From: Opitutia bacterium Tous-C4FEB
GTDB taxonomy: Bacteria; Verrucomicrobiota; Verrucomicrobiia; Opitutales; Opitutaceae
Assembly: GCA_002304445.1 (NCBI GenBank)
Contig: NEVA01000029.1
Location: forward strand, 1-34,223
Direction: 5' to 3'
DNA length: 34,223 nucleotides
Shown one piece after another: positions 1-34,223 of the stretch. Each line of letters opens with the position of its first letter. Position 1 is the first letter of the stretch. A model generated the notes under the pieces. That model worked only from the letters and a program-made list of their open reading frames with translations. It ran no database searches and had not been told where the DNA came from. Made by a program: the position numbers and the translations under genes.

Positions 1-268
1 TGACCGAAGTTCCGTTTTCAGCCGCAACCCGGACGATGGTGCCCTCGGCGTCCGCGGCGATTGTGACACCCTCAACCGGAGCGAGAGTGCCGATGATGCT
101 GATGACCGGTTGCCACGCCACGGCCTTCGCCTCGTAGGAGCTCACCGAGCTCGGCGGTTGCTCGTGCGACATCCCGGACATGGCTTTGATCTGGGAGACT
201 TTGACCGCACCCAACGCGAGCACGACGACGGCGAAGCCACCGATGGCGATGACGAAATTCTTAATCAT
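1..268 (-). CDS. RND efflux periplasmic adaptor (membrane fusion protein), N-terminal part, cut by window edge
   Basis: This is the first 89 codons of a minus-strand gene that runs off the left edge. The protein begins with MIKNF, then a hydrophobic stretch (about residues 4-20) acting as signal or inner-membrane anchor, a short Gln/Pro/Ser-rich linker, and the segment WQPVISIIGTLAPVEGVTI followed by AADAEGTIVRVAAENGTSV. That pattern (first beta strand, then the start of the biotinyl-lipoyl-like hairpin) is typical of HlyD/AcrA-type adaptors of RND pumps, which bridge the inner-membrane pump and the outer-membrane channel. The start ATG has no visible ribosome binding site. It lies 39 bp downstream of a MarR-type repressor gene on the same strand, a common arrangement for a regulated efflux operon. 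The pump gene itself should lie outside the window. Family assignment rests on the N-terminus only. Confidence 0.75.
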   Translation of the reverse strand, partial: MIKNFVIAIGGFAVVVLALGAVKVSQIKAMSGMSHEQPPSSVSSYEAKAVAWQPVISIIGTLAPVEGVTIAADAEGTIVRVAAENGTSV

Positions 269-307
269 AGTAGTAGGAATCGATTGAAGGGAGTTTGGAA
301 AGGTGAC

Positions 308-901
308 TCAGCATATGACAGGCGGACCACGCGCCGGCTCGATTACCGGGACTGAAATCTCACTCGCATTTTCCAGTACCTTAGTCAGCAAACGGACGAG
401 CGTCTTCCGCTCGCTTTCCGAGAGTGGGGCCATGATCCGCGTCATCAGTTTAAAGTGGGCGGGTAAGATACCGACCAGAAAACGCTCGGCTTTCCCGGTG
501 AGCAGCACCGACATCATTCGTCGATCCGTCGGATCTGGTTCACGGCGAACGAATCCGTCCCGTTCGAGGGTATCAATCAGCCCCGTCATCGTGGCCCGGG
601 TCACACCCGCCGCATCAGCCAGTTCGGCCGGCGTTCGCGGACCGTTCGAACAATCGCCAGTGGCGTGGGCCGCGTCGATCCGGCGTTGAGCCGGATTCCA
701 CAGCAGCATCAGCACGCCAAAGCGGCCATGGGAGATGCCGTGCACCGCGAGATCGTTCTCTACCAAGGAAAACACCTCGTCGCTCGTCCGCAGCAAATGC
801 AAAAACGCCTCGCAGGCCGAGGGATCCAAATCAGGAAATTCCTTAGCCCCCTCCAGCAGACACTCGTAGCGCGGCAAGTCCTTTAATAGCAGGAGCGGCA
901 T
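308..901 (-). CDS. MarR-family transcriptional regulator
   Basis: The 197-residue protein has the MarR layout: helical dimerisation segments at both ends and a central winged helix-turn-helix (about residues 88-135). The recognition region reads PAELADAAGVTRATMTGLID, followed by the wing signature DPTDRR near residues 123-128, which is highly typical of MarR proteins. Family members are dimers that bind palindromes and are released by small phenolic or other toxic ligands. The neighbouring downstream gene encodes an RND efflux adaptor, so control of that pump is the likely role. A perfect inverted repeat sits 37 bp upstream of the start, suggesting autoregulation. The C-terminal tail is Pro-rich and not diagnostic. 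The ligand cannot be told from the sequence. Confidence 0.9.
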   Translation of the reverse strand: MPLLLLKDLPRYECLLEGAKEFPDLDPSACEAFLHLLRTSDEVFSLVENDLAVHGISHGRFGVLMLLWNPAQRRIDAAHATGDCSNGPRTPAELADAAGVTRATMTGLIDTLERDGFVRREPDPTDRRMMSVLLTGKAERFLVGILPAHFKLMTRIMAPLSESERKTLVRLLTKVLENASEISVPVIEPARGPPVIC

Positions 902-937
902 AGAGAATAAGGGCTGAGCGGAACCATAAGGCGGCGG

Positions 938-957
938 ATAGTTAGGAGGCTAACTAT
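938..957. promoter_or_regulatory. Probable MarR operator
   Basis: A perfect 8-bp inverted repeat, ATAGTTAG and CTAACTAT, is separated by 4 bp (GAGG). Its size, AT-rich arms and TTAG/CTAA core resemble operators bound by MarR-family dimers. It lies 37 bp upstream of the MarR start codon, and on the minus strand one arm contains a TATAGT hexamer that could serve as the -10 element, so bound repressor would block transcription of the marR-efflux operon. The repeat is seen directly; its binding partner is inferred from position. Confidence 0.7.
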
Positions 958-1041
958 AAAAGCAAGCGCCCGTTGCAGAAAGAATCGGAAACCTCGAAAC
1001 CGCGCGAACCACCCGGGCCCACGTCGCGCCAACTACGAAAC

Positions 1042-1069
1042 GACCCTCTCGGCCTCCCGAGCGAGGGTC
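1042..1069 (-). terminator. Hairpin after transketolase, possible terminator
   Basis: GACCCTC (1042-1048) pairs with GAGGGTC (1063-1069), with an inner TCGG/CCGA stem, a two-base bulge and a CCTC loop. It begins 30 nt past the transketolase stop. On the minus strand only a weak U-containing tract (GTTTCGTAGTT) follows, so termination may be inefficient. Confidence 0.4.
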
Positions 1070-1098
1070 AGTTGTCCGCCAAAAAACCTGCGCGAGAA

Positions 1099-3090
1099 TC
1101 AGAGACTCCGTGCGGCCGCCACCACTGCTTCGGCTGTTATTCCCAACTCTTTGTAGACTTGGGGCGCCGGAGCGCTGATGCCGAAGCGGTCAATACCGAC
1201 CACTTTACCATCGAGCCCGACATACTTACGCCAAAGTCCAGTCACGCCCGCCTCGACCGCTACCCGCGCGCGACAGGAGGGTGGAATGATGCTGTCCCGA
1301 TACTCCGCGGTCTGCCGCTCAAAGCGTTCGAACGAGGGCAGCGAGACCACGCGCGTTCCAGCTCCGAGTTCCTTCGCCGCAGCCAGAGCAAGGTGCAGTT
1401 CGCTTCCCGTCGAGAGAAGCAAATGAGTCAGGGGCGCAGTCTCTTGAACCGCAACGTAACCGCCCTTCAACACGCCCGCGCGCCGAATGTGCGGCGGAAT
1501 CTCATTGAGCACCGGTACCGCCTGCCGAGAAAGCGCAATCAAGGTCGGGCCATCGGCACGCTCAAGCGCCGCCGCGTAGGCGCCGGCCGTTTCCTCGGGA
1601 TCCGCCGGCCGGATCACGTCGAGATTCGGAATCAAACGCAGCGACGAAATGGTCTCGACGGGCTGATGCGTCGGCCCGTCCTCGCCTACGCCGATCGAAT
1701 CGTGGGTGTAGATATAGATGACCGGCAACTTCGACAACGCCGCGATCCGCATCGAAGGGCGCGAGTAGTCGGCGAACACAAGAAAAGTCGCGATGCTGGG
1801 GCGGAACAATCCGTCGTAGGCCATGCCGTTGGCGATCGCCGCCATTCCATGCTCTCGGATACCAAAGCGGATGTTGCGTCCACCGCGGTTAGCCGGATCA
1901 CAGTCGGCAACGCCGTTGATGAGATTCAAAGTCGAGCCATACAGATCGGCACTTCCCCCGACAAGCAGGGGGAGCTCAGCCGCCAACGGTTGAAGCACAT
2001 CTCTTCCGGCGGCGCGGGTGCCCCCCAATTTCACATCCGGAGCAAACAGCGGAATCTTTTCGAGCAAATGCGCCGCACTGGGATGGGCGTTGGCCGAGTC
2101 CAGCAAGGCTGACTTCTCGGGATTGGCCACGCGCCAAGCCTTAAGGGTCTTATGCCACTTGTTTGAGTTCCGAATGAGCCGTGCCTTGTGTCCGGCAAAG
2201 TAAGCGCGCACGTCGTCGCTCACAAAGAAATGCTCCGTCGCAGGCAGTCCGAGCGAAGCCCGCGCCGCCTCGGAAAACTTCGCGCCGCCTTCGCCGTGAC
2301 CCTTTGCCGTCCCCTGCACCTCGGCAATGCCTTTGCCGATGATCGTTTTAGCGATGATCAGCTGAGGTTTCCCGGACTTGGACTTTTTAGCCTTGTTGAA
2401 GGCCTTCAGGATCGTCGCGAGATCGTGCCCGTCGATGGTCTGCACCTCCCACCCAATCGCTTTAAAACGGAGCGCCGAACTCTCGCTTTGGGTGCGGTCC
2501 GCCATGGCGTCGAGCGTGACGTCGTTTGAGTCGTAAATCAAAATTAGATTATCGAGCTTCTGATGGCCGGCAAAGGCGACAGCCTCCATCGCGACGCCCT
2601 CTTGCATACAACCGTCGCCGGCTAAGCAGACGACATGGTAGTCAAAAATGGTGTGCTCAGGCGTATTGAAACGGGCCGCTGCCATCTGCCCGGCGAGCGC
2701 CATACCTACGGCATTCCCGATCCCCTGCCCCAGAGGACCGGTCGTGCACTCTACGCCGGGAGTTTCGTGAAACTCCGGATGCCCGGGAGTTGTGCTATGC
2801 AAAGCCCGGAACTTCTTCACCTGCTCAAGTGGCAGATCATAGCCGCTGAGGTGCAACCAACCGTAGAGGAACATCGAACCATGACCGGCCGATAAGATGA
2901 AACGGTCTCGATTCAACCAACGAGGACGCTCGGGATTATGAACCAGCGCATGTCCGTAAAGAACCGCTCCGATTTCGGCCGCCCCGAGGGGTAGTCCGAG
3001 ATGCCCGGACGAACAGGCATGAACCGCGTCGATCGCAAGGCCGCGCGCTTGATTGGCCGCTTTGGCCAGAAGATGAGTTTGGAGCGTCAT
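1099..3090 (-). CDS. tkt: Transketolase
   Basis: The 663-residue protein matches the usual transketolase length. It transfers two-carbon ketol units between sugar phosphates in the non-oxidative pentose phosphate pathway, using thiamine diphosphate. Visible signatures are [10 protein letters not shown] near residue 27 (sugar-phosphate site His), the TPP/Mg motif starting GDGCMQEG at about 158 and ending in YDSND near 190, and in the second domain [15 protein letters not shown], the hallmark pyrimidine-domain motif. The C-terminal domain ends with [19 protein letters not shown], typical for the family. In the first motif Leu replaces the usual Pro after GH, a small variation. The gene follows the rplS terminator and is probably its own transcription unit. 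The start ATG lacks a Shine-Dalgarno sequence but fits the conserved N-terminus. Confidence 0.97.
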
Positions 3091-3151
3091 ACAAAATAAA
3101 GGATAGAACTACTCTGAAGAAAAAGGGCTAAACAGATGATTTTCCGGGCAC

Positions 3152-3181
3152 AAAAAAAGCGAGCCCCGAAAGGCTCGCTTT
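3152..3181 (-). terminator. Strong rho-independent terminator of the rpsP-trmD-rplS operon
   Basis: The 10-bp arms AAAGCGAGCC (3156-3165) and GGCTCGCTTT (3172-3181) flank the loop CCGAAA. Read on the minus strand the hairpin runs directly into a run of seven U residues. It lies 34 nt past the rplS stop and separates the ribosomal operon from transketolase. Confidence 0.9.
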
Positions 3182-3214
3182 GGCTGAAAAATCCCATCGT
3201 CCAAACGAACGATT

Positions 3215-3631
3215 TTAGCTGGCCGCAACGGGCGCTGTCGCAGGAGCGGAAGCAACAACCGACGGCGGCGTGGCCACCGTACGGACTTCCCGTTCCTTGA
3301 CTGCAACCGCAGCCTTACCCGTACGATTACGCAGGTAATAGAGCCGGGCACGCATCACCTCGGACTCGCGATCGACTTCAACTTTATCGATGTTGGGCGA
3401 GTTCACGGGGAATACGCGCTCAACGCCCTCGCCGTAGCTGATGCGACGGACGGTGAACGTCTCGTGGATGCCGGCGCCTTTTCTGGCGATGACAATTCCG
3501 GCATAAATCTGGATTCGCTCTTTGTCGCCCTCACGGACCTTCGTGTGGACGCGCACACCATCACCGACTTTGAACGGCGTGATGTCTTTTTTCACCTGAG
3601 CGGCGGTGATTTGGCTGATGATCGGATGCAT
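3215..3631 (-). CDS. rplS: 50S ribosomal protein L19
   Basis: L19 sits at the 30S-50S interface of the ribosome. The protein has the conserved core: an N-terminal helix, [20 protein letters not shown], then the family signatures [37 protein letters not shown] and a basic region ending [13 protein letters not shown]. At 138 residues it is longer than the usual 115-120, because of an Ala/Pro/Val-rich tail of about 25 residues at the C-terminus with no known role. It is the last gene of the rpsP-trmD-rplS operon, 8 bp after trmD, and is followed by a strong terminator. Confidence 0.97.
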
Positions 3632-3639
3632 GCTATGGA

Positions 3640-4311
3640 TTATTTGAGTAAATCAGGTCTGACAGATAAGGTTTTTTCCACTTGTCGCGCGTGCCGCCAC
3701 TTTTCGATTTCAGCATGGTTCCCAGAGAGAAGAACCTCTGGAACGGACATACTCCTGAATTCGGCGGGACGCGTGTATTGAGGAAAGTCGAGCAACTTGT
3801 TGGTGAAGGATTCGTGCGTCAACGACTTTTCCTCGCCGAGCACGCCGGGTATGAATCGGGCCAACGCATCGAGCACAACCGCCGCAGCCAGGGTACCATT
3901 GGTCAGGACGTAATCCCCGATGCTGATCTCTTGGTCGATCATCCGATCGCGAATCCGCTGATCTATACCCTCGTAATGGCCGCTCAGTAGAACCAAGTGC
4001 CGCTCACGCGACAGGTCCAGCGCGAGCGCCGGCGATAACGGCGTCCCATCGGGGGTGAGATAAACGCGACGACAGCCCGGCGTCTGCAATTGCTCGATCG
4101 CCGCAAAGACCGGCTCGGGTTTCAAAACCATTCCGGCTCCGCCTCCAAACGGACGGTCATCGGCTGTGCGATGCTTGTCCGAGGTCCACCGCCGTAGATC
4201 ATGCACTTCGACCTGCAAGTATCCGGCCTCGATGCCACGACCCAAAATACTCTCGCCCAAAAATCCATCCAGCATGCGCGGAAACAAGGTAATGATATCG
4301 ATGCGAAGCAT
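3640..4311 (-). CDS. trmD: tRNA (guanine-N1-)-methyltransferase
   Basis: TrmD methylates N1 of G37 next to the anticodon in tRNAs, using SAM, and prevents +1 frameshifts. The 223-residue protein has the SPOUT knot motifs: [10 protein letters not shown] near residue 84, [13 protein letters not shown] near 108 and [21 protein letters not shown] near 129, then IPGVLG and FPQYTRP. At the position of the catalytic aspartate of H. influenzae TrmD (DSF motif) this protein has Glu (HESF, E167), a conservative change. The gene lies between rpsP and rplS as in many bacteria, but rimM, usually placed between rpsP and trmD, is absent. A terminator-like hairpin just upstream could lower its expression relative to the ribosomal proteins. 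Confidence 0.97.
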
Positions 4312-4333
4312 GGAAATTTGGGTAGAAACAAAA

Positions 4334-4360
4334 ATCGCCCGAACCTTGCGGTCGGGCGAT
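4334..4360 (-). terminator. Terminator-like hairpin between rpsP and trmD
   Basis: The arms ATCGCCCGA (4334-4342) and TCGGGCGAT (4352-4360) are perfect 9-bp complements around a 9-nt loop. On the minus strand the stem is followed by UUUU-G-UUU, the form of an intrinsic terminator. It sits 26 nt past the rpsP stop and 22 nt before the trmD start, so it may act as a partial terminator (attenuator) or as a 3' stabiliser of an rpsP mRNA. Confidence 0.75.
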
Positions 4361-4385
4361 CAAAGAGTGTCGGGTTTCCTCGTCC

Positions 4386-4664
4386 TCAGACGGCAACCGG
4401 TGCCGCCGCTTCAGCTGCGGGCGCCGCACGGCGGGCGCGCTTGATCATCGCATGCAAGGTATCGGTCGGGAGAGCACCTTTGCTCATCCAGTAATCAACC
4501 CGTTCCATGTTGACCTTGAACCCGTTGGCCTTGGCCCGTGGGTCATAAGAACCGATCGTTTCAACCGGAGCGCCGTCGCGACGGGAACGTGCTTCGGCGA
4601 TGACCACACGGTAGTGAGGTTGATGAAGGGCGCCGATGCGGGTGAGACGGATTTTGAGAGCCAT
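4386..4664 (-). CDS. rpsP: 30S ribosomal protein S16
   Basis: S16 is an early-binding 30S assembly protein. The 92-residue sequence opens with the family signature MALKIRLTRIGALHQPHYRV, then VIAEARSRRDGAPVETIGSYDP and DYWMSKGALPTDTLHAMIKRA, all typical. The last 15 or so residues form an Ala/Pro-rich tail. It is the first gene of the rpsP-trmD-rplS operon and is divergent from ychF across a 103-bp gap that should hold both promoters. No Shine-Dalgarno motif precedes the ATG. Confidence 0.97.
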   Translation of the reverse strand: MALKIRLTRIGALHQPHYRVVIAEARSRRDGAPVETIGSYDPRAKANGFKVNMERVDYWMSKGALPTDTLHAMIKRARRAAPAAEAAAPVAV

Positions 4665-4767
4665 GACGATGTTTTTGCGGGTCTGTTCTTAGTTGAAAAG
4701 CGGAAGAAAAAACGGGCCCACAATCAGCTTGTCAAGCCCCTACTCCCACCGCTGTGTTCCCGGGCTT

Positions 4768-5871
4768 ATGCTCAAAGCTGGCATCGTCGGTCTGCCCAAC
4801 GTCGGCAAGTCCACTCTCTTCAACGCCCTCACTCGCTCGCGCAAGGCCGAAGCTGCAAACTACCCGTTTTGCACCATCGAACCCAACGTCGGCGTCGTGG
4901 TTGTGCCCGATGAACGGGCCTACGTTCTTCAGAAAATCGCAAAGACTAATGTCGTCATTCCCGCCGCCATCGAGTTTGTCGACATCGCCGGCCTTGTCGC
5001 CGGCGCCAGCAAGGGCGAGGGCCTCGGCAACCAATTCCTCGCCAATATTCGAGAGGTCGACGCGATCGTTCATGTAGTGCGGTGCTTCGAAGACGGCGAC
5101 GTGATCCACACCATGGGCGGCGTCGATCCGGTGCGTGATATTGAAGTGATCACCACCGAACTCGTCCTAGCTGACTTGGACGCCGTCGCGAAGCGCATCG
5201 ACAAAACCCAAAAAAAGGCAAAATCGGGCGATAAAGAAGCCGCCGCTGAGATTCTTTTGCTCGAGCGCCTGACCCCGCACCTCAATTCTGGGCAAACCGC
5301 GAACACCCTCCCGGCTTCCTTGGAAGAGACCGCGATGATGAAGCTCTTTCAGTTACTCACCGCCAAACCCGTTCTCTACGCCTGCAACGTGGCCGAGGGA
5401 GATCTCGCGACCGCCGAACAAAATCAGTACGTTCAAAAAGTGGCCGCTTTTGTGAAAGCCCACCATGACGCCGCTTATGTTCCGATCAGCGCCAAAATCG
5501 AATCCGAACTCATCGACTTGCCCGCCGACGAGGCGAAGGCCTTCTTAAAGGATCTCGGGGTAGATGACTCCGGCGTATCCTCACTCATCCGCGGCACCTA
5601 CGAACTACTTGGTCTGCAAACCTACTTCACGGCCGGAGAGAAAGAGGTCCGGGCGTGGACGATCAAGAAAGGTTGGAAGGCTCCTCAGGCCGCCGGTGTG
5701 ATCCACACCGACTTTGAAAAAGGCTTTATCAAAGCGGAGGTTGTTTCTTACGCCGATCTCACCCGCCTCGGCAGTGTAGCTGCCGCCCGGGAGGCAGGAA
5801 AATATCGACTCGAGGGCAAGGAGTACGTCTTCGCCGACGGCGACGTCGCACTTTTCCGCTTCAACAACTGA
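4768..5871 (+). CDS. ychF: Redox-regulated ATPase/GTPase YchF (Obg family)
   Basis: YchF is a universally conserved Obg-family P-loop NTPase, unusual in preferring ATP, that associates with ribosomes and has been linked to stress responses. The G1 motif GLPNVGKST is at residues 8-16, followed by [12 protein letters not shown], the switch II region [20 protein letters not shown], the altered G4 region NVAEGD, and a C-terminal TGS domain ending [15 protein letters not shown]. The chosen ATG gives 367 residues, the family length, and the canonical [11 protein letters not shown] start; an ATG 75 nt upstream would add an unrelated 25-residue extension. The leader is C-rich with no Shine-Dalgarno. 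Confidence 0.97.
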
Positions 5872-5940
5872 GTCGCCAGACGGTTTAGCTTCGTTTGGAC
5901 TGGGGCACGTCGCCTGCCGCGACCCATCCTTTATGACCAG

Positions 5941-7572
5941 ATGAGCGATGTTTCCGCCAACCTAGTGACGACGACGCCCGAGTCCCTCGACTCGGCCATT
6001 CTGCTCGCGCTGATGGCTACGATTCCGGACAAGATCTACTTCAAGGATCTGCAAAGTCGTTTTGTTCGCAACAATCCCGCTCACGCCCGCTCTTTGGGCG
6101 CTTCCTCGCCGCAGTTCGTTATCGGGAAAAGCGACTCCGACTTTTTTTCCCGTGCCCACGCCGAGCGCGCCCTCGCCGATGAGCAAACCATCATTCAAAC
6201 CGGCCAACCCGTCATCGCGAAAATCGAACGTCTTACGCTGCTCGACGGTTCCATCGCCTGGGCTTCGACGACGAAAATGCCTTGGCGGGACTCATCAGGG
6301 AAAATCATCGGCACGTTTGGCCTCTCACGCGACATCACCGCCACCAAGATCGCCGAGGAAAAACTCACGGAAGAACGCAATCTCCTGCGCACCATTATCG
6401 ACCACATTCCAAGTCGGATTTACATCAAAGACACGGCGTCCCGCTACATTCTCAACAACCGTGCCCATCTCGCCTTGCTCGGCGTCAAGCACCAGGCCGA
6501 GGCCGTCGGCCGCACGACCGCCGATTTTTTCCCGGGCGAACGCGGTCGCCAAGCGCTCAACGACGACCGCCAAGTGCTCGACGGTGCCACGACGATCATC
6601 AGTCATGAGAAATCCGACTTTGGCGCCGAAGGTGACGTGCACTGGGCGCTCACGACCAAAGTCCCATTCCACGACGTAAACCAACGCATCGCCGGCCTCG
6701 TCGGCATCAGCCACGACATCACCCGGCGCAAACAGGCCGAGGAGGCCCTCAAACTCCACACCGCCGCGATGGAGACCGATGTCCGCATGGCGCGGCAAAT
6801 CCAGGAAACGTTCCTGCCGCGTTCATATCCCGTTTTTCCGCGCGGCGTGCCTGCGGAAGCCAGCGCGCTGCGGTTTGCCCACCGCTATATTCCCACCACG
6901 ACCCTGGGCGGCGATTTTTTCCAGATTATCCAACTCGACGACGTCAAATGCGGGATTCTCATCTGTGACGTGATGGGCCACGGCGTGCGTGCCGGCCTGC
7001 TGACCGCGCTCATCCGCGGGGTCGTCGCCGAACTGGGCGAACGTGCCACCGATCCCGCCCGCGTGCTCGCCGAGATCAACCACAGTCTGACCCCTGTGCT
7101 CGAGCAAACCGGTCAACCCGTGTTTGCGACCGCCTTCTTTGGGGTGATCGATACCGCCACCGCGTCGCTCACTTATAGCAATGCCGGGCATCCGCCGCCA
7201 TTGATTCTACGCGCGGCCGTCAATTCCGTCTCTCGGCTCGTTCCGTCGGACCCGGAACCTGCCGCCGGCCTCATCCACGATTTTCAATACTCGCGACAGG
7301 AAACCGCTTTTGATCCTGGCGACAGCTTCTTGGCCTACACCGACGGCATCCTCGAAGCCGCCAACCCCGGCGGGGAAATCTTCGGCGAAGAGCGCCTGAT
7401 CGCCCAACTCGTCGGATCTCGAGGCCTTCCCGGCTCCCTCGTCTGCGACCGGCTCGTGCGTGCCACCGAAGCCTACAGTGCCCGACTCGATTTTGAAGAC
7501 GACGTCTGCATCGTGACCATCGAATCGACCGGCACGACCTGCGTTATACGTCCCGTCAGTTACGATATCTGA
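5941..7572 (+). CDS. PAS-PAS-PP2C (SpoIIE/RsbU-type) serine phosphatase
   Basis: The 543-residue cytoplasmic protein has two successive PAS domains (about residues 20-135 and 148-265), each closing with a PAC-like segment (GLSRDITATKIAEEKL, GISHDITRRKQAEEAL), then a short linker and a PP2C phosphatase domain (about 282-530). Phosphatase motifs are visible: QIQETFLPR, GGDFFQI with metal-binding D325, DVMGHG with D343, SNAGHPPPL, YTDGILEA and EDDVCIV. Proteins of this build dephosphorylate STAS-domain anti-anti-sigma factors or similar partners in response to a signal sensed by the PAS domains. No anti-sigma or STAS partner lies nearby, so the target is unknown. No transmembrane segment is visible. 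Its stop overlaps the converging pcp gene by 13 bp. Confidence 0.9.
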   Translation: MSDVSANLVTTTPESLDSAILLALMATIPDKIYFKDLQSRFVRNNPAHARSLGASSPQFVIGKSDSDFFSRAHAERALADEQTIIQTGQPVIAKIERLTLLDGSIAWASTTKMPWRDSSGKIIGTFGLSRDITATKIAEEKLTEERNLLRTIIDHIPSRIYIKDTASRYILNNRAHLALLGVKHQAEAVGRTTADFFPGERGRQALNDDRQVLDGATTIISHEKSDFGAEGDVHWALTTKVPFHDVNQRIAGLVGISHDITRRKQAEEALKLHTAAMETDVRMARQIQETFLPRSYPVFPRGVPAEASALRFAHRYIPTTTLGGDFFQIIQLDDVKCGILICDVMGHGVRAGLLTALIRGVVAELGERATDPARVLAEINHSLTPVLEQTGQPVFATAFFGVIDTATASLTYSNAGHPPPLILRAAVNSVSRLVPSDPEPAAGLIHDFQYSRQETAFDPGDSFLAYTDGILEAANPGGEIFGEERLIAQLVGSRGLPGSLVCDRLVRATEAYSARLDFEDDVCIVTIESTGTTCVIRPVSYDI

Positions 7573-8231
7573 CCGCCGCCGACCCGCGTATCGCGCCGCA
7601 CTTTGAGCGCGATCTCAGTCACGCGGGCGATCGCCGCCACCATCGTGTCGAGCGCCAAGCTCGCCTGTCCCTTCTTCGCCTGCTCGGGGAGAAATGGGAC
7701 ATGAATAAATCCGCCCCGCACGCCCGGCCTACGGCGCAAGGCGTGCATCAACCCATAAAAAACGTGATTACAGACAAACGTCCCGGCCGTCTGCGAAATT
7801 TCTGCCGGCACCCCATCAGCCCGCAAGCCCGCGACTATCGCCTTCACCGGCAGAGTTGAAAAATACGCCGCCGGACCGCCTTGGACCACCGGTCGATCCA
7901 CCGGTTGAGCACCGGCATTGTCTGGAATCCGGGCGTCATCCACATTGATCGCCACGCGCTCCGGCGTAATCGCAGCTCGGCCTCCCGCTTGCCCGAGACA
8001 AACAACCAAGCTCGGCCGGATCGCCCGCAACTGCCGACTCAACTCCCGGTTCGCCGCCCCAAAAACACACGGCAAGAGCACCCCGACAACCTCGTGTCCA
8101 CCGATCTCGGTGCCGTGGAGATTTTGCGCGATCGCCTGCGAGGGATTGATTGTCTCCCCGCCAAACGGTTCAAACCCCGTAATCAAAATTTTTTGCCTTT
8201 CTTCAGGGCCTCGTCGCTTTACCAATGGCAT
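7560..8231 (-). CDS. pcp: Pyroglutamyl-peptidase I
   Basis: This C15 cysteine peptidase removes N-terminal 5-oxoproline (pyroglutamate) from peptides in the cytoplasm. Motifs: ILITGFEPFGG (about residues 15-25), the segment GQAGGRAAITPERVAIN carrying catalytic Glu (E91), TAGTFVCNHVFYG with catalytic Cys (C154), and GGFIHVPFLPEQ with catalytic His (H177). The start at 8231 gives 223 residues (family about 215) and leaves a 16-bp gap to the upstream DUF979 gene; an in-frame ATG at 8270 would add 13 residues and overlap it. It is the last gene of the 5-oxoproline operon and supplies the substrate of PxpABC. Its 3' end overlaps the opposing phosphatase gene by 13 bp with no intergenic terminator. 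Confidence 0.95.
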   Translation of the reverse strand: MPLVKRRGPEERQKILITGFEPFGGETINPSQAIAQNLHGTEIGGHEVVGVLLPCVFGAANRELSRQLRAIRPSLVVCLGQAGGRAAITPERVAINVDDARIPDNAGAQPVDRPVVQGGPAAYFSTLPVKAIVAGLRADGVPAEISQTAGTFVCNHVFYGLMHALRRRPGVRGGFIHVPFLPEQAKKGQASLALDTMVAAIARVTEIALKVRRDTRVGGGQIS

Positions 8232-8247
8232 CGCCCCAGAAAAATCG

Positions 8248-9210
8248 TCAGCGCCGAAACACGCAAACATACATCACGACGACATTGAAGACCCAGATCG
8301 CCGCCGCGAACGGTACCTGTGCCTTGATCACCGCAAAGTCATCGCGCAACTCCAGCAACCGAGCCGGCACGAGATTGAAATTTGCCGCCATCGGTGTGAC
8401 GAGGGTGCCGCAATAGCCGCTCAGCATCCCCAGCGTTCCCATCACCGCCGGGTCGCCACCGTGCGCTTTCACGATAAACGGCAGCCCCACGCCGAGCGTC
8501 ATCACCGGAAACGCCGCAAACGCATTGCCGAGCAAGATCGTGAACAGCGCCATACCGCCGCAATAAGCCAAGACCGCCACCGCCGGAATCTGCACCGGCA
8601 AAACCGCGGCCACCAAGTGAGCGATCTCATCGCCCACACCCGCTTTGCCCATGACCCCGCCGAGCGCCGCCAACATCTGGGGCAACAGCACCGCCCAGCC
8701 CAACAGTTGCAACAACCTGCCGCCTTCCTGCGCGGCCACCCGCGGTCCCTCGCCCGTCGTGCGCATTGCCAGCGTGATCCCGGCAAAACAACCGATACCC
8801 AACGCGACCTGTGCAACCTGCTTCGGCTGCACCAGCAGGAAATCGCCGATCTTCACCCACTCCAAAGTCAGCCCCCCGACCACCGCCACCGTCGGCACCA
8901 AAAACAACGGCCAAATCAAACGATTGCCCAGTCGCGCCGCCCGCTCTTTGAGCACCACCGGATCGACGCCCCCACCGTGCCCGGCGCCCACGCGCTTGGT
9001 CGCAATCAAGGCCGTCAGCCCCAGCACCAAGTAGCCCACCACCGTCGGCGACAACCACTTCCCCGCCCCGATTGCCAGGGCGAGCAACAGCCAAAATGCC
9101 GCCGAACCCCAACGCTTCGGATGGGCTGCATCCGCCGCAATCAATCCACCCACCGCCGCCAGAACACACCCGCCCGCCACAAAGAAAAAATCGAGGGTCA
9201 ACAACGTCAC
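8248..9210 (-). CDS. DUF979 family membrane protein, putative 5-oxoproline transporter subunit
   Basis: The 320-residue protein is almost wholly hydrophobic, with about ten predicted membrane spans, and matches the DUF979 pattern, including the C-terminal region SGYCGTLVTPMAANFNLVPA. The open frame extends 139 codons upstream, but that part is a shadow of the DUF969 gene in another frame. The likely start is the GTG at 9210, giving a GTGA overlap with the DUF969 stop and hence translational coupling. DUF979 and DUF969 proteins almost always occur as a pair and are associated with 5-oxoproline metabolism genes, which is why they are regarded as a two-part transporter. The position here, between pxpA and pcp, fits that role. 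Direct transport activity is inferred. Confidence 0.87.
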   Translation of the reverse strand: MTLLTLDFFFVAGGCVLAAVGGLIAADAAHPKRWGSAAFWLLLALAIGAGKWLSPTVVGYLVLGLTALIATKRVGAGHGGGVDPVVLKERAARLGNRLIWPLFLVPTVAVVGGLTLEWVKIGDFLLVQPKQVAQVALGIGCFAGITLAMRTTGEGPRVAAQEGGRLLQLLGWAVLLPQMLAALGGVMGKAGVGDEIAHLVAAVLPVQIPAVAVLAYCGGMALFTILLGNAFAAFPVMTLGVGLPFIVKAHGGDPAVMGTLGMLSGYCGTLVTPMAANFNLVPARLLELRDDFAVIKAQVPFAAAIWVFNVVVMYVCVFRR

Positions 9211-9911
9211 GGCTTTGGACCTTTCACCTCGCGCGCTGCCGCCGGCTTTGCCGCCGACCGCGCCAACCGCGCGTCCAACCGCCGATACCGCCACCACCCG
9301 ATTGCGATCACGCAGAGCGCTGTCGGCAAGCCCCACAACTTGATCTCGCCGAGCGGCACGTCGACGCCGGCATTGTCGAAAAACGCCTTGATCAAAAGCA
9401 CCGCGCCGACCGCGACCACGATGTCGTCCGAGAAGAAATTTCCCACGTTTTCCGCCGCCGCGCCATGCGCCCTGATTTGCGCGCGCGCTTGATCCGTCAC
9501 GCCGCCCAGCTTCGTCGCCGTCGCGCCCTCCGCCATCGGCACAATCAGCGGCCGCACCATCGAGGCATGCCCCCCGATTCCCATGCCCACCATGCTCGTG
9601 AGCCCGCGCAGAACTTGATAAACCCACAGCACCCGTCCGGCGGTCGCACCCGCCGCCCGCCGAATCAGCGTCGCCATCCGCTCCTGCAAACCATGTCGCT
9701 CCAACAAACCCACCACCGGCACCATTAGGATCACGGGCAGGGTCAGCCAGCGATTATCCACGAAAAACTGCCCCAGCATGGTCACCACTTCGTGCCAAGC
9801 GAGGCCCGCGACCAATCCCGTCACGAGACCAGCCGCCACCACCACCAGCAACGGATTCATCCGAAAAGCAAAACCCACGGCGACGACCACCAGCCCGATG
9901 AGTTTGATCAT
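9207..9911 (-). CDS. DUF969 family membrane protein, putative 5-oxoproline transporter subunit
   Basis: The 234-residue integral membrane protein begins MIKLIGLVVVAVGFAFRMNP and carries the DUF969 hallmarks VVGLLERHGLQERMATLI, QVLRGLTSMVGMGIGGHASM and AAAENVGNFFSDDI. About six or seven hydrophobic segments are visible, and the C-terminus is basic. It overlaps the stop of pxpA by 4 bp (ATGA) and the start of the DUF979 gene by the GTGA arrangement, so the two membrane proteins are probably made in matched amounts. Together they are the likely importer for 5-oxoproline. Family recognition is strong; the substrate is inferred from context. Confidence 0.88.
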   Translation of the reverse strand: MIKLIGLVVVAVGFAFRMNPLLVVVAAGLVTGLVAGLAWHEVVTMLGQFFVDNRWLTLPVILMVPVVGLLERHGLQERMATLIRRAAGATAGRVLWVYQVLRGLTSMVGMGIGGHASMVRPLIVPMAEGATATKLGGVTDQARAQIRAHGAAAENVGNFFSDDIVVAVGAVLLIKAFFDNAGVDVPLGEIKLWGLPTALCVIAIGWWRYRRLDARLARSAAKPAAAREVKGPKP

Positions 9912-10642
9912 AAGTCGAACCTCCGAAGCTCAATTCCCGACTCCCGGAGCGCCTCATTCAGCCGACGAGCCATCGCCACCGCCTTCGGTCCGTCACCATG
10001 CAAACATACGGTGTCCGCCTCGATCGGCACCGTGCTTCCATCGGTGGATCGCACCAAACCATCCGCCACCATCCGCAATACCTGCGCCACGGCCGCCGCC
10101 TCGTCTGTGATCACCGCATCCGATCGCGAACGCGGGGTCAGCGAACCATCCGCCTGATACGTGCGGTCGGCAAAAACTTCACTCGCCACCCGCAGCCCGC
10201 GTTTCCGCCCGGCCCTCACCAGCTCACTCCCCGCCAGGCCAAACAGAATCAAATTCGGATCAATTCCATAGACCGCGTCGGCGATTATTTCCGCCATTCC
10301 CGGATCACGCGCGGCCTGATTGTAGAGCGCGCCGTGCGGCTTCACGTGATGCACGTTGCCGCAACCCCGAAGCGCCTCGATCTGCGAAGTCACGAGCTCG
10401 TGTAACGCGCACGCCGTCAACGCCTGCTCCCGGCGCCCAAAAGTCTCGCGGTCGAGAAACCCGGGGTGCGCCCCGACCGCGACCCCATGCGCCTCCGCCA
10501 TCGCAACCGTCTCCCGCATCGTCGCCACGTCCCCCGCGTGCCCACCACACGCGATATTGGCCGAGGTAATCCATGGCATCAACTCGCCATCGGCGCCGCC
10601 GCCTTCGCCAAGGTCGCAATTAAAATCAATCGTCAGTGGCAT
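9908..10642 (-). CDS. pxpA: 5-oxoprolinase subunit A (LamB/YcsF family)
   Basis: PxpA works with PxpB and PxpC to hydrolyse 5-oxoproline to L-glutamate with ATP. The 244-residue sequence shows the family motifs in order: DFNCDLGEG, TSANIACGGHAGD, GAHPGFLDRETFGRR, VHHVKPHGALYNQ, the EVFADRTYQADGSL segment and VCLHGDGPKA near the C-terminus. The polar and histidine residues in these motifs line the metal-dependent active site of the LamB/YcsF TIM-like barrel. The gene starts 9 bp after the fused pxpBC gene and ends with an ATGA overlap into the DUF969 gene, so it is part of one tight operon. Confidence 0.95.
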   Translation of the reverse strand: MPLTIDFNCDLGEGGGADGELMPWITSANIACGGHAGDVATMRETVAMAEAHGVAVGAHPGFLDRETFGRREQALTACALHELVTSQIEALRGCGNVHHVKPHGALYNQAARDPGMAEIIADAVYGIDPNLILFGLAGSELVRAGRKRGLRVASEVFADRTYQADGSLTPRSRSDAVITDEAAAVAQVLRMVADGLVRSTDGSTVPIEADTVCLHGDGPKAVAMARRLNEALRESGIELRRFDL

Positions 10643-10651
10643 CAGATAGGA

Positions 10652-12316
10652 TCAACGAATTTTCCCCACAAGTCCTTCGCGCAAAAGACCGATCGCATAC
10701 TCGCGAGCCAACCACAATCGATGCGCATCCTCGAGCGATACCGGCTCAAACCTCACTCCGTCGCCCGGGCGCACCTGCGCCAGCAACGGCAGATCCACAC
10801 TGATCACGTGTGCCAGCTGCGGATACCCGCCGATCGTTTGCGCATCAGCGAGCAACACGATGGGCTGTCCGTCGGGCGGCACCTGCACCGTGCCGGGAGC
10901 GACCGCCGTTGAGACCAACTCTCCGCCGCTGCGACGCGCGAGGGCCGTCCCCTCCAACCGTAGGCCCATCCGGTCAGACTGCGGCTTCACCTTCCACTCC
11001 GAGTTGTACCACTCCTCCCCGAACTCATCCGCCTGCGCACCCAACACGACCCGCACTTTCGGCACCGTTTCGTAGGCGGGTAAGATCCGCCGATCCAACC
11101 ACCAATGCTCGGCCACCTCGCGCGGCTGCGTGCTCACCGGCAACTCGTCGCCCGCCTGCAACGCCCGCCCTCGCCAACCGCCGATTCCCGCCCTCGTGTA
11201 GGTGCTCCGGCTCCCCAGCACCACAGGCACGTCCACCCCGCCCGCAACCGCCAAAAATCCCCGGCAACCCCTCACCGCCGCGCCGAACTTAATCCGTTGC
11301 CCCGCGACGACGCGCACCGGCTGCCACGCCACGCACCCGGCAAAGTCCGCCCCGCCGAGCGCGATTAATCCATCGCTCAAAAACTCAATCTCCGGCCCCA
11401 GCAGAGTGAGCTCAAGCCCCGCCGCGTCCTCCGGGTTGCCCACCAGCAGATTGGCAATTCGCGCCGCCATCGTATCGGCCGCCCCGCCGCTCGGCACGCC
11501 GACGGCCCGCTGCCCCGGACGCCCCAAATCTTGCACCGTCGTCAGCATCCCCGCACTCACCACCCGCAGTCCCGCTCCCGCGTCCCGCCGAAGCTTGTCA
11601 CCTGATGGATGACACACTTCCCGGTCGGATTTGGCTGTCGGAGGATTTATCGCCGTCGCGGCACGGAATTTCACCCGATCGCCGACCCGCAACAACGCCG
11701 GTTCCGGCCGCGCGGCGTCGAACATAACGGCATTGGTTCGCCCGATCAGCTGCCAGCCACCGGGAGATTCCAACGGATAAACCCCCGTTTGCCCGCCGCC
11801 AATTCCCACCGTTCCGGCCGGCACTTTGGTCCGGGGCGTGGCCCGTCTCGGCGTCGCCAACTCCCGCGGCAGCCCGCTCAGGTAAGGAAACCCCGGCGTG
11901 AATCCGATCGCTTCCACCCGATACTCCGCCGCGCTGTGGCGCGCGATGACCTCCTCCGCGCTCAAGCCGACCTGCGTCGCGACCGCAATCAGGTCTGGTC
12001 CGTCCGAACCACCATAACTCACTTCCAACTCCACCACTCGTCCGCGGTGGCATTGCCCGTGACCCTCAACCTCCGACACGACCTCGGCGATCATCGCACC
12101 TAACCTCGCATACGGGCTCAGATTTTCGCTCCGCAGAGCCAATAAATCATAGAAAATTGTCACACTCACATACGCCGGCACCACGGCCGTGACGCCGGGA
12201 AACCGGCCCTGGGTGAACCGCGCCGTCACACTCGCGAGCACGTTTCGACGCTCGTCGGCGGCCAAATCCGGCCACGATACGACGACGGCGGAATCGCCCA
12301 ACGGTGCAAGTTGCAT
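10652..12316 (-). CDS. pxpBC: Fused 5-oxoprolinase subunits B and C (PxpB-PxpC, KipI-KipA type)
   Basis: Two normally separate subunits are joined in one 554-residue protein. The N-terminal part (about residues 1-230) is PxpB/KipI: it starts [13 protein letters not shown] and contains [30 protein letters not shown] and [15 protein letters not shown]. After a short polar linker the C-terminal part (about 255-550) is PxpC/Kip[57 protein letters not shown] and [15 protein letters not shown]. The fusion forms the ATP-using part of prokaryotic 5-oxoprolinase. The start at 12316 gives the usual PxpB N-terminus; in-frame ATGs at 12340 and 12355 would add 8 or 13 unrelated residues. It is the first gene of the five-gene operon. 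Confidence 0.93.
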
Positions 12317-12714
12317 GGGCGGAATGTGCTCACGCTTCATTTGAAACAAAAACAAAAAAACCGCCCAATTCCGGTCGGAGGATTGGCCAAAAATCTTCGC
12401 TCTACCCAGCGCGCTTTAGCCGGCGAAGCGGGAGACCCGGGCTCGTTCGCCACCGAAGAACACAGCGCCAGCTCGGGCCGGCCAATCGGTTTCGCCGCCG
12501 CTGGGCGCGGGCTCTGCCTCGCCCCGCGAATGTCACGGGCAAACTCCAACAGAACCTCGCCGCCATCCCGCTCGGAAACGCTCCGTTAACGGGCCGACTT
12601 GTTCCTGTACGTAAACACTCTCTGCCGGCAGACCTACACAGCCGGACGAAAGCTCCGGCTCTTCGAGGCCGCTTTGGTATCTTACTGTTATCGGCGAGCG
12701 CCCCCCCGACCGGC
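12317..12714. other. Gene-poor stretch with several hairpins, function unknown
   Basis: No convincing gene is visible here. Short open frames on both strands have arginine/proline-rich, low-quality translations. Three inverted repeats are clear: GGCGAA/TTCGCC (12422-12451, with an inner GGG/CCC pair), CGCGGG/CCCGCG (12506-12528) and AGCCGGA/TCCGGCT (12640-12660). The right end lies downstream of the M23 gene and the left end should hold the pxp operon promoter. It could be a structured RNA, a dispersed intergenic repeat or a gene remnant; the sequence alone does not decide. Confidence 0.5.
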
Positions 12715-13737
12715 TCACTGCCCGAACAGCAGTTGTAGCACCGTTTCCAAGTCTTTGCCGACCGCCCAGCCCCCGCCTTTGGCCACTGCCAGCGATTTGC
12801 TGCGCTGGCGCTTTTCCACTTCCGCGTTGACCGAAATGATCCGGGGTAAATCCCTCGCCAGGCCCAGTGTCTCCAGCGAGGTCAGCGGCGTCCACGCCAC
12901 CGGCAATCCCGTCCACGCGAACTTTATTTCCCAACCCGCCACCGGTCCCAGCGGCAGTTCCTTGGTCAGGAGTGCCGGATAGCGAGTCACAAAATCAGGC
13001 GTGCGCATCGTCGCGATGCGCAGCGTCACCACCGGCTCGATTTGCGCAAAGTAGTCGCGGAACGTATTGACCCGTTTGGCCCGCCAGTCACCGAGGAAAT
13101 CAAGCACGTCGATGCCCATCAAATTCATCCCGTTCCAAGGCCCTTGCTCGTTCGGGCTGCCAAATTTCCGCCGGCTATACCAAGACTGAAAATCCCGCGT
13201 CAGCATCAACCCGATCTCAAAGTGCAGGTGAGCCCGTTCCTTGGGGATCGCGTAGCCGCCCGCGCTGCGCCCCATCGTGGCGATCACCCGACCCCGCTGC
13301 ACCCGCTCGCCCACTCGCAGGCCCGGCGCGATCTTCGCCAGATGCGCGTAAAGGGTGTAAACGCCCGGAGTCTCCTCCGGGTGCTCGAGCACGACGTAAC
13401 GCCCGTAGCCACTATCGCCCGCCGAAGCGTTGATGTGCCGCACGACCCCCGCCATCGCGGCGAAAATATCGTCCGTCGCCTCACCCCGGCGGTCACGGGC
13501 AACCGGCGGGATATCGATGCCCTCGTGAAACTTCGTGCCGCCACTGCGCACGCCGCCAAATCCCCCCGAGGCCGGATCACCCGAGCCCGCGTGTTGCAGA
13601 AAACTCGCCGCCGGACGGCCTTCGTTCCACGCCGGATGCGGCGTCGGCCAAGTGAATTCCACCCGCGGCGATTGGGCGCACAGGGTCGAGACCGTCCAAC
13701 CCAACACCGCGGCAAACTTGGCGAGTCGCGGGATCAT
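12715..13737 (-). CDS. Exported M23 (LytM-type) metallopeptidase
   Basis: The 340-residue protein has an N-terminal signal sequence (cleavage near residue 21) and an M23 peptidase domain with zinc ligands in place: H71 and D75 in HEGIDIP, H132 in the YAHL motif, and H170/H172 in HLHFE. Such enzymes cut peptide cross-links of peptidoglycan or act on other peptides; intact ligands suggest an active enzyme in the periplasm. The C-terminal 140 residues, after WNGMNLMGIDVLDFL, match no domain I recognise. It is the last gene of a four-gene chain and its start overlaps the stop of the preceding lipoprotein gene (ATGA at 13734-13737), implying coupled translation. Confidence 0.9.
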   Translation of the reverse strand: MIPRLAKFAAVLGWTVSTLCAQSPRVEFTWPTPHPAWNEGRPAASFLQHAGSGDPASGGFGGVRSGGTKFHEGIDIPPVARDRRGEATDDIFAAMAGVVRHINASAGDSGYGRYVVLEHPEETPGVYTLYAHLAKIAPGLRVGERVQRGRVIATMGRSAGGYAIPKERAHLHFEIGLMLTRDFQSWYSRRKFGSPNEQGPWNGMNLMGIDVLDFLGDWRAKRVNTFRDYFAQIEPVVTLRIATMRTPDFVTRYPALLTKELPLGPVAGWEIKFAWTGLPVAWTPLTSLETLGLARDLPRIISVNAEVEKRQRSKSLAVAKGGGWAVGKDLETVLQLLFGQ

Positions 13738-14234
13738 CCGTTGCGCTTCATCGCTTTTTGCAGGTCCGCCGACGTGCGTTTCAGGTCGGTCACCAACGTG
13801 GTCAGTTCACCGTCGCTCAGCTCCACGAAAATCATGACCGCACCGTCTTCAAAGGGCCGGTCAATCTGCCGCGCGCCCAGCGCCACATCGTTGAGCGTGA
13901 GCACCAAGCGGCGCCCTTGGTTGGAGCCCGTCAGCCGGTAGAGGTCACGCGCCGCCGACGGCGTGACTTGCAAGAGCAAGCAACGCCCCAGTTCCACCTG
14001 GACCACTTCCGCGTTGAGGATGTCGCCTTCGGCGATGACCGCCTTTGAGTTCACGGAGATCACGGCCCCGCTGCGCGGCAACGTTACGGTGGGCGACGAA
14101 GCGTCACCCGACTCCAAAAACAACCGCGCCTGCGTCGGCGTGTAGTCGACTGGTTTAGTCGTGGCGCACCCGCTCCAGCCGGCGACGGCGAGGAGCAACC
14201 CGGCGATCACAAAGCTGCCGACGCCCCCCTTCAT
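13734..14234 (-). CDS. Small putative lipoprotein of unknown function
   Basis: The 166-residue protein begins with a short charged N-terminus, a hydrophobic segment and the sequence GWSGCATTK, a lipobox-like site with Cys23 as the likely lipidated residue, although the -3 Trp is atypical. The mature part is beta-rich: VTLPRSGAVISVNSKAVIAEG, then VELGRCLLLQVTPSAARDLYRLTG, and a region LVLTLNDVALGARQIDRPF. The last segments loosely recall the P1 head region of SecD (a strand, a GARQI-like turn, then a helix ending LKRTSADLQKAMK), but this is only a suggestion. Both ends overlap neighbours by ATGA, linking it to the DUF62 protein upstream and the M23 peptidase downstream. Function is unknown. 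Confidence 0.75.
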   Translation of the reverse strand: MKGGVGSFVIAGLLLAVAGWSGCATTKPVDYTPTQARLFLESGDASSPTVTLPRSGAVISVNSKAVIAEGDILNAEVVQVELGRCLLLQVTPSAARDLYRLTGSNQGRRLVLTLNDVALGARQIDRPFEDGAVMIFVELSDGELTTLVTDLKRTSADLQKAMKRNG

Positions 14235-15148
14235 TTGGCCACGGCCGGCGCACCGGAGTTTATTTTTTTAACCCGCACGCCCCACTCCGCACCGCGACCC
14301 ACCTTATTCGTCTGGGCGAAGTCCCCGCGGTTCAGCGCAAAGCTGACATTCACGAGGCTGTTCAAATACAGCAGCGGCGTGCCGAGCGCGACCTCACCAA
14401 ACGACGCCACGTAAGGCAGCTCGCCGGTGTAGATCACTTCGCCCGCGCGTGAAATGCTGACCTGAAACCGGTCACCGAACTTCGGCGCGAGTTTCGCGAA
14501 CAGCGCTTCGTCGAGGTTCGTCCAGACGTTGCCGTATTGGGCGTCGAGCGCCGGAATCGTGCCCACGAGCATTTCGCTCTCGAGGCGCGCACGCTCGTAA
14601 GCCAGCGCCACGACGCGCGTCGGCAACTCGGGCCCGACCTCGACGAACGGCACCGCATCGGCCGCCAGTCGCGCCCCGACAAACGCGAATACATCGCGGC
14701 CATGAAACGTGTAGGATTTATCCGACCCCGCCAGCCGGTGCTTCGCCGGATCAATCTCGCGCACGGCCGCGACTCCGAGGTCCTCGGCGATCAACGTGAA
14801 AGTCCCATTATCCGGACCGACAAAAAAATGCCCGCTCTTTGTCTGCACAACGACCGACTTCCGGTTCTTACCCACTCCGGGATCAACGACGGAGACAAAA
14901 ACCGTTCCCTTCGGCCAATAACCGGCGGTCTGTTTCAGACGGTAGGCCGCCTCCCAGACGTCAAAGGGCGTGTTCTCATGGCTCAGATCAAAGATCACCA
15001 ACCGCGGGCTCACCCCGAAGGCCACTCCGTGCATCGCGGAAACCGCGCCGTCCTTGCGCCCAAAATCCGACTGAAACACCAGCGCGCGTTGCGCGTGGGC
15101 GACCGCCGTCAAACCGAGCAGGACTGCGAGGATCTTGGGCGGATTCAT
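14231..15148 (-). CDS. Exported SAM hydroxide adenosyltransferase-like (DUF62) protein
   Basis: The 305-residue protein belongs to the DUF62 family, whose members hydrolyse S-adenosylmethionine to adenosine and methionine and are related to fluorinases and chlorinases. The triad described for DUF62 hydrolases appears intact: D89 in VSVVDPGVG, R96 in GKNRKSV and H149 in YTFHGRDVFA, with FVGPDNGTF between. The unusual point is the N-terminus: PPKILAVLLGLTAVAHAQ is a clear signal peptide with cleavage after A19, followed immediately by the family's first strand (ALVFQSDFG). Most characterised relatives are cytoplasmic. The gene overlaps the HemW-like gene upstream and the lipoprotein gene downstream by ATGA. 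Whether it acts on SAM or another nucleoside outside the cytoplasm is unknown. Confidence 0.87.
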   Translation of the reverse strand: MNPPKILAVLLGLTAVAHAQRALVFQSDFGRKDGAVSAMHGVAFGVSPRLVIFDLSHENTPFDVWEAAYRLKQTAGYWPKGTVFVSVVDPGVGKNRKSVVVQTKSGHFFVGPDNGTFTLIAEDLGVAAVREIDPAKHRLAGSDKSYTFHGRDVFAFVGARLAADAVPFVEVGPELPTRVVALAYERARLESEMLVGTIPALDAQYGNVWTNLDEALFAKLAPKFGDRFQVSISRAGEVIYTGELPYVASFGEVALGTPLLYLNSLVNVSFALNRGDFAQTNKVGRGAEWGVRVKKINSGAPAVAK

Positions 15149-16332
15149 CGCGCCACGCCCTCGGATTCAAACGCGCCCATGAGCTCCGCTCCGATGGTGT
15201 CCGCCAGCAGCCGCCCGCGATTCAGCAGGCGTAATTGTGAACCGCTGCGTTCCGCGAAACCTTCCGCCACGAGCCGATCCGCCAGCGCTTCGACGGCGCC
15301 CCACGGCGCTTCGGGACAACGCACCTGCCACGCCGCGAGATCTACCCCGGCGTTCATGCGCAGGCCAAAGACCAAGGCATCCTCGGCCAACAACGCGGGC
15401 GTGACCGCCACGCGGTCCTCCGTGAGCCGCTCCCCGCGGGCAACCTGCTCCCGCCACTTCGCCAAATCCGAAACATTGGCCCCGCGCCATCCCGCGTGTT
15501 GCGACGCCGCCGAGGGGCCGAGGCCGATCCACTCCTGCATGTGCCAGGTGTTGAGATTGTGGCGACAGACGTGACCCGGTTTGGAAAAATTGGAGACTTC
15601 GTATTGCGCAAAACCCAGCGCAGCCAACCGCGCCCACGTTTCCTCGTAGAGCCGGGCTTCGCGTTCGACATCGAGCTTCACCTTGCCCTGCGAGAGTTTT
15701 ACCCAGAGCGCAGTGTCTTCTTCGAAGGTGAGGCAATAGGTGGACAAGTGGTCCGGAGCCAACGCCACCGCCGCGTCGATGTCGGCCAACCAGCTGGCCT
15801 CATCCTGGCCCGGCAAGGCGAACATCAGGTCGAGATTCACGCTCCTGAACTCCGCCGCCCGCACCCGCTCGTGCGCCCGGTAAATCTGCTCGCGCGTATG
15901 TTGTCGACCCAGCCCATCGAGCAACTCGGGAGCAAAACTCTGCACGCCCAACGATACCCGCGTGACCCCGATCGCCTTGAATGCGGCCAACCGCTCGCTT
16001 GTTACCGAAGCCGGCGCGAGCTCGACGGTCCACTCCTGCGGTTCACGCCGGAAGCGCTTTCTCAAGCCGGCCCCCAACACCTCGATTTGACGCGGTGCGA
16101 GCAAGCCCGGCGTGCCACCGCCCCAAAACACTGTCGTCACCGGCCGCGGCCAATCCACCAACGCCGCCTCGGCTTCGACTCCATCAAGGAACCCCGACAC
16201 GGTCTCGGCGGTCGGCTGAGTCTGATAAAATGCGCAAAAATCACAGGTGGACGCACAAAACGGCACGTGGACGTAAAGACCGAGGGGTTCGTCGCCCACA
16301 CCTTTGGCTTGCTCTGAGAGAGGCGGGCTCAT
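15145..16332 (-). CDS. hemW: Radical SAM protein, HemW-like (coproporphyrinogen III oxidase-related)
   Basis: The 395-residue protein has the radical SAM cluster motif CxxxCxxC at residues 26, 30 and 33 (PFCASTCDFC), preceded by the HemW-type GLYVHVPF. Further signatures are VFWGGGTPGLL, VELAPASVTSERLAAFKAIGVTRVSLGVQSF, RSVNLDLMFALPGQ and HNLNTW with GLGPSAASQ. HemW is a heme-binding chaperone related to, but distinct from, the oxygen-independent coproporphyrinogen oxidase HemN. The start at 16332 fits the family; the open frame extends 131 codons upstream but that part overlaps the divergent lipoprotein gene and is not HemW-like. It heads a four-gene chain joined by ATGA overlaps. HemW is the best guess; a different substrate cannot be excluded. 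Confidence 0.87.
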   Translation of the reverse strand: MSPPLSEQAKGVGDEPLGLYVHVPFCASTCDFCAFYQTQPTAETVSGFLDGVEAEAALVDWPRPVTTVFWGGGTPGLLAPRQIEVLGAGLRKRFRREPQEWTVELAPASVTSERLAAFKAIGVTRVSLGVQSFAPELLDGLGRQHTREQIYRAHERVRAAEFRSVNLDLMFALPGQDEASWLADIDAAVALAPDHLSTYCLTFEEDTALWVKLSQGKVKLDVEREARLYEETWARLAALGFAQYEVSNFSKPGHVCRHNLNTWHMQEWIGLGPSAASQHAGWRGANVSDLAKWREQVARGERLTEDRVAVTPALLAEDALVFGLRMNAGVDLAAWQVRCPEAPWGAVEALADRLVAEGFAERSGSQLRLLNRGRLLADTIGAELMGAFESEGVAR

Positions 16333-16377
16333 TACTTGCCGGTTTTTAATCCCAAACATTTTTTGTTCAAACGCCCA

Positions 16378-17301
16378 ATGCATACCAACCAAATTTCTCC
16401 CGCGAGAAAAATCCTCCTCTGGCTCGGCGCCACCATGGCTATCGGACTTTTCTCCGGCTGTGAGACGGTCGTTTTGACCAACTTGACCGCCCCGTCTCTC
16501 GCGGAAAATCCGTCGCAGATCTACACGTTCACCCTGCGGGTTACCCCCAAGACCAACACGGTCGCCGCCTCCAGTATTGCGCCGAAAATCATCCTCGACG
16601 GCCAAAGCTTCTCGATGACGCGATCCTCCTTTGGCGAAGGGGTTTACGAGTTCGAATATCAACTGCCCAACGGACGCGACGAGGTCGCCTACTACTACCT
16701 CGTCCCCTACAAGATCGAGACGCAAAACGGCGTCACAGAGGCCGAGGCCTACACCGATATCGTCCGCGCCAAAATCGTCCGTCGCTACGTCCTCTCACTG
16801 GAGGTCAACCGTGGTCCGATCGGCGCCCGCATCAGTGTTTTGGGCCGTGGTTTCACCCCTCAAGACACGATCTATTTCGATAATCTTCCGGCGCGCACCA
16901 CCTTCGAATCACCGAACTCCCTGAGCTTCTTCGTCCCGTCGATCGAGGCCAACCGCAACTACCGCGTCATGCTCGGCAGCGCCGCCGGCAACTCCCCCGT
17001 CGGCACGTTTCGCATCGACCCGAGCAACCTAGTGGTCTCGCCCGCCGCGCTCACCCTTCGCACTGGTGAGCGTCAACCCCTCACATTCAGCGTCCCCGTC
17101 TCCGCTCCCCCCGGGGGCCTCCTGATCGATGTCACCACGGATGTTCCCGAGAGCGTGATCATGCCGGAAATCATCGTGCCCCAAGGGCAGACCGCGGTCA
17201 CGATCACGGTCGAGGGCGGAAAATCCGGCAGCGGCAGTCTCTTCCTCAAGGGCTTTGGCTCGGGTGAAGTCACCGTGCCGGTCACGGTCACCGGCCGTTA
17301 A
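16378..17301 (+). CDS. Lipoprotein with IPT/TIG domain
   Basis: The 307-residue protein has a signal sequence ending in the lipobox LFSGC (Cys28). An N-terminal beta-sandwich-like region (about 35-145) contains paired aromatic-rich strands (YTFTLRVT, VYEFEYQLPNGRDEVAYYY). An IPT/TIG-like domain follows (about 148-225: ARISVLGRGFTPQDTIYFDNLPA ... SLSFFVPSI ... NYRVML), then a C-terminal Ig-like domain of about 75 residues ending VTVPVTVTGR. Such proteins are usually surface or periplasmic binding or adhesion modules; the ligand is unknown. The ATG at 16378 is preferred over a TTG at 16336. The gene is divergent from hemW across a 45-bp gap and ends at a good terminator. Confidence 0.82.
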   Translation: MHTNQISPARKILLWLGATMAIGLFSGCETVVLTNLTAPSLAENPSQIYTFTLRVTPKTNTVAASSIAPKIILDGQSFSMTRSSFGEGVYEFEYQLPNGRDEVAYYYLVPYKIETQNGVTEAEAYTDIVRAKIVRRYVLSLEVNRGPIGARISVLGRGFTPQDTIYFDNLPARTTFESPNSLSFFVPSIEANRNYRVMLGSAAGNSPVGTFRIDPSNLVVSPAALTLRTGERQPLTFSVPVSAPPGGLLIDVTTDVPESVIMPEIIVPQGQTAVTITVEGGKSGSGSLFLKGFGSGEVTVPVTVTGR

Positions 17302-17357
17302 TCGGAACGACGCAGGGCGAGGTCATTGACCCGCCTCTACGGCGCACCCAGCGCTCC

Positions 17358-17388
17358 AGGGCGGAAGACTACTCCGCCCTATTTTTTT
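17358..17388 (+). terminator. Rho-independent terminator after the IPT/TIG lipoprotein
   Basis: The 8-bp arms AGGGCGGA (17358-17365) and TCCGCCCT (17373-17380) surround a 7-nt loop and are followed by A and seven T residues. The right arm and T-run also form the last codons and TAG stop of the converging EEP-family gene, so the structure overlaps coding sequence on the other strand. Confidence 0.88.
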
Positions 17389-18278
17389 GGCCCAAAGTCG
17401 AGCACTACGCTGACGGGGCGGTGATCGCTCGCCTCGCGCCAACTCGGGCCGTCGTAAATGCAGGCCTCGCCGCCGCGCACCGCCGGGAGCACCGCCGCCG
17501 AGACCAAGACATGATCAACCCGCGTGTAGGTGTCGTTTTTCCTGAAAGCATGGGTCCAAGCCTCGCCCCGGCTGTCGACCGCCGGCAGCAGATCGGCAAT
17601 CTTCGTCTTGCCCCGCTGCTGCAGAAACCCGAGCGCCTTGCTGTTTTTGTCATCGTTAAAATCACCCAGCACGATGAACGCGGTCGTCGACGGATCGGCA
17701 CAGCGGAGCAGGATGCGGTCGCGAAGCGCCGTCGCTTCCGCCGCACGCCGGATGGCAGATAAAGGGTCGTCCGGCCGATCAGTGTAACGGCTCTTTAAGT
17801 GCAGTCCAAATACCGTCAGCTCACGCCCCGCGACGGCAACGCGCACCTCCAACAATCCGCGCCGCACGCGTTCTTTTTGCCCGAAATAACGAAACTCAAA
17901 ATCGGTGTGCGGCGTGACGGAAACCAGCGCCCGCTTTGACAACAACGCCACATGGCGGTCCGCATCGTCTCCGGCCAGCAGGACCGCGTGCGGATAAACC
18001 AATCCTTCCGCGCCCAGATCGCGGCGCAACTCATCGAGATAGAGTTGGCCACCCATCTCTTGCAGCACGAGCACGTCCGCGTTGAGCGTTCGGAGCACTG
18101 TGCGCAAGGCCAGCTTCTCCGCCTCGGGCTTTGGGTAATCTTTGCGGTAACCCACTTCCGTCATCCGGTTCGCCGGCCCATAGTTCTCGATATTGTAAGT
18201 CGCGAGGGTCAGCGACTCGCCTCGCACCGCCGTCCACCCGGTGACCACCAGCCAGAGGATAATTCGCCAGGTGATCAT
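17379..18278 (-). CDS. Exported endonuclease/exonuclease/phosphatase (EEP) family protein
   Basis: The 299-residue protein has a signal peptide (residues 1-20) followed by an EEP fold. The catalytic landmarks are all present: TYNIEN (N29), VLQE (E74), GLHLKSR, GDFND, TRVDHVLVS and SDHRPV. EEP enzymes are metal-dependent hydrolases that cut phosphodiester or phosphomonoester bonds in nucleic acids, phospholipids or inositol phosphates; the signal peptide places this one in the periplasm or outside, so scavenging of phosphate or extracellular DNA is plausible. The exact substrate cannot be told. It lies 14 bp after the M48 protease gene and is probably cotranscribed. Confidence 0.88.
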   Translation of the reverse strand: MITWRIILWLVVTGWTAVRGESLTLATYNIENYGPANRMTEVGYRKDYPKPEAEKLALRTVLRTLNADVLVLQEMGGQLYLDELRRDLGAEGLVYPHAVLLAGDDADRHVALLSKRALVSVTPHTDFEFRYFGQKERVRRGLLEVRVAVAGRELTVFGLHLKSRYTDRPDDPLSAIRRAAEATALRDRILLRCADPSTTAFIVLGDFNDDKNSKALGFLQQRGKTKIADLLPAVDSRGEAWTHAFRKNDTYTRVDHVLVSAAVLPAVRGGEACIYDGPSWREASDHRPVSVVLDFGPKK

Positions 18279-18292
18279 CCTCGTTGGTCCGA

Positions 18293-19546
18293 CTAAGCGG
18301 CGTTCAACGCCCGCTCCCGCTCAACCAGGGTCGGATGGGAATAATAAACCGCACTGAACCACGGGTGCGGCGTGAGATTGCTCAGGTTTTTTTGCGCGAG
18401 TTTACGCAGCGCCCCGATCATCGGCTCTTTCCCGCCCATGGCGTTACGCGCAAACGCGTCGGCTTCGTATTCGTGCTTCCGCGAGAGCAAATTGCCCAGC
18501 GGCGAAAACCAAAACGTCACCAACCCGCTTAACAATCCGAAGAGCAGAAACGCGGGCGCCAATTCCCCGGGAGGAAATCCGAAGGTGAGGTTGAACCACG
18601 GGCTGCGCGCCAGCCAGGCGATCCCGGCAAAGGTCGCGAGCATCATGCCCGCGCTCAGCGCGATCATCTTGGGAATGTGCCCACACCGGTAATGTCCGAT
18701 CTCATGGGCCAGCACCGCCTCCAACTCCTCCGCCGTGAGTTGGGCCACCAAGGTGTCGTAGAGCACGATGCGCCGAAAACGGCCGAAGCCGGTGAAGAAC
18801 GCGTTGGAGTGCCCCGAGCGTTTGCTGCCGTCCATAACCTGAATTGCGGTCGCCTTAAACCCGGTCCGGTCGCCCAACGCCAACAACCGCGTGCGCAGTT
18901 CGCCTTCGGGCAGGGGCGTGAGCTTGTTGAACAACGGCAAAATCAACTTCGGATACAGCACGAGCATCAGCAGTTGGAATCCGAAGATCAGCGCGAAGCC
19001 CCAAATCCACCACGACTTGCCCACCCACTCCACGAGCCCGAGCATTGCCCAGAGCAACGGATAGCCGATGACCAAGGCGAGCGCGAGGCCCTTGAGTTTG
19101 TCCGCGATCCAAAGCCCCTGCGTGCTCTTGTTGAAACCAAACTTGGCCTCCAAGCGAAACTGTCCCCACCACTCAAATGGCAGGCCGGGGATCGAGAGCA
19201 AGATGCCCGCGATCAGAATGAAGAGGGTGTCATCCCAGACTGCCCCCGGGCCGCCCCAAGCCGCCACATGGACAAACAAAATCGGCAGCACGCCGCCGAA
19301 AATCACCAACGCCAATACCAACGTGTCGAAAATCTCCACGACCGCCCCGAATCGCGATTTCTCCAGCGTGTAGGCGACCGATTTTTTATATGTCGCCGCG
19401 TCCATGATCGCCGCCACCGCCGGCGGGGGCGCGGCGGCATGACGCCTGACTTCCGCCCGGTTCAACGCCGAGAGGAAGAGTTCACCCGCCAAGCGGAGCA
19501 CCATCAGCCCCGCCGTTACCATGACAACAAGAAACATGGCCTCCAC
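18293..19546 (-). CDS. M48 family integral membrane metallopeptidase (Ste24/CAAX protease-like)
   Basis: The 417-residue protein has several membrane spans (about residues 5-25, 68-95, 105-122, 155-175, 180-205, 295-315, 330-350) and the M48 zinc site HEIGH (H281, E282, H285) with the third ligand in EYEADAF (E361). The order of spans, the SKRSGHSNAFFTGFG segment upstream of the zinc site, and its length match the Ste24 subgroup of M48, which in eukaryotes processes CAAX-prenylated proteins. In bacteria members are thought to act in membrane-protein quality control, though the substrates are mostly unknown. GGAGG two bases before the ATG is probably too close to be a ribosome binding site. 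Confidence 0.92.
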   Translation of the reverse strand: MEAMFLVVMVTAGLMVLRLAGELFLSALNRAEVRRHAAAPPPAVAAIMDAATYKKSVAYTLEKSRFGAVVEIFDTLVLALVIFGGVLPILFVHVAAWGGPGAVWDDTLFILIAGILLSIPGLPFEWWGQFRLEAKFGFNKSTQGLWIADKLKGLALALVIGYPLLWAMLGLVEWVGKSWWIWGFALIFGFQLLMLVLYPKLILPLFNKLTPLPEGELRTRLLALGDRTGFKATAIQVMDGSKRSGHSNAFFTGFGRFRRIVLYDTLVAQLTAEELEAVLAHEIGHYRCGHIPKMIALSAGMMLATFAGIAWLARSPWFNLTFGFPPGELAPAFLLFGLLSGLVTFWFSPLGNLLSRKHEYEADAFARNAMGGKEPMIGALRKLAQKNLSNLTPHPWFSAVYYSHPTLVERERALNAA

Positions 19547-19616
19547 TGGATGCGATTCCCCGTCGGTCGCCAGAGCAAAAAACGAGCGGCCGGTTTTCCC
19601 GCGACCGGCGCCGAGC

Positions 19617-20075
19617 CTACTTCAGTTCCACGACGACTTGGATCTCCGTCGTCGAGCCGCGGGGCAGACCATTGACGGCGACCGCCGCCCGAGCGTGTTT
19701 GCCCGCGTCGCCAAACACCGCGAGAAACAGTTCGCTGGCGCCGTTGATCACCGCCGGGCTGTCCGCAAAGCCATCCACCGCGTTCACGAAGCCGTTCACC
19801 ATCACGATCCGGGCGATCTGATCCAGCGAACCCACCGCCGCCTTGATATTGGCGAGGGTGCCGAGCGCGCACACTTCGGCCGATTTTTTTGCCGTCTCAA
19901 TCGTCTGTTCTTTGCCCACTTGGCCGACGTGGGTCTGCTGGCCGTTGAAGGCCGCGATGGTTCCCGCGCAAAACAGCAGATTTCCCGTGCGCACCGTGGG
20001 CACATAGGCCCCGGCGGAGACGGGCGGATTGGGGAGCGTTAGGCCGAGCGCGGTGAGTTTGGCTTCGTAGTTCAT
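19617..20075 (-). CDS. RidA family protein (YjgF/YER057c/UK114-like)
   Basis: The 152-residue protein belongs to the RidA superfamily, the longer subgroup of about 150 residues. Features seen are the N-terminal LTLPNPPVSAGAYVPTVRTGN, the strand LLFCAGTIAAFNG, the helix QTIETAKKSAEVCALGTLANI and the C-terminal GLPRGSTTEIQVVVEL. RidA itself removes reactive enamine/imine intermediates from PLP enzymes, using an arginine; this subgroup is less well understood and the equivalent residue cannot be confirmed by eye. The gene sits in a minus-strand run between an M48 protease and a substrate-binding lipoprotein, with 40- and 70-bp gaps, so cotranscription is possible but not certain. Confidence 0.88.
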   Translation of the reverse strand: MNYEAKLTALGLTLPNPPVSAGAYVPTVRTGNLLFCAGTIAAFNGQQTHVGQVGKEQTIETAKKSAEVCALGTLANIKAAVGSLDQIARIVMVNGFVNAVDGFADSPAVINGASELFLAVFGDAGKHARAAVAVNGLPRGSTTEIQVVVELK

Positions 20076-20115
20076 GCCCGTAAACCGTAGCGGCCCGCGC
20101 CCGAAGCCAAGCCAA

Positions 20116-21105
20116 TTAACGCCGCGTTGCCGGCAGAAATTCCTTCGTCGCCACCGCCTCGGCCGTCAACGGACGGTCGAGGATCTTGAGCTCGCGCAAT
20201 ATCTCGATTTGCCGCGCGATGCGATGCAGCTCGATCTGCCCGATCACCTCGCCGCGCGCCGCGTCACCGTGCACCAAGTTGCGCGAAATCAGTTCGCCCC
20301 GCGAGAATTCCAACAAGCCGCCTGTCATCTGTGTATTGGCCTGCAATATGAGCGCGTGGGCGGGCTCCGGATCGCCTTCAAGATAGTCCCGCCAACCCTG
20401 CACCGAGGCCCCGACAAACGCCCGCACCACATCGGGCTCGGCCCGCGCGAGTTCCCGCCGGCAAAAAATCGCGTGATACGCGTCGAAGCCCGAGGCCCCG
20501 ATCATGAGCGAGCGCACCGCGATCCCTTTTTGCCGGGCGACATATGGCTCGTTCGTGACGAGGCCCTGCTGGATCGCATCCGGGTCGGCCATAAAACCCG
20601 CCAGGCCGTAAGTCTGGGGCCGGAGCGCAAAGTCGATGCCACGGCTCTGCTTCAACCACGGAATCCACGCCATTCCGACCGAGGCCGTCACCGTTCGGCC
20701 CGCGAGATCATCCAAGCTCTTCACCGGACTCGCGTCGTGCACGAGCAGCACTTGCGAATCATGCTGGAGCACCGCCGCGACCACGAGCAGCGGCAGCCCT
20801 TGGCTAGCCGCCAAGATCAGATCATCGCTGCGGTTCATGCCAAAATCGGCGTCGCCTTTTGCGACCTTCAAATTGATTCCCGCGCCCGGACCGCCCGGCA
20901 ACAACGTCACGTCCAGCCCGGCTTCGCGATAGAATCCCTTGGCCAGCGCCTGATAAAAACCCCCGTGCTCAGCCTGCGGAAACCAATCCGTTTGCAGCGC
21001 AATTTTGCGCAGCCCGACCTTGGCCGGCGCCGGCTCTTTCCGCGCGCAACCCGGCCCAATTAGAGCCGCCACCACTAGACAGAATAAGATCGCGCAAAAA
21101 CGCAT
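20116..21105 (-). CDS. THI5/NMT1-like substrate-binding lipoprotein (ABC-type), orphan
   Basis: The 329-residue protein begins with a signal sequence ending GPGC (Cys20), so it is probably lipid-anchored. The mature part has the NMT1/THI5-like signature at its start (ALQTDWFPQAEHGGFYQALAKGFYREAGL), then DVTLLPGGPGAGINLKVAKGDADFGM and VKSLDDLAGRTVTASVG, features of periplasmic proteins that bind thiamine pyrimidine precursors such as formylaminopyrimidine, or other small organics. No permease or ATPase gene is next to it, so the partner transporter must lie elsewhere or the protein has another job. The ATG at 21105 is preferred over one at 21147, which would add 14 residues ahead of the signal peptide. 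The next upstream gene is an amidohydrolase, 57 bp away. Confidence 0.87.
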   Translation of the reverse strand: MRFCAILFCLVVAALIGPGCARKEPAPAKVGLRKIALQTDWFPQAEHGGFYQALAKGFYREAGLDVTLLPGGPGAGINLKVAKGDADFGMNRSDDLILAASQGLPLLVVAAVLQHDSQVLLVHDASPVKSLDDLAGRTVTASVGMAWIPWLKQSRGIDFALRPQTYGLAGFMADPDAIQQGLVTNEPYVARQKGIAVRSLMIGASGFDAYHAIFCRRELARAEPDVVRAFVGASVQGWRDYLEGDPEPAHALILQANTQMTGGLLEFSRGELISRNLVHGDAARGEVIGQIELHRIARQIEILRELKILDRPLTAEAVATKEFLPATRR

Positions 21106-21162
21106 TCCGTTAACGTGTCGCGCCACCTGCCTCCACGGCGAGCACAACTCCGCGGGCCCCTG

Positions 21163-22074
21163 TCATATCTCGCAACCGATGAGACGTCGCCCGTTTTCCC
21201 AAAACAGGGCGGCGCGTTCTTCGTCGCTCAGCCCGGCGCGTCGCACTTCATCCAGCAACCGGCACATTTCCGCGTCCGGTCCGGCCTGCGGGTAATTGTT
21301 CAACGGATAATCCGACCCAAAAAGCACCTTCTCCACCCCGGTCTCCGCCATGAAGCGCGGCCAAATTCCTCCATCGTAGAGTAACGGGGACGCCGCCGTA
21401 TCGTAGCTCACGTTTTCAAAAACCTTCCCCGCTCCATCCCTTAGCGCGCGACCGCCGCCCCAATGCGCGAGTACAAACCGCACCGACGGCCAAGCCCGTG
21501 CGAGCCCACAGAAATCCTCCTGCGGCGTCTCAGTCCTGCCCGGATAAACCGGTCCGCGGGCGTCGGTCACGTGCAAGTTCACCGGCCACCGCCACCCCGC
21601 CGCCGCCGCCAACACCGCCGCGAACTCCGCTCCGTCCGCCGCGTAGCCTTGAGCATGCGGCGACAACTCGCCCAGTCCGACCAATCCGTCCTCCCGCGCC
21701 CGTCGCATCTCCGCCACCGCGGCCGCGCCGCCCGCCACCGGTTGCACCGTCGCAAACGCGCTCAACCGGTCCCCATGAGCCCGCACGCACTCCGCAAAAA
21801 ATCTATTTTGGCGCGAGCAGTTCGCCGCCTGCTCCCAATACCAACCCAGCAACACCGCGCGTTCCACGCCCGCCCGATCCATTTCCGCCAACAACTCGTC
21901 CACACTCGGAAAACCCTGCACCAGGGCACCGTTCTTTCGACGCCGCGTGCAGAGCGTCGCCCAATGCGGCTCGCCCTGCGCCGCCCCCCAGCCAACCGGA
22001 TCGAGATTTACCTCGGGCGGGTAGAGATGAACGTGGCTGTCGATCACGCGCGGCACGGCACGAAACTCGCTCAT
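21163..22074 (-). CDS. Amidohydrolase-2 family metal-dependent hydrolase
   Basis: The 303-residue protein is a TIM-barrel amidohydrolase of the amidohydrolase-2 (decarboxylase/lactonase-like) group. The metal-site HxH is at H14/H16 (VIDSHVHLYPP); later motifs are WPVNLHVTDARG, FVLAHWGGGR and VLFGSDYPLNN, in which the Asp is the conserved catalytic residue. Members hydrolyse or decarboxylate a wide range of ring compounds; the substrate here cannot be assigned. It is the first gene of a minus-strand run and is divergent from the purine permease gene across 56 bp, which includes an AT-rich tract that could hold both promoters. Confidence 0.85.
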   Translation of the reverse strand: MSEFRAVPRVIDSHVHLYPPEVNLDPVGWGAAQGEPHWATLCTRRRKNGALVQGFPSVDELLAEMDRAGVERAVLLGWYWEQAANCSRQNRFFAECVRAHGDRLSAFATVQPVAGGAAAVAEMRRAREDGLVGLGELSPHAQGYAADGAEFAAVLAAAAGWRWPVNLHVTDARGPVYPGRTETPQEDFCGLARAWPSVRFVLAHWGGGRALRDGAGKVFENVSYDTAASPLLYDGGIWPRFMAETGVEKVLFGSDYPLNNYPQAGPDAEMCRLLDEVRRAGLSDEERAALFWENGRRLIGCEI

Positions 22075-22130
22075 TGCCCACCCGACTCAATTCGTAATTA
22101 TTTTTTCCCACCCCTCCCGTACCACCGCCC

Positions 22131-23468
22131 ATGCTGCAACGTTTCTTCCAACTCGATCGCCATAAAACCACCGTCGGCCGCGAATTCCAGGCCGGCCTAA
22201 CGACCTTCGCCGCGATGGCCTACATTCTGGTCGTCAACCCCGACATTCTGGCCAACACCGGCATGGACAAGGGCGCGCTCGTCACCGTAACCGCGCTCAC
22301 CGCCGCGCTCGCCACGGTGATCATGGCGTTTCTGACCAACTACCCGATCGCGCTCGCTCCCGGCATGGGCATCAACGCGTTCTTCACCTTCACAATCGTG
22401 CTCGGCAAGGGCATCCCTTGGTCCGAGGCCCTCGGCATGGTGTTCGTCAACGGCGTGATCTTCCTCGCGCTCTCCATCTCCGGCATCCGCGAAAAGATCA
22501 TGGCATCGATTCCCCATGCCCTAAAAATCGCCGTCACGTGTGGCATCGGGCTCTTCATTGCGTTCATCGGCCTGAAGAACGGCGGCGTCATCGTCGCCAA
22601 CCCCAACACCTTCGTCACCGCCGGCAACCTTGCCTCCGGTCCCGTCGCGCTCTGCCTCGGCGGCATTATTCTCACCATCATTCTCGTGGCCCGGAATGTG
22701 CCCGGCGGTATCGTCATCGGCATCGCGATCGTGACGATTGCCGGCCTGTTCGTCCCCGCGGGAGGCGGCGCGCAAGTTACCCGGCTCCCGTCCTCGATCA
22801 TCGCGCTGCCCCACTCGCCCGACCCGATCTTCCTCAAGCTCACGTTCAATTTCCTCACCAGTTGGAGCGCCTTCACCATCGCCCTGCCGCTCATCCTTAC
22901 ACTGCTGCTCGTCGATATGTTCGACAACATCGGTACACTCATCGGCGTCACAAAACGCGCCGGCCTCCTCTCCCCCGACGGCACGTTGCCCAAAGCCGGC
23001 CGCGCACTCCTCGCCGATTCCCTCGCGACCATCGCCAGCGCCATCTTCGGGACCTCCACCGTCGTGAGCTACATCGAGTCCGCTTCCGGCGTCGCCGCGG
23101 GCGGTCGCACCGGTCTTACCTCGCTCACCACCGCCGGCTTTTTCCTGCTCGCGCTCCTGTTCACGCCGCTGCTCCTCATCGTGCCGGCCGCCGCTACCGC
23201 TCCGGCCCTCGTGATCGTCGGCATCTTCATGATGCAGTCCGCCGTCGAGATCGACCTCAACGATTTCAAAATCGCCGCGCCCGCCGTGCTCACGATTTTC
23301 GCGATTCCGCTCACGTTCAGCATCGCGGAGGGCATCGGCCTCGGCCTCATCTCCGCCGCCCTGCTCGCCGTCGGTCTCGGCAAACCCAAGTCTTTCCCGA
23401 CCGTCGGCTACATCGTCGCCGGCATTTTCTTCCTGCAGTTTTTCAAGATTTTCCCGTTCGCCAGCTGA
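22131..23468 (+). CDS. NCS2 family purine permease, AzgA type
   Basis: The 445-residue membrane protein has the AzgA-subfamily pattern: GREFQAGLTTFAAMAYILVVNP near residue 17, PGMGINAFFTFTIV, TCGIGLFIAFIGLKN, VDMFDNIGTLIGVTKRAGLL near 262, and FGTSTVVSYIESASGVAAGGRTGL. About 12-14 hydrophobic segments are visible. AzgA permeases take up adenine, guanine and hypoxanthine by proton symport. The gene is followed immediately by the remains of an exported adenosine deaminase gene, which suggests the locus once handled adenosine-derived purines. The leader before the ATG is C-rich with no Shine-Dalgarno. Confidence 0.93.
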   Translation: MLQRFFQLDRHKTTVGREFQAGLTTFAAMAYILVVNPDILANTGMDKGALVTVTALTAALATVIMAFLTNYPIALAPGMGINAFFTFTIVLGKGIPWSEALGMVFVNGVIFLALSISGIREKIMASIPHALKIAVTCGIGLFIAFIGLKNGGVIVANPNTFVTAGNLASGPVALCLGGIILTIILVARNVPGGIVIGIAIVTIAGLFVPAGGGAQVTRLPSSIIALPHSPDPIFLKLTFNFLTSWSAFTIALPLILTLLLVDMFDNIGTLIGVTKRAGLLSPDGTLPKAGRALLADSLATIASAIFGTSTVVSYIESASGVAAGGRTGLTSLTTAGFFLLALLFTPLLLIVPAAATAPALVIVGIFMMQSAVEIDLNDFKIAAPAVLTIFAIPLTFSIAEGIGLGLISAALLAVGLGKPKSFPTVGYIVAGIFFLQFFKIFPFAS

Positions 23469-24235
23469 TAGATCGTTTCTTCTGCTCACGCTTCTATTGC
23501 CGCCATCACCCCGATCTTCGCCGGCGACTTCTCTGCGCGGTTCGAGATTCTAAGAACTCAAGCCACCCCGGCGCAGCTTTACACCCCGCCTTACTATTTG
23601 CCCAAGGGCGGCGATCTGCACAGGCACGCCGCCGGCGCCCACCTCGCCGAGCCTACCGCGCGCTCCGCGCCCGCACTCCCGGCATCGCTCTCTCCATTCG
23701 CGCCGGCGACATAAACGGCCCCGACCGCAACATCCGCGACACCCTCATCCTCGGCGCGACCCGGATCGGCCACGGCGTCAATCTCCTCACCCCCGGGACT
23801 TTGCTCCTCCATCAATAAAACTGGCGCGCGCTGATCGAGGTAAACCTGGTCTCAAACCGCCTGCTCGACTGAGTGCCCGACCTCGCGGCGCACGCGTTCC
23901 CCGAATTCCTCCGCACGGGCATTCCCGCCTGCCTCAACACCGACGATCGCGGCACGCGGGACACCAACCTCACCAACGAATACTAGGCCGCCGTCAAAGC
24001 CTTTAACCTCTCTTGGCCCGAGCTCGTGCTCCTGGGCCGCGCTTCACTCGAAAACGCCGTTGTCCCGCTTGAGGCAAAAACTGAACTTCTCGCCGCCTCT
24101 GCCGCACGCGTCGCCGCGTTTGCAGCCGCCTACGGTTCCGGTTCGCCCGAGACCGCTCTGGCTGCGCTCGCGACCATCAAGCCCGTCACCCACGGACACG
24201 CCAAGGGCACGTGGGGCCTGAGTCGCAGTCCGTAG
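23469..24235 (+). pseudogene. Decayed exported adenosine deaminase gene
   Basis: No single frame is open, but translated pieces match an adenosine deaminase in order. Right after the azgA stop comes IVSSAHAS (remnant of a signal peptide, without a start codon), then TPAQLYTPPYYLPKGGDLHRHAAGA, corresponding to the metal-binding PKGGDLHxH motif. Near 23650 the frame shifts by one and a large middle part is missing. The other frame then gives LSIRAGDINGPDRNIRDTL, GATRIGHGVNLL and CLNTDDRGTRDTNLTNEY (the RIGHG and TDD motifs), and AFNLSWPELVLLGRASLEN to the end. In-frame stops occur at 23816 (TAA), 23870 (TGA) and 23984 (TAG). The final open piece begins near 24026. Loss of start, internal deletion, frameshift and three stops make this a clear pseudogene. 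Confidence 0.9.
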
Positions 24236-24408
24236 CACGAGACTCCGGGGTCGCGGCCCGCGCCTTAGAGCGGTCGCCGTGGGCAAGATTTATTTTGGAG
24301 ATTTGGCTCGCACTGGAATTCCGGGTGATATTCTCCAAGAGTTTCAAGTGGCGCTGCAGTTGGATTCAGCTCCCGCAAGCAACTGTAGCGTTTCTAACCC
24401 CCGAACCC

Positions 24409-27400
24409 ATGCCAACCCTCGTCGAAACCCTTCGAAGCGTTCTCAAACCGCTGTTCCTCACTGTCATTTCTTTCCTTGCTTTGGTCCGTCCGGGACCAAT
24501 CGCCGGCGCTGAACCGGCCGCCAGCACCTCGACCGGGGTCGTGGTCGGTAACGTGACCAACAAAGCCACTGGCAACGGCCTCATCGGCGCCAAGGTGGAG
24601 GTCACCGCGCTCAACTTGAGCACCTTCGTCGACAACACGGGCCGCTACATCATGAACGTGCCCGCCGGCACCCACGACGTTACGGTCTCCTATATCGGTC
24701 TCGACTCCCAAACCGTCTCCGTCGTCGTTACCGCCGGCCAGCCGGCCGTCCGCGACTTCGTCCTGAGCAGCTCGGTGCTCATGCTCGACGCCTTCAAAGT
24801 CGCCAGTGTCAAAGAGGGCCTCTCGTCCGCACTGACCCAGCAACGCAACGCCGACAACCTCAAGAACGTCGCGTCGATGGATCAACTCGGCGACATGCCG
24901 AACATGAACGCCACCGAACTCGCGATCCGCCTGCCCGGCGTCGCTTTCGGCAACCCGGGTGACGAAGTCGTCGAAGTCATCAGCGTGCGCGGCATGGGCG
25001 CCGGCATGACCTCCATCACGATCGACGGTGGCGGCATGTCGTCCTTCAGCGCCCAGAATCGCAACACGCGCATGACCGCCTTTACCGGCAACATGTTCGA
25101 ATCGCTCGAGCTCACCAAGGGCCAGACTCCCGACCGCAGCGTTGATTCCTTGGGCGGCGGCGTGAATTTCAAGACCCGCTCCCCGCTCAATCAGAGCGAG
25201 CGCCGCCGCATCAGCTACAACTTCACCGCCCGTCAGGCCCCGTCGTTTAGCGAGCAAGTCCCGCTCCGCGAGGCCCGGCGCACCCACGCGTTGTTCAACG
25301 GCTCCTACATTGAGAAGTTCGCTATTTTCGGCAGCGAGGTCCCCAACCTCGCCGTCTCCGTCAACGCGTTCTACAGCGAAAATGCCTTCGGATTTTTCCG
25401 CACCAATCGCGATTACCAGCAGACCAACGCCCAACCCGCCTTCGTCTGGGATTACCGCACGCAGGACAATTACAACAACCGGATGCAGCGCAGCCTGAGC
25501 ACGAAGTGGGACTTCCGCCTCGACCGGAACAATCTGTTCAAGTTGAACCTGATTTATAACGACGCGCCCGAGCCGATGCGTCGTCAGTATCAGGTCCGGG
25601 CCTTCGCCGGCAGCCAGACCACCGTGCCCAACGCCACCACCACCGGCGTCGTCCCCGGTTGGACCGATCGCATCACCACGGTTCGCGCCGTTCCCACCGC
25701 CGCCAACGCGACGTCCGGCACCACCGCTGCCGCTCTCATCGACGTCACCGCCAACCTAATCAACCGCGACCAACGCCTGCGCCACATTGACCTCGGCGGC
25801 GAACATCGCTTCGGCCCCTTTGAAACCGATTGGGCCGCGGTGGTTAGCCGCACTCGCTACCGCTACCTCGGCTCCGAGGGTAACCTCATCAATCGCATCG
25901 GAAACGTCCCGTTCATCGGCCCCAACGGCGCCGCCGGTTCGGCCACCAACAACATCGTTGGTCCCAACGGTGAGACCGGCGTCGGCTGGGTCCTTGATCG
26001 CACCCAATCGAACCTCTACCCGCGCTTCATCCAAAACGGCGGGCTCGATTTCACCAACCCCAACAACTACCGCCCAGCCGTCAACGGCCTCAGCACTCAG
26101 TCCGGCAACTTGGACATCAATTTCATCCGAGAGGCCCGCGCCAACGCGAAATATCTTCTCCCCATCAACGCCTTCACTGCCTTCCTGAAGACCGGCGCCT
26201 CCGTCCGCGAGAATTCCGTCGAGACCGAGCGCCGCAACCGCCGGTGGAGCTACATCGGCACCACCGCCCTGCGCACCGATCCGTCTATTGTCTTGACCGA
26301 CGCGCTCAAAACCGGACGCAAAATCCCCCAGTGGGAAGGGGCCGAATACATCCAGAATGGTCAGCCGACTAATCCTGCGCTCTGGCAGGAAGACCGGTAT
26401 TTCTACGAGAACAACCGCCGTTTAAACACGAACAAGGTGAAGGAAGTCATCACCGGTTACTACATCATGTCTCAAGGCAAAATTGGCCGCAATGGCTTTC
26501 TCTTTGGCGTCCGACGCGAGATCACCGACACGACGGGCGAGGGCCGACGGCGCTCCCGTATTCTCTCCCCCGCCGCCCAACAGATCGCCGATCCCGTCAG
26601 CACCGCCGAAAGGGACAGTATCGCCTATAAAAACGAAGGCTCCTACGGTCAGAATTTTCCGAGCATTCACCTCTGGCGCGACCTCACCCCCAACCTGAAA
26701 GCCCGTGCTGCGTGGACGACCGGCTTCGGTCGACCCACCTTGGCCAACAATGTCGCCGCCCTGTCCTTCAGCGACACCAATCAAACTGTCACCTTCGGCA
26801 ATCCTGACTTAAAGCCCACGAAAGCCAAGAACTGGGACTTCTCGCTCGAGTACTACATGAATCCATCCGGTAGCCTCACGGTCGGCTGGTTCCACAAGCA
26901 ACTCGACGATCTCATCGTCTCCAACTTCGAAATCGGCTCGGTTGCTCCCGGCACGGACAACGGCTTTGAAGGCGAATTCGTCGGCTACTCCCTCCGCTCC
27001 AGCGCCAACGCGGGCACGGCTTACACCCAAGGCTGGGAGATCAGTTACCTCCAGCAATTCCGCTTCCTGCCCGGCCCGCTCAAAGGTCTTCGCCTCAACG
27101 CCAACCTGACCCAGATCACCGCCCACGGCGATTACGGCATCCCCGGCGCTTACCTCAAGGACCGCGACGTCAACGGCTTCATCCCGCGCACCGCCAACAT
27201 CTCCCTTGCGTGGGACTACAAGAAGCTCGGGGCCTCGGTCAGCTACAACTACACCTCGGAGAGCATTCGCAATGCCTTCAATCTCGCCCAACCTTCCCGT
27301 AATCAATACCTGCAGTCCCGCGAGATCGTGAACGCCAATATCCGTTACACGATTCGCCCCAGTATCACGCTCAACTTCGGCGTCCAGAATCTCTTCAACG

Positions 27401-27495
27401 AGCCGCAGATCTACTACCGTAGCATCCGCGACCAGCTTGAAACCTTCCTCGTCAACGGCACCACGATCACCGCCGGCGTCGAAGGTCGGTTCTGA
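24409..27495 (+). CDS. TonB-dependent receptor with carboxypeptidase-like regulatory domain
   Basis: The 1028-residue outer-membrane protein has a signal peptide (cleavage near residue 34), a CarboxypepD_reg-like domain (about 44-118: GVVVGNVTNKATGNGLIGAKVEV ... GTHDVTVSYIGL), a TonB-box-like segment (LDAFKVAS, about 126-133), a plug domain (about 145-260, with MDQLGDMPNMNATELAIRLPG and GAGMTSITIDGG), and a long beta barrel ending in VEGRF, the terminal aromatic expected for BAM insertion. Such receptors import substrates using energy from TonB-ExbB-ExbD. The substrate is unknown; the adjacent purine permease and dead adenosine deaminase hint at nucleosides, weakly. The ATG at 24409 begins the signal peptide; the frame stays open 66 codons further upstream into the pseudogene tail. 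Confidence 0.93.
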   Translation: MPTLVETLRSVLKPLFLTVISFLALVRPGPIAGAEPAASTSTGVVVGNVTNKATGNGLIGAKVEVTALNLSTFVDNTGRYIMNVPAGTHDVTVSYIGLDSQTVSVVVTAGQPAVRDFVLSSSVLMLDAFKVASVKEGLSSALTQQRNADNLKNVASMDQLGDMPNMNATELAIRLPGVAFGNPGDEVVEVISVRGMGAGMTSITIDGGGMSSFSAQNRNTRMTAFTGNMFESLELTKGQTPDRSVDSLGGGVNFKTRSPLNQSERRRISYNFTARQAPSFSEQVPLREARRTHALFNGSYIEKFAIFGSEVPNLAVSVNAFYSENAFGFFRTNRDYQQTNAQPAFVWDYRTQDNYNNRMQRSLSTKWDFRLDRNNLFKLNLIYNDAPEPMRRQYQVRAFAGSQTTVPNATTTGVVPGWTDRITTVRAVPTAANATSGTTAAALIDVTANLINRDQRLRHIDLGGEHRFGPFETDWAAVVSRTRYRYLGSEGNLINRIGNVPFIGPNGAAGSATNNIVGPNGETGVGWVLDRTQSNLYPRFIQNGGLDFTNPNNYRPAVNGLSTQSGNLDINFIREARANAKYLLPINAFTAFLKTGASVRENSVETERRNRRWSYIGTTALRTDPSIVLTDALKTGRKIPQWEGAEYIQNGQPTNPALWQEDRYFYENNRRLNTNKVKEVITGYYIMSQGKIGRNGFLFGVRREITDTTGEGRRRSRILSPAAQQIADPVSTAERDSIAYKNEGSYGQNFPSIHLWRDLTPNLKARAAWTTGFGRPTLANNVAALSFSDTNQTVTFGNPDLKPTKAKNWDFSLEYYMNPSGSLTVGWFHKQLDDLIVSNFEIGSVAPGTDNGFEGEFVGYSLRSSANAGTAYTQGWEISYLQQFRFLPGPLKGLRLNANLTQITAHGDYGIPGAYLKDRDVNGFIPRTANISLAWDYKKLGASVSYNYTSESIRNAFNLAQPSRNQYLQSREIVNANIRYTIRPSITLNFGVQNLFNEPQIYYRSIRDQLETFLVNGTTITAGVEGRF

Positions 27496-27515
27496 TCTCT
27501 ACCGTTATCCTATCC

Positions 27516-27546
27516 TCAAATCTCAGGCGCGAACGCTGAGATTTGA
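27516..27546. terminator. Strong hairpin after the TonB receptor, possible bidirectional terminator
   Basis: A perfect 11-bp inverted repeat, TCAAATCTCAG (27516-27526) and CTGAGATTTGA (27536-27546), encloses a 9-nt loop. It begins 20 nt after the receptor stop. No T-run follows on either strand, so it may be a terminator of low efficiency or an mRNA 3' stabiliser. Confidence 0.55.
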
Positions 27547-27746
27547 CGGCCCGAAAAACCGCTCGCGGCCATGCCAAAACGCATGGCCGCCAACGCCTGT
27601 TTGGAATGCAGCGCCGCAGGGAGTTTATCCGGCTCGGCCAAGCGCAAGTAGCCGTAATAACTTACCGGCGGCGTTGCATCCCGAGCCACGAGCGAAGCAA
27701 CGCGATCGGCGACAATCCTCATCTGCGGTCGCCCTCCACCTTCCAC
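27516..27746 (-). CDS. Possible small ORF downstream of glgA, unknown
   Basis: This minus-strand frame of 76 codons lies 12 bp after the glgA stop. Its translation (MEGGGRPQMRIVADRVASLV at the start, GFSGRQISAFAPEI at the end) has a plausible mix of residues and codons for this genome, and the stop falls inside the hairpin at 27516-27546. I do not recognise a family. It could equally be a chance frame or the remains of a longer gene; the interval from 27496 to 27758 holds nothing else apart from the hairpin. Confidence 0.25.
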   Translation of the reverse strand: MEGGGRPQMRIVADRVASLVARDATPPVSYYGYLRLAEPDKLPAALHSKQALAAMRFGMAASGFSGRQISAFAPEI

Positions 27747-27758
27747 CTCACCGGTAGC

Positions 27759-29201
27759 TCAAAGCGCGTCCGAATAGAGTTTCTCGTAACCTGCCGTTGC
27801 GACTTTCCACGAAAAATCGCGCTTCATACCACGTTGCTGCACCGCTGCATAACGCGCCGCTTCACCAAACAATTGCTGAGCCCGCCATAGCGCGTCGCTC
27901 AGTCCCGCCACGCTCGGCGCACACATCAGCCCCGTGCCCGTCGCCGGGAATTCGTCCGCATCGATCACCGTATCGGCCAATCCTCCCACGCGACTAACAA
28001 TCGGCACCGTGCCGTAGACCTGCGAATACATCTGGTTCAAACCACAGGGTTCAAACAGCGAGGGCATCACAAAAAAATCGCTGCCCGCCTCGATCAGATG
28101 GCTCATCGCTTCGTCGAGTCGTGCGCTCAGGTAGATCTTCTTCGGCGCCTGGGCCGCGAGCGCCTGCAATTCGCCTTCCATCCGTTTGTCCCCCGATCCG
28201 AGCACGATCAGCTTCACATCCTGCTCGAGGAAAAAGTCCTGGTTCGCGAGCAGAAGATCGACGCCTTTCTGCTCCGTCAGCCGGCACACCATGCCAAAGA
28301 TAGCGCCTTTGAATTTGGGTTCGAAGCCCGCGCGTTTCAGCAACTCCACCCGGCACGCCGACTTGCCCTTCAAATCCGCCGCCGAGTAGCGCGCCGGCAA
28401 CAAAACATCCGTCGCCGGATTCCACACCGCTTCGTCCACGCCGTTGAGCAGACCGGAAAGGTCCTCAACCCGCGTTTGGATCACACCGTCCATCCCGCAG
28501 CCAAACTCGGGCGTCTGTATCTCCTGTGCATAGCGCGGACTCACCGTGGTGACCCGGTCGGCAAAAAGAATGCCGCCTTTCAGCAGGCTGATCTGCGAAT
28601 AATACTCGATCCCGTCGATCTGGTTGAGTTCGTCCGGCAGATTCGTCCGCGCAAAAGTACCCGCCGGGAAGAGGCCTTGATAGGCGATGTTGTGAATCGT
28701 AAACACCGTCTTCAGCGCCAGGGTCGCCCCGTGCCGCCGTTCCGTCTCACGGACCAGCAGTGGAATCAGCCCCGCCTGCCAGTCGTGCGCATGCACGATG
28801 TCGGCCTGCAAATCCGCCAACCGCATGGTCTCGACCACCGCTTTCGAGAAAAAGATGAACCGCTCCGCGTTGTCCTCGTAATCGCGTTCGCCGTTTCCAT
28901 AAGGGGCCCGGCGGTCGAAAAACTCCTCCCGGCAAATCAGATAGACCGTGAGGTTTTTTCGCGGTGAAAACGCCCGCACGTCGCCCGACAGAAACTGATC
29001 GCCCATCTCCACCTTGATCCGCAGGCGGAGTTCCGCCTTGGCGGCGTCCGGATGTTCCCGCGCCGCCCGGTAACCCGGCAAAAAGACCGACACTTCATGA
29101 CCGCGATCCGCCAGCGCGCACGTGAGCGCACCGACCGCATCAGCCAAGCCTCCGGTCTTGATGAAGGGGAACAGCTCGCTGGCCGCGTGGACGATTTTCA
29201 T
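27759..29201 (-). CDS. glgA: Glycogen synthase (ADP-glucose type)
   Basis: GlgA adds glucose from ADP-glucose to glycogen chains. The 480-residue protein has the family N-terminus MKIVHAASELFPFIKTGGLAD, including the KTGGLAD nucleotide-sugar motif at residues 15-21, then VSVFLPGYR, VHAHDWQAGLIPLL, TIHNIAYQGLFP, and in the C-terminal GT-B domain FGMVCRLTEQKGVDLL, MPSLFEPCGLNQMYSQVYGT and VGGLADTV. The frame stays open 35 codons upstream, but that extension is basic and unrelated, so the ATG at 29201 is chosen. The gene is divergent from rnr across 76 bp, which should hold both promoters. No other glycogen gene is in the window. Confidence 0.96.
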   Translation of the reverse strand: MKIVHAASELFPFIKTGGLADAVGALTCALADRGHEVSVFLPGYRAAREHPDAAKAELRLRIKVEMGDQFLSGDVRAFSPRKNLTVYLICREEFFDRRAPYGNGERDYEDNAERFIFFSKAVVETMRLADLQADIVHAHDWQAGLIPLLVRETERRHGATLALKTVFTIHNIAYQGLFPAGTFARTNLPDELNQIDGIEYYSQISLLKGGILFADRVTTVSPRYAQEIQTPEFGCGMDGVIQTRVEDLSGLLNGVDEAVWNPATDVLLPARYSAADLKGKSACRVELLKRAGFEPKFKGAIFGMVCRLTEQKGVDLLLANQDFFLEQDVKLIVLGSGDKRMEGELQALAAQAPKKIYLSARLDEAMSHLIEAGSDFFVMPSLFEPCGLNQMYSQVYGTVPIVSRVGGLADTVIDADEFPATGTGLMCAPSVAGLSDALWRAQQLFGEAARYAAVQQRGMKRDFSWKVATAGYEKLYSDAL

Positions 29202-29277
29202 CGCTCGACCATGGACACCACCGTTTCTTAGGCCAACTAGAAAGCTCGGACCGCGCTTAGCGCCACCCACTCTTAAC

Positions 29278-31779
29278 ATGACCCTCCGCGACCGCCTCTT
29301 TGCCAAACTCCGCGAGCCAGACTACCGCCCCGCCAACAATTTCATGCTCGGGCGCTTGTTGAACCTGAACAAGAAGCACAGCGCCGCCCTCGCCGGCGAA
29401 ATCCGCGATCTCGTCAAATCCCGCGAGCTGCGGATCCTCGATGGCGGCAAGGTCGAGCTCGCGTCCGCCGCCAAGACAAATGCGAAGGCCGATCTTCAAG
29501 CCCGCTTCAAAGCCCACATCGAGTCGGCCAAGGTTGAAGCCCGGCCAATTTTCCAACCCATGCCCCGCGGTGTCGCTACCCCCGCCCCTGTCACCGGTCA
29601 AAAGTCCGGCAAGTTCCGTCCTCAACCGAACGCCGCCAAGTCAGCACCCCTGAAGAATTTTCGCGGCCGCAGCGCCGACTCCCCTCCTCAGGCCGCCCCA
29701 GCCGCCAAGTCCGGACGATCCTCCGCTCCTGCGGCCCAATCCGTGCCTGATCCGCACGAGCTTTACGGCCGCATTCAGTTTCGCGGCGGCGGCTCCGCCT
29801 TCGTCGTTCTCGCCAACGCCCCCGGCGGCCCCGACACGCCGGCGATGCAGATTTCACCCGACGACACCGGCGTGGGCCTCCCGGGCGACACAGTTGCCGT
29901 GCGCGCCTATCCCGGCGCTACTGGCCGCCGCCCCGGCGAGACGGTCGGCCGCGTCACGCGCGTCATCACGCGCGAGAAAATGTCGGTCGTCGGCAATGTC
30001 TTCCGATCCGGCAGCAAATTCGTCGTCGCCCCCGACGATCCTCGTTTCATCCAGCAGGTCCTGCTCACGCCTTCGTCAGTCGAGGTGACCGCCGGCGACA
30101 AGGTCGTGGTCAGACTCGATGACTGGACCGACCGCCGCAAACCGCTCACCGGCGTCGCCACGGCCCGCCTCGGCAAGACCCACGAGCCGCGGGCGGAGCT
30201 CCTCGGTATCTACGAGAAATTCAACCTCGCCACCAGTTTTCCCGCCGATGTCGAGCGTGAGGCCTCCCTCCTCCCCGACCGCGTCCCGGCCAAAGACACG
30301 GCCGGCCGCCTCGACTACCGCGAGTTGCCGGTTTTCACCATCGACCCCGACGACGCCAAAGACTTCGACGACGCGCTCTCTTACGAGCTCACGCCCGCCG
30401 GCGAGACCAAGATCGGCATCCACATCGCCGACGTGTCCAGCTACGTCCGCCCCGGGACCGAGCTCGACCGCGAAGCTCAGGCTCGCGGCAATTCCACTTA
30501 CCTCGTCGGCACGGTCATTCCGATGCTGCCCGAAAAGCTTTCCAACGGTCTTTGCTCCCTCGTCGAGGCGCAGGACCGTCTCTGCAAAGCGGTCTTCCTC
30601 ACGTTTTCCAAGGCGGGCAAAATAACCGCCACCGCCTACGCGAACACTGTCATTCGTTCCCGCAAACGGCTCACCTACAAACAGGCCTACGCCTTCCTCT
30701 TTACCGACGACCTCGAGAAAATCCGCGCGCTGCCGTTGCCGGCCAAACACCAGACCGGTTCCACCGGCCGCGCCTTGCGTGATTTGACCGACGCCGAGCT
30801 CACCGACCTGCAGACCTGGATTCGTGCCCTTTGGAAGATCGCGAGCCAGCTCCGCACCGACCGCATGGCCCACGGCAGTCTCGATCTCGACATGCCCGAG
30901 ACCAAAATCTTCGTCGACAAAGACGGCTACGCCGACCGCCTCGAAAAAATTGAGCACGACGAGAGTCACCAACTTATCGAAGAGTTCATGCTCGCCGCCA
31001 ACGAGGCCGTGGCCCGCCTGACGCGCCTGCAGAAATTCCCCTCGCTCTACCGCGTTCACGACGATCCCGACGCCGAACGGCTCGGGGAATTCCGCGAACT
31101 CCTCGGCTCGTTCAAAATCATCGTGGGCGACCTTTCACACCGCAAAGAAGTCACCAAGCTCCTGAAGATTTTGGCCGAGCATCCCCAAGGCTACACCCTT
31201 CGGACCCAACTCCTGCGCAGCCTGCAAAAAGCCGTTTACCGTCACACGGCCGACGGGCACTACGGGCTCAACAAAAAGGACTACAGCCACTTCACCTCGC
31301 CCATCCGCCGCTACGCCGACCTCATCGTCCACCGCGTGCTACAACATTATCTGGTGAAGCACGAGGGCTACGCGCCTCAAGGACCCGATGCCATGCACAG
31401 CGCCGCCGGGATGCAGGCCCTCGGTGAACAGATCAGTGCCACCGAACAAAACTCGCAACAGGCCGAGCGCGAAAGCGTGAAGATCAAGATCCTTGAATTC
31501 TTCGAGCGCGAACTCGACCGCACGCCCCGCACCCGCTTCGCCGCCGTCATCACCGATGTCCGCCGCAACGGCTTCTTCGTCGAACTGCTCGAGTCCATGA
31601 CCTTCGGCTTCATCTCTGCCGATGCCCTCGGCGAGGATTTCTATTCCTTCGACGAGTCGACCCACACGCTCAGCGGCCGGCGCTCAAAAAAGCGCTACAC
31701 GCTCAACGCCCGGCTCGACGTTGTGGTGGACAAAGTAGACCGCTTTAAACGCCTGATCGACTTCAGCCCCGCCGATTGA
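29278..31779 (+). CDS. rnr: Ribonuclease R (RNase II/R family 3'-5' exoribonuclease)
   Basis: The 833-residue protein degrades structured RNA from the 3' end. After a short N-terminal helical/HTH-like region (about 1-85) comes an unusual Ala/Pro/Lys-rich stretch (about 88-158), then cold-shock/OB domains (about 160-330), the catalytic RNB domain with the metal-binding motif DPDDAKDFDDAL at about 356-367, HIADVSSYVRPGTELDREA, the YRVHDDP and KKDYSHFTSPIRRYADL motifs, and a C-terminal S1 domain (about 745-825). The start at 29278 gives a typical N-terminus; the frame is open another 52 codons upstream into glgA on the other strand. The leader is C-rich with no Shine-Dalgarno. Confidence 0.95.
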   Translation: MTLRDRLFAKLREPDYRPANNFMLGRLLNLNKKHSAALAGEIRDLVKSRELRILDGGKVELASAAKTNAKADLQARFKAHIESAKVEARPIFQPMPRGVATPAPVTGQKSGKFRPQPNAAKSAPLKNFRGRSADSPPQAAPAAKSGRSSAPAAQSVPDPHELYGRIQFRGGGSAFVVLANAPGGPDTPAMQISPDDTGVGLPGDTVAVRAYPGATGRRPGETVGRVTRVITREKMSVVGNVFRSGSKFVVAPDDPRFIQQVLLTPSSVEVTAGDKVVVRLDDWTDRRKPLTGVATARLGKTHEPRAELLGIYEKFNLATSFPADVEREASLLPDRVPAKDTAGRLDYRELPVFTIDPDDAKDFDDALSYELTPAGETKIGIHIADVSSYVRPGTELDREAQARGNSTYLVGTVIPMLPEKLSNGLCSLVEAQDRLCKAVFLTFSKAGKITATAYANTVIRSRKRLTYKQAYAFLFTDDLEKIRALPLPAKHQTGSTGRALRDLTDAELTDLQTWIRALWKIASQLRTDRMAHGSLDLDMPETKIFVDKDGYADRLEKIEHDESHQLIEEFMLAANEAVARLTRLQKFPSLYRVHDDPDAERLGEFRELLGSFKIIVGDLSHRKEVTKLLKILAEHPQGYTLRTQLLRSLQKAVYRHTADGHYGLNKKDYSHFTSPIRRYADLIVHRVLQHYLVKHEGYAPQGPDAMHSAAGMQALGEQISATEQNSQQAERESVKIKILEFFERELDRTPRTRFAAVITDVRRNGFFVELLESMTFGFISADALGEDFYSFDESTHTLSGRRSKKRYTLNARLDVVVDKVDRFKRLIDFSPAD

Positions 31780-31815
31780 GGTCGAGCCGGTTGTTCCCCC
31801 GCGGGCTCTTCGACC
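31780..31815 (+). terminator. Hairpin after rnr, weak terminator candidate
   Basis: GGTCGAGCC (31780-31788) pairs with GGGCTCTTCGACC (31803-31815) with a small bulge, directly after the rnr stop. There is no T-run, so termination at this site is uncertain. Confidence 0.3.
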
Positions 31816-31901
31816 GCGCCAAGAGAACTTGCGACACCGGATTTTAACCGCGCGCCGCTTGCTTCCTCCCGTTTCCACCATCCGATTGCCCACGCCGCAC
31901 T

Positions 31902-32429
31902 ATGATTTCTGTCGAATTTACCACCGCCTTCCGAGCTGTTTACGATCGAGCCTCCGCCCGTTATGCCCGCGGCGGTGCGACCGCCGCCAACCTGCTAAAC
32001 ACGGCTGACGTCGCCTTCTTGGCCAGCCAAGGCATCACCGCTCAGCACGTTTTCGACTACGTCGAAGACCTTGCGAACTACGGTGCGCCTGACTTCGCCA
32101 CCGCCCACGCGATCGAGCTCGTGCGTCGTGACTATTTTCTCAACGTGCAGAAAGGCCGTCCGTCCTCCGTCGTCTTGGACCCCGCCAGCCTCCCGGCTAA
32201 GACCGCCACCTTGCTCGGGATGAATTGGCTGCCCCGACTTATCCCGAAGGCCCGCGCCAAACTGCGCGGCGAGCTCCCGGCGACGATGATGTTCTGCTGC
32301 GGCGGAGACCGGGATTTTTTCAAGAAACACGCGATCAACGCTGCGGAGTTTCTATCCATCGTGGGGACGCATGAAACCGACGACAATGCCATCGCGACCG
32401 AAATCCTGCGCCGCTCCGGCAAAACCTAA
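31902..32429 (+). CDS. DUF5069 domain protein
   Basis: The 175-residue soluble protein has an N-terminal half of unknown type (about 1-95) and a C-terminal DUF5069-like domain: MNWLPRLIPKARAKLRGELPA, then CCGGDRDFFKKHAINAAEFL and a final acidic helix with HETDDNAIATEILRRSGK. The WLPR-KARA pattern and the C-GGD motif are the family landmarks. Function of DUF5069 is unknown. The N-terminal part, including VFDYVEDLANYGAPDFATAHAIELVRRDYFL, resembles no named domain I can recall. It follows rnr by 122 bp and converges on the DUF1552 gene. No Shine-Dalgarno is visible. Confidence 0.82.
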   Translation: MISVEFTTAFRAVYDRASARYARGGATAANLLNTADVAFLASQGITAQHVFDYVEDLANYGAPDFATAHAIELVRRDYFLNVQKGRPSSVVLDPASLPAKTATLLGMNWLPRLIPKARAKLRGELPATMMFCCGGDRDFFKKHAINAAEFLSIVGTHETDDNAIATEILRRSGKT

Positions 32430-32431
32430 TG

Positions 32432-32445
32432 GGCCCCGCGGGGCC
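32432..32445. repeat. GC palindrome between converging genes
   Basis: GGCCCCGCGGGGCC is a perfect 14-bp palindrome in the 25-bp gap between the stops of the DUF5069 gene and the DUF1552 gene. It could form part of a two-way terminator, but there is no T-run and an ideal hairpin would need a loop. Confidence 0.4.
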
Positions 32446-32454
32446 GAATCGCGA

Positions 32455-33759
32455 TCAGACCTCCTCGAGCGCCGTGGGCGCGTCGCCGAACTTAGGCAAC
32501 CGCACATCCATCTTGTCCATCATTGAAAGGTAGAGGCGGCACATTTGGCGCTCAGGTTTGCCGGTGTAGTCGAGGATCCGTCCGCCTTTGATGCGACCGC
32601 CACCCCCGCCCAACAGCACCACGGGCAACTGCCCGGCCTCATGATTGCCGGTCAGCATGGACGAGCAGAAGAGCAGCATGGAGTTGTCGAGCAAGGTGCG
32701 CGGGCCCTCGTTGATCGCGTCCAGTTTCCGCGCGATGTAGGCCACCTGCTCGGTAAAGAATTGGTTAACCTTCAGCCAGTCGGCCGAGTCAGAGTGCGAC
32801 AACAGGTGGTGGATCATGTAATCCACCCCGAGATTGGGAAAGCGCAGCGACGAGTGATCGTTGTTCAGCTTGAGCGATGTGATTCGCGTCGCGTCGGTTT
32901 GAAAACCAAGCACGAGAAGGTCTGCCATCAGGCGCATGTGTTCGCCGATATCCTGCGGTATCCCGTCGGCCGGACGCGGCATATCGGGCTTTTCGAGCGT
33001 GGGTCGCCAACCTTGGAGCTCGCCCTTCTTGCCCGCGTTATCGATGCGCCGCTCGACGTCGCGCACCGAGTGCAGGTATTCGTCGAGTTTGTGTTGGTCC
33101 GAACGGCTGAGCCGTCGGCGCAGTCCGCCCGCATCGTCCAGGACCGCATCGAGCACACTTTGATCGCCCCGTTGGACTTCGTCTTTAAAAAGGCGGTCAA
33201 AGGCGAGAGCCGGATAAATTTCCAGCGGCGTCGGAGTGGTCGGAGAGCTCCACGATATGTGCGAGCTGTAGAGCATCGAATAATTCTTGTGCACCGACGG
33301 ATTGGATTTCTCGCAGCCGAGCACGAGACTCGGCACCTTCGTCGACTCGCCGTAGCGCTGCGCCAGCAGTTGGTCGATACTCGTGCCCGAACGAATCTCG
33401 CCGCCGGCAGCCAACGGCGCGCCCGAGAGCAGATTCCCAGTCTGTGAACTTTGGATGTTACCCTTCAGCGCCTGCTCGTTGTAAAGGCCCCGCACGAAGA
33501 GCATCTTCTTCCGGTGGGCCGCTAGCGGAGCCAACACCTAGCCCAACTCCATTTGCTCACCCGTGCCCTTCGCCCACCACTCCTTGCTGTGAAACCCGTT
33601 GCCGGAAAACAGCACCGCCAGCCGCACGGGCGCCTCGCTCGACGGACTCCGACCTCGCGGCTCGTCGCCCCAGACATTGAACGACTCCATCCAAGGCAGC
33701 GCCATCGTGACGCCGACGCCGCACAAAAAGGTTCGCCGTGACAGGTGGTGGGTTTTCAT
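32455..33759 (-). pseudogene. DUF1552 protein gene with an in-frame amber codon
   Basis: Read through, this is a 434-residue DUF1552 protein of normal length. It starts MKTHHLSRRTFLCGVG, a twin-arginine signal, then PVRLAVLFSGNGFHSKEWW, GTGEQMELG, and after a TAG at 33538-33540 (codon 74) continues in the same frame as VLAPLAAHRKKMLFVRGLYN and on through IPQDIGEHMRLMADLLVLGF, SLRFPNLGVDYMIHHLLSHS and NSMLLFCSSMLTGNHEAGQLP to the normal end. DUF1552 proteins are exported, of unknown function, and are usually encoded beside a PSCyt1/DUF1592-type protein, as here. The codon after TAG is GTG, so reinitiation would make a version lacking the export signal. A nonsense mutation (or sequencing error) is the simplest reading. 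Confidence 0.85.
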
Positions 33760-34100
33760 CGGTTTGAATCGTTGGGGTTACTCTTCGAAATTTGTCTCAC
33801 GGCCGCGGATCTCCCGGAATTGCTGGCTGCCAAAGCTCCCAAGGTGCGATCAATCCAGCCCGAGAGTCGGCCAATTTCTTCCACGCTCGGCTGCGGCTCA
33901 TCCGCCGGCGGCATCTCTCGGTGCTCCAACTGCTCCGTTATCTTCTTCCAAATCAGCGGGTGCCGCCTGATGTCCCCCATCGAAACAAAGCGCTCCAAGT
34001 CCAATTCACCCTTTTGCTTCGAGGTCGAGTTACAGGTGAGGCAATAAGTTTTTAGCAGCGGACGGACCGTCTTTTCAAAATCCAGCTCCAGCATCGCCAT
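33756..34100 (-). pseudogene. Truncated PSCyt1 (planctomycete-type cytochrome c) domain protein
   Basis: The 114-residue frame carries a PSCyt1 domain: FEKTVRPLLKTYCLTCN, KQKGELDLERF, IRRHPLIWKKITEQLEHREM, PPADEPQPS and GRLSGWIDRTLG. In this family the domain normally opens a protein of roughly 800 residues with DUF1587/1592/1588/1585 domains and starts with a signal peptide; here the signal peptide and all later domains are missing. The heme motif CxxCH is altered to CLTCN (Cys20, Cys23, Asn24), so the heme-ligand His is lost. The stop overlaps the DUF1552 start by ATGA, the arrangement expected of the intact pair, which suggests a large internal deletion. A free-standing short protein is possible but less likely. 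Confidence 0.7.
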
Positions 34101-34223
34101 CGCGTTGTCGGGCGCTTGCCCGCAACTCAGCCGGACTCATGCAATTGAGGGTAGGATAAGTTGGTGAGGACCGGCTCTGGCGGAGAGAGCGGCAACTGCA
34201 TCGCAGTGCTCGTCGGCACTCAA

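Follow-up and report, generated by a model that had tools for sequence, protein, structure and literature searches.

A gene of the DUF62 (SAM_HAT) family was examined in a 34,223-nucleotide stretch of DNA from Opitutia bacterium Tous-C4FEB (contig NEVA01000029.1; the whole stretch is called the window here). With a probability of about 0.5, we infer from its residues, its relatives and their neighbouring genes that the encoded protein is an extracytoplasmic SAM-type hydrolase freeing adenosine and methionine for uptake.

The DUF62 gene and its signal peptide

The gene, its domains and its neighbours in the operon were located as follows.

14231..15148, minus strand: predicted exported SAM_HAT (DUF62) gene, 305 aa, ATG start (open reading frame list and Pfam)
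15092..15148, minus strand: predicted Sec signal peptide, residues 1–19, cut between AHA and Q (hydropathy and motif; helix 3–18 in the model)
14645..15079, minus strand: SAM_HAT_N domain (PF01887), residues 24–168 (Pfam)
14282..14563, minus strand: SAM_HAT_C domain (PF20257), residues 196–289 (Pfam)
15145..16332, minus strand: hemW, upstream (TIGR00539, 217.2 bits, cut-off 205.4; start set by the 395-aa length of the L048 orthologue), with a 4-base stop/start overlap
13734..14234, minus strand: lipoprotein-like gene, downstream, 166 aa, overlapping the DUF62 stop by 4 bases (lipobox by eye)
12715..13737, minus strand: M23 peptidase gene, next downstream (PF01551; signal-like N-terminus by eye)

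Both domains scored above the Pfam cut-offs (SAM_HAT_N, 170 bits against 26.3; SAM_HAT_C, 61.7 bits against 25.5), placing the protein in the SAM_HAT/DUF62 family. The operon ran hemW, DUF62, lipoprotein-like gene and M23 peptidase gene with overlapping ends. The DUF62 ATG at 15148 shared four bases (ATGA) with the hemW stop, and the same −4 overlap was found in 17 of the 21 loci having hemW directly upstream, some of these being close relatives of one another. If translation began at either of the further in-frame codons downstream (TTG and GTG), only 12 residues or 1 would stand ahead of F25. The hydrophobic N-terminal core was kept in a relative (L048) 93% identical to the window protein. 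Because of the conserved overlap and this kept core, the annotated ATG start is regarded as firm on sequence grounds. A second exported-type DUF62 gene of the same genome (G000:C1:438160-439014; L002, L210), encoding a protein 44% identical to the window protein, adjoined a gene for an RDD-family membrane protein.

The N-terminus of the window protein, MNPPKILAVLLGLTAVAHA followed by Q, reached 2.64 in its top 10-residue hydropathy window, and its AlphaFold2 model placed a helix (3–18) ahead of the domain. A tblastn search of 236 loci with the window protein gave 240 proteins, or 200 after merging of identical mature parts. The exported group was defined as the 86 proteins scoring above 200 bits against the window protein, 84 of them complete. 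Signal peptides were called by one home-made hydropathy rule, not by a trained predictor, and this rule was passed by 78 of the 84 complete members but by only 8 of 114 remaining family members, indicating that the signal peptide of the window protein is not a chance feature. A small-x-small cleavage motif occurred in 79 of 80 signal-peptide rows, and most cytosolic-type members began about a dozen residues or fewer before the domain. Six members of the exported group failed the rule: L050 and L053 fell slightly under the cut (hydropathy 1.62 and 1.48), L137_a looks to have lost its N-terminus, and the other three came from Listeria (L129), Enterococcus (L130) and a Staphylococcus-labelled record (L133). 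The eight passing proteins outside the group comprised four lipoprotein-like proteins of a Verrucomicrobiota family (f11), Elusimicrobia L085, and L105, L156 and L161, which probably pass by chance. The lipobox flag of the rule was unreliable for E. coli and Oxalobacteraceae.

Predicted export of the window protein by Sec is thus strongly supported at the level of sequence. An earlier note on this DNA had read a signal peptide with an AHA-Q cut, had placed the protein outside the cytoplasm and had proposed a survey of DUF62 members with signal peptides; the hydropathy, the clade-wide counts and the cleavage motif bear out the signal peptide, and with the firm start they support the predicted placement. 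A true start downstream of the hydrophobic stretch, named there as one outcome that would overturn the reading, does not agree with the hemW overlap.

The exported clade and its distribution

A tree of 98 rows (95 proteins and three PDB sequences) was built with the quick method of IQ-TREE and no bootstrap; the tree and the residue counts leave out two truncated members of the clade and further proteins that were cut or of odd length. Tree labels were set by hand (L050 and L053 as signal peptide; L105, L156 and L161 as cytosolic, if present; lipoproteins from a list). The exported group formed a single clade of 48 rows (SH-aLRT 100), in which 44 rows bear the signal-peptide label and 4 do not. 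Three localisation states needed 5 changes on the tree, against an average of 35.4 for shuffled labels. The rows closest to the clade from outside were those of the chlorinase SalL, on a long branch, and of L085 (branch 95). The three Gram-positive-type proteins formed one subclade (98) nested inside the exported clade, which makes a loss of export in them probable, the root of the tree not being settled. The lipoprotein group stood apart from the exported clade (4 rows, SH-aLRT 100), which suggests a second, perhaps independent, route of export. The DUF62 lipoproteins listed in Verrucomicrobiota family f11 were L023, L027, L029, L031, L032 and L042 (L023 and L027 by eye only).

In an order-level sample, identities to the window protein were split into at least 44% and at most 39%; a few proteins outside this sample were intermediate (e.g. 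L085 at 42%). The clade was present in Opitutales, Bacteroidota, Oxalobacteraceae, Aeromonas and E. coli. PF01887 matches were found in 51 of 387 genomes of a Verrucomicrobiota sample and in 18 of 61 Opitutaceae genomes, 17 of the latter being of the exported kind; the remaining one (G019) had a cytosolic-type protein 32% identical to the window protein. In a sample of the Chitinophaga phylum (Bacteroidota; G428), 214 of 296 genomes matched the window protein; E was <1e-90 in 10 of these, and the next best value was 1e-38. Eight of the 10 Bacteroidota genomes having a clade member also gave a weaker second match (its kind was determined for G428 only), so the two kinds of DUF62 may differ in their job. 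In a sample of the Legionella class (G427), 111 of 274 genomes matched, two of them at E <1e-80, and one of these two (G596) had two clade genes.

The gene was found by megablast in 2374 of 5426 complete E. coli genomes, a count that more diverged copies would escape. In the records examined it sat between yigE and uvrD; BL21(DE3) carries a natural exported-type copy, and in MG1655 uvrD adjoined yigE with no gene in between. As the exported branch is widespread, the window protein is not exceptional. The premise behind the earlier note, that DUF62 enzymes work in the cytoplasm, thus fits most of the family members examined but not this branch.

Two exported DUF62 genes stood in tandem, 7 bp apart, at one locus (L218, G1029:C54). 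At another (L223, G596:C35), two clade genes were adjacent and pointed in opposite directions; one of them has apparently lost its signal peptide and overlaps a TonB receptor gene.

Active-site residues, fold and likely substrate

The residues of the triad were as follows.

14882..14884, minus strand: triad Asp89, kept in 84/84 exported-clade proteins
14861..14863, minus strand: triad Arg96, kept in 83/84 exported-clade proteins
14702..14704, minus strand: triad His149, kept in 82/84 exported-clade proteins

D89, R96 and H149, already pointed out as a kept Asp/Arg/His triad, were confirmed in the window protein and aligned with the matching residues of PH0463, given as D68-R75-H127 in passages of PMC4859513. 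Of the exported-clade proteins, 82 of 84 had the whole triad, as did 102 of 104 proteins of the cytosolic type and all 6 lipoproteins. The altered clade proteins were L216 (G1018; R96C and H149P) and L084 of Legionella feeleii (H149Y), in which the chemistry is perhaps changed or the activity lost.

SAM-binding positions were also conserved in the clade (D28, 84/84; N207, 82/84; D202, 77/84; S264, 84/84). D202 and S264 correspond to what we take to be the methionine-binding positions of the fluorinase. D28 and N207 were taken as counterparts of D16 and N215, which are named as conserved in the fluorinase in passages of PMC4859513. Three aromatic residues marked the clade: W289 (84/84 exported-clade against 0/104 cytosolic-type proteins), W209 (74/84 against 2/104) and F277 (72/84 against 2/104), the last two being present in SalL as well. 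With its signal peptide and W289, the window protein belongs to the exported SAM_HAT clade.

The AlphaFold2 model (pLDDT 93.7) had 40 structure matches at E ≤0.001, all of them chains of the same enzyme family, and VIA-align concurred. Z scores were 32.4 to 2zbu, 30.7 to SalL with SAM, 28.6 to the fluorinase FlA (1rqp), 28.0 to PH0463 with SAH (2wr8) and 26.1–26.4 to MJ1651. The window protein thus has both the Asp-Arg-His triad and the fold of the solved SAM hydroxide adenosyltransferases. It shares the two-domain fold, the triad and the SAM-binding residues with PH0463 and MJ1651, to which it is ~26–32% identical, but PH0463 begins at the domain, whereas the window protein has a signal peptide and carries W289, W209 and F277. 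The fold and some pocket residues are common to SalL and FlA, which both use halide according to passages of PMC4859513; unlike the window protein, SalL has Y, T and Y at the three triad sites. NCBIfam equivalog models for (R)-SAM hydrolase stayed below their cut-offs on the window protein (NF058624, 124.8 against 350 bits; NF053629, 102.5 against 470), as did the fluorinase model (91 against 400 bits). The halogenase reading was rejected on the intact triad. Since the triad and the compared SAM-binding positions are kept, a SAM-type adenosyl sulfonium compound would be the simplest substrate of the window enzyme.

Neighbouring genes and the proposed role

Receptor and permease genes near DUF62 were counted by profile searches in six frames (with profiles based on two genes of the window and on neighbours of clade genes), because a simple chain of open reading frames picks shadow frames in GC-rich DNA (e.g. 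U1 of L076, with no Pfam family). A TonB receptor gene lay within 400 bp of the gene in 18 of the 86 clade loci (Gram-positive loci included) and was absent near the other 68, and a Xan_ur_permease-family gene lay within 3 kb in 9 of 86, related strains being counted repeatedly and flank lengths differing. The control loci were taken from other members of the family (L085–L127 apart from L091, 42 of 43 in all) and showed neither gene at these distances; this set includes lineages without TonB receptors and the signal-peptide-like L085. Within the clade loci, receptors were concentrated at the positions closest to DUF62: they occupied U1 in 11/83 loci, U2 in 3/77, U3 in 1/72 and D1 in 1/85, and none of 419 positions at D2–D5, U4 and U5. 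In nine Oxalobacteraceae/Burkholderiaceae loci (L070–L074, L076–L079) the receptor was upstream on the same strand at less than 50 bp; L080 had no such close same-strand upstream receptor. In G596 the receptor was downstream and overlapped DUF62 by 4 bases, in L229 and L230 it was divergent, and in six Opitutaceae loci (L062, L063, L201, L213, L215 and L233) it was on the DUF62 strand. Receptors were confirmed by Pfam at L061, L062, L201, L070, L223 and L229, the scan of ten neighbour proteins giving three of them (L070, L223 and L229). Non-receptor neighbours were an M4 peptidase (L231), a helicase (L067), a PhoX phosphatase (L132), a nuclease (L066) and an alcohol dehydrogenase (L230), and the neighbour proteins of L131 and L076 matched no Pfam family. 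Further unrelated neighbours in relatives were RDD, LiaF-like, Kdo transferase, radical SAM and DUF305 proteins, and a phosphoribosyltransferase-type protein was encoded 13 bp upstream in Runella (L068).

In Opitutaceae, purine clusters were found at DUF62 loci without hemW. They included an NCS2-superfamily permease in L062 (above the superfamily cut-off) and L233, with homologues in L214 and L215; NUP proteins in L061, L062, L215 and L233, with homologues in L060, L063, L213 and L014; and phosphorylase-family (PNP_UDP_1) genes with signal-like N-termini in L062 and L233, the best model for the L062 protein being MTA/SAH nucleosidase at 59.1 bits against a cut-off of 169. L214 had an 8-oxoguanine deaminase (691 bits, cut-off 532). 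Adenosine deaminases (A_deaminase) with signal-like N-termini were found in L240 (contig of L061) and L241 (contig of L215), with a homologue in L063, and lay ~5 kb from DUF62 in L061 and L215; the family match needed whole genes, partial pieces giving none. Among 61 Opitutaceae genomes, NUP occurred in 11 of 17 with the exported gene against 13 of 44 without it (p 0.019, kinship ignored), and PF00860 in 15 of 17 against 25 of 44 (p 0.034, kinship ignored); the co-occurrence of NUP was modest. Since many clade neighbours are unrelated, the purine link belongs to some lineages and not to the whole clade.

The window itself contained the following genes related to these clusters.

20116..21147, minus strand: NMT1/THI5-like substrate-binding protein (PF09084), 43.6% over 328 aa to an L061 gene lying near an exported-type DUF62
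21163..22074, minus strand: Amidohydro_2 protein (PF04909), 52.4% over 292 aa to an L062 gene lying near an exported-type DUF62
22131..23468, plus strand: Xan_ur_permease-family purine permease (PF00860; AzgA-like by eye only)
23508..24220, plus strand: broken adenosine deaminase (two aligned pieces, middle missing, 3 in-frame stops)
24211..27495, plus strand: TonB-dependent receptor (PF00593, PF07715)

The permease was the sole PF00860 match of the genome and matched no NCBIfam model; intact relatives of the broken deaminase in other Opitutaceae were of PF00962. These purine-type genes were ~5–12 kb from DUF62. Thus, the window has several of the parts found in these clusters, but they are not adjacent, and its own operon gives no pointer to purines. 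The lipoprotein-like gene matched no Pfam family at E 0.001. The order of hemW, DUF62 and lipoprotein or M23 genes was repeated in Opitutaceae, with the M23-like cluster at 15 loci and a homologue of the lipoprotein-like gene directly downstream of DUF62 at 10. A gene at 17379–18278 (minus strand) encoded a protein of the endonuclease/exonuclease/phosphatase family; its N-terminus is signal-like, and it bears a weak resemblance to the extracellular nucleases ExeM/NucH.

Of the three Gram-positive-type clade members without a signal peptide, the Enterococcus gene (L130) was followed by genes for an ECF S component, an ATPase and a T component, and that of L133 by an S component of the same Pfam family and an ABC-ATPase-like cluster gene; the 'riboflavin' label of the S component is an annotation name. 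No ECF neighbour was found at the Listeria locus (L129). In a table of PMC13210130, neighbouring S. aureus locus numbers are given to a SAM hydroxide adenosyltransferase and an ECF S protein.

Nothing observed speaks for a defence against exported SAM-like molecules, one of the possibilities raised in the earlier note; the gene neighbourhood in several relatives suggests that purines are salvaged as nutrients. Sec would export the DUF62 enzyme to the periplasm, where the mature enzyme would bind an adenosyl sulfonium compound, most simply SAM. Water activated by D89/R96/H149 would attack C5′ and give adenosine and methionine, as family chemistry and the kept residues suggest, and these, unlike SAM, would enter the cell. 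Judging from the neighbours in relatives, nucleosidases or deaminases may in some species trim the products before uptake by a purine permease. The enzyme would thus act outside the inner membrane in Gram-negatives and inside the cell in the three Gram-positive-type members, two of which lie beside an ECF importer. A broader and more tentative proposal, held at somewhat under even odds, is that many Gram-negatives harvest external SAM or adenosyl sulfonium compounds with a TonB receptor or porin, exported DUF62, nucleosidases, deaminases and permeases, and that some Gram-positives import first (ECF) and split inside. The salvage model would account for export in one large clade and again in the lipoprotein clade, for genomes seeming to hold two kinds, and for the purine and receptor genes next to DUF62 in some lineages; the hemW/M23 operon and the yigE/uvrD site in E. 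coli fit it less well. Free extracellular SAM is short-lived and scarce, which also counts against salvage.

An exported enzyme of this fold might instead act on another adenosyl compound or nucleoside (SAH, methylthioadenosine, decarboxylated SAM or a natural product), SAM being incidental. W289, W209 and F277, unlike the residues of cytosolic-type members, speak for such a substrate, as do the phosphorylase-family genes of L062 and L233, the former resembling an MTA/SAH nucleosidase below the cut-off. But W209 and F277 also occur in SalL, a SAM binder, the protein retains D202, S264 and the triad that activates water, and attack on C5′ calls for a sulfonium leaving group, which makes this reading unlikely. 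We likewise think it improbable that the protein has an envelope or stress role, either as a partner of the lipoprotein and M23 peptidase encoded in its operon or by clearing SAM, or its R epimer, leaked to the periplasm. The recurrent operon order in Opitutaceae favours such a role, but partners differ outside these Opitutaceae, and leakage of SAM is not known to burden cells. Hydrolysis of the R epimer by StDUF62 is published (PMC10491745; PMC12120602), but passages of PMC12120602 doubt its clearance as the physiological role of that enzyme.

The protein could also be cytoplasmic, its hydrophobic N-terminus being a mis-called start or an uncleaved anchor. The two downstream non-ATG starts and the home-made rule behind the signal-peptide calls leave some room for this, yet the overlap with hemW at 17 of 21 loci, the cleavage motif and the short N-termini of most cytosolic-type members make it very improbable. 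Least probable of all is a secreted halogenase or SAM-consuming weapon: W209 and F277 are common to SalL, and SalL and L085 are the nearest group outside the clade, but the triad sites of SalL differ, and no natural-product gene was seen among 11 scanned proteins from part of the window.

If the salvage reading is true, the DUF62 family gains a physiological role, and if SAM is split outside the cytoplasm, a cofactor regarded as internal joins the nutrient exchange among cells. Given the exported branch, the uptake genes next to it in several relatives, and a natural copy in BL21(DE3) with none in MG1655, the question is testable in ordinary laboratory strains. The periplasmic 5′-nucleotidase UshA makes adenosine from an impermeable nucleotide-like compound before uptake; the proposed logic of DUF62 is like this, but the enzymes are unrelated and the likeness is an analogy only.

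Hydrolysis of SAM by DUF62 proteins, with adenosine and methionine as the products, is reported in passages of PMC10491745 and PMC12120602, as is a preference of StDUF62 for (R,S)-SAM. Titles and abstract starts in the open-access literature gave no description of an exported DUF62 enzyme, which does not prove that none is published. The E. coli protein at yigE/uvrD, annotated as 'SAM hydrolase/SAM-dependent halogenase family protein', was 56.8% identical over query 5–296, with a signal peptide and a place in the same clade but different neighbours; no functional study of it was found in the open-access literature searched. A 'Helicobacter phage' record (H1; L131, PQ159899.1) also carried an exported-type DUF62 gene. 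It was rejected as a phage gene, as it lay near bacterial-looking genes annotated MraW and ABC transporter. According to passages of PMC11321410, the bacterial gene adjoining a prophage in nine genomes is of this kind, and the DUF62 gene on PQ159899.1 is likely host flank.
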